From contig JAKZAN010000005.1 in NCBI GenBank assembly GCA_023053545.1, positions 13,206,001 through 13,270,000 on the forward strand: a stretch of DNA of 64,000 bases, given 5' to 3'. Both the position numbers and the translations under genes were made by a program. The notes under the pieces are model-generated. The model was not told the origin of the DNA and did no database searches. It saw nothing but the letters and a program-made list of their open reading frames with translations. Below are positions 1 to 64,000 of this stretch, in pieces. Every line of letters starts with the position of its first letter. Positions within the stretch are counted from its first letter, which is position 1. Origin of the DNA: Lepidurus packardi. Its lineage: Eukaryota; Arthropoda; Branchiopoda; Notostraca; Triopsidae.

Positions 1-316
1 ATAACTTAATAATAATTGGGTTCGATATACGTTTACGATGGGCATTCAATAACGTCTTACAAGGGACATTGGAGGGTAAGCTTCGTTCAGAAAGCCATAA
101 ATACAAAAGGATCACCCTACTACCCTGTAAAAAACCCGACCTGGAATGCGAAGCATAAGTAAGCCAGCAAGACTATTGCCTACAACGACATCGCACCTGA
201 ACAATAGAGCCTGTTCATTCTGATGCTGGCGTTTAACCAGAGCAGTCTAATAAAAAAATAAGCTTATAGCTAACACATCTATCATTCAAGGAAAGATTCC
301 GTTTACGAAAGTGGAA
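1..316. other. intergenic, no gene seen
   Basis: No coding exon is recognised. The region should contain the promoter of the first PAN-like gene, but no clear TATA or initiator pair was identified. Confidence 0.5.
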
Positions 317-1530
317 ATGCAATTGCTGGAGATCCAGCTAATTCTCTGGGCTGTAGTGTGTTGCAGCTTCAATGCAAAGGCAATGAGTCAAAAGGCTTGG
401 ATCAATTTCGTTACGAGCAAAAATTACACCAACAACAAACTAGTGCTCGAAAGCGGAAACCCATTCAGCTTGCAGTACGTCAGCAAAAGTATTACTGCCT
501 TACAAACCCTTTTCAAGTTCTGCAATGATTTTTGGTTGTAATTTTAATGAAATAAATATAGACTATTCGGAAGGCACTGCCAGAATGGTTTGTGGTAAGA
601 TTTGCGCATCTAATGCCAAGTGTCAAGCCTTTAATTTCTACCCTACGAATTCTCACTACGTTTGCGAGTATCTGCACGAGAATTTTTGCTTTCCACGACA
701 AAGAATGGCGCTTCAAGCATGGCCCGGAGGAACCGTCTGGGACAAGTTGCAACCGGGAATGACTCAAGCTTGTATTGACCAGAAATTCGCGAACCAACCT
801 AACACGACCTATTGCGGAATTGGACGCTTTGGTTGTAGGAGTATATGGCCTAATTGCGATACTTGCGTAAAAACTTGCAATGATTGCAAGAGCGTCTATT
901 CCCAATCTGGTAATCTATCGATATTCGAGTTGCGTTGAAAATAATAAATTATGGAGTAAGCTGTTCCTATATGATTAAATAACAGGTAATTACAGCTGTA
1001 CTCTGTGGCCTGAAGGTGTTTTCCGTCCACCCATTTTTGCCTTTTGTATGGACAAGGCAACCTATTTAATTCAAAGACAGATCAATTTCCACGAACATGG
1101 AGGCTATGCATGGCCAAATTATCGCATGTCCTTCCCAGATATGTTTCGTCTGTGCAAACTCCAAGTTTACACGACCTTAGAATTTTACTTTAAAGCATAC
1201 GATGGCACGAAATATTTTGTCACCTATAAAAACTTCATGATCGGTGCCAGCGGCACCTTAATGAATATGACATTCAAGTCCGGTGATGATGGTTTCAATG
1301 TGAAAAACACTCCACTCAAACCTTCCCCTTGGATCATAACCAATTCTTCTTGTGGATCCTTTTGGCTGCTGAATTCTACTCAAGGTAGTTTAGCAACAAG
1401 GGACTGTCCGGGTGGAGGAGTCTACATGTTTGGGGACGTCGGATATTATCCTAAATCAGGTATCCGTTGGCCTAAAGCTGCATCTGCTTCTAAAACTGTT
1501 ATTTACGCTGAAACCAAAATGAATCTGTAG
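317..1530 (+). CDS. secreted PAN/apple-like cysteine-rich protein, copy 1
   Basis: Three exons, 317..488, 562..909 and 986..1530, join in phase to a 354-aa protein. Residues 1 to about 20 form a signal peptide, so secretion is expected. The first half has the cysteine spacing of a PAN/apple-like module (VCGKIC, then CQAFNFY, then YVCEY), followed by a conserved Trp-rich block (LQAWPGGTVWDK) and a Cys cluster (CDTCVKTCNDC). The C-terminal half, from CTLWPEG onward, is a conserved module I cannot name; it includes YRMSFPDM, CGSFWLLNS and GIRWP. Copies at 2491 and 5012 follow in tandem and a fourth lies inverted at 25146..26409. Potential N-glycosylation sites are frequent. PAN modules usually bind proteins or sugars; the role here is unknown. 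The ATG at 317 is preferred to the upstream in-frame GTG. Confidence 0.8.
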
Positions 1531-2490
1531 TACAACTTTATTAAATCGGTTGAATCGGTTAAATCGGTTAAATTGGTTGTCGAGCAGAGTGCGTTTTGTG
1601 TACTTTCACGCTAAGGATAAATACCCCGGCTACTATATCCAAAGCTTCAAAATTCCACATTCGATTATATACAACTATATCTGCCAGCACAATAACCAAA
1701 ATAGCAAACCCCGGAGCACTAACCATATCGTGTACTGCACTTATTTTGTTGCATACAGTCAATCTGATCAACTACAACTACATTTTGACGGTAATTTTAC
1801 TTAACAAATCAGGCAATGGAAACGATGGTTTGAGTATTTTACACAATTCGCTCAATTCGACTTTTGTTTGTACTGTTTAATGTGTACCACTTGCAAAAAG
1901 TAACGATGAAATACATTGGAGTGTTTCACGGTTTTAAACCAAATTACGAATGCAGCACCCAAAATGGATTCTTCCTTTTAGTAAAAAGTATAAAACGAAA
2001 GAATTCAACGTTAGGTTGAACCACTAATATCCAGAAACCCCTTCACTTATGTGCATTCAGACCTTTAATGCTTTTCATAATGCGACTACATTTCTACAGT
2101 TCATATTGAAGTTGCAGTCAATCTTGCTCCAACATTTGGCAACCGATCGGTCAGGCAACGCAAACAAGCGTTTATGGCTGTCACTATCGCGTAAAACAGT
2201 TCGATATAAAGGGTCGCAAGGGAAGACAGGGGAAATTAGTTTCCGATAAGCATTAAATGACGGTTTAGGAACCAAAAGGGGGGGTCAGTTTTGACTTGAG
2301 AAAATGCTAAATATTGGGAATCATATAATGAGCTGTAATCCATAATGAACCAGGGAACATATCCTACTGCAAAACCGTATTTTAACCCATTTTCTCGTGA
2401 CATTCTGTGTTTAGCGTTCCTTCAGAGCAGTCTGTTTACGATTCAAATCCCGAGAACTAGTTACAGTGAATACAAAACAGCGATTCAGTA
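1531..2490. other. intergenic between PAN-like copies 1 and 2
   Basis: No gene is supported. At about 1543..1578 there is a short 9-bp tandem repeat (unit aaatcggtt, about four copies) just after the copy 1 stop. Short open frames here lack homology and overlap each other on both strands. Confidence 0.5.
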
Positions 2491-3702
2491 ATGAAACTAA
2501 TCGAGATATCTCTTTGGGTTTTACTGTGTTACAACTTTAATTCACACGCGATAAACTTAGAGCCTGCTGCAGGCTGGACCAAGTTGGTTACCAGCAAGAA
2601 CTACAGCAACACCAAACTGGTACTCGAAAGCGAAAGTCCTTTTAAGCGGCAATATTTCAACAAAAGTATGGAAATATTGCAGAAATTTGATAAACATTTA
2701 ATTCTCTTTTTTGATGGGCGGGCCCATAAGAATGGTATTCGGTAGGAACAGCCACAATAGTTTGTAGTAGCATTTGTGCCAACACCAACCGGTGTCAAGC
2801 ATTCAATATGTACCCTACGGCTTCCCATTACGTTTGCGAGTATCTGCACGAGAATTTTTGCTTCCCAAGGCAAAGAATGGCTTTGCAAGCCTGGCCTGGA
2901 GGAACCGTCTGGGATAAGTTACAACCAGGAATGACTCGAGCTTGTATTGACCAAAGATTCGAGAATCAAACCAACATGACCCATTGCGATATTGGACGGT
3001 TCGGTTGTCGGAGTATATGGCCTAATTGCGATACCTGCGTGAAAACTTGCAATGATTGCAAGACTGTTTACTCCAAACAAGGTAAAATAGCGATATTTGG
3101 ATTGTAATGAGAATTTTAAATTCTTAGCACGCTTGTCCCAATCTGATTAATTAACAGATCATTACAACTGTACTCTATGGCCTGAAAGTGTTTTCCATCC
3201 ACCCATTTTTGCCTTTTGTTACCGCAAATCGACTTATTTAATTAAAAGAGAAATCCAATTCAGCGTACAAGGAGGCGTTGTAAAGCAAAATTATCTCATG
3301 TCCTTGACAAACATGCATCGGCTGTGGAAACTAAAAGTTTACAAGTCCCTAAGATTCTACTTTAAAACATTAAACGGCACAGAATATGTTGCTATCTATA
3401 AAAACTTCAAGATCGATTCCAAGGGCTCCCTAATGGACATGACATCCACGTCCGTCGATGACGGTTTCAATGTGGGACAAAATCGACTCAAACCTTCCCC
3501 TTGGGTAACAACGAATTCTAGCTGTGGATCCTTTTGGCTGCTGAATTCTACTCAAGGTAGTTTAGCAACCATGGATTGCCCCGGCGGAGGAGTCAACATG
3601 TTTGGGAACGTCGGATATTGGCCTGAATCAGGTATCCGTTGGCCTAAAGCTACAGATGATCATAAAACCGTTATTTACACTGATACGCAAATGCATCTAT
3701 AG
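2491..3702 (+). CDS. secreted PAN/apple-like cysteine-rich protein, copy 2
   Basis: Exons 2491..2665, 2731..3081 and 3158..3702 give a 356-aa protein with the same intron positions and phases as copy 1. It has an N-terminal signal peptide, a PAN/apple-like cysteine pattern (IVCSSIC, CQAFNMY, YVCEY), the LQAWPGGTVWDK block, the CDTCVKTCNDC cluster and the unnamed C-terminal module (CTLWPES, CGSFWLLNS, GIRWP). Nucleotide similarity to copy 1 is high in exons 2 and 3, pointing to recent tandem duplication. The second exon starts after the acceptor cataag at 2725..2730; an apparent TAG nearby lies in another frame. Secretion is inferred and the function is unknown. Confidence 0.78.
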
Positions 3703-5011
3703 TACAAATATTTCAAACCTTCTTGCTATTAAGCACAACGGTAGTGATTGCTGTATGTTTTCACACTTTAAAGACAAATTTTGAAGTACTGGTTAACAGC
3801 TTGAATGTTTTACACGGCTTAACCTGACCTGAAGCCATTGTCAATAACAATTACAACCCTTTTAGAAACATTTACTGCTGATTTATGTAGCAAACCTACA
3901 AAGCCCGTATAAGTATTGTTCGCGTGGATTGGCCTAATACACTCATCCCATCACCCAGAAGCTTTTCCTTCTATTCACTTAATGCTACATTACTTTAAAG
4001 AAATACATATTTTCATAGACAAGCTTCAAGTGAAGAGGTCACAGAATATGACACGGACAAAGGGAACAGTTAGGCGCATTGATTATTAAGAGATAGGACT
4101 GGTTATCGACTTTAAGAGAGTTCTGTGTGTTAACTTGACCGATGTTAACTTACAAGTTAACTTCAATGTAACTTGATCGATTTGTTTTTTTTCTTTGCGC
4201 ACAGCTTGTAAGTGTAACGCATTGTAGTGATACAATCTCGCGATGAGAAAAATTACTTACACTATTCCAACTTGATAAACAAAACACTAATTAAATGGTA
4301 ATCATGCATCCCACTGATATGACCCAATAATGAAGCTTTCACACTTTTAGAACAAAAAGGCCCGTAGGGCAAGAAAGCATGACAAGTTCTCCTTCTCTTG
4401 TATGTAAGAGAAGTATTCTGCCCACGTGTTTTACGACTTTGACCTTTGTCGCAACATATTTCTATCCTGCCGCATAGTCTAGACGAAAAGTAGCAAAAGG
4501 TCCCGCAGTCCTGTAAACCGGAGTTTTTATGCAGCAATGTTCTTTGTCATAGATTCAATTATTTCCCAACATTTCTTATTCATTCCCAGGCTTTGACAAA
4601 AATTTTTTCTACGCTCAAGTCCCTGCTGCAGGCTCACGTTACTCATCGGAACCGTTGCTGAAGCTATCAAGGCAACGTAATAATTCCTCAGCGACTACAA
4701 CTTGTCAAGGTTTATGGTCGAACAGAATTCCGACAACCTAGAAATTAATAATCTCCGTTCGCTAATATAAGTGAATCGAGATAGCATATCCCCGCACAGT
4801 TGTATTAAAGAGATTGGAAGGTACACAACTTCAAGAAGGTACGCAAGGTACACTAAGTTGCCCAAATTCTAACTTTAAATATTGTCTGTCAAAATTAATT
4901 TATTGGCACAAGTTCCAGTCAGAATATTGTTTCGCAGAACACTGCTGAACATTCCTAGAACCTTAGTAAATCGCCATTTCCAAGAAGAAAAAAAGGACAT
5001 TTCTAAGAAAG
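3703..5011. other. intergenic between PAN-like copies 2 and 3
   Basis: AT-rich. It contains short palindromic runs around 4130..4185 built from repeats of gttaactt and its complement. No coding exon is supported. Confidence 0.45.
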
Positions 5012-6234
5012 ATGATCCTTATTTGCTGGTTGGCAGTGAGTTGGACGATTTCGCCAGCCGCGACTTTAGCTAGAACTGCGAGTTGGACGAAACTAGTCTC
5101 AAGCTCGCATTACGCTAATACCAGACTGGTCCTCGAAAGTGAAACTTGGAATCAAACGCAGAATATCAGCACAAGTAAATTTACTTTTCCGAAAGTTTTT
5201 CAAATAAATCCTCTCTGTTCGAATGATGACCGTACCATCCACCTTAAAGCAAGTTCAGTCATGGCCGCCATGCTTTCGTGCAGCCTAGTTTGCGAGTCAA
5301 ACACCACGTGTCTATCCTTCAATTTCTACTCGACTGCAACGCAATACGTCTGCGAGTTCTTGGTCGAGAACTTTTGCTCCCATAGGCAAAGGATTGCCCT
5401 CCAAGCCTGGCCTGGGGGCATCGTCTGGGACAAAGTGATTCCCGGCGTGAAAAGAGCTTGTATTGACCAACAATTCAAGAACGAAATGGCGGCCAATTAC
5501 TGCGACATTGGGCGCTCAGGCTGTCGAAGCCTTTGGCCTAATTGTGACGTCTGCGTTAGATCATGTGGCGACTGCGTCGACACTTTCAACTATCAAAGTA
5601 AAAACTACTCATTTACTTTCAGTGTTTCATTTGTTTTGATCTTTTAGACGAATTTAACTGTACGATGTGGCCAGAGGGAGCTTTCCAAGTCCCAATCTTC
5701 GGTTTCTGCAATATGACATCCATAGCTTTGGTTAAAAGAGGAGTTAATTTGGTACAAAAAACTGTATGGCCTGACTATCGGATGTCTTTTCTAGACATGT
5801 ACACATTATGCAAACCGAAAGTTTACAAAACCCTCGTCTTTACCTTCCAAGCCTCTGACGGTACAGTTTATACCTCAGTTTACGAGAATTTCTTGATTCT
5901 TCCGAGCGGTGCCATAACGGGCATGACATTCAAATCGGGCAATGGAGGGGATCCTTTCAAAGCAGGGACCAATCCGCTTCCATCTAACATCTTTGACTGG
6001 GTTAACGTTCCGCCCACCTACGATTGTGGATCCTTCTGGTTGCTCAATTCTAGTGATACGGACTCGAGAATGTATTGCCCAGGCTATTATCGCAACTCAA
6101 CAACCGGGTACGGTTATTATGCTTTCATGTTCGGCTACGTAGATTATGTGTATAACGACACTGGCATTTACTGGCCTCAAGCTACAATGGATCGCAAGAT
6201 CCTCGTTTATACCGACCTGAAGCTGTACCCTTGA
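5012..6234 (+). CDS. secreted PAN/apple-like cysteine-rich protein, copy 3
   Basis: Two exons, 5012..5597 and 5648..6234, encode 390 aa. The first intron found in copies 1 and 2 is absent: the frame runs straight through and supplies about 23 extra residues including a cysteine (PLCSNDD) that also has a counterpart in copy 4. The signal peptide is MILICWLAVSWTISPAA. The PAN-like cysteine pattern (LSCSLVC, CLSFNFY, YVCEF), LQAWPGGIVWDK, CDVCVRSCGDC and the unnamed C-terminal module (MWPEGAF, YRMSFLDM, CGSFWLLNS) are all present. The C-terminal module carries a Tyr-rich insertion near the end. It is the most divergent of the three tandem copies. Function unknown; a secreted binding protein is an inference. 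Confidence 0.78.
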
Positions 6235-7282
6235 CCTTGTATTTGTTGTGCATTTACAAGCCTTTTTCAACGCACCATGACTGTTATCCCTCAGCACTTG
6301 AATGCAGTTGCCATTCACCTCATCTCAGCACTTGAATGCTATTGACCCAAACGTTTGTACTACCGCTTACTTGCTATGAAATAAAACTCTAGGTCAAGGA
6401 AGAAACTTTCCTGTCAGCTCTATAGCTTTGAGCTTAAGAATTATTACAGTCTTATGTTTATTACCTGGGATATTTCATGTAAAGCATGCTCTTAAAAAGA
6501 CATGTCCAAGGTAGACTTTCTTTTCTGATATAATTTACGGCGTTGACCTTTAGTGAGGTACCGGACAGGACTAGTAATTCCAGAAAAGGTTGCAAGGAAA
6601 GACGTCATTGACTTATGAACCCTGTCTGGGTTTCTAGTTATAATGTCTGCGATACAATTCTCGAAAAGATTAAAAAAATATTGAAATTTAGAAAAAAAGT
6701 TGAAGAATTGTCAAAACTGGCAATTTTCTATCAACTGCTGCCATCTCTGTTATATCAAGTAACTCAGGTACTCTTGAAAGTCAATCCGCATGAAAAGAAG
6801 CAAGCGGTTTGTTTCAAACGGGGGTTTTTGGATAATAAACATTTTCACAGCTAATTTCAATTTTCTGCAGTGTTCGGGCCCTGGGCGGAACTAACTTTGG
6901 ATCTTATCAATTTATCTAATGAATTATCTATAATGGCCAGTCCGTTTCTACAGTGTTCGATCCTCCTGATGATCTCAGGAGATACAACCTGAGTCAACCT
7001 AGCACGTACAAACATGAAATTGCAAATACCCACTCTATTTTGTATGCCTGAAAATCGGATGAATGAGTCAACATCGTCACCATCGTCAACATCACGAGTG
7101 TTACCTTAAGGAGAAATGTTAAAAGCTTCTCCTTCACGCGTATCATACAGGAGAGCACAAACCAGGTGGAACTAATGTCCATCAGTTTTTTCCGGACGAT
7201 GCCTGCTACATGTTAAACAGCCTTCAGATTCGCATACGTGCCTACTTATTAAGAAGATGATAATCGCTCGCCGAGGTTTGAC
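6235..7282. other. intergenic, no gene seen
   Basis: AT-rich spacer between the PAN-like cluster and the sugar transporter. A duplicated stretch containing catctcagcacttgaatg occurs near 6290..6340. No coding exon is supported. Confidence 0.45.
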
Positions 7283-9245
7283 ATGAACGGTCTAAAAGCC
7301 CCCAAAACTCCCGAAGCTTTGCTATTCATTCTTTGGCTTTCTTTAGTAGTGATTCACAAGCTAAACAAGTCGTATGTACAGTATAGTCCATCTGTACACC
7401 CTCCGCAAATGAAGTGCTTCTTCGGAAACTTACACGAGATATGGCCACAGGTTAGTGGGTATCTATTACTTTTTTCTAAAAAAGAGAGAACCATCCTAAA
7501 TGGTGAATTTAGGCTCTAGGGGCCATGTGTTCATCTTTAGGGTACCTGACATTGGGAGCGGTTCGGGTGTGGTCGTCCCCTGGATTGCCCTCTTTGTTTG
7601 AGTCGGGAAGAGTTCCTGGCTTGGATCGCCATATTGACGAACCCTGGATAGGTTGTTTTATACCCAATTCAACTTGTGTTTTTCTCTAACTTAATTGTTA
7701 TTCCGAACACCTTGTCGTTTCGCCATGGGTCAATGTAGCCGCTACCCCTGAGCTTTGCGCCATAGCTGGGGCGTTACTGGTAACATGGCCGCTGCAAAAG
7801 TACGGCCGGAAGTGGACCATGGTGGCGCTGGCGTTTCCGTGGATTTTGGGGTTTCTGCTGATTGGCTTTGCGCAGAACAGAACTATGATCTATGCAGGAC
7901 GAGTGTGTGGAGGGTTGATGAATGGGATGATCGCCCCCTCAGCTCAAGTCTACGTAAGATTGACTGAAAAAGCTGGGATCAGTGGATGGTATTGCTTTTT
8001 CCTTTGAATCTTAATAGATCAGCGAATGCTCAGCGCCGAGTGTACGAGGAGTAATGGGATCCGCCACGGCTGTAGGCCTAGGCATGGGTACCCTACTCTG
8101 TTTCGTGATCGGCGCGTATGTGCCCTGGGATGTGCTCTCGCTTACCTTGGTTATTTTCCCTACCATCTTTGGCCTCTCCGTGGCGTGCTTGCCGGAATCG
8201 CCGGTTTGGCTCTTGACCCAAAAAAAGGACACGGAAGCCAGGAAAGCGCTACAGTTTTACCGTGGGGTGTAAGGCCATGCAAACTAATTACCTTAAATAA
8301 AATAAAAAAATAACTTCCTAAAGATCTATGGCTCATAGATGTTGTAACGTGGAAGAGGAATTCCAACGCATGAAAGACAACGTAGAGCAGACGATGGAAG
8401 TGAAGAAGACTGGCCGCATCCGTGACATCTTCCAAGGTTCTGCCATGAAGCCGCTATGGATCTCAATGACTTTGATGTTCTTCCAACAGTTTGGTGGAAT
8501 TGATGTGGTCCTACTCTACACCGTGACGATCTTCGGGACAGCCGGCAGCACCGTCGACAAGCATACGGCCACCATCATCATAGGCGTCGTCTTATTAGCT
8601 TGTATAATCGTCTCGGCCTACGTGGTGGACATTTATGGCCGCCGGATAGTGCTCATGGTATCAGGTGTTGTCATGGCCCTGTCTATGTTCACTATAGGGA
8701 CCTTTTTCTACCTCAAAGAACTCTGGGGGGATCAGCAGGCGGAGGAAAGTCTAGGGTGGCTGCCTTTGGCCGCCTTGGTCATGTTCGTAGTAGGGTTCGC
8801 CGCTGGGTTTAGCAGCGTTCCTTTCATTATAATGGGGGAAATGTTCCCTGTCCGGTACCGACACATCTTGGGCCCCATATCCTCCAGCTTTAATGTCTTC
8901 TGCACCTTCATTGTCGTACTATCTTTCCCCAATGTGTCGCTCGGACTCCACCTCTACGGAGCCTTTTGGTTTTACGCTTGCTGCTCCGTCCTGGCGGTAG
9001 TCTTTGTCTATTTCTTTCTGCCCGAGACCAAAGGCAAAACCTTGGAAGAACTAGAACACTTGTTTAATCCTGACGTGCCTGGACTAAACGAACTTGGCAA
9101 CCCAAGTGAGGAGAGAGACTCTCGTAAAATCTCGGTGCATGACCCAGAGATGGCACCACGGAGGCGTATTAGCATGTCCTTGAGCGCCACGGCGGCGGCG
9201 ACTAAAACTACCGCTTTGGCAGCACGCAAGACTCTTATCGTGTGA
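7283..9245 (+). CDS. MFS sugar transporter, SLC2/trehalose-transporter-like
   Basis: Five exons (7283..7450, 7513..7651, 7739..7953, 8018..8268, 8324..9245) give about 564 aa. It is a 12-helix major-facilitator hexose or trehalose transporter of the plasma membrane. Diagnostic motifs are WSSPGLP after helix 1, the YGRK loop after helix 2, ISECSAPSVRG in helix 4, LPESPVWL after helix 6, FFQQFGGIDVVLLY in helix 7, YGRR after helix 8, MGEMFPVRYR near helix 10, and LPETKGKTLEELEHLF after helix 12. The C-terminal tail of about 60 residues is hydrophilic. The exon 4/5 junction could shift by a few codons because a second acceptor lies nearby. Substrate is not determinable from sequence; Tret1-like or SLC2A6/8-like is the closest family match. 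Confidence 0.88.
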
Positions 9246-9587
9246 ACTTCAGTGTGCTCTGTTCTTTGCGTCAAATTTTTGTAATTAACTTACAATCTTT
9301 GGCCCAGTTTTATTCTAAAAAGTTACTTTGGACGTTTTCGTTTCCGGGCAACCTATTTTTAAAATACACAAACGGTACACAAGTTACACTAATGGATTCT
9401 ATATAGTACACAGGGTGGTTATAATTCCGACGTACGAATAATATTCCGATGCGCTTATTTCGAAGAATTCTTCTTTACAAAACTCCAAATTCAGAATTAA
9501 ATCTCATCAGAGATTAACTTTGGATTCTCGCTCCAGAAGATGTTTATGCTTTAAAGTGACAATTAGCGTACAGGCTTGATGTTTTGT
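9246..9587. other. intergenic between convergent genes
   Basis: Convergent 3' ends of the sugar transporter (plus) and the FkbM-like gene (minus). No additional gene is seen. Confidence 0.5.
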
Positions 9588-11383
9588 TTAGTTTTTAACA
9601 AACACGAAATCTTGGACTACGTCGTCGATAACAGACGCCAGTCGATAGTTGTGGGATTCCATAAATGCTGCCATATTCTCAGGTGGATCTTTATTGTGTT
9701 TATATTCCACTGTTAAGGTCTAACGTATTTTAAAGAAATTAGTTTATCCAAAGTAAATCAAAGATCATTTTTCTTTTTTTACTTTAATATCAACTTTAGC
9801 CCAAGGAATTGATCTTAGAATATCCAATTCGACACCTTCCACGTCCAGGCTAAAATAGTCAATGGGCGTGTCCTCCAAGTCCAAGGCCAATAAGATCGAA
9901 TAAAACGGGAAAAACTGAAGTTCCCTCACAGGATTTATACTTTGAATTCGATCGTTACTTTGAACGATTTTCCCATATTCGTTATTATCATGAAATCTCA
10001 ACTAAACGACATAAATAAACTTATTTTTACAAAATTTATTTACTTATTATAAAGAAATTTAGAAAGATGTAAGTCAGGTTAGAGTTTTTGCACAGATTTT
10101 CTGTACTTTCATAGGATAGTGTGTTGGGCTAAGACCAGCGGCCACAATCCACGCATTCCGGTTCTTGGTGAATAAAATCTCTAATTGACTCGGACTCGGT
10201 TCGATCAGAATTCCGCGCCAATTCAAAAACCGTTCAAAGTAAAGCGTATTGGAATAAATCTCGCCTTCAAAGACTCCTGCTTCCACATAAACTCCATTGA
10301 CCTAAACTGGTACATATTTAGTAATATTATTCAAGATATCTTAAGGCTCTGATATAGCTTAGCTCTCTATAGCACGCAGAACACAGGAAAGGAAGCTCAG
10401 GTACAAAAGTACAAGATTTTTTTTTAAGAAAACTTTTTGACAGTAATGTAGGGAAGACTAATGCGAAAGAACGGATACTTTTTCTAGAAAAGATACACTT
10501 TTTTCTTCTTTGCCTTCACTAATTTTAAAACTACAAATCTACTTTTCATCTACGCGATAAAAAGTAAAAATTGCGAATTTTGATAGTGTCTTGTCCTATA
10601 CATTACTTTAGTATATTTAAAAAAAACTTTGTGCAAATTGAGTACTTGGTTGTAAAGTTATTAAGCTTGTCCTTTTAGGCGCAGAAGCAATGCGCGTTCA
10701 TATATACTCCATGCAAAGCACTGCCCGCCATCTCACGGTAGCTTGGGTATAACAAGCTAAGCTATAAATCGGAGCCATAAACAAACTAGTGATGCTTTTT
10801 TACTTTATTTTCTAAAACTTTCGCTATAATTTCATCTTCTTTCCCTTGCGAGTGGAAAGTCTTTTCGGGCCGATCCAATTGCAGCGGTTTTACGTTCGGT
10901 GGGTGTAAGAATTGCGTCCTGATGACATGCAACAGACATTCATCGTCCCAGTTCACTTTATTCAGATTCACATAATCTAAAGAATGCCAATTAGTAACCA
11001 ATTTACCACATTTTCTAGTTGATTTAGTTTTTAGACACGGTTTTCCCTACCTATAGTGCAGTCGACTACACTAAAATTCCCTTCTTCTAGAAGAAAATTA
11101 AATGCATTAAAATTAAACGTAAAATAAAATAAAAAACAGAAATAGAAAATAAAAAACGACGAAAATTGCCAGAAATTTTCGATGGATTTAGAAATTAATT
11201 TCGCTCTAGATGTGTTTTACTTGCATGGAAGTAGGGGAGGGGCCTAGGCAACGAGACGTTTCTTTCAATAATTGCATTTACGTTTCTACTACACGTTGCC
11301 CATAGCACTAGATAGACTGCTGTAATCAATAGCAATGCAATGCACACAACTTGAAAGAGCTTTGGTTTCATTCTATGGAACAC
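9588..11383 (-). CDS. FkbM-family methyltransferase-like protein, Star-like, type II membrane
   Basis: Minus-strand exons: an N-terminal exon from 11383 with one membrane span (LFQVVCIALLLITAVYLVLW), then about 11015..10804, 10301..about 10117, about 10002..9779, and about 9714..9588. Conserved pieces are SQGKEDEIIAKVLENK, VNGVYVEAGVFEGE with FLNWRGILIEP (glycine-rich SAM-fold start), and IDYFSLDVEGVELDILRSIPW (FkbM core), ending in VEYKHN. This matches the Methyltransf_21/FkbM fold as found in arthropod Star-like membrane proteins. Whether it is catalytic is unknown. The junction between the first and second exon could not be resolved in phase, so a short extra exon may lie at 11030..11190. 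Confidence 0.75.
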
Positions 11384-11491
11384 ACTGGAGTAGTTTGAAC
11401 TTCCTGCTTGACTAAAAGGAGGTGAATTCTAACGTTAATCCTCACAGTCTGCGAAGGGCGAAGTGAAAGAGATAAGACGACACTTTTAAGA

Positions 11492-13020
11492 TTAGGATTC
11501 GGTCGCGTACAACAGCAAATGAGGGCGGTCGTAAGGCGCTGCGAGGAAACAATGCCCTTGGGAATGCATCCACGCCACGCCTACTAGTGGCGCTTCCTTA
11601 ATTTCCAGGCATTCGTCTAATTCGAGCCCCTTGAATGTAAAATACGCCATTTTTCAGATGTTTCTTTCTTTCTAATCTAAATTTCTAAAGTAGGCTCTAT
11701 TTAGACTAATTAAAGTTATGTTTCAAACATGAACAAACAATGTAATGTACTAGAACTTTCGGAAATGCATCGTTTTTTCGTCAGAAGAGACTAGGTAAGA
11801 TGAATTATATGAATAGTAGGTTAAACTAAAAGTAATATAGATAAAACTCATATAATTTTTCTTTTAGTTATTAGAATCTTAGTCATTCAGTTATTAGAAT
11901 CTGAGTCATTAATCAAGGCTTACGTCCAGAGTATCTGATTGCTTCCAGACGTAAAGAAGACAGTCTTCCGATGCGGAAATGAGTTTGCCTAGGGCGGAAA
12001 TTTGTAAAGCGACCGGGCTTCGAACATGGAGACGCAGTTCTGACAAGAATTCGCCCTTAGGCATGTTATAGATGAAGAGTTTCCCATTACTGGAGGCTGC
12101 GTATAAACAGTCTTGATGAGTCGTCATAATTAGAAGTAAATCCCTTTAAAAAAAGACGTAATTGAGAGCTACTCTCTCAAGGTAGAAATGGATCTCTTCT
12201 TTCCTCTCTTACTGGCTTTTAATTTGGTGTAATTCTGGAAGGTTTTCTTCCTTCGAGGACCTGATGGAAAGGTATCCTTTTTCGTCGGAAGAAACGAGGT
12301 AAGATGCATTAGCTGCGATGCAAATGAGGGGCGAATTATGAGCTTGGATTTGCTGATGAATCCTATCTTCGTTTTTCCACTTTAGGATCAGAATTTCTCC
12401 TTCAGAAGATCCTGTTTTCGGAAGAAGAAAGCTTAACGAAGTCTTTAAAGTTTAAGACGGTTGTAATTCGGGAAAACGAACCAAAGGCGGTTTTTCCATT
12501 ATAATGAGTTACGCAAGTGGTTGCGGTTTCTGGCGCTAGTGGGATTTTGCAGATTATAGCCCAGCTGTCGAATTTCTGGGCCAGAATTAGAGCATTTAAG
12601 CCGGCTATGGCGCAAATTGTCTGATCTTCTATGCGAATCAGTCGAGGCTTAATCAAATAGAAAAATAATCAAATGCGGAAAGGAAAATGGTTTAATTAGT
12701 TTAATGGATTTTCTTTTTCCAAAGTTAATGCTTTTAAATTACTTCGAGCGTAATGGAAGAGTCTGTGTGCAAATCTAAAGCCTCTTCTGAGTATACTTCA
12801 CCGTTCTGGTCAATAGTTAAAAAGATAATCCAACTTCGGTGTGAGTAGCAGACGGTAATGATTCTAGAAACCGCCCAAATTTAATTACTTATAAGCTAAT
12901 AAGGATTAATATACTTGTCTTCGGTTATTAAAGAGCTCAAGTTGTTAAAGCCCATGGAGGGAGCTTTGGGTAAAGGTATTTGTTTTACTAGAGAATACAT
13001 ATTTCTGCCTAAATTCACTA
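11492..13020 (-). CDS. WD-repeat protein, WDR54-like
   Basis: Minus-strand exons include about 12860..12740 (TVCYSHRSWIIFLTID), about 12656..12402 (KPRLIRIEDQTICAIAG), about 12419..12220 (ILKWKNEDRIHQQIQAHNSP), about 12127..11920 (LYAASSNGKLFIYNMPKG; LISASEDCLLYVWK) and a last exon of about 11640..11492 (LELDECLEIKEAPLVGVAW). The repeats are degenerate WD40 blades. The order of the pieces, including the final SAEDC-to-YVWK blade and the short hydrophobic C-terminal block, resembles WDR54. Exact splice junctions were not all resolved and the 5' end is uncertain; it may extend to 13564. Function is presumably a beta-propeller scaffold. Confidence 0.6.
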
Positions 13021-13300
13021 TTTTTCGAGTGTTATTTGCCCGTATCCATAACTACGAGGAAAGCCGAACTTTTTTTAACTAAAAATGGGTCCAATAGATG
13101 GCGTATGCATGGCCTTTCGATGCTAAATTCACTGAATAAAAAGATAATTCCGTTTCTAATATAATAAACGTACTTTAAAGCACCAAGTTTTTGCTTTTTC
13201 GAATGCTTTATATGTACAAAAGAGCGTGTCGCATGTTCAATTGAGACATTGAATTTGATTAGTGTTACCTTTAGATGGAATTGCAATAAAATAAGTTACA

Positions 13301-13564
13301 TTAATTTTGATTAATAAAGCTAATTCTAATGAGTAAAATAGAAATACCTGTACTTTTTTTAGGCGATCTAGTAGTAACTCTTTCATATTCAACAGATTCA
13401 ACAGATGAACTTGGGTTTGTTTTTCCCAATACGCTTACGTCATGCGCTAAACCGGTCTGGTGCGCCCGGCCTGCCGATGACGTCCTGGAAGAAGCCGGTT
13501 TGCTTGGTTGGTCCCCTCCCATGGTGATGTCATCCCCGCCATGGAATGAATACACTAACTTCAT
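13301..13564 (-). CDS. possible 5' exon of the WDR54-like gene or a separate short gene
   Basis: An open frame starts MKLVYSFHGGDDITMGG and continues in a Ser/Pro/Thr-rich, apparently disordered stretch until about 13350, where a GT donor (aaaaagtacagg) is possible. It lies upstream of the WDR54-like exons on the same strand. No homology is recognised, and linkage to 12.8 kb by splicing is a guess. Confidence 0.3.
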   Translation of the reverse strand: MKLVYSFHGGDDITMGGDQPSKPASSRTSSAGRAHQTGLAHDVSVLGKTNPSSSVESVEYERVTTRSPKKSTGISILLIRISFINQN

Positions 13565-13824
13565 AACACTGAAAACTACGCGTATAGAAGCCTTACAGTT
13601 GATAAGGTCAACTGATAATTAGAAGGCTTTTATAATCAAATCGCATATGAAGATGCAAAATCGCGATACACGAAAGCTCTATTTACATTTAAAAGGGAAC
13701 ATTTGAATCCGCCGCTCCCTAGGTGGCGTTTGCCCGCGGTTTTAAAGCCCCAACGTACCACTTTGCGGTTAACCTTTTCCTTATCTCTGTAAAGCCGCAA
13801 ATTGCTTCCTGTTTTACTCATGCC

Positions 13825-14067
13825 TCAATAAAAGCAAAGTTTTCCCTTCTTCCTGAATACCTTTTGAAGACAATAAACCGAAGATGCTCCCAGCATTTGG
13901 GAGGCTTCAAGACATGAAAAACCGACCTTTAACCCAAAAAGTCGTAAGGTCGGACGGTAGAGGTCGGAAGATTCCGGTTTCGGGGGCTTTCCCATTTCTC
14001 GCATCCGACTTCGGATTTCATTCCGAGCCGGACTGTTCTGCTGCAAGTCTTGGGCGTCGGCTGTCAT
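13825..14067 (-). CDS. possible short first exon, divergent from ABLIM
   Basis: An 80-codon frame starts MTADAQDLQQNSPARNE and has a charged, coding-like first half. It begins about 150 bp upstream of the ABLIM start on the opposite strand, so the two could share a bidirectional promoter. No family is recognised and no downstream exon was established. Confidence 0.25.
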   Translation of the reverse strand: MTADAQDLQQNSPARNEIRSRMREMGKPPKPESSDLYRPTLRLFGLKVGFSCLEASQMLGASSVYCLQKVFRKKGKLCFY

Positions 14068-14214
14068 GTTAAAATATGTTGTGAAGCTTTCGCTGTGAAA
14101 TATCCTCGACTTAAGTCTTTGTCGTCATTTTAAGCCTCCGTTTTACAAAGCTGGATTCGTGTTTCCCCGTTTTCCCAAATTAAAAAAGGATTATAACCAC
14201 ACACAAACACTGCC

Positions 14215-17200
14215 ATGGGTGAGTAAATTTTTCAACGTAGCTCCGTTTTTATACCTGGGAAAGTTGTGGTTTTTGCTTCCTTTACCGAAAAGCCAATGGC
14301 CAAGAAAACTTAGGTCCCCAAAGAAAAAAACCCATTGATTTCCTTGCCATTCCCTGCCCAAGGCGAAGAGGTTTTAACCAGCCAGAATAATCGTTTGTTA
14401 TGTCCAACGTCCAAGTATCTCCAAAATATAGAAAATATGAACTAAAAACCAGCTTTTCCTTTCATGTAGGTTCGTAAGAAAGGCTAGAAAGTGCTTCAAT
14501 CACTTAAGAATCTACGCTTCCAAAGCGTTGGGAAGAATGAGTAATGAAGCGACAAGAGCAATTTAGAAAAAAACAAATTAAGGACTGAAATGAGATGCAA
14601 CGCTGTGATGCGGCATGTTAAAAGCTTAAAACACATGAAGAAGTTGTGACGTCAGGAGAGTAGTTTCCTCGTCCCAATAACGCATAACCTATGTGTGTCA
14701 ACGCCTTTTCCCAACTTGTCTTTTTATGTTGGGTTCATTCAAAGCTAGTCAAGACAGTAAGACTTTCGTCAACTATTTATAGCCTTAATGGAAACCTCCA
14801 CCAGCTTCCCCCTTTCTGCCGGCTTTTATATCCGTCTGCCTTCCCGTTTGGCGAAATTTAGGGACGAAAATTCAAATCAGCTTTGGAACTTGGTTTACTT
14901 ATTAATTGGAAAGCTTTTAAAAATCCTCCCCGCTCTTGATTAGCCTTACTTAAACCAGTTTCATCAGATTAAATCTGTAGTAAATGGAGCTAAAACCAGC
15001 TGAGTGTGTTGAAAGCTAGCGAGATTTCAATCTAATTGCGCTAATTACCTAAAGAATTGAAGTTATTCTAAACTGGGAGTTTTCAAGCTTATGTAACTAC
15101 AGACTTTACTTTAATCACTTAAAGAATTCAATTCAAACGTAATGGAAATGAATTCAAATTGAGGATTTTATTGTTTTATTTAAACGATTTACTTTTCGAT
15201 TTTAGCAAGTTCAGTGTAGCTCGTTTAGTGCGATAGGCTTGTAAGCGGCGTTTAATACCTAATTAACGACTGAATTATTTGCCCAGATTAGACAATTAAT
15301 GGATTTTAATTTATCCCAGGTGGCTTTATGACGCGTTATAGCATTCTCAACCTGAGATTTACGTTTTGAAGGACGTTTCTTTGGGTATTTGGAAAGTACA
15401 TTTCGACGTCTGAGCATTATTATGTTGATTCAAACGGAAGTCGTTCCCTTTTTTTTGCCCTCAAAGTACTGCAAAGGGCGTCATGGGCGTCCAACCTTGG
15501 CGTTTTGCTCTTTCTGTCGTATGTTATCCACCCAAAAACCCCTCCATTAGGTGAAGTAAGGTTGGCTTCAGGCACGCCAATCTTTTTCTTGGAGCCTTCC
15601 TTGTAAAGTTCCTTTGAAAACAACATGGCCCGACTTTCTGTTCAAAAAGGCTCCCAGTGGCTTCCCAGCTGCCTTTGGAGTTGCTTTATTGTTGTGGTTC
15701 CACTAGTTTTTTGGCTCCAATTCGGTAAACCCGGTCCCGGTTTCGTTTCTTCTTTTTTCTAAAAATTCAAAAATTCTCTAAACTTCTTTTTCTCTTCTCT
15801 AAAATTCTAAAATAATTCCACCTTAAATGTTTTAATATTAATTCCACTTTAATTTAAATTTAAATAATTCCACCTTAAACTTAAATTTCGCAGTTTTTTG
15901 TAAAAAAAAATCTCGATTTCTTCGCAAATGTGTCTTACGATAGTTAAACCTTCCTACTCCAAGTTAAAATTCTTCATTCTTAAAATCCCTCAAATTGGAA
16001 ATAAACATCAAAGGATACAAAGAAGGAATTCCCAAAAATGTTTGACCTTTTTATTTCCTCAAAATTAAATTAAAATTTAATTTTGAGGAAATAAAAATCT
16101 TCATTTTTTTAAAACAACCTTTAGAAGGTCTTGGAATTATTCTAAAGATTTCTTGAGCTCCATTTTAATCATCTTAAAATTTCTTACGATTTCCGTGATT
16201 GACTCTGAAGCCAATTTTCTGGGTGGAAAAATCCAAAGAAAAAATGGTGATTTTATGGAGCCAATTGGACGGCGAGCGAAGAGAACCCTCAGCGACTCCC
16301 GCAGCGTTTCAAAGTCGAAACTCTCTGAAATCACGTCATTTCTCGTCTTCTTCGCATCGTTACAAAGTCCCCCTTCCTGTTCGTTACGGTAAAAAAAAAA
16401 ATAAAAAAAAAAGTAGAAAATCGATCTGCTTGATCGTCTTTCTAAGAAGGAAATTTGAACAAGACAGTTCAAGATAGCGGCACTTAATATATTTTGAGGA
16501 AAAACTTGGAAGAAAACTGGTTTTATAACTTGGGGTCGTTTAAAATCGCCGTTATTTTCGAAATTTCATTCGAAAAATTGTAAAAAAATGAGTGCAATTC
16601 ATTGATTCAGGAGGATAAACGTTTCTAATCGCAGTTTATCTTACTGCCATTTATCGCCTGTTTAAAAAACCCAGAAATGTTAATAATGATTCTTTTTTGT
16701 CTTCTTTTTCCCCGTTTTAAAAAGCTGCGGAAGCCAAGAAAAACAAAGATCTAGGTAAAGTGATCTCCGTCAATGTTATGTTACGTTTGGGGCCAAAAGA
16801 CCTTGGCTCTAAGCTTTCATTACCTCAAATGTAGTCCCATTAAGTTGTGTAAACATGTAAATTGAGCCGAGTATATCGTTTCACTTGTGTTTATTGTAGG
16901 AAAGACGACGTGCCAGGCCTGCAAGAAGAAATGCAGTGGCGAAGTTCTACGTGTGCAAGAAAAGTATTTCCATATAAGCTGTTTTAAATGCAAAGGTAAG
17001 CCCTTTTCTATTTTCTTTTCAATTAATGTAATGGCTTAGGGCTTTGTAGGGGGTTCATTTACCTTCTGAGGCGTTATTTTTAAAAGGAAAACATGAATAG
17101 TGCGTTATTAATTCCTTTATTTTTGTGTTTTTTTAGTGTGCAATGCGTCGTTGGCCCAAGGCGGCTTTTTCTCGAAAGATGCCGACTACTTTTGCGTGGC

Positions 17201-20200
17201 GGATTATCAGCGTTTGTTTGGAACTCGCTGTGCAGCTTGTGGCGATTTCGTGGAAGGAGAAGTCGTGACGGCGTTGGGCAACACTTATCACCAGAAATGC
17301 TTCACTTGCGCACGTTGCAGGTGAAAATTCACGTTGGGGCTCTTGAGGGGCCGTGTTTGTGTGCTGAAAGAGCTTTCCAGTCTCTTTTGACACCAAAAGA
17401 ACCTCAGATATCGCTGCAATTGTCCGTTTCTGGTTTAATCTATGCGAAATTAGGATAATTAGTTTCTAATGAAGCTCTTTTTAGAAGATTTTCATTAGAT
17501 ATTTCATTGAGGAGCTTTGATACCCAAAAGAACCTCAGATCTCGTTGCAATTGTCCGTTTCTGGTTCATTCAATGGGAAAATTAGGATAATGAGGGTCTA
17601 ATGAAGCTATTTTTAAAAGATTTTCATTCGATATTTCATTAGGTCTTTAAAATTAGAGAGGCAGTTTTAAAACGATGATAAGAATCTAAAGAATAAGAGG
17701 AAAGAGAAAAAGAAGATTACGAAAGTGTATAAAAAAAGATATTAATAATTTTGGGGGGGAATATTGTTTTTAGACAACCGTTTCCGGCTGGTGAGCGTGT
17801 GACTTTCACAGGCCAGGAATGCCTTTGTTCGAAATGCTTGCAAATTCCGATTATTGACGCGCAATCGCCCACTCAGCCTGCCTCGCCCACTTCCATTGCC
17901 ACTGGCGCTAGTAAATATTCGTTTTTTTTTGGTTTGGGTTGTTATTGTTACTGTTTGAGTAAGTCCACTTAATTTCTAACTTTTTTTTGGAACCCGTTAT
18001 AGAATGCAGCGGGTGTAGCGAGGAATTAAAGGAGGGACAAGCCTTAATTGCACTCGATAAACAATGGCATATTTGGTGCTTCAAATGCACGTCCTGCTCC
18101 GCGTTATTACACGGAGAGTACATGGGAAAGTGAGTTCTTAATTCATTTCCTAAATGAATCTTTTTGTGAATCTTTTTAGAGCTCATTTTAGAAATAGCCA
18201 ACATTCTCGAATAGGATTCGTAAGAGATTCATTGACCATTCGTGGATATAGATTAAACGAATGGGTATTAATTAGAATTTGGATCTAAGTTGCCCGAAAG
18301 TTAAAATTCAGCCAGGAAATTGAGACAGTCATTAGTATGATCGTTTTAAGCGTTTCAAGACGCGAAACGTCTCCGTTTGACTTAAATTTAAATTGACCCA
18401 AAGCTCAAATTGAAACGAATTTCATATTTAGTTAGAATTTCGTAAACTGATCATGGATTCTCGTTTCCTTCACAGGGATGGGCTTCCATATTGCGAGAAG
18501 GACTACCAAAGGCAGTTTGGAGTCAAATGTGCTTATTGTCAACGTTACATTGCGGGCAAAGTGCTCCAAGCAGGAGAGAATCACCATTTCCATCCCACTT
18601 GCGCCAGATGCTCCAAATGTGGAGATCCGTTCGGCGATGGCGAGGAAATGTATGTTCAGGTAACGTATAAAACCAACGAGCGGTTCATCCCAAACGTGTT
18701 CCAACTGTTCGACACCTTAATTACACCCTTAAATCCTAAAAACGCTACCTTTCTTTTAATTTAAAGGAAAATCAAGCGCCTTACGTATGAAAACTCATTG
18801 ATTTCATCATTTAGGGCACTGCAATTTGGCATCCTCGTTGCGGTCCGGGTCCCACCGCCAATGGCTCCCTTCTTAATGGCTCCGCCCATGAAAAAGAGCA
18901 TAAAGAGTTTGATCGGATGAGTTCCTCGGCTGCTAGTGAAACTCAAGTAAAAAAAAGAAATCGGGCTGACATTTTTTCCTTCACTTATTTTATTTTAACT
19001 ATTTTTTTATGGATTTTTTCTGGCAGTTTTTTTTTCACCTCGTCGTTTTAACTTTTCTGACATTCTTTAAACGTATTTTTTTCGTAAAAGAAGAAGTTTG
19101 TTGCAGCTCGGGAGGATTTGAGTTGGTTTTTGAGGTTATTTCATGCATTGTTTTCTCTGTTGTGGTTGTTTTTCGTTTTTTCCCTCAGTTTTCCTTACGT
19201 TCGCACACCCCCAGCATCAACGGAACCCCGAGTCCTTATAATAGCCTGCATAGAAAGGTTGTTTTTATTTTTTCCTTATCATTATTTCGGCTTATTTTGG
19301 CGTAAATTTGTATTCCCACGTTTTCTGATTTTTTTTATTGATTTATTTACGATTTTAACAGTAGTTAAGGGCAATGATTTATTAATTTTAATTTTTTCGG
19401 GGTTGGGGTACCAAAGTATTCTTCAGGCAACCGCACACTAAGTCCAGGCTTGATTCTACGCGATTATCCGGGCAAAGCCAGTCCGTTTGAAGACATTAGC
19501 CGGATTTACACGTACAGTTACCTGGCTGCTGAACCCACGCAAGGCTATTTGAAGAAACCCATCGATCCTTATGACAAACCGCCTAAAAGTCCGCACTTCC
19601 ATCGGCCAGTATCGGCACCCACGCCTGGGCGGCGTGTCAATACCTTGCCTTTCAAGTAAACACTCGCAAAAAAAGAGATAAATTAGTCAATCAATCGTAA
19701 TGAAAGAAATAAAAAAATATTTTCGCCATCTTTTTGGAGTTGTAGTTGGAGGTCGTCGACGAAACCGGGCATGAAAGCGCTACTGGACTCGATTGAGCGG
19801 GAAACTCCTCGTCCCCGGTCGCCACACATGAACAATGAAGAGCCCATCGAATTAGCGCATTATCCCAATGCCGGGAAACCCAAACCGGAAGAGAAGCCAC
19901 GGATCGAGCGCGATGATTTCCCGGCTCCGCCCTATCCTTACACGGACCCGGAACGCCGACGACGTTGGTCCGAAACTTATCGAGCTGTCTCGGGTTCCGA
20001 TGGCGAAGGCGACGACGAAGCGAACCGCGACATGGTTGATCGCGCTAACGACCCGAAACTGGCGGTACATTGTTTCAAACTGGATTTTGCTTCGATTTTC
20101 TGGAATTCATTCCGTTCTTCTGTCTCATTTCTAAGCTCTATTGTGTTGACATTTTCTCGTTCTTCGATGTAATTTTTTTTTCTCGAGTTACTTTCTTTCT

Positions 20201-23200
20201 TTCTTTCGGAATCCGGACTCTGACAGAAGGAGGTCTAAGCTAACCTTTGATATAATTTTTTAATACGGCTTAAGCACTTTCGAATCTCGTTGGCGGGACC
20301 AATGAACAGAGACTTTTTAAACACGAAATGCTATTGGTTCCTTGAAAGATTATGGACCTGGCGTCCTTATGTCGAGGCCCAGCGTCCTTCTGTCGGGGTC
20401 CGGCGTCCTTCTGTCGGGGTCCGGCGTCCTTATGTCGCGTTGTCAATTTTTTTTTTTTTTTTTTTTTTTCGAATTTAACCGACTTGGCTTGCGCCTGCTG
20501 TCGAATTCACTATTTCCGTTCTTTCTTACATTCCCTTGGCGTTGCTGTAGTTCTAAATCATTTCTTTGGCGTAATTCTTTTACTTTGTGTTTCCGTAGAA
20601 AGAAGAAAAAGAATTGAGCAAAATTGCGACCGGAATTGGGAAAGTGTTCCTGCAAAATGTGAAGGAAAGGGAAAAGTTTCGGCAATGGAAAGCAGCTAAC
20701 GTGGATCCAAGGAATGCCTCACGTACTCCTTCAGCTAATAAGGTAAAATGTCATTCATGAACGTTTTCAGTCGTAATTCTTTTGTTTTTCTCGGCAAGGT
20801 ACTTGGCGATGGCTGAAGAGTGTCAGTAATACGCGTTTTTCTTTGCAGGAACCTCCGTTGAAGCTGAGGTACGGTTGTGCTGTGAATGCTTCGCCTTCCA
20901 GGGTTTCGGATCATCCCAAACCGTTCGAAGAAGACGATTTGGTTGACCAGTCCTCTTCCTTTAGGTCCTCCATGGGCCGTTCCGTTGGAACGATCCCTTC
21001 TTACAATGGTAAAAAAGAAACTTTCCTTTTACATTTCTTTTTGTTTATTCGGTTAAGTTTCTCCAAATTTCGCACTAAACCAAATAACTACATCAATAGT
21101 CTGTGCTGTTTACGTGTGCTGCCCGCTTTAGACACTTGATTCTCGAATCTTCATTCAAAAGAACACTTGATCAGTATTCCGAATGATCACTTGCTCTGTT
21201 TTGTGCAAATTTAGTTATTTTTCTTTTATTTCGATTGGGTTTTCCCCTTTTTTTGGAGTGTTTGAACTATCCGTCCTTGTTGTGGATGTTTGATTTTTTT
21301 TTTCTTGTGGATTTTGAAACAATTCTCCAGTTGTACCCCATTCCCGCAACACGCCACGCCCAGGTTACACCTTACCAATGAAAGCTTGTACCTTGCCTAA
21401 TGAGATGCGACACGTACCACCTGACTATAACGTAAGTATTTTCTTAGTATTATTTTTATTTTATTTTTTTCTTATAAAAAAAAGTCTCGAGATCTCGAAA
21501 TTTCTTGGCTACAAGATCCTCAAGGTACGTCATTCTATTTCTAAGTGTTGCTTGGCATGGCTTGTTTGCTTGGCTTCGGTATTTTTCGTAACTGAATTTC
21601 CTTTTCTATGTTTTTAAAAAAAAAATTGTTTTACTTTTTAAAGATACAAATGTTCCAGACTGTGAATTAGCAAAAATTTCTTAAAATTTCTATCAACTTT
21701 GTTGTCTTTTATTTTTGCGCGCAATTTTTTCTTCGGGGAAAAAAACTAGTGGTAAGCAGTCTTCGATATGTACCCAAACCGGGTTATGGATTGGCTCCTA
21801 CTCCCCGATCCCATACCTTCACAGGACCACCGGTAAAATTTTCATTCGTTAAAAATTCGGTTAGTAGTAAGCGGTGTTTGGTTTTGATTACAGTTTCTTT
21901 AATTTGAAGGTGAAAATGTGTTGGGAAAAAATTGTGTTAAATATGGGTGTTAATTAAATTGCATGTTTCCATAGGGGGATTATTCCTTCAGTGGCTTGGG
22001 GGATAAAACGCACAGTACCGAGTTTGGCAGCAAGCAATCTGACAGTAAGTCTTTCTTCCGCAGCTGATTTCTTAAGTTATTTGTTTTGATTTACGAATTT
22101 TAGAGGTAATTGGAAGAGCAAAACTGCCTTAATTAGCTGATTAGATTAGCCCGTTAGTCTCGGAAAATGCAAATTTCATTCGAAACATTTTTAGCAGTTA
22201 TTTATTTCTGCAGTAATTGTAGGCAGTAATTTCAATTCAAGTCATAGCGATTGCGTATTTCGGCAGAAATTCCCTTTCGAGTTATGCTTTGATTGGAGTA
22301 AGGAATTTGCAGAATAGTCGCAGTAATTTCGATTCAAATCATTGCTGCAGTAATTTAAATTTAGTCATTTTTACATTTAATCATTGCTGCAGTAATTTAC
22401 ATTTATTCTAAACCGATTTCTACATTCATTAGTTTCATGATCTAGTAATTATGCAGCAACATGCTCTCTGAAGTTTAAGATTTCAGCAGTTCTGCAGTAA
22501 TCTAATTCTTCAGACCTTTGAAGGCAGTTTTTCTTAACGATCCATGTTATGTACCGAACTTTTTTCAGTTGGCTAATGCTTAGAATGGCTAATCTCACTT
22601 TTCATGCCAAATGGGGATCCCTGAAATACTTCCGTAGAATACCTAGAATCTTCCAAGTTCTAAATGAGTGAAACTTGATTTCCTTTTAAAAACCCGCTTT
22701 TATTTTCTTAAAAAATTAGTTTCGGTGACTTCTTTGTCGGAAGTAGATCGTCGAGGCACGGATTTACGCAGTTCAGCCACGTATTCCAGCAATTTGGGGA
22801 GTGGTCGGCGGAGTGGCTATCCAGTAACTGGAAGCGGAATCCCTTCCTCCTCAATTCCTTTCCAGAGTCATCATCATTTGAGGCGTTCCTTGCCCAATAT
22901 GTCGCATTCGATGTATCAGATTCATTTGGCACACACTTCCACGGAACCCCCCAAGATTTACCCCGCCCATTTACTATCAACGGGCAATTATCGTCTCCCC
23001 GCTGACGTGGATCGTTGCCACCTTGAAGTAAAAAACTACATTTTTTCTGAATTCTTCAACTCGATCCTAAATTATTCAATAATTTTATTCAAGTGTATCC
23101 CTAAACATTGAAAATAATGGTGTGATAAAAGTCCGCAATTCAGATTTTCTAACATTCAGGCTACGCTGTACTTCAAGCAGGTGATCTTTTCTGTCGACAG

Positions 23201-23532
23201 ATGGCGTTGCCGTCATGACACCAGTGCCATCTTGTGACAAAAAATCAACTACTTGAAGTACACCGTGGCTTTAACAAAAGATTTAACAATCTTTTAAAAA
23301 AATTAACCAATATTGTTTACATTTAAGATGTTTTATTTGAAATTTAACACATTTTACTTAGATAATTGAGCCAAAATGCCAAGGCGATCTCATTTTTTTT
23401 TTTTTTTTTTTTTAATAGCGCCATTTGTCGGATGCGGATTTTGAAGACATGTTCCATATGACTCGCAAGGAGTTCTATCGCTTGCCGGAGTGGAGACGCA
23501 ATGACATCAAGAAGCGAACTAAGCTTTTCTAG
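14215..23532 (+). CDS. actin-binding LIM protein (ABLIM/Unc-115), four LIM domains plus villin headpiece
   Basis: At least 15 exons. The first coding exon is only ATGG (14215..14218), then 16725..16754, 16900..16995, 17137..17320, 17774..17910, 18003..18129, 18476..18659, one starting about 18815, and further exons through the last at about 23419..23532. LIM1 starts CQACKKKCSGEVL, LIM2 CAACGDFVEGEVV, LIM3 CSGCSEELKEGQA and LIM4 CAYCQRYIAGKVL, each with full zinc-ligand spacing. The middle is a long Ser/Pro-rich linker with conserved family blocks (YSYLAAEPTQGYLKKPIDPYD, KEEKELSKIATGIG, GDYSFSGLGDKTHS). The last exon encodes the villin headpiece (RHLSDADFEDMF, LPEWRRNDIKKRTKLF). The family links signalling to F-actin in axon guidance and muscle. 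Exon structure between 21.3 and 22.1 kb is less certain; alternative splicing is likely. Confidence 0.9.
20265..20460. repeat. dispersed repeat with 21-bp internal units, copy A (ABLIM intron)
   Basis: Starts with ttaatacggctt, then cgttggcg, agactttttaaac, ctattggttcc and tatggacctggc, followed by about three 21-bp units (core tcggggtccggcgtcctt), and ends in a poly-T run. The same flank occurs at 30116 and the same unit, inverted, at 30270 and 37780. It lies inside an ABLIM intron. Confidence 0.7.
23159..23275. repeat. fold-back hairpin of about 115 bp in the last ABLIM intron
   Basis: Two arms of about 46 nt, starting gctacgctgtacttcaag on one side and agccacggtgtacttcaag on the complement of the other, pair at roughly 80 percent identity around a loop of about 20 nt. 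It could be a tiny non-autonomous element or a transcribed hairpin. Confidence 0.6.
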
Positions 23533-25145
23533 AAAAAGAAAAACAGATGAAAGGAAGGGAATCGACCCGAATTGTATTTCGAAAAGGCCAAGTTTTAAAG
23601 GAGTGGTGCCTCAACTACCTTTAAAAAAAAAAAAAGAAATAAGCGATTGGAAGAGGTTCTGGGAGCGAAGATTTCCAAATGCGGAAACCAATTGGTATTT
23701 TAAAACGGAAAGAAGAGAAAGGGGGGCGGGGCCTCTGAATGTTTGAATTCTAGTTTGGAAAGAGAGGAAAAGAAAGAAAAACGAACAGGGCAAAGGTTAT
23801 ACTACAGTTTGGTCTGTATTGGTGCGCACTTTTTTCTTTTTTAGTCACATTAGCGAGTTATATATCTTATGTATCTAACCACTTTAAGGGGGGCAATACT
23901 TTTTATGGAAGCGGAATTTTTTTTTATATTTTTTTTTTTTGTAATGAGGAAACGAAAAGGAGAAAGTCGTCCATTTTTAACTAGTGAGTTTTGACTCCCA
24001 ATCTCAAGACTGCAGCTATATAAGCCTGTTGGCATTTTTCGTGTCTATGTTTTATTCAAGAAAAAAAGACTAATTTTTATTTTGTAATTTACATTCTTGT
24101 GCAGCTCGTTGGCAAACTTTCGCTCACTTTTTTTCTTATTTTAAAAAAGTTCTTTCTGAAGAACCAAAGGACACGTAACAATTGACAGCTTTTGGGGGGA
24201 CTGCAACAATGCCTATTAGGTTGTGGACTTCTGGTAGAACTAATTCAAAGCGTTCTGATTTCATTTGAATTTTTATAATTTTCTGAAATTTTGGACATTT
24301 TCATTGAAAAGGAGTTAAAGACATCACTTTGTGTATACTACCGAAAATTCTAAGCGTTTTTGAAATGTTCACTTTCTGGGGGTTCTAACTATAACGTTTT
24401 AATTATTTTTAAAACCCTTCGTCCCCTTGTTATGAATTTGTAAGAACAAAAACATGAGTGGATCCATTTTTTTTAAATTATTTTATTGGCAAGGGTTAAA
24501 AAGCAAACACGAAATCATTAAAAACTCGTCCCTAGTCGCTGCCTGAGTTTTTCCGTTTTATCCTTGGAATTGGAATTTGAAATTCTTTTCTATGTGGGGG
24601 GGAGACAATAAATTGTATGATTTTGTTTTTTGTTTTTCCTTCCTTTTTCGCTGTGACCATAACGCAAGTCCTTTTCGCCAAAGCTTTAGAAGACAATACA
24701 GAAAAAAAAAAAAGCCAGATTGTATCAGCCAAATGACCTCGTGTTGGTACTTTTATTAGTGTTAGCAGATAGTTCCAAAGGCAAAATTTAGTAGGATTTA
24801 TAGAAGTGGGCGCATTACTGGGTATTTCTTACGGAAACAACGTTTCTGTGGAACAAGATGGGATCGTTCGGGGATAACTATTGGGTCAAGGCTCCTGTGT
24901 ACCTGGTGTCGGTGTAGATGGTTGGCGTGGGGAATTTCGTGACAACTTTTCCGTAAAACCAGCACATTTCGTGAAAAAAATCTTGACAGTAAAGGTTGAG
25001 CATATGAACAGCTAGTACACAACCAATCCACTTTTTTCCAGTGAATAATAAATGAGTAATGTGCTGAAGACTTTCGCACAACAATAACAAACATGAGCGC
25101 CATCTGTGATTCTTTCGCATCAATAAGCTAAGATATACGGGAAAC
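23533..25145. other. ABLIM 3' flank and intergenic spacer
   Basis: AT-rich with poly-T/poly-A runs; probably includes the ABLIM 3' UTR. No coding exon is supported. A direct repeat at 25098..25143 recurs at 27058..27103. Confidence 0.5.
25098..25143. repeat. direct repeat flanking PAN-like copy 4, proximal
   Basis: About 46 bp (gcgccatctgtg then tcgcatcaataagctaagat) recurs with few changes and in the same orientation at 27058..27103, on the other side of the inverted PAN-like gene. Confidence 0.65.
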
Positions 25146-26409
25146 TTAAAGCGTTAGGAATACATTGATGGCTGCGAAAGTCTCGTCAGACGGAGCACCA
25201 GGAAAGCGTATTCCAGTTGATATATTTGGCGAAGATTTGTAAGTACCAAAGATACTTAGATTCCCACCAGGACAATAGGTGGCGTTGTGGGGGTCCAGCA
25301 ACCAAAACGACCCGCATCCATAGGTATCTTTCGGGACAGCAACATAAGGGATTGATCCTAATGGTTTCCCATTTAGATTAAAGATGTCGCCGGGAGGTAC
25401 GGAACTGTTGGAAGTTGTGAATGAAGAAGCGAAGCTCATGGATGACAAATTCCCCAACTCGTCGATGTAAGAGTTGTGATAAGTTGAAATGTAATCTTGG
25501 CCGATCGTGTTGCTAAACTGAAAAACGAGTTTCCTGTATACTCCCATTTTGTATAAGCGGTTCATATCGGGGAAGGACATTTGGTAAAACATAATAGGCC
25601 GTCCATTCGTGGCATTGAGTCGTCGTCGAATTAGATTTGTTTTAGAGTAAAGGCATAGACCAAATATTGGAGTTGAATCTGGTCCGTCTCCATCGGGCCA
25701 AAAGACGCTTGCTAAAAAAGGAAGGTCTGGATTAGTTCTTCGAGTTCATTGAGTTGGACTGTGTTTGTTATACAATTAATATTCCGCCTGGTGCAATCGA
25801 GGCAAGTTTTAGTGCAGTTGGAACAGAAGGGCCATGTTCCGAGACATCCAGATCGCAAAATCTCACAAATAGTTTGATTTGTCAAAGCCACTCTGGTTTC
25901 TAAACAAGATTTCTGCGTGCCAGTACTTATCTTGTCCCATATGTAACTGCCCGGCGAGAAAAGATATGCTTTCCCGGGGGTATCTCTGCATAAATTGCCA
26001 GTCACCATGTCGCAGGAGTAAGAGGCATTGTTATCGTAGAAGTTAAGGGCATTGCATGAATGTTCCAACGCGCAGAAATAAATACATTTCTGCATGGCGG
26101 ATGTTAGGGTCATTTCTAAAGAACAATGTACATTTCTATGTGTTAATACTAGCTTATTATTATTAAGAGGTTTTGAATTATATCGCTCTCGTGTCATACA
26201 ACCTGAAAGCAATACTTTAATTAGTTTCAAACTAAATTACCTTTGGATATGGTGCGCTTTATGCGATTATTCCTTGGCGGATCGATCCAGATTTTCAAGC
26301 CGGTGTAATATTCATTGGTAGCAAAGCTTGTCCATGATGCTTCAGCATTGCACTCGGCCGCACCTTTCCAAACGCAGTAATACAGAATCAGCAGAGCTAC
26401 CGAAGTCAT
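25146..26409 (-). CDS. secreted PAN/apple-like cysteine-rich protein, copy 4 (inverted, dispersed)
   Basis: Minus-strand exons 26409..26241, 26202..25774 and 25711..25146 sum to 387 aa in phase. The start is a signal peptide (MTSVALLILYYCVWKGAAE). The PAN-like cysteine pattern (MQKCIYFC, CNALNFY, YSCDM) and cluster (CSNCTKTCLDC) match the 0.3-6.2 kb copies, as does the C-terminal module (SVFWPDG, YQMSFPDM, GCGSFWLLD, GIRFPGA). It is the most diverged member. The WPGG block is replaced by FSPGSYIWDK. The exon 2 donor (attgtataac) is weak but gives the phase needed for exon 3. It lies about 19 kb from the tandem array and in the opposite orientation. Confidence 0.7.
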
Positions 26410-27700
26410 GCTTCCCTTTGGATGTCGTTCAACACAACTGAAATGAATTTGCCATTCCATACCAAGGCTCGGTTTCCACCTGCAACTTGTCCAATGTAAA
26501 GTCGATCGCAATGTATAGTTCTTCTTTCCAGTATTGCAGTGTTTCTCGCGCTTTGAGCATTTCGTGGTTTCCCAGACGCGTGATTTAGTATGTATGGGTG
26601 GGCACATGTCATTATCGGAAAGAGATACCTTTGTCTGATATGGATTATTCCGCCTTTCCTCATGACTCTAACTACATTTTCAAAACTATGTAATCGTGTC
26701 CTTGAACCTTGAGAAGTTAGATTATTCCAATACCGTTCCCTGGATCCAATGTTAAATTCCTTCGACTTCTGGGGAGCGTAAAAAATGGTCGTGTGTAACG
26801 CCCTACGAACTTCTGCCATACTCGTAAAGAGTACTGGTATCACATGGAACGTACCTGTTATCGAGCAATTCGTGTCTGACCCTCTTCTTGCAGTTATAGG
26901 TATGATACTCGGGCCAAAGGTTAGATCGTAAATTTTTTGTCATTGCTGTTCTGTAGTAGCTTACCTTCTTACTTTCCTTAGTATTTCCTTGGCTAGAAAT
27001 ACTTAACTCGTCTTTTTTGCTGAATATTTACTTGATTCTATTGCTTTGCTGCATCAGCGCCATCTGTGGTTGTGTCGCATCAATAAGCTAAGATAGCCGG
27101 GAGCCTCACTGCAGGTATTTCTGACTAGACAAGTGAGATTCTGTAGTGCGACCAATCAAAAATAATCAAAAATAGTGCAGGTAAGGCACGTATAAACCTA
27201 GTTTATAAATAAAAACGCACTAAGTTTGACTACACTTTTAGAATTAAGGTAAATTATATGAAAACGCAATACAATTATAGATTCGATTCAATAGTTGGAT
27301 CACTTCAGAAAAACGGAATTCAATGGCCCTTTCGCTGTGTAAGTAACCTGGGATACTCTACTGGATCTCGATCCAAGTATTTTTTCAGCAAGTCTGTATT
27401 AAGGTTTAAAAAAGGAAACGGCTTCGTCAGTATAACACGGATACACGTGCATGGATATAAATATATGTATACGTGCTGAATTTATGCTATGGAGGTCCAA
27501 TTTCTGCTCTTTAGACAAAATCTTTGACAGAAGCGCAGTTGGAACTGCAAAACAGTGACATTTGAACATTTACTTTGGAATGCTTCGAAAGTTTGGGCTT
27601 TTATTAACTCATCAGTGCCCCAACATTGTGCGTGTGCATCATTGGAACATTTTAATAATAAAAAGTGTAGAACATTTTTGAAGTTTCAAGTTTTAAGAAA
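26410..27700. other. intergenic, no gene seen
   Basis: Overlapping frames on the minus strand (26406..26843) show no homology and overlap the first exon of PAN-like copy 4. The only structure noted is the direct repeat at 27058..27103. Confidence 0.5.
27058..27103. repeat. direct repeat flanking PAN-like copy 4, distal
   Basis: Second copy of the 46-bp repeat at 25098..25143, same orientation. Confidence 0.65.
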
Positions 27701-29760
27701 ATGGGAATGATGATTCAAATTTCTTTCGTTATTGTAATACTTTCTTTGGACGCCATTGTGGGTTTCCATGACGCAGCATGGGCAGCATTTAAGGTCCAGT
27801 AGCAGTCAATGAAATATTGGAAATTCGAATGGTTAAAACGTGCTAAATGTATGTTTCTCTAGGCAAAGCATGGAAAGAAATACTTGACTGCTGCGGAAGA
27901 ACAATATCGCAAAACGGTTTACGTCAACAATTTGCAAAATATCGTCGAATGGAATGAACGATTCCAACTTGGTGAAGTAACCTTCTCAATGGGTGAAAAC
28001 GAATACAGTGATCGTGTAGGTTTCTGACTTCTTTCTGCGAGGTTCTTCAAATTCAAGTCTAGACTTTATTTACTTTTTACTTTATTTTTTATTAGCGTCT
28101 AATACTAACTAAACGGATTTTCTCTACCATTCTCTATTTTATATTCAATTTTATCGTCGCTATGTTAGATCGATTCTAACCAAATTATGGGAGTAGTATA
28201 ATCAGTTGTAAGGGAAGAATTGACAAGTAATAATAGTGAATGGGTTTTGTTGACAGACTGAAAAAGAGTACGACGAGATGAAAAATCTGAAACTGCCACG
28301 CTCTAAAGTCTTGAAAGCATTAAGAGACTCGCCATTTCGAGCTCGCAAGAAAAGTCGGAAAAGCAAGAAATTTTCTGAACGCATTGAACTCCGCCAAGCG
28401 CCCGTTACTTGCACTTTAGACCTCACTAACGATGGTTGCTTAATGCCTGTCAAAAACCAAGGGAGTTGTGGCAGGTAATAGACGAAAATACATATTTTTT
28501 TTTTATAAATTTATATGGACCTTATAAAAAAAATAAGTTGATTTATTTAAAAATGTAATGATTATGGAACACATCTAGTTGTTACACATTCCCAGCTACC
28601 TGCGCTATGGAGTTTGATTACTGCAAAAGTGTTGGGACTAACGTTTCGCTTCCTTTCAGGTAATTTTCTTGGATTTCATCCATTTGTCATTCATATTTGG
28701 TTTGGGTATAACTAAATTACTTTCATTCATAAATTAAATTTATCTGTCTAATTTATGAAAAATATTGAACGTCAGTTCATTTATTATTGAACGGAATTTC
28801 ACTCATTTAGCGCCTTTATGTATTAACATGCGTTTCAATGTGCACTGATTTTGAAAAATCCTCTTAGTGAACAGCAATGTTTGGATTGCAGCAAACAGTA
28901 CGGGAATTACGGGTGCGGGGGAGGATACTATGAAGGCTGTTTTAATTATTGGAAAACGATGAAGATCATGAAATCCTCCAATTATCCTTACACAGCTAAA
29001 GTAAAGTTAGACTGGCTCTATTTCTTTCAAAAAATTAGTAACTGGCTTCTTCTGGGCCCAGGCTGGAAAATGTAAGACCTCGGCGTTTTTAGGCGTGTGC
29101 AATTCAAAGAGCTACACTGCGTTGACGTCATGGAACGAGGCTGGCATGCAAAGCACCCTTTGCACACTACAAAAGCCAATGGCGGTCGCTTTCTATGCGA
29201 CATCTCTTTTCAATGCTTACAAGTAAACGTTGCTGACATTCATTTCTTAGTATTTTGAGACTAAAAATTGCAGAAAAATAAAAACAATAAACTTTTGTAG
29301 TAAGACATGCATGCTAATAAAAAAAATAAAGAAATGCATAATAAAATAAGAATAAAAAAATCATGCATGCAAATAGATTTACGAAAATGTTTAAGAAAAT
29401 AAGAAAATTAAAATATTATTTTTATTTAATAAAATAAATGCATGCAGATAGATTTACCTATTTAGTAATGAAGAGTACTACTATTTTAATCCTTAATTAT
29501 TGTCACAAAGAAAAATTTTATTTGACAGGTCTGGAATTTTTAGCGATCCTACTTGTCCTAACTTTCTCATAACCGGAAGCACTTCAGCGAACCACGCGGT
29601 GACCGTTGTGGGAACGGGAGTGGATGCAGCTAGTGGGAAGCCATTTTGGTTGATCCGGAATTCGTGGGGCACTTCTTGGGGAGACGCTGGCTATTTTAAG
29701 ATGGAAAGGGACACTAACATGTGCAATATTGGAGTAGACCCGTGTGTGGTTAATCTTTAA
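27701..29760 (+). CDS. cathepsin-L-like cysteine protease 1 (papain family C1A)
   Basis: Seven exons (27701..27793, 27863..28015, 28257..28474, 28579..28659, 28868..29000, 29062..29222, 29529..29760) encode 356 aa. Order: signal peptide, I29-type inhibitor propeptide (TVYVNNLQNIVEWN, MGENEYSDR), a basic processing region (RARKKSRKSKK), then the protease. The catalytic set is intact: Gln in MPVKNQGSCGS, Cys in CGSCYTF (Tyr replaces the usual Trp), His in NHAVTVVG and Asn in RNSWGTSWGD. The protein is secreted or lysosomal. CGGGYYEG is the family's CxGG block. First of three related genes in a row with conserved intron positions. Confidence 0.88.
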
Positions 29761-31577
29761 AAGGTTACTTTTTTATGAAAGGTTTATTTCGGTGGAATTG
29801 ATTGTTTTCCTTGAGTTAGAATAGTCTTTTAGTTTCTGACTTTTTCCAGGGTTAGGCTTGCCACAGTTAATACTTGGAGATAGTGGCAGCGTTTTAATGG
29901 TTTCCATTGTACAAATCGTATACGTATAACTTTGTGTGATACAGGCGTTTTATTTGGAATGCATGACTATGAAATGCCTCTAAAGGAAATGAAGAAAAGG
30001 TTTATAGGAAGGCACATTAGGAAGGCATAGAGATACTAGCTACATTGATGTCAATAGTGTAACGCGACACAAGGACATCTAACCTAATTTAACCTTACCT
30101 AACCATGTGACGTATTGTTTTAATACGGCTTTCTAATTTCGTTGGCGCTTAACCAAAGAGACTTTTTAAACTCGAAAGTCTATTGGTTCCCTTTTCCCTT
30201 AAAAACTATGGACCTGGCATCCTGGCGTCGGATACACGGAGTCTTTGTGTCGCTAACCTTGTGGACGACGTACCGCGACTTAAGGACGACGTACCGCGAC
30301 TTAAGGGCGACGTACCGCGACTTAAGGGCGACGTACCGCGACTTAAGGGCGACGTACCGCGACTTAAGGACGACGAACCCCGGCACTAGGACGACAATAA
30401 AGTATATCTTCACAATAATGGCACTATTCGTAAACAGACAGTAGCTCACGAACTTATAAATATGGACCTATTTATTACACCGTAGGCCTTTTGTCGAGTC
30501 GTCCTTGTGTCTACCTCCATAAATCTTTGTTAAAAAAAGTCTCTTAAATGTCTTTTACGCAAGAGTATTGCTGCCCCCTGGCCTTCTTGAGAAATTCAGA
30601 CACAATCTACTCCTTTTTCTTTATTGATTTATAATTTAATTATTTACCAATTCTACCTTATTAGAGTTAAACCGATAGTTGGTAATATCCTAATATGATT
30701 AAACCTGTACCCCAAAACGTGAATGAGTAGCAACTCTATACCAAAACTGTAACTAGCTAACAAAGTGGAATCGTTTCCAGGACGAGCCTTACCCGTTTCA
30801 GAAACAAGTTCCGTTCCGTGATTAAAAAAAAAATACAAAAAAGAGCCCGAATATCGGGACAAGAATGTGTTAAATTCGCGACAGGTACAAGGACTGTTAA
30901 CCCTAAAGTTAGTGGTATAGCTCGAGCTGGGACAACAACGGAATATTGGTCTTCACCTATACGACCGAAACTGGTCGTGCTTGGGTTTACAACTTTGAAC
31001 TACACCGAAGTCCACTTCAGATAGCCGGTTTTGGATCTAAGATCCTAACCCAAATTCCGTTCTCAAAGCTATGGTTTAAATATAGATTAGACAAGAAGTA
31101 GGGCGAGCATTCAGGAAAGGTTGATACTCGATCAGGTTTAGAAGGTTCTAAACCGACAAACGTCGCCCATCCCTTTTCGAGCTTAAAAGATGAAAGACGG
31201 AAAGATGCCACTGAATTCGGTACCAACCATTTGTTCTTGTCACAAGAATAGAAAAAAAATTAAAGAAATGTGAAAGAAGGGTTACGAGATGTCATTTCTT
31301 CCCCATAAGATCAATTTCCATAAGCTTTTAGAGCTTCCAGGTACTCAAGATGCGGATAGAGAGTAATATACTACTTTTGTTGCTAGAGCTGATACGCTGG
31401 CTTTATAACGGGATTGTACAGCCGCTCACCCAGTATATAAAACAAAATCCGAGCCTTTGACCTGCCAAGAGAAGCTACGGCGACTCCATCACCGTTCGGG
31501 TCGCCCTCGACTTTTCAGTTCTTAGTACCTTTAATTAGGCTTCTTCTGACGGTATAGAGCAGTTTCTGTGAGCTTCC
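29761..31577. other. intergenic with dispersed repeat; promoter region of cathepsin 2
   Basis: Contains repeat copy B (30116..30400). A TATA-like tatataaaac at about 31434 lies about 145 bp upstream of the cathepsin 2 ATG. No gene is supported. Confidence 0.45.
30116..30400. repeat. dispersed repeat with 21-bp internal units, copy B
   Basis: The left flank matches copy A at 20265 (ttaatacggctt, tcgttggcg, agactttttaaac, ctattggttcc, tatggacctggc). It is followed at 30272..30385 by about six 21-bp units with core gacgtaccgcgacttaag. The units are in the opposite orientation to those of copy A. The frame through them reads as repeats of TTYRDLR, which I regard as chance coding. Confidence 0.75.
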
Positions 31578-33570
31578 ATGGAACTCATCAATCATGTGCT
31601 ATTGCTGTGCGTGTGTGTGACTTTCGTGAACTCAAAGAGTGACCCTGACCTCAAGTGGCAGCAATTCAAGGTACTTTTTTACATTGATTTTATATATTTT
31701 TTTAAAAATTTCCTTTGCTTTTGTGTTGATGACTTTCATTCCTTTGCCCTGACAATTAAGGAAGACTTTTTTCTTTTGCTTTCTTCGTTATTGTAATATT
31801 TCCCCTTTTCATACCAATTTTTCTTAATTTTTTTTCCAGTTTAAGGAAGTTTAAGGAAAGTTTAAGGAAAGTTTAAGGAAAGTTTAAGGAAAGTTTAAGG
31901 AAAGTTTAAGGAAAGTTTAAGGAAAGTTTAAGGAAAGTTTAAGGAAAGTTTAAGGCAAATAAGGATTGAAACCATGAAGGATTGCAACTCTATTTTATTT
32001 TGATTGAATTCCTTTAGAAGAAATTTGGGAAGGATTATGCGGGCTTAGCGGAAGCATTACTGCGCCGCAGTATTTTCCTTACCAATTTGAAGATAATTAA
32101 TGAATGGAACAAGGAAGCTGACCTTGGACGGGTTTCGGTTCGTTTGGCTCCTAATCAATTCTCCGACAGGGTAATATTCGTTTTTATTTAATAAAGAAAA
32201 CATAATTTACTACCATTTCATCTTAGTACATAGTACAAATTTACTACCATTTCATCTTTATCAATTAATGTACTGAGGGATTTTTTTTATTTATTTAATA
32301 GACGGCTGAAGAGCGAAGGAGATCTAATAAGATTAAACCGCCTTGGAATCCCACTCTAGGTTCCAGCATAACGTCCTTTCAACAAAGTCCGGTGTTCCCT
32401 AACGCCAAAGCTGCTCCTTCTTCCGTAATTATTTTTGACATTTACTCCTTTTCAGACCTAGCGTCACAATTAAGGGCAAATAACTCTAATCAATAGATTG
32501 TAGACGTAAATCATGCAAACTAATTGTTGTTCTAGTTTTTCTTAAATTGTACTAGTTGTTCTTAAAAAACGTCGACTTTAATAATTAAGAAATTCTTGGG
32601 GCGATTTTTATTGAAACGGAGGTTTTTGTCGATTAGTTGGATCTGCGAGGCGATCCTTGTATTGCTCCAATTAAGGACGAAGACAATTGCGTCGGTAAAT
32701 TCCTCAGACCCAGAACTATCTTCGTTCAAAGAAGTAATAATTTAAATATGATTTTTTTTTAAGGGTCCTACGCCTTTTCAGCGATGGTGGGAGTAGAGTA
32801 CACGGCCTGCAAGCGTTATTTTGACAATCAGCTGGAGATTTATAGCGAACAACGAGTGATAGATTGCACCTTCCGTCACGGCAACTATGGCTGCAATGGC
32901 GGCTTCTATGACACGGTCTGGAACTACCTGAAGCGGCGCGGTACGCAGCTCCGCTCGAACTTCCCTTATCGCGGCAAAGTAAGATATTTCGGTCAAACAC
33001 TCGGATTTCTTAGGGAAATACAGCCTATTAAGTTGATGGACATAACCAGCAAGGTTTCTGCAGGTGAAGCGTTGCAGGAGGAAGAACAGAATGGGTAGAG
33101 TTCGGGTTGACAAGATTCATCTCCTCTTCAACACACTCAACGAAGAGGACGTGAAGAACGCCGTGGCCAATGTTGGGCCCGTTGCAGTGGCTGTCGACTC
33201 TAGACGTCGATCTTTCCAATTTTACTCGTAAGTTATTGATTCCTAACCGAAAAGACTTTTTTTCGAAAGCAGTTCACTAAAAAGTTCACTAAAAAGAAGC
33301 GGTTAAAAGTAGTTCAGTTAAAACATAAACATGTCTAGGAGTGGCATTTACAACGGGATTGGTTGCGCCAATTATAAATCGAACAAGAAAGACTACGTGG
33401 ACCATACCATGGCCATTGTAGGCTACGGCACAGAAAAAGGAGTTGATTATTGGATCCTGAGGAATTCCTGGGGACCATATTGGGGCATCAACGGGTATAT
33501 GTACATGGTAAGGGGCAACAACACGTGTAACGTAGCTCTGTACCCTGCGTATGCCACCTTACGACCCTAA
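31578..33570 (+). CDS. cathepsin-L-like protein 2, predicted inactive (Cys to Ser, Gln to Glu)
   Basis: Seven exons (31578..31670, 32018..32170, 32302..32424, 32637..32694, 32764..32978, 33064..33227, 33339..33570) encode 345 aa. Signal peptide and I29-like propeptide ([23 protein letters not shown]) precede the mature domain. The active-site block reads PIKDEDNC then VGSYAFS: with family spacing kept, the nucleophile Cys25 is Ser (codon TCC, one change from TGC) and the oxyanion Gln19 is Glu. His ([10 protein letters not shown]) and Asn ([13 protein letters not shown]) remain. The frame and splice sites are intact, so it is probably a maintained pseudoprotease rather than a pseudogene. Silicateins and some other C1A homologues show the same Cys to Ser change. 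It might act as an inhibitor, binding protein or scaffold. Confidence 0.85.
31840..31955. repeat. 11-bp minisatellite in cathepsin 2 intron 1
   Basis: About ten near-perfect copies of the unit aaagtttaagg. Confidence 0.9.
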
Positions 33571-35133
33571 TACTCTTTACTTGGAAGCTAAATCCTAAAT
33601 ATCCGGACGAATTCACCTAATGGTATGGAAGTAAGTTACTGCATGTGTGCGTGTACTAAACCTGTTTCTGAACCTCTCACACCGTGTTAACTTAACCGTA
33701 AAGTCATGTATGATGTTATCTGTTAAAATACAGAACCTTACGGAATTAGATTTTCCCTTCTCCTACTCGAAACGAAATAAAACTCAATACATTCAAGATC
33801 GTCTGTCCAGATACATTCAAGATACATTCAAGATGCATTCAAGATCGGCTCACTGTTTAGCACATCAAACTTACAAGTCGTTACGTAGTCCTGCGAGTTA
33901 ACTGTATAATTTTATAAAATAAATAAAAAATATGATTGACAAATATAGAAGAGCGAGCCTGCTCTTGCACCAGAAACCAGCATGCATCCAATTCTTACAA
34001 AAGGCACCGAAGGTGAAGAGGCTAGCTTCGAAGTTGTCTATTCTAAGCACATTCTGATAGGTTGACCATATAGAGAGCCATAAGGAATCAAGAATAGCCT
34101 ATGCAAATGAAGGGTAAAAAAGCAGTCCAGTCGGTTCGGTTCGCTTTGAGCAACTCTCAAATTAGCAGCTGTTGCCTGGTCCAACGGTCGGGATCAGTTT
34201 GTGCTGTCATTCGGACACCAATCTCTTGTAACCCACTTTTTCTTTCAAATTCTTTTAAAGGTAGCCAAAAACAGATGAGTAAGGTAATGAGAACCAGCTG
34301 TCTGTTGTCAGCTTTTTATGCGTGTTTGGAATTGTGTTCACGGAAAACTGGTTTATTTGTATGACTAATTGCCCTTGTCCTATCAAGCTTATATTTCTGT
34401 CTTGAATTTATTAAAAAAATGTTATGCCGATGACGAGAAAAGAGTTTGTAGGTCGACCAAAGAATTTTTTTGTCGCTTAACACATTTTGGAATGCGTTGG
34501 AATCTTAAAGCGAAACCCTACCTTCCTAATTTTCTGAATTATTTGGGGTTTATTAGATTTAGATTGTAGGCTACACGCTATTAAGAAAATCAGTTTGGAA
34601 CGGTTTTAACCTTAGGAATTAAATTCAATTGATATAAATAATTGCTAGTGACCGAAAAGAATGTCATCAAACATATGAACAGCATTTACTACACACTTCC
34701 CAGAACGATCTTCTGTATCGTTTAGTCATCGCGGTAGGGGGTGTTGCAACATAAAAACCAATAATATGTGGATCCATGTTGACCTTGCCGCTAACATAAC
34801 AACTGTGTTTTAATAACACGATCATTTTTAAGAGGGACCTTTGCAAAATAATCCCAAATAACAAGTAGGTGAAACGTGCCCTTGCCAAATTTTATAAACT
34901 GTATTTAATAGCTTAGCTTGTTAAAAAGTTGTTACAGGTTCTCGGCTAGATGATCGCACTGTAATTATGTGAGTGCGCATAAACGATACGGTGCACTTGT
35001 ATGAATTAAATGTAAAAGTAGGAGTACCCACGTCAACAAAGCCTGACTACACAGTCAGTCAATCTAACTGCGCCCGACCAGCCGGACGGTACCCTTACCG
35101 TACAGTACAGTACAGCACAGTTTGAATCCCAGG
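33571..35133. other. intergenic between cathepsins 2 and 3
   Basis: AT-rich. A short tandem array of the 14-bp unit gatacattcaagat lies at about 33788..33846. Short frames show no homology. Repeated tacagta just upstream of 35134 may belong to the cathepsin 3 leader. Confidence 0.45.
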
Positions 35134-37527
<2,394 letters not shown>

Positions 37528-37535
<8 letters not shown>

Positions 37536-37563
37536 AATTCAAATGCATTTGAATTTCAAAGTG
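37528..37563. repeat. perfect 36-bp palindrome over the cathepsin 3 stop codon
   Basis: Two 18-nt arms without spacer, beginning cactttgaaattcaaatg. The TGA stop of cathepsin 3 lies within the left arm. A second small palindromic run (ataccatggtat) follows at about 37568. Confidence 0.9.
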
Positions 37564-37736
37564 GTATAATACCATGGTATTAGAAACGAATGTGGTATTC
37601 GTAGTTACTTTATTTACATCTTGTCTTTATCATGTATTTGTGGATCTATTGCTTTAGTTAGTAGCGTTACTGTCTAAACTTGATTTGAAGGGAGAATATT
37701 TGTTTCTATACAAGCAGTAAATACACAGACACTAAT

Positions 37737-37822
37737 GGTTAAGTGCCAACGAGATTAAAAGTGTACAAACTCCGTCAGAAGGACGACGGACCCCGACTTA
37801 AGGACGACAATAATCGCTAGAA
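37737..37822. repeat. dispersed repeat with 21-bp internal units, copy C (partial)
   Basis: Begins gttaagtgccaacgagatta, the reverse complement of the left flank of copies A and B, and then carries about two 21-bp units with core ggaccccgacttaaggac. Confidence 0.55.
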
Positions 37823-38287
37823 CTACGGATATGGGATTTGGTTTGACATTTTTCTTTGAACTTTCTCCAGCTAAATAGGTAAGATATAAGCAATGACGAC
37901 TGAAAGTACAGAACAGCGTGTCAAGGTCTTGTACATTTTGGGGGTATAAAAAGGTAGCCGATGGAGCAATCCGGCTTTGGACAGCATCACAAATAAGCTT
38001 TAAAAAAAATGGATATGCAAACCACGTGCAACCTTAAGATGACAATGAGCAGTTCAAAAAGGGATTTTCCTGTATTTTCATGACAAAGACGCGAAGCGCG
38101 AAGTAGAGGTGAAAGTGCGTAGTTCTAAAGCCTTTGCTCAGTCATTTCAAGGATACTGATTGATATTCCCTTTAGCATTCCAGGCCTTACCCCCAAAAAG
38201 TTCCACTTGAACGGCAGATCACGAAAGCGGATGTCATTAGATCAAAAAGCTAGATCACAAGATCGATATCGACTCTTCGGCTGCTGG

Positions 38288-38321
38288 TATAAAAGCCCCA
38301 ATTCAACTTTCAATATCAGTT
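38288..38321 (+). promoter_or_regulatory. core promoter: TATA box and initiator
   Basis: TATAAAAG at 38288..38295 lies 30 bp upstream of the A in an arthropod-type initiator TCAGTT at 38316..38321. It predicts a transcript start near 38318, about 88 bp before the ATG of the small secreted peptide gene. Confidence 0.75.
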
Positions 38322-38405
38322 CACTCAAACAGTGTCTCAAGTAGAGTAATATTCGATTTTTCCTATTCTAACCTAGAAGATTCTCAAAACAGAAGTTGAA
38401 TCAAA

Positions 38406-38718
38406 ATGGCTCTTATCTCAGCTTCTAAAGTAAGCAACGATTCATTTGAACTTGTTTATGTTTACATCGAAATTTTTTATTGGAAAACTAATTTAACTTC
38501 TCTTTTAGGTAATGCTGGTTCTGGCAATTTTTTTTCTAATGGGCGACACTTTGGCACGTGCTGATCCTTCTCTTCGTGCTCCTATTGCTGTTGCTCGTTC
38601 TGATGGGAAAGAGCCAATTGTTTTGGGTGGTTCCCCTCTAGAGGACACTATCTTAGCGGCCAGTAACGACAGGAAGTACACACGCCCAATTTGGTTCTCC
38701 CAAGACCGCCAGAAGTAG
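38406..38718 (+). CDS. small secreted peptide precursor, 77 aa
   Basis: Exon 1 (38406..38429) encodes MALISASK and exon 2 (38509..38718) completes 77 aa. The joined N-terminus is a clear signal peptide (to about residue 26, ending DTLARA). The mature part of about 51 residues is Cys-free, begins DPSLRAPIAVARSDG and ends with a basic-aromatic tail (RKYTRPIWFSQDRQK). Basic pairs or monobasic Arg sites could release shorter peptides. A strong TATA/Inr promoter precedes it, typical of highly expressed, inducible or tissue-specific small genes. A neuropeptide-like, antimicrobial or other secreted peptide are all possible; I recognise no family. Confidence 0.65.
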
Positions 38719-39815
38719 AAGTTAAAAAGGATGACTTTGTGGCCGTTCCCTGTATCCACTAATGGCTGCAAGGCAGGAGCGAAAGTCACTATTCCAAACG
38801 CTAGATATAACGGCTATTCTTGCATTCTTTAGTCTTCCGTTGTAGATAATAATACAAGTTTCAATCATTTAATAACTTTATTGGCGGCCGTTTCCTTACC
38901 AAAGTTACTTACTTTGGGTACTGACAGTCTTTAATTCTACACACAGATAATGCTTTGTATCGGCAATAATTCTCTAGATCATATCAAGTGAGCTATTTGA
39001 GCTCTCATAATAATTTAACTTTGTTTCAGCCTTTCCAGGGTGCGTTCCAATTGGCGACTCAACCCGGGTTGAAGTGGGTTTTCAACTCGGGTTCCAGAAC
39101 TCGCCTGTTTCAAGTGGCCAAACTCGGGTTCAAAGCGGAGTTTGGGGAAGGGTTGTTCGACTCCACTTTGGATCAGGGTTGAACACAGCAGAAGCGAGTT
39201 GGGGGACGTTTCGCGTCTGGGTGCTAGGTGGAGTCGTGGTTCCATGTAAACAAAACAAAGCTTCATTGATTCAAACTAAGATTCATTGTCTCTGATTACA
39301 AGTTATAGCGATTCCAACCATAACCCGATTGAATAGTACATGTGCCTATTGGGACGCGGGTTTACTCAACCCGAGTTCAGAAAACTCAACTCCCTAGTCG
39401 AGTTCGCAATTGGAACGCACCCCCAGTTAAGTGAGCTGAAATTCTTGTTGATCAGCTTAAAATCGTGCATCCACAGGAGAGTCATCCTTGGCTACTCCCA
39501 CGTATAAACTCAAAAGAAAGGAAGGACAGCAGACAGCAGGATAACTAATTCTGACGTGCGAATTTTACTAACGAACGTACTGGAAACCTTGACTGCGGGT
39601 TGTTAGTTTACTTGGCTGCTTAAAGATGCCCAGCGTTCAAATTTCACGGGTTAAAACTGCGCGCTGTCCATACACTTCCTGTACAGTTCCCTATACCTCC
39701 ATACACAAAACAGGACAGCAGTGAGGGGTGTACGCGTTTCCCTCATATCAAGCTTCCCAGCTTGTTCGCTAGGTACCGACACCGTTTGTTTACAACTTTA
39801 GTTGATCATTATGTA
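38719..39815. other. intergenic with a MITE
   Basis: Includes the terminal-inverted-repeat element at 39038..39422. No coding exon is supported. Confidence 0.5.
39038..39422. mobile_element. MITE-like non-autonomous DNA transposon, about 385 bp
   Basis: Perfect 16-bp terminal inverted repeats (gggtgcgttccaattg at 39038..39053 and its complement at 39407..39422) bound a non-coding core with further imperfect inverted similarity (aactcgggtt/aacccgagtt). Outer bases (ccag/cccag) hint at a CAG-type end as in hAT elements, but a target duplication was not clear. Confidence 0.7.
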
Positions 39816-41058
39816 ATGATAATTCCACTGATAACTCGTCAAATAAGGTGCATTAGACCTTTACTATGTGCAACTCCAGTTTCTAAAACACTTCACAGCC
39901 AAAGCCTAACCATGAGTCATATTTCGTCTAAATCTACTGCCGCCCAACCAGAACCAGTTTTAATTGAACCCAATACTGAAAAATTGCTGCAGATCTTTGA
40001 TTGTTCCCGTGATCACTACGCAGGCGTTTCAGTACATTCCAACCAAATTAACTCTCCTGACCTCGACTTCGAAACTACTTTAAACAGTACGCTCGGCTTC
40101 CTTCCTTCTTAATATTTACAGTTAATCTGAACATCCTTAATAGCCACAAATTCAATTTTAGTTTACAGAATTTAAATATAAATATTTACATTTATCCTGA
40201 ACATAATATCTCTCTCTTAGATTCATTAACTCAATGGGCCAGGGAGTCTATAAGAGCAGTCTGGTTCCATTTAGAGCCCGAATGTTGTCACTGGATCCCT
40301 CTTCTGATCAAAGCAAGTACAAATCCTCCAAAAAAAAACTCTAGTTAGTATTTAATTGAAGTTTTCCCCACCTTTACACGTTTTCCCCTAGCAAAACTTC
40401 CAATTCCATCGAGCCAACCCGGCTGGCGTCACTTTACTCCGTTGGCTGCCCACCACAGAGCTCTGTACCGTCCCTTCCTTCGCTCACACCATGGTGGGCA
40501 TCGGTGCGATCGTCCACGACTCCGATTCCGACTCCATTTTGGCCATTCGCGAGCGCTTCAACCTCCGCCAACACTTCTGGAAGCTCCCCGGGGGCTACGT
40601 AGACCCCGGCGAAGCGTTGAGCGACGCCGTGGTCCGCGAAGTGAAAGAAGAAACCGGAATTTTGGCCAAATTCCTCGGCTTGGTCTCCGTCCGTCACTTG
40701 GCGGCGCAAGCTAACTTCGGTTGTGGCGATCTTTACTTTGTGGCGCATCTCCAGCCCGATTCCACCGAGATCCAAGCCTGCCCCAGGGAGATCGCCGACT
40801 GCCGTTGGATGAAAGTATACGAAAAGTTGTTCCTAAGAGTCAAGTTTGGGGTTTAACGACTTTCATTTCAAGGTCCAGGAGTTCCTAGAGCATCCTGACG
40901 TTCACTCCAACAACAAACTACTGCTCCAAAGCTTCCTAACCATGAAAAACAGCCCGTATGTCTTCAAACCACTACCTGGGACGCCGATCCACCCGGTGAC
41001 GGGCTTGAAACAGCACTTCTTCTGCCTCCAAACCCGCGAAAGTCATTTAGAATCCTAA
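39816..41058 (+). CDS. Nudix hydrolase, NUDT6-like
   Basis: Exons 39816..40086, 40221..40312, 40392..40814 and 40873..41058 give about 323 aa. The N-terminal half has the NUDT6-type pre-Nudix region (LTQWARESIRAVWFHLEPE, then FQFHRANPAGVTLLRWLP). The Nudix box is complete: GGYVDPGEAL then REVKEETGI, the metal-binding GX5EX7REUXEEXGU pattern. Translation may begin at 39816, giving a possible mitochondrial-type basic leader, or at the later Met at 39912. Exon 2 must end at 40312 for the frame to continue, which makes the intron begin GC (aaagcaagt), a GC-AG splice. Expected activity is hydrolysis of a nucleoside-diphosphate-linked substrate; the substrate is unknown. Confidence 0.85.
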
Positions 41059-41449
41059 ATGGCTGTAGATAAAAGAACGTAATGGGGTATAAAAGGAAAT
41101 TACTTGTAGATAGACAGGAAAATACACTGTTGGAACGATTTGGGGACAGAAAGTGACGTTTTGCGTGGTGGGCAACAATTGGGAGGCATGCGATTTTTTG
41201 TTTTCTTTCATTTTCTGGGGAAGGAGGGGGTCTTTGTTTGGTTTGGGGTCGATCAATCTAAGTTGTACAGGGCTTCATTAAGTGGCTATGGGCGCCCAGA
41301 CCTACAACTAACCGGCTGAGAAACACAACACCCGTAACCAGGATCAATAGAACATGTGTTCAGGCTAAACCTAACGCAAAGCGTGAGTGGGGTTGGAAAA
41401 GGAGCGTGTGCTTTCCATTTAGTGGACTAGCCAAGACCAGAGAGGAAGC
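41059..41449. other. intergenic, no gene seen
   Basis: Spacer between the NUDT6-like gene and alpha-arrestin, likely holding the arrestin promoter; no TATA is evident. Confidence 0.45.
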
Positions 41450-44363
41450 ATGGTCGTGAGCAAGTTGGAGATCGTGTTAGACAACAGGGAAGCTGTGTTT
41501 GTAGCTCAGGATGTGATTTCCGGCATTGTTGTTATGGAAAACGAAGGACCTGTTGATGTCCGCAGTAGGTTTCTTTGCCTTATTACTGTCCGGAATTTTT
41601 TTGGAATAATTTAGTAAATTGTATTCATTTAGTAAATTAGAGAGTTGTTGAGGACACTCAGGTGGTGAATTTGGGAACCGGGGGAATGAATTCTATGAGT
41701 AAAACTAATTTATTCTTTATTCTACATAATGAAGTTCATATCTAAAGTAAGTTCATAGTTCATATCTAAAGTATCATATCTAAAGTATTAAAGTAATTAA
41801 TGTATATTTTAGATCGTTGCAATTTTATTGAGATAATTAAATTTCGTTGAGATAATTATCTAAATAACTCGTTAAACTCATTACTCTTTTGATTTGAATT
41901 CATTGATTTCCTATTTCAAGCAATTCATTTACATCTGGATCATTATAATATCATTGCGAATAATAATTTTCTAATAATAACTTTCTAATAATTTTCTACT
42001 AATTATTAAAAATTTCAAACCATGATTTCCTATAGCGACAACTTTGATTCAATGTTTTGAATCAATAGGATTTTTAGAGACATATCTATTTATTATTTTT
42101 ATTTTCATGTTTAAAAATTGCAACTGATTACTTTTTTATTTTCATGTTTTGAAATTTCAAGTGATTACTTCGATATCCAGAAACTCATTAAACTCAGTAC
42201 TCTTTTGATTTGAATTCATTGATTTCCTATTTCAAGCAATTCATTTACTTTTGAATCATTATAATATCATTGAGATAATAAACTTTCTAATAATTTTCTA
42301 CCCATTATTAAAAAGTTCAAACCATTATGAGTAAAACTAATTTATTCTTTATTTTACATAATTATGTTCATATCTAAAGTAATTAATTTATATTTTAGAT
42401 CGTTGCAATTTTATTGAGATAATTAAATTTCGTTGAGATAATTATCTAAATAACTCATTGAACTCATTACTCTTTTGATTTGAATTCATTGATTTCCTAT
42501 TTCAAGCAAGTAATTTATATTTGAATTATTATAATAGCATTGAGATAATTAACTTTAAAATTAAATTTATCATTGAGATAAATAAATAAATTAACTTTAG
42601 ATAAATAATTCATAATTTTCTACTCATTATTAAAAAGTTCAAACCATTATTTCCTATAGCGACAACTTTGATTCAATATTTTGAATAAATAGGATTTTTA
42701 GAGAAATATGTATCTATTATTTTTATTTTCATGTTTGGAAATTTCAACTGATTACTTCGATATCCAGATCATAAGTGTATAACTTAAAGGCTCGTATACT
42801 AAATTGAGTTTTTAATTTTTTAAAAGGAGTCAGCGTTAAGGAATTGGTGTTGAAGTATCTTTGCTCATTAATATATTGCTTTTTTTTTAGAAATTGTGGT
42901 TTCTTGTCGGGGAGTAGCGGCTACGGATTGGAAAGAGCGTAGTTTAGCGACGAAACAGACTAAACACTACCACGCCAAGAACGTATATTTCGAGCTCCAG
43001 CAACAAGTTCATGACGAGGGTTAGACACACAAATCTTTGGCACAAAAAGAGAAACAAAGTTAGCCAAAATGTGATTCCTGGCCTTTTTGTGCTGTTTGTG
43101 TTTAGGAGAGATTGCGGTAGGAAAGCATACATTCAAGTTTGAGTTTACGCTGCCAGAGACCCATTTACCGTCTTCTTTTGAAGGCGCCTACGGATTTGTG
43201 CGCTATTCGATTAAGGTCGTCTTGGACCGCCCCTGGCGGTTCGACAATGAAGCTAAAGTAGCGTTCACTTACGTTTCTGCTGTTGATTTAAACTCCAGTC
43301 CAGCATTACTAGTACAAACACTCCCCTTTTCTAAGAAACTCCTGCCTCGTGTAAATTAATGCATTGTTTGTTATTACTGGGTTATTTCCAAAGAAGCCCG
43401 AAGTTAAGGAAGAAGAGCAATTCCTGTGCTGCTGCTGCTGCAAATCTGGGCCCATTAAGTGCACGGCTACGATTCCCAAAACGGGCTACGTTTGTGGAGA
43501 ACTTATTCCGTTTGAAGGCAAGATTGAAAATCGAACCAGTTCAGCTTTAAATGTCCGTTTGGAATTCATTGAAGTAAAGGAAGAGCTTACCTTCTTATTT
43601 TAAATAAAAAAAAATGGCTGCCAACTATTCAGAGAAAGAATAAATAATGAAGGGTACATTACATTGTTTGCTCTAGAAAGTGATTTGCCGAGCGGAAGAT
43701 GAAGAGAAAGTTGAAACGCGGATATTAAAATCGTATGGAGAGAAAAAAGTACAAGCTCATGGTTACGTCGAGTGGAATAAAGCCTCGGGGCTAGAAGTTA
43801 TGGCACCGCCCACTGCGCCATCTGCTTTGCCGCCTTGTAAGCTGATTCGCCTCCAACATATTCTCCAAGTAAACTCGATACTGACTTGCTTTAAGCAGTT
43901 AAGTAACTTTTGAATTCAATTTTATGGTTGCATGTGTCTTAGATGACAGTTGAAGCTGGGACGTTTCATTTGGATATGGAATTGCCCTTTCAACTTTGTA
44001 TTGGCACTATACCTTTTGCTAATACGTTCGATACTTTTGCAACGGTGCCGACTGTTGAAAATCAGTTGCAAGAGATCGATTTGGAAGAAAAAATGGAAAC
44101 TGTTATCCCCGATGCGATTACTTATGACGCACCCACGCTGATTTCGAAGCAATATCCCAACTTACGTACGTAGTTTTTTCCACTGTTTAGATAACTAAGC
44201 TTCGATATTTAATTATTTTAAACTTTTTAATACTGGAAAATTAGCGTTGCCCAAGTTCCAAGAAGGAGTAGCAATGGAGTACACCATTAAAGAAGACGAT
44301 GACACGAAAGAAATTCATCAGCATTTTACTCCGCGATACCCAGTTTATCAATTATCTGCCTGA
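41450..44363 (+). CDS. alpha-arrestin (arrestin domain-containing protein, ARRDC-like)
   Basis: Seven exons (41450..41564, 42891..43019, 43106..43311, 43394..43573, 43677..43868, 43943..44165, 44245..44363) encode 387 aa in consistent phase. Arrestin_N spans roughly residues 5-150 (VVSKLEIVLDNREAVF, GEIAVGKHTFKFEFTLP, GFVRYSIKVVLDRPW). The inter-domain signature is DLNSSPALL then EEQFLCCCCCKSGPI. Arrestin_C follows (KTGYVCGELIPFEGKIEN to LGTIPFANTF-type strands). The alpha-arrestin family are adaptors that recruit HECT ubiquitin ligases to membrane cargo. I see no canonical PPxY motif in the tail, which is short. Intron 1 (1.3 kb) holds a duplicated AT-rich block. Confidence 0.88.
41700..42760. 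repeat. duplicated AT-rich blocks in alpha-arrestin intron 1
   Basis: A segment containing gatcgttgcaattttattga and cattactcttttgatttg recurs at about 590-bp spacing (near 41810 and 42395), with a third partial copy near 42185. It is an imperfect tandem duplication within the intron. Confidence 0.7.
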
Positions 44364-44494
44364 AGTTTAATGCTAAATTAGATTAAATAATTTCGATTTT
44401 CACTTGTGTTGTGCTGTTCTCTTATTGCCCCAACTTTCAAATTACTTCCCGAATCTGATTTTTACTATTTTATTACAATTCTTATTATTTTATT

Positions 44495-44592
44495 AGTATT
44501 ACAATTCTTATTATTTTATTAGAATTACAATTCTTATTATTTTATTACAATTACAATTCTTATTATTTTATTACAATTACAATTCTTATTAT
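44495..44592. repeat. AT-rich minisatellite at the retroelement target site
   Basis: About four copies of a unit containing acaattcttattattttatt. The array continues after the element at 53862..53880, so the element inserted into this repeat. Confidence 0.85.
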
Positions 44593-45203
44593 TGTGATAG
44601 TCAGTTTATTCAGTGTATTCACCCTAACTATCAGCGGGGTCGGTACAGGTTTAGAGAGGAGGGACAGGGGAGGGGTCGGGTCGATACTGGCTTCGGGCTA
44701 GGGCTTCGCTGGCTTCGGGTGGGTTCGGTCTCGATAGACGGTGATGTCGGCTGAGGACTGCTGGGGGATTGCTCGGCGGCTGGGTATCTGCGGTACGGAG
44801 CAGGGAGCGTAAACTGGCAACAGCGGGTGAACTGGTCTTACGGGGACTGAGACGGAGGGCGAACTGGTTGCTGTTGTCGTCTGGTGGGTCCGTATTTATA
44901 GGCCCGTTGGACATCGTTATCGGGGTGCGCTTCTGTTGTTTCTACCTTCCGCCCCCCTCCCTTGGGTTGGTATCGCTGTTTTGCTTCTTCTTGGGTCGTT
45001 GGACTTCGGAACTTAAGATTACCTTTGGACTGCGTATAGACATTCACGAGGGTTCTGGCCTCGGCACGAGAGATGTCTTTACGTTGTCCTTTACATTTAT
45101 GGTCAACCGTGTTTATCGTATATTCAGTGTTAATTTCTTAACTCTGCCTAGTATATTGTTATCGAGATTTAAATTTATACTATTACTAATTCTACTCCTT
45201 ACA
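44593..45203 (-). repeat. 3' LTR (sense orientation minus)
   Basis: 611 bp. In the sense strand it has a TATA-like TATAAATA (plus positions 44893..44900) and an AATAAA signal (44605..44610) close to its end. Identical by eye to 53251..53861. Confidence 0.95.
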
Positions 45204-45214
45204 TCCCTCCACCC
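45204..45214 (-). promoter_or_regulatory. polypurine tract
   Basis: The sense strand reads gggtggaggga immediately before the 3' LTR, the expected plus-strand primer position. Confidence 0.75.
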
Positions 45215-45250
45215 ATTGAAAAAGTTGCCGTCCCGGCAACAGGATTCGTC

Positions 45251-47089
45251 CTACAGACGAAGGCTGAGGTTCGGGAAATCAGGGTCGCCGTTGGCTCTAG
45301 TTCTATACAACGGTGGAGGGGGTACGTTATTAGGGGGCATTAGGGCGTAGACAGGGAGATTGATTGGGGTGGTGATTATAGCTGGGTTGTGGGGTGGCTG
45401 TCGAGGGAGCATTTCTACAGTCTCTTCGTCTTGGCGTCGGTGACGGCGTGTTTTTGGTTTTAGGGTTTTGCAGACGGATGATAGGCAGGGTGTGAGTTTC
45501 ACAAGGATTGATAACACGATGACGCCAGCAATGGCTGCTGTACCTATAATTACCCCGTTTTTGAGGTAGTTCGTCCATTGGAACATCCCTTCAAAATTGT
45601 TTTTCGCCTTTAAATCAAACACCAAGTCGCTTATCGTGTGGGTTGCTGATCCGTCAACCGTCTGCATTAGGTCCATAAGGATGTTGATGTTCTCCTGTTG
45701 TTCTTTGTGGTAAGCCGGGTTGATGTTGGCTAGGAGGTTGAAAAGTGTGGTATCTAGTGATAAATTGAAACTGCGGATAAGTTGATAGGATGCTGGTAGC
45801 TTGGTTGCATTGACTGGAGCCCACTCGGTTCCGTTGTATCGGTACGCCGCGCCATTGAAGTTTACTAGGCCGTTCTGCCAAAAACAGTTTTTGAAGGGGT
45901 AAAGTGTAAATCCATCTTTTCCAATTGTATAGTTTCCGGTTCGTGGTTGTGGTCCACAAGAGGTGATTTCCGTTGTGAAGTTGCGTATTTCCTTAGTGCA
46001 TTTCTGGAGCAGCGCGGTCCCTCCGAACGGCAGAACTCTTTCGCAATCATTAAAGCTGAGCAGCTGTGCTGCGAGGATTCCACTAAACTGCGCGATTAAG
46101 GGTACCAGGGCTGCTCTATTTTGTGTGGACATGCAGTTATTAATTTCTATTTCCTTTGCTAATTGATTTGCGCGGAGCACTGTTGAATCTTGAATGTACT
46201 GGAGATGGGCTGCTAGTCCTTCGGGGGCTGAAATATTCCGTTCCGTCTGTTTTGGGCTGGCGATTTTACTGATGGGGTAGAGCTGGATGTAGTGCTTCGG
46301 CATTCCAACGACTTGTAGTACGCCGGACTTTCCGCAGTTTAAGACAGGGGTCTTTTCTACAAAAAATTCGAGTTGATTGTTATTATCCTGTACCCTGCCG
46401 TATTTGCTTGTAGTTGCCGAGTAGTAAAGGGCGATGCCGAGGGCAATTGTGACGTTGGTACAGGTATCCGTTTTTGTTTCGATGTCCGTAGGCTTCCATA
46501 CTACTGTGATGTGGTTTGATGTTACGGATCCGGCATCGTATGAAGCATTTGTGGTACCAAAGGGGGTGTCAACTGAGCAGGTTGGGCATTGCTTGTGAAG
46601 CGTGATTTCTTCCATGAAGCAACTAGCGGTGGTATAAGTTTGCGTAGTCATCCAGACTGGGTCTCCTTTTGGCTGCTCGTCAAAAACCCATTTGTTTCCT
46701 TCACGGTACATCTTGTTACCATGGCAAGTGAGCGTTTGCACCAGATGGTAACACGCGTCTGTGGAGGTGTCCATTGGTTGCTTATCCGTCATGGTGTCGT
46801 GGCCTCCGAAGAAAAACGAGTCGATTTTCAGTTGTCTTTGCCATTGGCCGCAGGCGTATCCTTTAAAGGTTGTTGAAGCTTCTAAATCTTTAGTTAGGAT
46901 GTAGTTCATTGTGGTAGGTGGTAGGTCGCGATCTCTAGGGTTACACTGTGGCATGTTGTTAAGATTGATGAAATTTAGGGTTTTCGGGTTGCTACAGTTG
47001 CAGATAGTGATGTCGATGGCTAGCGTCGTTGACAAAAATCTAGTGCTGACGAAGAAGATGAAGAAGCCGTAATATGGTGTTTGAAACAT
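45251..47089 (-). CDS. env: env-like transmembrane glycoprotein of the LTR retrotransposon
   Basis: 612 aa, uninterrupted. It has an N-terminal hydrophobic signal, a Cys-rich ectodomain with many N-x-S/T sites, a region before the membrane with helical character, one membrane span at about residues 510-530 and a cytoplasmic tail of about 80 residues that is basic then Pro-rich. This is the architecture of a class I-like envelope, but I could not assign it to a known viral fusion protein family, and I saw no obvious furin site. The ATG directly follows a pyrimidine-rich tract and an AG, suggesting translation from a spliced RNA. It would confer membrane targeting or infectivity by analogy with errantiviruses; this is inference. 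Confidence 0.8.
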   Translation of the reverse strand: MFQTPYYGFFIFFVSTRFLSTTLAIDITICNCSNPKTLNFINLNNMPQCNPRDRDLPPTTMNYILTKDLEASTTFKGYACGQWQRQLKIDSFFFGGHDTMTDKQPMDTSTDACYHLVQTLTCHGNKMYREGNKWVFDEQPKGDPVWMTTQTYTTASCFMEEITLHKQCPTCSVDTPFGTTNASYDAGSVTSNHITVVWKPTDIETKTDTCTNVTIALGIALYYSATTSKYGRVQDNNNQLEFFVEKTPVLNCGKSGVLQVVGMPKHYIQLYPISKIASPKQTERNISAPEGLAAHLQYIQDSTVLRANQLAKEIEINNCMSTQNRAALVPLIAQFSGILAAQLLSFNDCERVLPFGGTALLQKCTKEIRNFTTEITSCGPQPRTGNYTIGKDGFTLYPFKNCFWQNGLVNFNGAAYRYNGTEWAPVNATKLPASYQLIRSFNLSLDTTLFNLLANINPAYHKEQQENINILMDLMQTVDGSATHTISDLVFDLKAKNNFEGMFQWTNYLKNGVIIGTAAIAGVIVLSILVKLTPCLSSVCKTLKPKTRRHRRQDEETVEMLPRQPPHNPAIITTPINLPVYALMPPNNVPPPPLYRTRANGDPDFPNLSLRL

Positions 47090-47165
47090 CTGTATTTGAG
47101 AAATACGAGAAAGGATAAGAACAACAACAACGAAAAAGAAAATTTGATAAGAGAGAAAAAAAAAA
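47090..47165 (-). promoter_or_regulatory. candidate 3' splice acceptor for env subgenomic RNA
   Basis: In the sense strand a long pyrimidine-rich stretch (ttttttttttctctctt, then cctttctcgtatttctc) ends in aaatacag abutting the env ATG at 47089. This is a textbook 3' splice-site layout. Confidence 0.65.
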
Positions 47166-47167
47166 AT

Positions 47168-48085
47168 TCAGTCCCAGATTTCGTCAGGTGTCTCTATGTC
47201 TGGGACTATAAACTTCGCAATTTCGGTGAAGGGTGTGTTGGGGCTAGGGTTGCGACTGCCTGGGGGGGTGACATAAGGAAGGGTTTGGTAGTCCGATACC
47301 TCACTGACCGATATGACTGGAGGGATGGCGAAGGGTTTGGTTCTGTAGAGGCCAGCGAACCGAAATTGGCAAAAAAAAGTTGTATGAGCGAAGGCGTCGG
47401 ACCGGTGGATGTGATGTAGTTTAGAGTGTGGGCACGGTAGGAATGTGTCCTGGAGGTCGGGGTGTTTGTTTCGGCATTCCTCCAGGTGCCCCATCGTGTC
47501 CCTGGTATTGACGTCATTGTTACAATAAGGGCATGTGAAATTGTCCTCTTTTCCTGCATTGGTTGGGGTGGGGTGAGTGAGGCACCGGCTGTGCGCCTGT
47601 TTGGGTTCGAGGTTCGCTTCTTCGGTCTGGTAACCTACCTCCCCGCCGATAGGTTGGGGGGTGAACTGGTGGATGTATAGGTCGTTTGACAGACCGAAGT
47701 GGTCGGGTCTTGGTAGTCCGTGGTCTGGACATACCTGACGCTCGAACCCTTCCACGAGGATTGTTTTGTTTCCATATGGGAGTTTATGAAACGCGGTCGG
47801 TGTCGGTGGCGGGTGCACGTCCGGGTGGTTGCGTCCCAGGCTTTTCACGCTCTCGTAATGCATGAGAGCGTGGGCGTACGGGCAGTCGTCCAGGATGTGG
47901 CGCATGTACGCCTCCGTTGGGATGTGGTGGGTTGCATCGAATCCGCAGACGTGCAGGCCTGTACTTATCCACGAATTTCCTTGGGCCTCGCGGCACTCCG
48001 CGAGGTGTTCTGCCGCCTCCGCTAGCGTGAAGTAACCTCCGCAAGCGTAGGGGCAGATGTAGACGGTTTGGGGGGTGGATCTCAT
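47168..48085 (-). CDS. GTSF1/Asterix-like protein with two pairs of CHHC-type zinc fingers, encoded by the retrotransposon
   Basis: 305 aa between pol and env. Four finger-like units form two pairs. Finger 2 is C47-x5-H53-x9-H63-x4-C68 and finger 4 is C218-x5-H224-x9-H234-x4-C239, close to the CHHC consensus C-x5-H-x9-H-x3-C of GTSF1, U11-48K and TRM13. Finger 1 (C11, H27, C31) and finger 3 (C185, H200, C204) lack the first His but have an extra Cys (C15, C188) that could replace it. The linker after finger 3, CRNKHPDL, matches the GTSF1-type linker after its first finger, and RNHPDV follows finger 2. The protein therefore looks like a duplicated GTSF1 core. The tail is acidic with a terminal Trp (ETPDEIWD), reminiscent of the acidic Trp tail by which GTSF1 contacts PIWI. 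GTSF1 is a PIWI-piRNA silencing cofactor; a decoy role here is inference. Confidence 0.8.
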   Translation of the reverse strand: MRSTPQTVYICPYACGGYFTLAEAAEHLAECREAQGNSWISTGLHVCGFDATHHIPTEAYMRHILDDCPYAHALMHYESVKSLGRNHPDVHPPPTPTAFHKLPYGNKTILVEGFERQVCPDHGLPRPDHFGLSNDLYIHQFTPQPIGGEVGYQTEEANLEPKQAHSRCLTHPTPTNAGKEDNFTCPYCNNDVNTRDTMGHLEECRNKHPDLQDTFLPCPHSKLHHIHRSDAFAHTTFFCQFRFAGLYRTKPFAIPPVISVSEVSDYQTLPYVTPPGSRNPSPNTPFTEIAKFIVPDIETPDEIWD

Positions 48086-48088
48086 ATT

Positions 48089-48110
48089 CTATGGTAGTAT
48101 AATAATATTT
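48089..48110 (-). promoter_or_regulatory. candidate 3' splice acceptor for the GTSF1-like frame
   Basis: The sense strand reads tattattatactaccatag three bases before the ATG at 48085. The pyrimidine tract is weak, so confidence is modest. Confidence 0.4.
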
Positions 48111-48190
48111 AAGAAATGTAACCATTCTAATTTTAACAAGACCCATGTGCTGGTTAAGTCTGTCGTGCTCAGACGTAATAAAACAAAAAT

Positions 48191-51100
48191 TTAAGTATAC
48201 TTCGCCGGGGGGCGAAGAGTTGACCGATCTCTTAAAGTTACTGGTCGTCGAACATTTCCCTGAGGGGGAGTTAATGCTTGTGCAGGTTGTGACGTTGATG
48301 CTTGTGCTGTGCCGGCATTTTGAGCTCTAATAACGGCTCTGGGTACGGGTGGAAGTGGGGGTACGGGTGAAGTTGCGGGGGGTACTGTTGGGTTTGACAT
48401 TACTAACGGTATTGGTGGAACGAACGCTTGAGGTGGCGTTACTAGTACCGGGGTTGGTTTTCGCGGGATTATAGCAAGTTGTCTTGGGGAAAAAGGAGAG
48501 GGTGTTTCCTGTAACACAGGGGTAGGGGCAGTATAGAGTGGGGGTGCGGGTTCTGAAGACCACGGGCTAGTGTCGCGGCAAGTTTTTAGTCTGTTTACGT
48601 GGACGATTTCTGTTTTTAAAGTTTTTGTGTCTCTAATTCGCACATTTACTGGAGAAGTAAACTCGATGATTCTGAAGGGACCTAGCCATTTTAAATCTAG
48701 TTTCCTCGCTAATCCAGGTTTTGTCATTGGGTTATTTAAAAAGACCTTTTGACCTACAGTGTATGTTACTTCTTTTGAATTCCGATCGTAATAATGTTTT
48801 TGATTTTCTGTTGCTATTTGAAGATTTCTACCGGCTACTTCCCACGCTGAAGTGAGGCGTGCTAACATTTCTGCTTTGTAATCTACCGCTAATGCATAAC
48901 TCTTCCGAGGTTGTGTCATTAGCGTGTCGATTGGTAGGGTAGGGTCCCTACCGTAAAGGAGGAAAAATGGGGATTCTAAACTGGAAGATTGTAGCGATGT
49001 TCTGTATGCGAACAGAACGTATGGGATGTGCGAATCCCAATCCTGTTGTGATTTTTCAACATAATGTTTCAATAAGGAAATTAAAGTTTTATTGAACCTT
49101 TCTGTCAACCCGTCTGTCTGCGGGTGGTACGCAGTTGTGCGAACCTGTTTGATTTCAAGAAGTTTGCAGATTTCTGCCACTAGCTGGGACATGAAATTAG
49201 TGCCTCTATCTGAGAGTAGGATACGGGGTGTACCATGGCGAGCTATGATTTCTTCCACAAAAAGTCTAGCTATAGTGTCTGCTTTCTGATCGGGTATCGC
49301 AAATGCTTCTGGCCATTTGGTGAAATAATCTGTAAAGACAACTATATACTTGTTACCTCGGTAGGTCTGTGGTAAGGGGCCTACAACGTCTACGGCAATA
49401 CGTTCCATAGGCGCCGAAACCGGTTCCAACGGAACCATAGGGGCTGGCGCTGTACGAATAGTATCCTTGTGTCTTGCACAGGATTCACAGGATTTGCAGT
49501 ATCGTTTAATTTCAGAATACATTCTAGGCCAATAAAAACGCTGCCTAACTTTTTCGTGTGTCTTTTGGAAAGCTAAATGTCCTGACAGTTTGTGATCATG
49601 TAGGGACACCATTATCTCCTTCCTGATAGCCTCGGGGGCTACTATTTGTTCTGTAATTTCTTGTGATTTTTTCATTTGAAGGAGGTGTAGGAGTAACCCG
49701 TTTTCGTCTAAAATAAATTTTTCTAATGAATAGAGCCATGCTGGGTGCTTAGGGCTATTATCCTGTAATTCTCCGTTTTCTAGATAGTATACAATAGCTG
49801 AACAAAAAGGGTCTTCTAACTGAAGTTCGCGTAAGGTGGTGGTATCAAACGTATCACTGTTTGATATTGCATGGACAGGAATTCGGGATAGACAGTCGGC
49901 ATTGCCGTGTTTAACACCGGGACGGTATTTGATTTCCATATCGTAATCTTGAAGTTTGAGTGACCATCTTGCCAATTTAGACGAGCTGTCCTTGTTGTTC
50001 ATGAGCCATTTTAACGGGTTGTGGTCTGTAACTACTTTAAAATGTCTACCGTATAGGTAAGGATGAAAATGTTTAACTGCAAATATAATCGCTAAAGCTT
50101 CTCTTTCGACCGTGGCGTAACGTGATTCGGTATCACTTAGAGTTTTGCTAGCGTAAGCAATAACTTTTTCTTGGCCGTTATGAGTTTGGCTTAACACAGC
50201 GCCTAGTCCTGTGTCACAGGCATCTGTGTAAAGTATGAATGGTATTGAAAAATCTGGGTAAGCTAAGATAGGGCTACTCATTAGTAATTCTTTTAAAGTG
50301 GTAAAAGCTGAATGTTCTTTGTCTGTCCAGTTAAATTTTATGTGTTTCTTGGTTAGTTTATTCAACGGTCTTGCTATACGTGCGTAGTCTTTGATAAATC
50401 GCCTGTAGTATCCTGCTAAACCTAGGAAGGAACGATTTTCCTTTACGGATCGTGGTGTCGGGTAGTTTTTAACGGCTGAAATCTTTTCTGGGTCTGGTTG
50501 AACTCCTTCTGCGGAGACAATGTGACCTAGATATTTAACTAAAGGTTTGCAAAAATTACATTTCTTGGCTTTTAGTTTTAAACCTGCGGCTCGTAGTCTA
50601 GAAAAAATTTCACGGAGGTGAACAATGTGTTCAGGGAACGTTTTGGAAAAAACTATAATGTCGTCTAAGTATACTAACACGTTCTCAAGTCTATTCTTGG
50701 CGGCGAGAATTTTATCCATTAGCCTTTGAAAAGTTGCTGGGGCGTTAGATAACCCAAAAGGTAAACAATTAAACTCGTAATGACCAAAATTTGTCGTAAA
50801 TGCTGTCTTGTACCTATCTTCCTCTGCTACCTCGACTTGCCAGTATCCTGATGCTAAGTCCATAACTGAAAAATAACGTGCCTTTCCCAACTTATCCAAG
50901 GTATCGTCGATTCGTGGTAAGGGGTACACATCTCTCCTTGTAACTGCATTAATTTTACGAAAATCTACGCAAAACCTTTGTGTGCCATCTTTCTTTTTAA
51001 CTAAGACTACTGGTGCTCCCCAAGGAGAGGAAGAAGGTCTAATGATATCTCTATGTAACATTTCGTCCACATGCTGTCTAATAACTGCTTTTTGTGCTTC

Positions 51101-52045
51101 TGGCGCTCTGTACGGACGTTGGTAGATAGGATTGGAACCCCTGGTGTGAATGGTATGTTTAACAAGTTTTGTACGGCCTAAATCGTTATCATCTTTTGCA
51201 AAAATATCCCGAAATTCAATCAATAATTTTAATAGCTCATCCCTGTGCGAAGGGGTAACATTCGACAGGTCGAAGTTCTCGAGTAACGGATACTCTGCAC
51301 TTGGAAGTGAGTGCACTGCTGCAATCACGGACACTCTGGCGTTACAAACTCTTCCTATAACTGTGTTTCGTTTCAACACAACATCGTTAGGACCATTATT
51401 CCAAAATGAGACTGGGATTTTACCGCATCCCTTCCCTATTACGATTGCCGGTTCGCTACAAACGAATTCGTCGTCTAGCTGAACAGGCTCAAAAATAATT
51501 TCCGCTCCATGCGAGTTATCGTGCTCGGATTTGGCAGTAGCAATGACTCTACTGTACGCGGGTATTTTCACTTGCTTATGCAGTTGCACTCTGGAACTGT
51601 TCCTTGCAAGGCCTACCACATTAATTTCTTTCTGCATGCTTATTTCCATTGACGCGCCGTCAATCACTATACTCTGGCTCTGAATCGCATCCATACCGAG
51701 GATGATGTCGTGAGCTAACTCTTCTGCTACGTAACATTCAACTTTGAATTTACGGCCTTGAATTTCAAAAGGTAATTCATAACAACCGAAGACATTCAGG
51801 TTCTCTCCTGTTACTGATTTCAAGATTGTATCAGTTTGAACTGGCTCTCCTGCAATGTCCGGTGTCAGCAAATTAAACGCTTGCTTATTCATAACTGTAA
51901 CGCCTGCCCCTGTGTCAACTAAACATCTAAATGGGATTGATCCTATAATAACTTTTGCAAAAATTCTACCGGGGGGTCTCCTAAAAAGGTTTTTCCTTCT
52001 CCTACCTGGTGCCAACTGACCTTTTTGTTGCGCCACAGTCAGCAC
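48191..52045 (-). CDS. pol: Pol polyprotein: protease, reverse transcriptase, RNase H, integrase
   Basis: About 1284 residues, uninterrupted. Aspartic protease with DTGAG near residue 43; reverse transcriptase with DFRKIN, LPFGLSNAP and catalytic YLDDIIVF near residue 460; RNase H with YTDACDTGLGAVLSQ near 605; integrase with an HHCC zinc finger near 815-850, DDE residues in DVVGPLP (near 886), SDRGTNF (near 945) and the Glu of TDGLTERFN (near 983), then a GPY/F-type module (KWLGPFRI near 1120). The tail is Pro-rich. Domain order and motifs are Ty3/gypsy. The frame is -1 relative to gag and open through the gag stop, so a gag-pol fusion by frameshift or reinitiation is likely; the listed start is a GTG codon. 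Confidence 0.95.
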   Translation of the reverse strand: MLTVAQQKGQLAPGRRRKNLFRRPPGRIFAKVIIGSIPFRCLVDTGAGVTVMNKQAFNLLTPDIAGEPVQTDTILKSVTGENLNVFGCYELPFEIQGRKFKVECYVAEELAHDIILGMDAIQSQSIVIDGASMEISMQKEINVVGLARNSSRVQLHKQVKIPAYSRVIATAKSEHDNSHGAEIIFEPVQLDDEFVCSEPAIVIGKGCGKIPVSFWNNGPNDVVLKRNTVIGRVCNARVSVIAAVHSLPSAEYPLLENFDLSNVTPSHRDELLKLLIEFRDIFAKDDNDLGRTKLVKHTIHTRGSNPIYQRPYRAPEAQKAVIRQHVDEMLHRDIIRPSSSPWGAPVVLVKKKDGTQRFCVDFRKINAVTRRDVYPLPRIDDTLDKLGKARYFSVMDLASGYWQVEVAEEDRYKTAFTTNFGHYEFNCLPFGLSNAPATFQRLMDKILAAKNRLENVLVYLDDIIVFSKTFPEHIVHLREIFSRLRAAGLKLKAKKCNFCKPLVKYLGHIVSAEGVQPDPEKISAVKNYPTPRSVKENRSFLGLAGYYRRFIKDYARIARPLNKLTKKHIKFNWTDKEHSAFTTLKELLMSSPILAYPDFSIPFILYTDACDTGLGAVLSQTHNGQEKVIAYASKTLSDTESRYATVEREALAIIFAVKHFHPYLYGRHFKVVTDHNPLKWLMNNKDSSSKLARWSLKLQDYDMEIKYRPGVKHGNADCLSRIPVHAISNSDTFDTTTLRELQLEDPFCSAIVYYLENGELQDNSPKHPAWLYSLEKFILDENGLLLHLLQMKKSQEITEQIVAPEAIRKEIMVSLHDHKLSGHLAFQKTHEKVRQRFYWPRMYSEIKRYCKSCESCARHKDTIRTAPAPMVPLEPVSAPMERIAVDVVGPLPQTYRGNKYIVVFTDYFTKWPEAFAIPDQKADTIARLFVEEIIARHGTPRILLSDRGTNFMSQLVAEICKLLEIKQVRTTAYHPQTDGLTERFNKTLISLLKHYVEKSQQDWDSHIPYVLFAYRTSLQSSSLESPFFLLYGRDPTLPIDTLMTQPRKSYALAVDYKAEMLARLTSAWEVAGRNLQIATENQKHYYDRNSKEVTYTVGQKVFLNNPMTKPGLARKLDLKWLGPFRIIEFTSPVNVRIRDTKTLKTEIVHVNRLKTCRDTSPWSSEPAPPLYTAPTPVLQETPSPFSPRQLAIIPRKPTPVLVTPPQAFVPPIPLVMSNPTVPPATSPVPPLPPVPRAVIRAQNAGTAQASTSQPAQALTPPQGNVRRPVTLRDRSTLRPPAKYT

Positions 52046-52047
52046 CT

Positions 52048-53133
52048 CTAGTTTGATTGGTTCGTTCGGCAGTAAGCTGCTATGTGTCCTCGTCTACGAC
52101 ATGACCAACATTCAATGTTGGGATTTCGGGGTCGTGACATGCCTTGTGGCCTATCAGTATGGTTGCCTGGGGGGAACCGTGGTTCAAAGCTAGGGCGTGG
52201 TCGGAAGGTGGGGTTTCTAGGGTTGAAGTTGTTCCTGCTTGGGGACTGGAATCTGTTCGTATTTCGTGAGGACTGGTCCGAGAAACGGACTTGTCTATCG
52301 CCGCTGCGAGATGTGTCGCGATACGGGTTTGAGGGATTGTATGAATTTTGGGATCTATATCGGTTCGGGGATCTGTATCCCGAGCTGTTTCGATCGTAAG
52401 AGTACGAATTGGGAGGTTTGTTCGGGGTAGTGCTTCTGCTCCTGCGGCTGAACGACGGTTCGCTAGTAGTAAGCGCAGCAACAACTGCTGTAAGTTTTTC
52501 GATTTCATTCTGAAGGCTAACATTGTGGGGAACTGCTACTTCGTTAGCTTCTTCTCGAGCTGCAACTTCTATAGCTTCGCGAAGGTTCGCTGGGTTGGCG
52601 CTTAGAACGTAGCGTTTTAAATAAGGAAGAAGTCCTCTGATAAAATTTAGGCGCATGATTTTGTCTAATATTTCGTTCCCAGCTGGGGGGCTATCGTTTT
52701 CGTGGACTCGTCTTGTGAGTGAACGAATTTTGTCTGCAAAATCACGAACTGGCTGTTTTGCTTCTTGATTGCAATTCTGGAGTTTGACTATAGCTTGTGA
52801 TTCGTGGTGACTGTCACCGTAGCGTTCGGAGAGAGCTGTTTTGAATTCTGTGTAAGTTGTTGGGCGGGGAGAAATAGTGTTGTAATAGGCACCGGCGCCT
52901 CCTTTTAATTTAATTACGGCTACTTTGAGTAGGTGTGGTTCGGACCATCCTATTGTACTACCAATGCGTTCTAAATCTTGGAAAAATCGTCTTACTGATG
53001 CATCGTCGGATTCTCCTGTAAAATCAGGGATCGTGTGCATCATCGTAGAGTTAAGTAATGGAGATAGGATTTCATTTAGCTGTTCTGGGGTTATTGATAA
53101 GGGAACTGTGGACGTTGATCCTACAGCGGTCAT
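52048..53133 (-). CDS. gag: Gag polyprotein
   Basis: 361 aa. The capsid-like region (IPDFTGESDDASVRRFFQDL, LKVAVIKLKGGAGAYY, FKTALSERYGD, VRDFADKIRSLTRRV) is typical of Ty3/gypsy Gag. An Arg/Ser/Asn-rich basic region follows. One nucleocapsid zinc knuckle sits near the C-terminus (CWSCRRRGHIAAYC, CX2CX4HX4C). The ATG lies about 20 nt downstream of a consensus splice donor in the leader. The stop at 52048..52050 overlaps the open pol frame. Confidence 0.93.
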   Translation of the reverse strand: MTAVGSTSTVPLSITPEQLNEILSPLLNSTMMHTIPDFTGESDDASVRRFFQDLERIGSTIGWSEPHLLKVAVIKLKGGAGAYYNTISPRPTTYTEFKTALSERYGDSHHESQAIVKLQNCNQEAKQPVRDFADKIRSLTRRVHENDSPPAGNEILDKIMRLNFIRGLLPYLKRYVLSANPANLREAIEVAAREEANEVAVPHNVSLQNEIEKLTAVVAALTTSEPSFSRRSRSTTPNKPPNSYSYDRNSSGYRSPNRYRSQNSYNPSNPYRDTSRSGDRQVRFSDQSSRNTNRFQSPSRNNFNPRNPTFRPRPSFEPRFPPGNHTDRPQGMSRPRNPNIECWSCRRRGHIAAYCRTNQSN

Positions 53134-53152
53134 TTTTAATTTGTATGGTTGT

Positions 53153-53159
53153 ACTTACG
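53153..53159 (-). promoter_or_regulatory. candidate splice donor in the retrotransposon leader
   Basis: The sense strand reads aatcGTAAGTacaacc between the 5' LTR and the Gag ATG, an exact match to the 5' splice-site consensus GTAAGT. Confidence 0.6.
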
Positions 53160-53231
53160 ATTCGTGGAGTTTCGGGGTATTGATACGGGTAGGCGTGGAA
53201 GCTTGTTTTCGGGTTCGGAGGACGTGGGGTC

Positions 53232-53249
53232 GAAGAAACGCTGCCACCA
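53232..53249 (-). promoter_or_regulatory. primer-binding site
   Basis: The sense strand starts TGGTGGCAGCG one base after the 5' LTR, complementary to a tRNA 3' end in CCA. I could not assign the tRNA. Confidence 0.65.
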
Positions 53250-53250
53250 G

Positions 53251-53861
53251 TGTGATAGTCAGTTTATTCAGTGTATTCACCCTAACTATCAGCGGGGTCG
53301 GTACAGGTTTAGAGAGGAGGGACAGGGGAGGGGTCGGGTCGATACTGGCTTCGGGCTAGGGCTTCGCTGGCTTCGGGTGGGTTCGGTCTCGATAGACGGT
53401 GATGTCGGCTGAGGACTGCTGGGGGATTGCTCGGCGGCTGGGTATCTGCGGTACGGAGCAGGGAGCGTAAACTGGCAACAGCGGGTGAACTGGTCTTACG
53501 GGGACTGAGACGGAGGGCGAACTGGTTGCTGTTGTCGTCTGGTGGGTCCGTATTTATAGGCCCGTTGGACATCGTTATCGGGGTGCGCTTCTGTTGTTTC
53601 TACCTTCCGCCCCCCTCCCTTGGGTTGGTATCGCTGTTTTGCTTCTTCTTGGGTCGTTGGACTTCGGAACTTAAGATTACCTTTGGACTGCGTATAGACA
53701 TTCACGAGGGTTCTGGCCTCGGCACGAGAGATGTCTTTACGTTGTCCTTTACATTTATGGTCAACCGTGTTTATCGTATATTCAGTGTTAATTTCTTAAC
53801 TCTGCCTAGTATATTGTTATCGAGATTTAAATTTATACTATTACTAATTCTACTCCTTACA
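53251..53861 (-). repeat. 5' LTR (sense orientation minus)
   Basis: 611 bp, identical by eye to 44593..45203. Sense-strand TATAAATA at plus positions 53551..53558 probably drives the genomic RNA. Confidence 0.95.
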
Positions 53862-54322
53862 TTATTTTATTACAATTCTTATGTTAAGTATTTTTTATTT
53901 TATTGAGTTAAAGTACTAGTTCATCTGTAATGTAAATCCTTTAAAGTAAAATTAAGTTGTATATTATTATTATTACGGAGGAAATAAAACAAAAATCCGT
54001 CAGAATTAAAAGCAAGCCGCTTTATTAAACGTTGCGTTTTGTGCCAAACGCCACCTGGTTAGCAAACGCTTAAATCAATCTTACATGTGCTGCCAAGTTG
54101 TCAAAACTTTACCCCTGACGAGCAATACAAGATCTCGCACTAAAGCGCATAATATCCCCTTTTCTTTTTTTATAAAAATTCATATAAATTCCAAGTCTAG
54201 AAAAGAACTCGAATGTCTGGAGCGATACACGTTAAAAGTACTAATCTTTCAATAACGACGAGGATGGTGATTCCTTCCTCCTCCGTTGAATGGTTTTTGG
54301 CATCCATTAAACTGCTTTTTGA
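53862..54322. other. intergenic, retroelement flank
   Basis: AT-rich. It starts with the continuation of the target minisatellite and probably includes the 3' UTR of the minus-strand MATH-BTB gene. No gene is seen. Confidence 0.5.
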
Positions 54323-55941
54323 TCAATCTTCGAAATCTAATTCAGGATCAGCTGTCATCAAACGCCATGTCCACCACGCCAGTAAACATACCGCCAAGCT
54401 TACGACGATTTCCAAGTACCACTTAATGGTGGAAGCATTTTCGGTCCAAAAAGTGTCCAAGCTGAAAGACGGTTGGAATACTGGCTCCTCTTCCAAGGCA
54501 ACAGGAGGACTTGGAGGCGTTTTCACAGACACGAGCGCCTCTAAGACCTCAGCGGCATCTTTCGGATGTTTCTGCTTCAAGTCGCGCCACTGGGAAGACT
54601 GAAGCCAGTACTTGACACTTTTCAGCTTCAGTACCTTGAAGCATTCCCCTTGAACGCACTTATAATCTGGGTACTTCAACGCAGCGGCCAGTATCTTAAG
54701 GACGTTGTTATTGCGTACAGGAATAACAAGCAGGCAGTGCTTAATGAGCATATCCACTCCCAATGCATAGGCCAAAGCGAATAGGGCTTCCTTTTCAGAC
54801 TCCTTTTCCAAATCTGGGAACTTGCCCGCTTCCATGAAGAAAATCAGGTTCTCAACGTCACATTCCTCATGCTTCTCCAGTTCTACTTCTAGGACTCGTA
54901 TGACAAAATCTTCAGTGGGTTCAGCGTCACGAATCGGCCAGCACTTCCGCACCATCTGGTCCCAATTTGATAACTGTTTGAAGAAAGTGCTGTTGAAACG
55001 AAGTTTGGAACCAAAACAATGGAGCGTTCCGTAGGAGATGGGATTAAAGTACCATATGATATGGAATGCTTTCTTCTGCATTTCGTTCTGCAGTAGTTCA
55101 AGCATGCTCTCTCTCGATGGTACGTCCTCAGGCACGCGGGCTTTCTGTGCTACGATTGCAGGTTGTCTAGCGATTCCAAAGATTTTGCAGGCGATCGCGA
55201 ATGGCTGGCAGCTGCAGGCCGAGCTGGATTCGCAGGGACAGTAAGGAATGGATGTTGATTTCACTGCAAAGACCCAACGCGAGCCAGGGGACCAGCTCGT
55301 TTTGTGATAAAGCTCGAATGACGCATTACATTTGCGGGTAGGGAGATTCAACTCAACCACCGTCGGACCGTTAAAGATGGGCGAGAAACGCCAGAAGCTT
55401 TTATGAGTCTTAAAATTGAGCTCAAACTCCAAATGGGTCAACTGCAGCTTACTGATCCGCAGCTCCAGCCAGCCTTTCATCCCCGCAACAGTGAATTCGG
55501 GTGACTCGAAATTCATAGTTGCGTCATCCTGTTTCAAGAGGCGAATGGCGTCGCGAAAATTTTCCATTGACCAAGAAACAGACGCGAGTAACTTCCGACT
55601 CATGGGAATGTGGCTGGAAAGCTGGCTCCCAGACCCAGAATCCAGCTTCTGCCTCTCCATTGTACAGTAAAATGTCTAAAAGAATACAGTTAGCTAAGAC
55701 CCCATTACTGTTGTACTAGAGTGTCCAAAGAAGAAACGGGCGAAGAACATTACAGTACACTTTGGACACTATAGAACACTCTACCTTGCATTGTTCCTTT
55801 ATAACAAAATTCTTTTACCTTTGTAGCTTTCCCACTAGCTTTGAAGCTCCAATGAAGCAACAAGATCAACACAAAAAGAGCCGCAGGTAGCGCAAAACGT
55901 TTCACAGACGTACATCGCATCCTTTGCCCTAGAGCAAACAA
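54323..55941 (-). CDS. MATH-BTB domain protein with C-terminal (and possible N-terminal) membrane segment
   Basis: The main exon ends at 54323 and holds a 445-codon frame from the Met at 55660. The MATH-like part is SWSMENFRDAIRLL, FESPEFTVAG, GWLELRI. A BTB-like part follows, with ISYGTLHCFGSKLRFNS and the typical second half NLIFFMEAGKFPDLEKE plus LFALAYALGVDMLIKHC. A tail anchor (IVVSLAVCLLAWWTW) is followed by an acidic end. Splicing an upstream exon (55941..55819, donor aaagGTAAAAG) to the acceptor at 55676 keeps the frame and adds a hydrophobic N-terminal anchor (FALPAALFVLILLLHW), giving about 491 aa. MATH-BTB proteins are CUL3 ubiquitin-ligase adaptors; membrane-anchored forms are unusual. 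The 5' exon is less certain than the rest. Confidence 0.72.
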
Positions 55942-56333
55942 GTTCCATGTAGCCTATTCCAAGAAAGTACCGTGGTTACACGACATGGGAACAGGCTAGT
56001 CATGTTGTAAATAATGTATAGCGATAACATTGTGCTTTCTTTCTTTCATTGTGCTGTGCTTCAAAATTGTGCTTTCTTTTAATTTTCTTGTTTTATCCGT
56101 TTCATTGAAATGGTTTTTGAAGAATTTTCCATCTGTTGGTTCGAAAAGCGCGCTTCAAAGTTTCTCAGGTTTCCTACTAGATGGACTCTACATTATTATT
56201 TAATCTCCGTTAGATGGCGGAGCGGGCTGTAAACAAGATTTTGCAAGTCAGCTTGCGTTTAGTTGTTTATTGTCCGGTTTTCTGCACTTCTAAGTCCATT
56301 TAAACTTACTGAGTTTGTTCATATTTCGTCAAA
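55942..56333. promoter_or_regulatory. divergent promoter region, MATH-BTB and PSMD4
   Basis: Short intergenic space between oppositely oriented 5' ends; no TATA is evident. Confidence 0.4.
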
Positions 56334-58878
56334 ATGGTGCTCGAAAGTACTATGATCTGGTAAGCTCACATTTTCTACCTTTTCAACCGTTATTTCGTCA
56401 CAAGAATCCCTTCCTTACATGCCGTATTATTTCTTATCCTTAAGGTAAAAAAAAGCTTTGTAATTAAAGCAAGAGGCAATAACGAATAAGAATACCTGTA
56501 AATGAATAAGACTAATAAATCCATTCATTTATTAGTGTGGACAACAGCGAGTTTATGAGGAATGGCGACTTTCTACCCACGCGATTGCAAGCCCAGCAAG
56601 ATGCTGTCAATTTAGTGTGCCATAGCAAAATCCGTTCGAATCCTGAGAACAATGTTGGCTTGCTAACACTTAGCAAGTAAATTACTTCAATATCTTACCA
56701 ATACTAAACGTTTAACCGCCCTGTGTTGGATTTTCAATAGAAATGAGAAAACTAATTACGATTTATTAAAAAAAATCCCATCTTCTTATTAGCACTGAAG
56801 TCCTGAGCACGCTGACGACAGACGCAGGTCGTATTCTGACCAAACTCCATTCAGTTCAACCCGTGGGACATATCAATCTCCTGTCAGGCATTCGCATCGC
56901 ACATGTAATGAAACGAAATCTTAATTCCAACTAATTAACCCTGTTCTTGTAGTCAATAAACCCCTAATTATCTGTCTTTTGTCAATTTCTGTAGTTGGCC
57001 CTGAAACATCGTCAAGGCAAGAATCATCGCACCCGAATTGTCGTATTCGTAGGCAGTCCTGTCGATGTGGACGAAAAAGAACTGATTAAACTCGCTAAAA
57101 AGCTCAAAAAGGAGAAAGTCAACGTGGATGTTGTCTCTTTTGGTGAAGAGGTAGGTACAACCTACTTTCCTGTAGAGTGAGGGGGTATTAATCTCTATTT
57201 TAACAACAAAAAAATCAATACGTTAAAGTAAGAATAAAGTTTCGTTAAATCAATTCAATAACAGCAATCTAGTAAGTCTGCTGTTAAACCATCTAGAATT
57301 ATTTAATTAACCCGTAATGATTTTGTTTATGAATTTAGGAATATTTGAAGTATGCATTCCGAATCCTTGTTTAGTTTATTTAGTGTATTATTGAGTTTAT
57401 TTAGTATGTTTAGTATGCATAGTATTTAAGTGAGTCCATTTGCTAAAGGAATTCAAATTAGAAGAGAAAATAGAAGAATCTAATTTCTAATTTAAATATC
57501 AATTTAATTCATAGTTTCATTAATAGTCAATATCAATTTAATTAGTTTCATGAATATTTCATGGTTTGGTAGGCTGGCAGTGAAGTTTTATCTCAGTTCG
57601 TCAACACTTTGAATGGCAAAGAAGGAACAGGCAGTCATTTGGTGACTATTCCTCCTGGTCCTCATCTCTCAGACGCTTTAATCTCTTCGCCCATCCTCCA
57701 AGGCGAAGATGGAGTGCCCATGGGCGGTTTAGGCACGGGAGGTTATGAATTTGGAGTGGATCCTAATGAAGATCCTGAACTAGCTTTGGTAACACTCTCA
57801 ACTCCTGTTTTCCTCACTTCTTCCAGTGTTTCTAGACTTTCCTTCTGTCAAGTTAACGTCATTATGCTCATTTAACGCTTGTTTTAGCCAAATTCCTTTT
57901 CGGTTCTAAAATGCAATTAATTTCTTGCCTCCCTTTTTACGAAAGGCGTTACGTGTTTCCATGGAAGAGCAACGACAAAGGCAAGAAGAAGAAGCTCGTC
58001 GCACTCAAACCGCAGCAGCCGGCGAGGTTGCAGCAGCTCCAGCAGCCGCGACTGGATCAGGAGCCGGAGCAGTAGGAGGAGCTGCTCCTACGTCGGAAGA
58101 AGCAATGCTGGAACAAGCCTTAGCTATGTCGATGGGAGGAGAAGATACTGTGAAAAGTCGCACTGCGGCTCCGGCTCCCGATTTCGCTTCCATGACCGAA
58201 GAAGAACAGATTGCTTACGCCATGCAGATGTCCATGCAGGAACAACGTAAGCTAAATCGCTTAATATCCTTCGTAATTGACCTGTCTTGAACCGTTACAG
58301 ACGCTTTTAGCTCAGTTGGCTTCTTTTAGCGCATTTTCAGCCCTGTTACGAACAGTTATTGCTCCTATTACGAAATTTAAGGGCCTTTCCAACATTCATT
58401 CTTGTTCGCTTCAGCATTCAGTGTTGTAGTTGCTGCAAGTTTCAATTTCAGCTCGGTTTGCTTCTTTCTAGTCCATGTTTAGCCCCCCTGACTAAAGGTT
58501 ACTGCTCAAATTAGGAAGTTTAAAGACCTTTCTAACATTCATTGTTGTTCACTCCAACATTCACATTCACTTGGATGTGCGTTTCAGCATTCGTAGTGGG
58601 AGTGAAATTCATTCTTGTTCACCTCAACAGATAAATCTCAGAAGTTTGTACTTTATTTCCTTTTCTGTGTAGAAGAACCCATGGAAGTAGAAGCTGCAGC
58701 TGCCCAGACCACTCCCAGCCAGGAAGAAGACCTTGATGACGTCATGCACGACCCTGCTTTCTTGCAAAGCGTGCTAGAGAATCTACCCGGGGTCGATCCT
58801 TCTTCTGAAGCCCTGCGGAACGCTATGGGAGCCTTAGCCCAGCAAGGCAACAAAGATAAGAAAGAGGAAAAGAAGTGA
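56334..58878 (+). CDS. PSMD4: 26S proteasome ubiquitin receptor PSMD4/Rpn10
   Basis: Seven exons (56334..56359, 56536..56676, 56793..56904, 56995..57150, 57573..57788, 57946..58246, 58673..58878) sum to 385 aa. The N-terminal VWA domain starts [20 protein letters not shown] and continues through [20 protein letters not shown]. It is followed by two ubiquitin-interacting motifs ([31 protein letters not shown]) separated by an Ala-rich linker, then a conserved acidic C-terminal block ([23 protein letters not shown]) and a Lys-rich end. Length and order match animal PSMD4. It captures polyubiquitinated substrates at the proteasome base-lid interface. Confidence 0.95.
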
Positions 58879-59573
58879 AAGGGATTTAAGAAAAGTTTGG
58901 GAAATTTGTGTTTCTTGTGTTGGAAATTTGGCATTATTTTCCAACAATTGACTCTGATAGGTGTAAGCTGTTCATCCAAAACGTTCCAACATAAGGGCAA
59001 ATAAAAAAAGGCCATTGCTCTAGATCGGAAGTAGTTTTCATAGTTTCCTGTCTTTTTTCTTCATTTTTTAACAAAATTTCAATGGTTTTTCTTCCAAACA
59101 GCCGGAACTGCGCCCTATTAAGCACGATCCCCCAAATTGCATCCAATTGGGTTGAAACCACACCTTTTTCCATGTTTAATCCGTACTATGGATGTTTTCA
59201 TTCAAACTTAGTAGCAAAAGTAGAAAGTAGCTTAGTAGAAAATAGTAGCCAGTTGTAGTTGTAGTAGTGCAGCGTTTTTTGGAGGTTGATAGTGGTGCTT
59301 TGAGATTTTCAAAGACAAATTGTAAAGAAAAGGAAAAGTGTAAAGAAAGAGGTAGAAAAAGCGTTGACGTCAATGAGGTCGTAATTTTCGCTCGTTTTGT
59401 TGAATCTAAATATAGAAACAGCCAGGGTTTGGGCATTAAACATAGGCCTTTACGACTGTGTGGGACTTTTTCTTCTTCTTTACGTCTTACGCGGTGCTGT
59501 TCCTTTTCGCAGCCAAGATTTGGGGAGAGATTGGAGGATGTTAGTTGCTTAAAAGCCACCCAAACGGGTAAAC
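58879..59573. other. intergenic PSMD4 to HEXD
   Basis: Contains the PSMD4 3' UTR with aataaa near 58999 and the upstream region of the hexosaminidase gene. A frame on the minus strand (59176..59559) lacks homology. Confidence 0.5.
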
Positions 59574-62506
59574 ATGGCTTTAATCAAGCGCAGACGTGTC
59601 TTGCTGGCTTTATTCCTGATGAGCGCCCTCAGTTCGTTCAGTTTTATGGGATTTTTCTTTGTTTACCATCAAAGTGGTGCGTTCGAGGCAGGCAAAGAGG
59701 GTCAGAAAGGATCCGAGCCGGTACCAGTTTCGTTTCTGAGGATGCCAACGGATAAAGTTGAGGAGCCGAACGTGTTCTATAAAGTGGTGCATTTGGATTT
59801 GAAAGGCGCGCCGCCCAAGGTGGACTATTTGATTGAGTTTTTTGGCATTATTAAGCAAGCAGGGGCGAATGCTATTCTTTTAGAATATGAAGACATGTTC
59901 CCGTATCAGGTATAGGAACCTTCGGATTTATCTTCTTTTGAAAATTTGAAACTGGAGGAAAATTGGGAAATAGAAAAGTGTAAAATTCGAGAATTTTTTA
60001 TTGGGCAATTTTGATTTTTTTTTGTAGGGGAGGTTGGGTAACTTGTCAGCTAGGAACGCGTACAGCCCCACCTTATTGAAAGAATTGCTTCGACAAGCTC
60101 GAATGCATGCTTTGGAAATCATTCCCTTAGTACAAACATTTGGGCACATGGAATTTGCCCTCAAATTGACGGAATTTCAGTCCTTGCGAGAAGTGGAGGC
60201 GTTTCCTCAAGAGATTTGTCCAAGTCATCCTCAATCTTTCGTGCTCATCCAAGCCATGTTGGACCAGGTATTACATTTTTTCTTAAGTAAACAATTCGTA
60301 AGTTATTTCTGTTGTTTCGTAGAGAATTATTAAAGAATTGTGAATTCTTTATGAATTCTTTATGAATTATTATGAATTATTAAGAAAGAAAATTATTAAA
60401 GAATTACTTGAGATTTCCTAAGAACCTACTTCAATATTTGGATGTTAGCGACTGTACATTCGGAAGACGTCTAAAATGCGAACTAGTTTGGATGTAAAGG
60501 GTGTAATAAGATCAAGTGTATCTAATAGGTTAACATTAACTTGTGTAAAAAAAAATCCGAATTTATAGGCGCAATACTAACGCCAGAAACAGAGGTGGGA
60601 GTTAGAGCCTTAGCCTATAAGAAGAGTTTTCGTCATTAATGTCCCGGACGCGAAGACTCTTCCTATAGGCTAACGTTAAATTTTCAAATGTAAATTACTC
60701 ACTAAGTATTAGATGTATCAAAGTAAAAACTTAATGCTAGAATCTTCGTTTACTATGCTTTCATTGAAGTATAATTTTTGTTCCCGAGTTTTTTTTTTAT
60801 TTTTTATTTTAACTATCTGGTTGCTTAATTTAATTACCTTTGATTATTATTTTCATTATCTAGTTCCCTGATTGATTTCTTCAATTATCAGTGTTTTCCA
60901 AGTGCCTTTTTGCTATTCGTTTAAGGTATTCTCTATGCTTATTTAGCGTCTTATATGTTCTACTGTTAAATCGAATTAACTCAAAGTATTAATTCGAGGT
61001 TAAAGCAATTTTCTGACAGTGTGAAGCAGTAGGAAATTTAAGAAGAAAATTGAGATTAAGCCGTGACTAATTGACTGCTGTTGTTTGTCTGGGAGAGTTG
61101 TTATTTGTTTATTTTTTATGGCTTAAAAGGTGATGATAATGCATGGCGATGCCAAGTTTTTGCACATTGGCTGCGACGAAGTGTTTCATTTGGCTTCGTG
61201 TGAGCGCTGTGCGTTGCGTCTACGAAAAGAACAGCAAAAACAAGCAACCTTGGCGAGTGGCAATGATCTTCTATTTTTGGAGCACGTCAAACAAGTGGCT
61301 GTTTACGCACGCAAGAAATACGGCGTCAAGGTGCTCATTTGGGACGACCAATTGCGGAATATGGGAAGAGGAGTCCTCCAGCAATCGGAATTAAGTCAAT
61401 TGGTCGAGCCAGTCATCTGGGATTACTCCGATGAAGCTATTAAAGTATGAGCAATTCGCTTAATCGTAGGTCTATTCAATTTATTAACTTAACTATATTT
61501 ATTTTAATATTTCTCATTTTTTATTTCATTTTATTGTATTTATTTTCTATTTATTTTCATAATCTTTCTAATCTTTCGTTTCATTTTCATATTTTTAAGA
61601 TTCCTCAATACGTGTGGCATACTTATGCAGCTGTTTTCGATTCGTTATGGGTCGCCGGGAGCTATAAAGGAGCTTACGGAGCAACTTTGTTCATGCCTAA
61701 ACTGAAACGACACGCCCACAATCAACTAAGCTGGAAAAAGACGCTAGAGCGGCAGAAGTTTATCGTAAAGAATCTTCGCGGTGTTTTTCTCACTGGTTGG
61801 TCTCGGTACGATCATTTTGCGGCGCTGTGCGAGCTACTGCCTCCGGCATTACCCTCTTTAGTGATCTCTTTAGCGATTATCGAGCAAGGAAACCCTCAGT
61901 CTCGGCTGAATTCAGAGGTTTTTGATAAAACTGCCAAGATTCTTGGCTGTCCAGGTAAATTCCAGATGGAAAACTTAGAACGAGATCCTTTTATGGTAAG
62001 TTGTGTACCTTCTTATTCATCCTACTGCTAATCCTTTTTATATTTCTGGGTATTTTTGTAGTGGATGAGTTCCGATTGCCGCTTTCCGGGGCACGAGCTA
62101 GTCCTTGCCTTACGATCCTTGTACCATTTCAAGTTGGAAGTGCCCAAGTATCTAAAAGAAATGGAAAAAAACGGCTGGATGACAAAGTACCATCAGAAAT
62201 TGGGGATTTCTAGTCCGTGGAGGGTTTTAGAAGGTACTCGTCGCATCCAGTCGCTCATTTCGGGTTTGACGAGGTACAAATTCCACGTTGAGCAAGCGCT
62301 AGAACGGTATTATGATCGTTTTACGGTGGCCGAGTGGATTGAGCAGCAAGTAATTTTACATTACTAATTTTATTCGGTTTGGCTTTAAAGGAAGTGTTCG
62401 TGTTTTTAAGGTGACACCATTGTTACAGGCTGTGGAGAGCTTGGAAATTGTGGTTTGGAACCTCAACAATCAGACGACTTGGCCTAGAAGACCTTGGTTA
62501 CCTTGA
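59574..62506 (+). CDS. hexosaminidase D-like GH20 glycosidase, membrane-anchored
   Basis: Six exons (59574..59909, 60028..60267, 61130..61444, 61600..61995, 62062..62349, 62411..62506), all phase 0, encode 556 aa. Residues about 8-30 form a signal anchor ([20 protein letters not shown]), unlike the mainly cytosolic vertebrate enzyme. The GH20 barrel is recognised by [50 protein letters not shown] and [12 protein letters not shown], the Asp-Glu pair being catalytic. [33 protein letters not shown] and TGWSRYDHF follow as in HEXD. The enzyme would remove terminal beta-linked N-acetylhexosamine. Intron 2 is long (862 bp) and holds a hairpin. Confidence 0.9.
60610..60673. repeat. stem-loop in HEXD-like intron 2
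   Basis: Arms of 23 nt at 60610..60632 and 60651..60673 pair with one mismatch and one G-U around an 18-nt loop. No transcript evidence is available. Confidence 0.65.
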
Positions 62507-63798
62507 TTTCGTATAGTTTATAGGATTACTTTTGCTATTTGCGTTTCTTTCTTGTATTTTTGCCAATTTTTGGAGTACATAATGCAGTTCTGCTGCGAGT
62601 GGCCTGTAAATTTGGTGTCCGAACAACACATAAATGGCGGGCCTGAGCTTACAACCCTCACTTCCATGTTTGGGAACCGAGGACGGTATACACAGCTTAT
62701 GACTAGTGCGCGCATTATATACGATACTAGCATTTACTGAAAAGGATCAAGTGGACTCAAAAACCACTGAAGTCAAGGGTGTATGGTAAGAAATTTCGTG
62801 TTTCCTCTCAAAAAAGTATTTTCGCTTAAAATTTTTATGACTGTAATGCAAAATAGCAATCCAGACAAATTGAACTAAAACGTACCTTGTCTCTTGCACT
62901 TATTTGTGTCAAAATTCAGTAGGCATTGTTTCAAAATTGCGACGTATTTCAATGCTTTTTCGGACTCATTATAATTATTAAAGAACTAATTATAATCTGA
63001 TTTCTAACCTTTTGAACACATGCTTTAGCATTGTCCACTGAAGATTTCAACTGCTTCATGTTAGAGATTTTCTTCATATTCCTTCCCATAGGAAATGCGT
63101 AATGGCTTCTTTTAGAAACATTTGAAATTTTGCTTTGAAATAAAAGTTCCAAAGGCATATAATTGTTTTGAAAGTTACATTACTATTGAAGTAGTAATAA
63201 ATTAAGATTCACATTATAGTATCAGAGCTCACTAAAGGTACGAAAAGGCACTTCACTAAATTAAAAGCAAATTCGGCGCGAACCTCTGCACAGAACGCCA
63301 GCGAACGTTTTAAATTCCGTCTGCTCAAAATCCAACATTGCCCCATCCAATTAAAGTTAAACCTGATATGATTTCCAACTAAATACTTCGATTTTATTAG
63401 ATTAATAAATATACGTTATTGTATATATGAAACACATAGTAAATTAAATTGTATGGTATTGTATAAAAGAGGTTTGATTTTAACGGTTCGCATTTCTTAC
63501 CGCTTGGAAAGCTTGTGGTTCGTCGTCGCGGTTCGTGCAACCGCTAGGCATCCTTCTTGTTTACAAACTAAGCCAAAAATGGCCAAAACTCACATGTGGA
63601 AGCTTGAAAACGCTTAGAAAAAACTGTTATTAGCTTTAGATTGGAGCTCCAATACTGGTGCGTGATGTGATTACCTAAATCCTTTGCCAAAACATAAAAG
63701 AATATGATATAAAACGTTTAAGAAGCGAATTTGTGGTGTTTGCCTGTGTTCATATAATCCCAAAAAGCTGCAACAGTCAAATAAATAAAAAGATAATT
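62507..63798. other. intergenic, no gene seen
   Basis: AT-rich; no supported exon. Confidence 0.45.
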
Positions 63799-64000
63799 AT
63801 GGAGCCTGAACAGGCCCATTTAACGATTACACCCTATACGTGGTTCTTCTTGATTCTGGACGCTGTTTTAAGACTCCCGCCTATGTTTTTGCTCGAAGCT
63901 TTAACTTCTTCCTTAGGCAAGGATTTGCAACTTTACCCCGGTTTCTTTCCTTTGCACAAAGAAGCCGATTTCGATGCTGTCACGGCGCCTACCGTTAGTC
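63799..64000 (+). CDS. partial gene of unknown function (runs off the window)
   Basis: An open frame of 67 codons starts MEPEQAHLTITPYTWFF and continues past the edge. Residues about 13-37 are hydrophobic (WFFLILDAVLRLPPMFLLEAL), so a membrane-associated or signal segment is possible. I recognise no family. A splice site may end the exon beyond the window. Confidence 0.45.
   Translation, partial: MEPEQAHLTITPYTWFFLILDAVLRLPPMFLLEALTSSLGKDLQLYPGFFPLHKEADFDAVTAPTVS

Follow-up and report, generated by a model that had tools for sequence, protein, structure and literature searches.

A GTSF1-related double zinc-finger gene between pol and env of an LTR retroelement in Lepidurus packardi

The insertion and its genes

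The window, i.e. the entire 64,000-nucleotide stretch of DNA analysed here, lies on contig C4 of a 108.6-Mb genome and carries on its minus strand an LTR retroelement in which a 305-residue open reading frame, ORF3, is located between pol and an env-like gene. The following features were assigned (positions are those of the window).

53862-53865 and 44589-44592: 4-bp target repeat TTAT (plus strand), flanking the insertion
53251..53862, minus: 5' LTR, the same as the 3' LTR at 612 of 612 bases
53239..53250, minus: primer-binding-site-like stretch directly after the 5' LTR
53153..53158, minus: GTAAGT, splice-donor-like site in the leader
53133-52048, minus: gag (Pfam Retrotrans_gag; Ty3_capsid slightly below its cut-off)
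52045-48191, minus: pol with protease, RT, RNase H and integrase (Pfam)
48089..48090, minus: AG, splice-acceptor-like, just 5' of the ORF3 ATG
47168..48085, minus: ORF3, 305 aa, with two GTSF1-type double-finger units and a tail
47876..48061, minus: unit 1 of ORF3, residues 9-70; finger 1 CCHC (C11-C15-H27-C31), finger 2 CHHC (C47-H53-H63-C68)
47363..47545, minus: unit 2 of ORF3, residues 181-241; finger 1 CCHC (C185-C188-H200-C204), finger 2 CHHC (C218-H224-H234-C239)
47171..47362, minus: tail of ORF3, residues 242-305, with C-terminus ETPDEIWD
47090..47091, minus: AG, splice-acceptor-like, directly 5' of the env ATG
47089-45251, minus: env-like ORF, 612 aa, intact and in env position
44593..45204, minus: 3' LTR

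The LTRs start with TG and end with CA, and base 53862 is at once the last base of the identical LTR stretch and the first of the TTAT repeat. An LTR pair, a target duplication and a gag followed by PR-RT-RH-IN identify the element as Ty3/gypsy-type. Its insertion is recent, since the LTR pair is identical throughout. A second copy (L006, contig C3) differs from the window by one codon change among the 305 of ORF3 and by none among the 434 pol and 472 env codons compared. The LTR-gag-pol-env-LTR arrangement, the domain order of pol and the 4-bp target repeat are those of env-bearing, errantivirus-like Ty3/gypsy elements; unlike these, however, the present element has a fourth gene between pol and env, and an env that matches no known family. 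As a system, it is an LTR element with an accessory gene.

For the env-like protein, Pfam gave nothing at E≤1 and the PDB nothing credible by sequence. Three distant relatives (27-33% identity) were found in a set of 5.8 billion proteins, one of them carrying PF00652, a ricin-type lectin domain; neither the env-like protein nor its relative P0001 had a match in viral_contigs. For the primer tRNA, the sole pattern tried, a perfect 7-bp acceptor stem, occurred at four places in the genome, on bacterial-looking contigs. Contigs C95, C154, C245 and C278 are GC-rich and bacterial-looking, and the assembly may contain contamination.

The GTAAGT site is present in the window and in all three other gag-bearing loci, and missing from L039 and L040, in which the junction between leader and ORF3 falls within one base of this donor-like site. 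The acceptor-like AG in front of ORF3 is kept in the window and in six of six other aligned copies (the ATG being lost in L012), and the one in front of env in the window and in 10 of 10 others (the ATG being lost in L045). These splice-like signals are consistent with ORF3 and env possibly being expressed from spliced mRNA.

Two host-type frames lie near the insertion: one at 54323-55660 (minus) that is MATH/BTB-like by eye and has no Pfam match at E≤1, and a NUDIX frame at 40491-40856 (plus; Pfam, E 7.6e-20).

Zinc-finger units of ORF3 and their relation to GTSF1

A preceding sequence-only reading had reported the 305-residue frame without naming a strand; the frame is real and lies on the minus strand, the plus-strand frame at 47168..48085 being broken by stops. 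The ligands cited there for two complete fingers (C47/H53/H63/C68 and C218/H224/H234/C239) are correct, as are the GTSF1-type linker CRNKHPDL, which occupies residues 204-211 in unit 2, and the acidic C-terminus with a Trp. Of its two tandem pairs of CHHC-like fingers, the pairs are real, but finger 1 of each is CCHC rather than CHHC. The CHHC motif is given as CPX4HX9HX3C in PMC9539491; finger 2 departs from it in spacing (H-x4-C) and finger 1 is CCHC in both units, so that the strict motif is absent from both fingers. The units, each of about 60 residues, share 24% identity with all eight metal ligands aligned in register. When the spacing pattern C-x2/3-C-x11-H-x3-C-x10/20-C-x5-H-x9-H-x3/4-C was scanned against 700,338 six-frame residues, every one of the 35 matches was an ORF3 unit (the loci overlap and the matches are non-independent). 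A structure model of unit 2 predicts two beta-beta-alpha fingers, while the single-sequence model of full-length ORF3 (mean pLDDT 33.7) was set aside.

The Pfam comparison suggested by the sequence-only reading proved negative: neither the ORF3 frame nor any of seven unit rows matched zf-U11-48K at E≤1, and no Pfam family scored above its cut-off with ORF3. Other searches bore out a GTSF1-type homology. The best PDB match of the single window ORF3 sequence was GTSF1 (6x46; E 7.7e-4). A profile of seven unit sequences (A2) gave ten PDB matches at E≤1, namely (i) GTSF1 6x46 at the top (E 6.8e-8), (ii) GTSF1 from the SIWI-complex entry 9nhb (E 2.4e-4), (iii) the multi-finger protein 2i13 (E 8.2e-4, a sum of weak repeats of which no single stretch passes), (iv) U11-48K (E 0.0034 and 0.015), and (v) five weaker matches from E 0.099, Rad18 at 0.64 included. 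A full-length profile (A1), from which L016 (containing a stop) and L022 were left out, matched GTSF1 at E 0.0029, and profile-profile comparison, based on small alignments, returned 95-96% probability. The two-finger piece of mouse GTSF1 scored 33.6 bits against ORF3, compared with maxima of 8.9 bits in 2000 full shuffles and 15.7 bits in 2000 shuffles that left Cys and His in place; the likeness is thus not due to chance. In the reverse direction, the same mouse piece searched against six frames of the genome at E≤10 gave 27 matches, of which 25 are ORF3 units (E 0.0027 to 0.67) and the other two are GTSF-like loci of the host (E 1.2e-5 and 0.0015). ORF3 is thereby assigned, on sequence homology, to the GTSF1 branch of CHHC proteins, and is almost certainly a GTSF-related accessory gene.

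Outside this genome, 345 and 1802 candidates for ORF3 relatives from the 5.8-billion-protein set included none at E≤0.01 and E≤1, respectively, and viral_contigs held no match to ORF3. The genome itself contains four GTSF-like loci detected by Pfam zf-U11-48K. ORF3 units scored 67 and 85 against mouse GTSF1 and 48-55 against L001 and L003, the two of these four host paralogues that were compared, with unit 1 reaching only 46 against the SIWI-complex GTSF1. Hence, of the earlier proposal that the element had captured and duplicated a host GTSF1, the duplication is upheld by the two units in register, but a capture from the present GTSF genes of this host is not, since the mouse protein scores above L001 and L003. 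PIWI-clade genes are present in the host as well: the best match of both exon L050 and exon L052 is Siwi, and each search has 11 PDB sequences at E≤1e-20, every one of them a Piwi protein.

Copies, selection and allele classes of ORF3

Among family loci with an env at least 92% identical to that of the window, ORF3 lies upstream of env in 12 of 12, including one (C4:2.573-2.578 Mb) in which an insertion parts the two; its description as an accessory gene of an env-bearing LTR element is therefore sound. A sister family (pol about 47% and env about 37% identical to the window) had no ORF3 match at E≤0.001 at its five main env loci or at seven smaller env fragments, and its pol and env matches lie no more than about 250 bp apart at C4:855 kb, C41 and C1:12.135 Mb. 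Relics with one unit-1-like double-finger unit each, 30-36% identical, are possibly older single-unit relatives of ORF3. Eight loci (L014, L016-L022) retain a part of ORF3 including unit 1 and have no window-like env within 1.5 kb on either side, and in the three of them for which wider surroundings were covered (L037, L039 and L040) the unit-1 part of ORF3 stands in the place of gag, beside a pol fragment and between LTR pieces. Judged by their sequence, these unit-1-bearing derivatives are apparently non-autonomous LTR elements.

L034/L035 (C4:2446626-2446817): single-unit relic, similar to unit 1
L036:4399-4584: single-unit relic, similar to unit 1
L039:3162-6363: apparently non-autonomous element, ORF3 unit-1 fragment replacing gag
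L040:3565-6658: apparently non-autonomous element, ORF3 unit-1 fragment replacing gag

L035 also encodes a cuticle protein (Pfam Chitin_bind_4, 25.8 bits; cut-off 25), which points to an arthropod host, and, at 3284-4087, a polysaccharide lyase frame (Pfam PF14099, E 1.8e-10), which could be a transferred gene; a similar frame lies at L042:6340-6921. A cluster of related copies in one orientation, L041-L046, occupies C4:2.52-2.58 Mb, and three of them (L041, L043 and L046) share a deletion by which ORF3 has come to form a single open frame with an RT fragment, probably as a result of segmental duplication.

ORF3 is intact in the window, complete in the C3 copy and open over residues 1-288 in the C46 copy; many other copies have stops, frameshifts or deletions. 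Stop codons were dropped from the counts, and the dN/dS counts pool differently framed pieces of one copy. Relative to the window, dN/dS of whole ORF3 is 0.23-0.51 in diverged copies (0.51 being a frameshift artefact in L007) and 0.46-0.59 in non-autonomous copies. The apparent 95% protein identity of L007 is likewise a frameshift artefact, its DNA being 99-100% identical. Within ORF3, the ratio relative to the window is 0.21-0.61 for the linker and 0.22-0.39 for the tail (0.76 for L009 versus L015), and just 0.07-0.10 for unit 2 in L009, L011, L013, L015 (36 codons) and L024 (0.15 for L009 versus L015). Tested with one frame per copy and gene, unit 2 has a nonsynonymous deficit in L008, L009, L024 and L026 (p 1.6e-7 to 9.8e-10), and none that is significant in L010 (6 changes, p 0.36); L012 is frameshifted in unit 2 (p 3e-3) and its unit-2 numbers were excluded. 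These tests represent about three lineages rather than six independent ones, because copies of one class share descent and some copies are probably segmental duplications on C4. Unit 2 is under purifying selection, and it is very probable that a function of ORF3 is maintained; the frame is conserved between allele classes rather than decaying, decay being what would have spoken against the sequence-only reading.

The diversity of ORF3 exceeds that of its flanks. Synonymous changes per sites relative to the window are as follows.

L008: ORF3 54/204, env 8/309
L009: ORF3 79/178, env 16/171
L010: ORF3 44/161, env 6/185
L012: ORF3 86/199, env 16/240 (inflated by frameshifts)
L013: ORF3 34/126, env 22/298
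L015: ORF3 20/96, env 18/248
L024: ORF3 51/92, env 20/277
L026: ORF3 46/89, env 11/114

The excess over env is significant in eight of nine copies (Fisher p 5e-4 to 2e-21, with sites taken as independent), the ninth, L006, being the same as the window apart from one codon; ORF3 likewise exceeds pol in each of the five diverged copies in which pol is present (p 3e-3 to 5e-20). Positive selection alone was rejected as the source of the divergence, since the excess sits in synonymous sites. At the DNA level, ORF3 falls into an alpha class (the window, L006, L007), a beta class (L009, L011, L012, L013, L024, L043, L045; the members compared are 94-100% alike except in the unit-1 segment of L024) and a gamma class (L015). 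Between classes ORF3 is 76-90% alike (without the L024 unit-1 segment), compared with 94-99% for the pol end and env.

L008 is a recombinant within ORF3. At the 140 sites separating alpha from gamma, it carries 63 alpha, 9 gamma and 1 other state between 48652 and 47432. Between 47423 and 47246 the balance turns to 40 gamma against 3 alpha, with 1 other, and beginning at 47216 it is back at 20 alpha against 3 gamma; as few runs were obtained in none of 10,000 shuffles. The mosaic signal of L010 is weak, with as few runs in 96 of 10,000 shuffles versus beta and in 1953 of 10,000 versus gamma. Since env and pol are far closer to the window than is ORF3 of the same copies, the alleles of ORF3 must predate the sequences on either side. 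In one reading, recombination homogenised the flanks while the variety of ORF3 was kept; in the other, pieces of ORF3 were imported from diverged relatives. Both readings require recombination, and maintained diversity would be the more interesting of the two. The allele diversity itself, which was beyond the reach of the sequence-only reading, is the least expected result of this study.

Possible role in the piRNA pathway

Finger 1 of mouse GTSF1 binds RNA via R26, R29, K36 and K39, and a quadruple Ala mutant of these residues no longer speeds up cleavage by MIWI or MILI (PMC9385479). This basic ridge is absent from ORF3, where the corresponding residues in the window are T,E,E,E (unit 1) and N,D,E,N (unit 2). 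The R29 and K36 positions are E or D in six of six unit classes (both units in three allele classes, gamma unit 2 being taken from the recombinant L008) and basic in all four GTSFs compared (mouse GTSF1, SIWI-complex GTSF1 and two host GTSFs). Given the large synonymous distances between the classes, this charge reversal is old and kept. The loss of R26 is little informative, since of the four GTSFs only the mouse protein has a basic residue there, and K39 is matched by K in unit 1 of beta and gamma. Finger 1 has 1 and 3 K+R in the window units and 6 in mouse GTSF1; in gamma unit 2 it has 5, equal to SIWI-complex GTSF1, and hence is not acidic overall in every class. The tRNA- or RNA-binding role that had been suggested for ORF3 is thus not supported, and on balance the residue pattern would favour protein contacts over tRNA binding. 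A precedent for a GTSF without this RNA face exists in C. elegans, where the basic residues are missing from GTSF-1 (PMC9539491).

Taken together, ORF3 resembles GTSF1/Asterix in its two-finger module, the C-R-x-x-H-P-D linker (unit 2), the CHHC finger 2, a tail Trp and the predicted pair of beta-beta-alpha fingers, but differs in being duplicated, 305 residues long and retroelement-encoded, in its CCHC finger 1, in two charge-reversed RNA-binding residues and in having one tail Trp. Because it is without a strict CHHC finger 1 and without the basic RNA face, we do not class it as a GTSF1 orthologue. GTSF1 contacts PIWI via the aromatic W98, W107 and W112. The single Trp in the acidic end of ORF3, kept in all eight further loci readable at that codon (L024 and L025 being one locus), is suggestive at best of a PIWI contact; GTSF tails differ between animals.

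ORF3 is a genuine accessory gene, under selection, in an env-bearing element of Ty3/gypsy type, and we tentatively propose that it may be a GTSF mimic interfering with the piRNA pathway. In favour of this proposal count the GTSF1 homology, the family-wide presence of ORF3, the selection on unit 2, the reversed charges at R29 and K36, the PIWI-clade genes of the host and the recombining allele classes. Translated, as we infer, from a spliced mRNA, the protein would occupy a GTSF-binding partner in this pathway, either PIWI or a PIWI-associated factor, would be without the RNA contact that GTSF1 needs for slicing activation, and would weaken piRNA silencing of its own element. With partner surfaces kept and the RNA face lost, it would behave as a decoy, and its allele diversity would reflect selection by host PIWI/GTSF variants. 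More doubtful is the bolder version, in which ORF3 would be a duplicated GTSF1 that has lost RNA binding and acts as a natural dominant negative on PIWI, and as such the first anti-piRNA factor encoded by a transposon, with old alleles swapped by recombination between near-identical elements as in an arms race. Host-facing surfaces often evolve fast; against a GTSF mimic, unit 2 is strongly conserved and the fast parts of ORF3 are its linker and tail.

The CCHC finger 1 also speaks against mimicry in being similar to ubiquitin-binding and Di19 fingers as well, as do the single tail Trp in place of three, the five K+R of gamma unit 2 and the failure of the searches beyond this genome to turn up a relative. 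A rather unlikely alternative is that ORF3 is a zinc-finger adaptor outside the piRNA pathway, with a GTSF-derived scaffold whose target would be ubiquitin, some host factor, or Gag or Env of the element itself. zf-Di19 matches ORF3 or its units at E 0.0058-0.039, below the Pfam cut-off, but no UBZ family matches at E≤1, and by sequence profile mouse GTSF1 scores 35.9 bits versus 13.3 for Rad18. An RNA-binding helper for the tRNA primer or genomic RNA appears improbable: GTSF1 does bind tRNA, structured RNA is bound by each of the three known groups of CHHC proteins (PMC9539491), and the five K+R of gamma unit 2 would suit such a role, but the conserved acidic residues at R29 and K36 and the few basic residues of the window fingers argue against it. 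That ORF3 might be a self-limiting, GTSF-like activator which directs silencing to the element and holds its load at a tolerable level would fit the conserved GTSF-type fingers and linker; with activation by GTSF1 requiring RNA binding (PMC9385479), two such residues reversed and the LTR identity indicating a recent insertion, we regard this as highly improbable. Least credible of all is a decaying passenger fragment, for which one could cite the damaged copies and the derivatives that keep the unit-1 part only, at dN/dS 0.46-0.59, but which is contradicted by the complete C3 frame, the long open C46 frame and the low dN/dS of unit 2 between allele classes.

The VANC proteins of Arabidopsis VANDAL elements are not known to share the fold of ORF3. 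VANC is reported to counter epigenetic silencing in a sequence-specific manner (PMC10398659, PMC5735166); it is a mobile-element protein directed against host silencing, as shown for VANC and proposed for ORF3, but from a plant host and a different silencing pathway. Ty3/gypsy elements of orchids that are reported to have acquired an m6A demethylase domain (PMC9289625) likewise combine an LTR element with an extra domain, but differ from ORF3 in this domain and in its proposed role. In the MDG1 group, the LTR elements have accessory ORFs, sORF1 and sORF2, whose nonsynonymous rates are low as well; sORF1 is a predicted helix-turn-helix protein and sORF2 serves cell-to-cell transfer as a membrane protein, and neither is described as zinc-finger or GTSF-like in the passages considered (PMC11952523). 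In the open-access literature searched, in part among the matches listed, no precedent was found for a retroelement with a GTSF1-like gene.

CHHC fingers have been known from three eukaryotic protein groups only, U11-48K, TRM13 and GTSF1 (PMC9385479). ORF3 would add a further CHHC-related kind, one that is borne by a retroelement and akin to a core piRNA cofactor. It thereby makes testable the question whether animal transposons encode suppressors of the piRNA pathway, comparable to the RNAi suppressors of viruses, and its seemingly maintained diversity is unusual for a gene of a retroelement.
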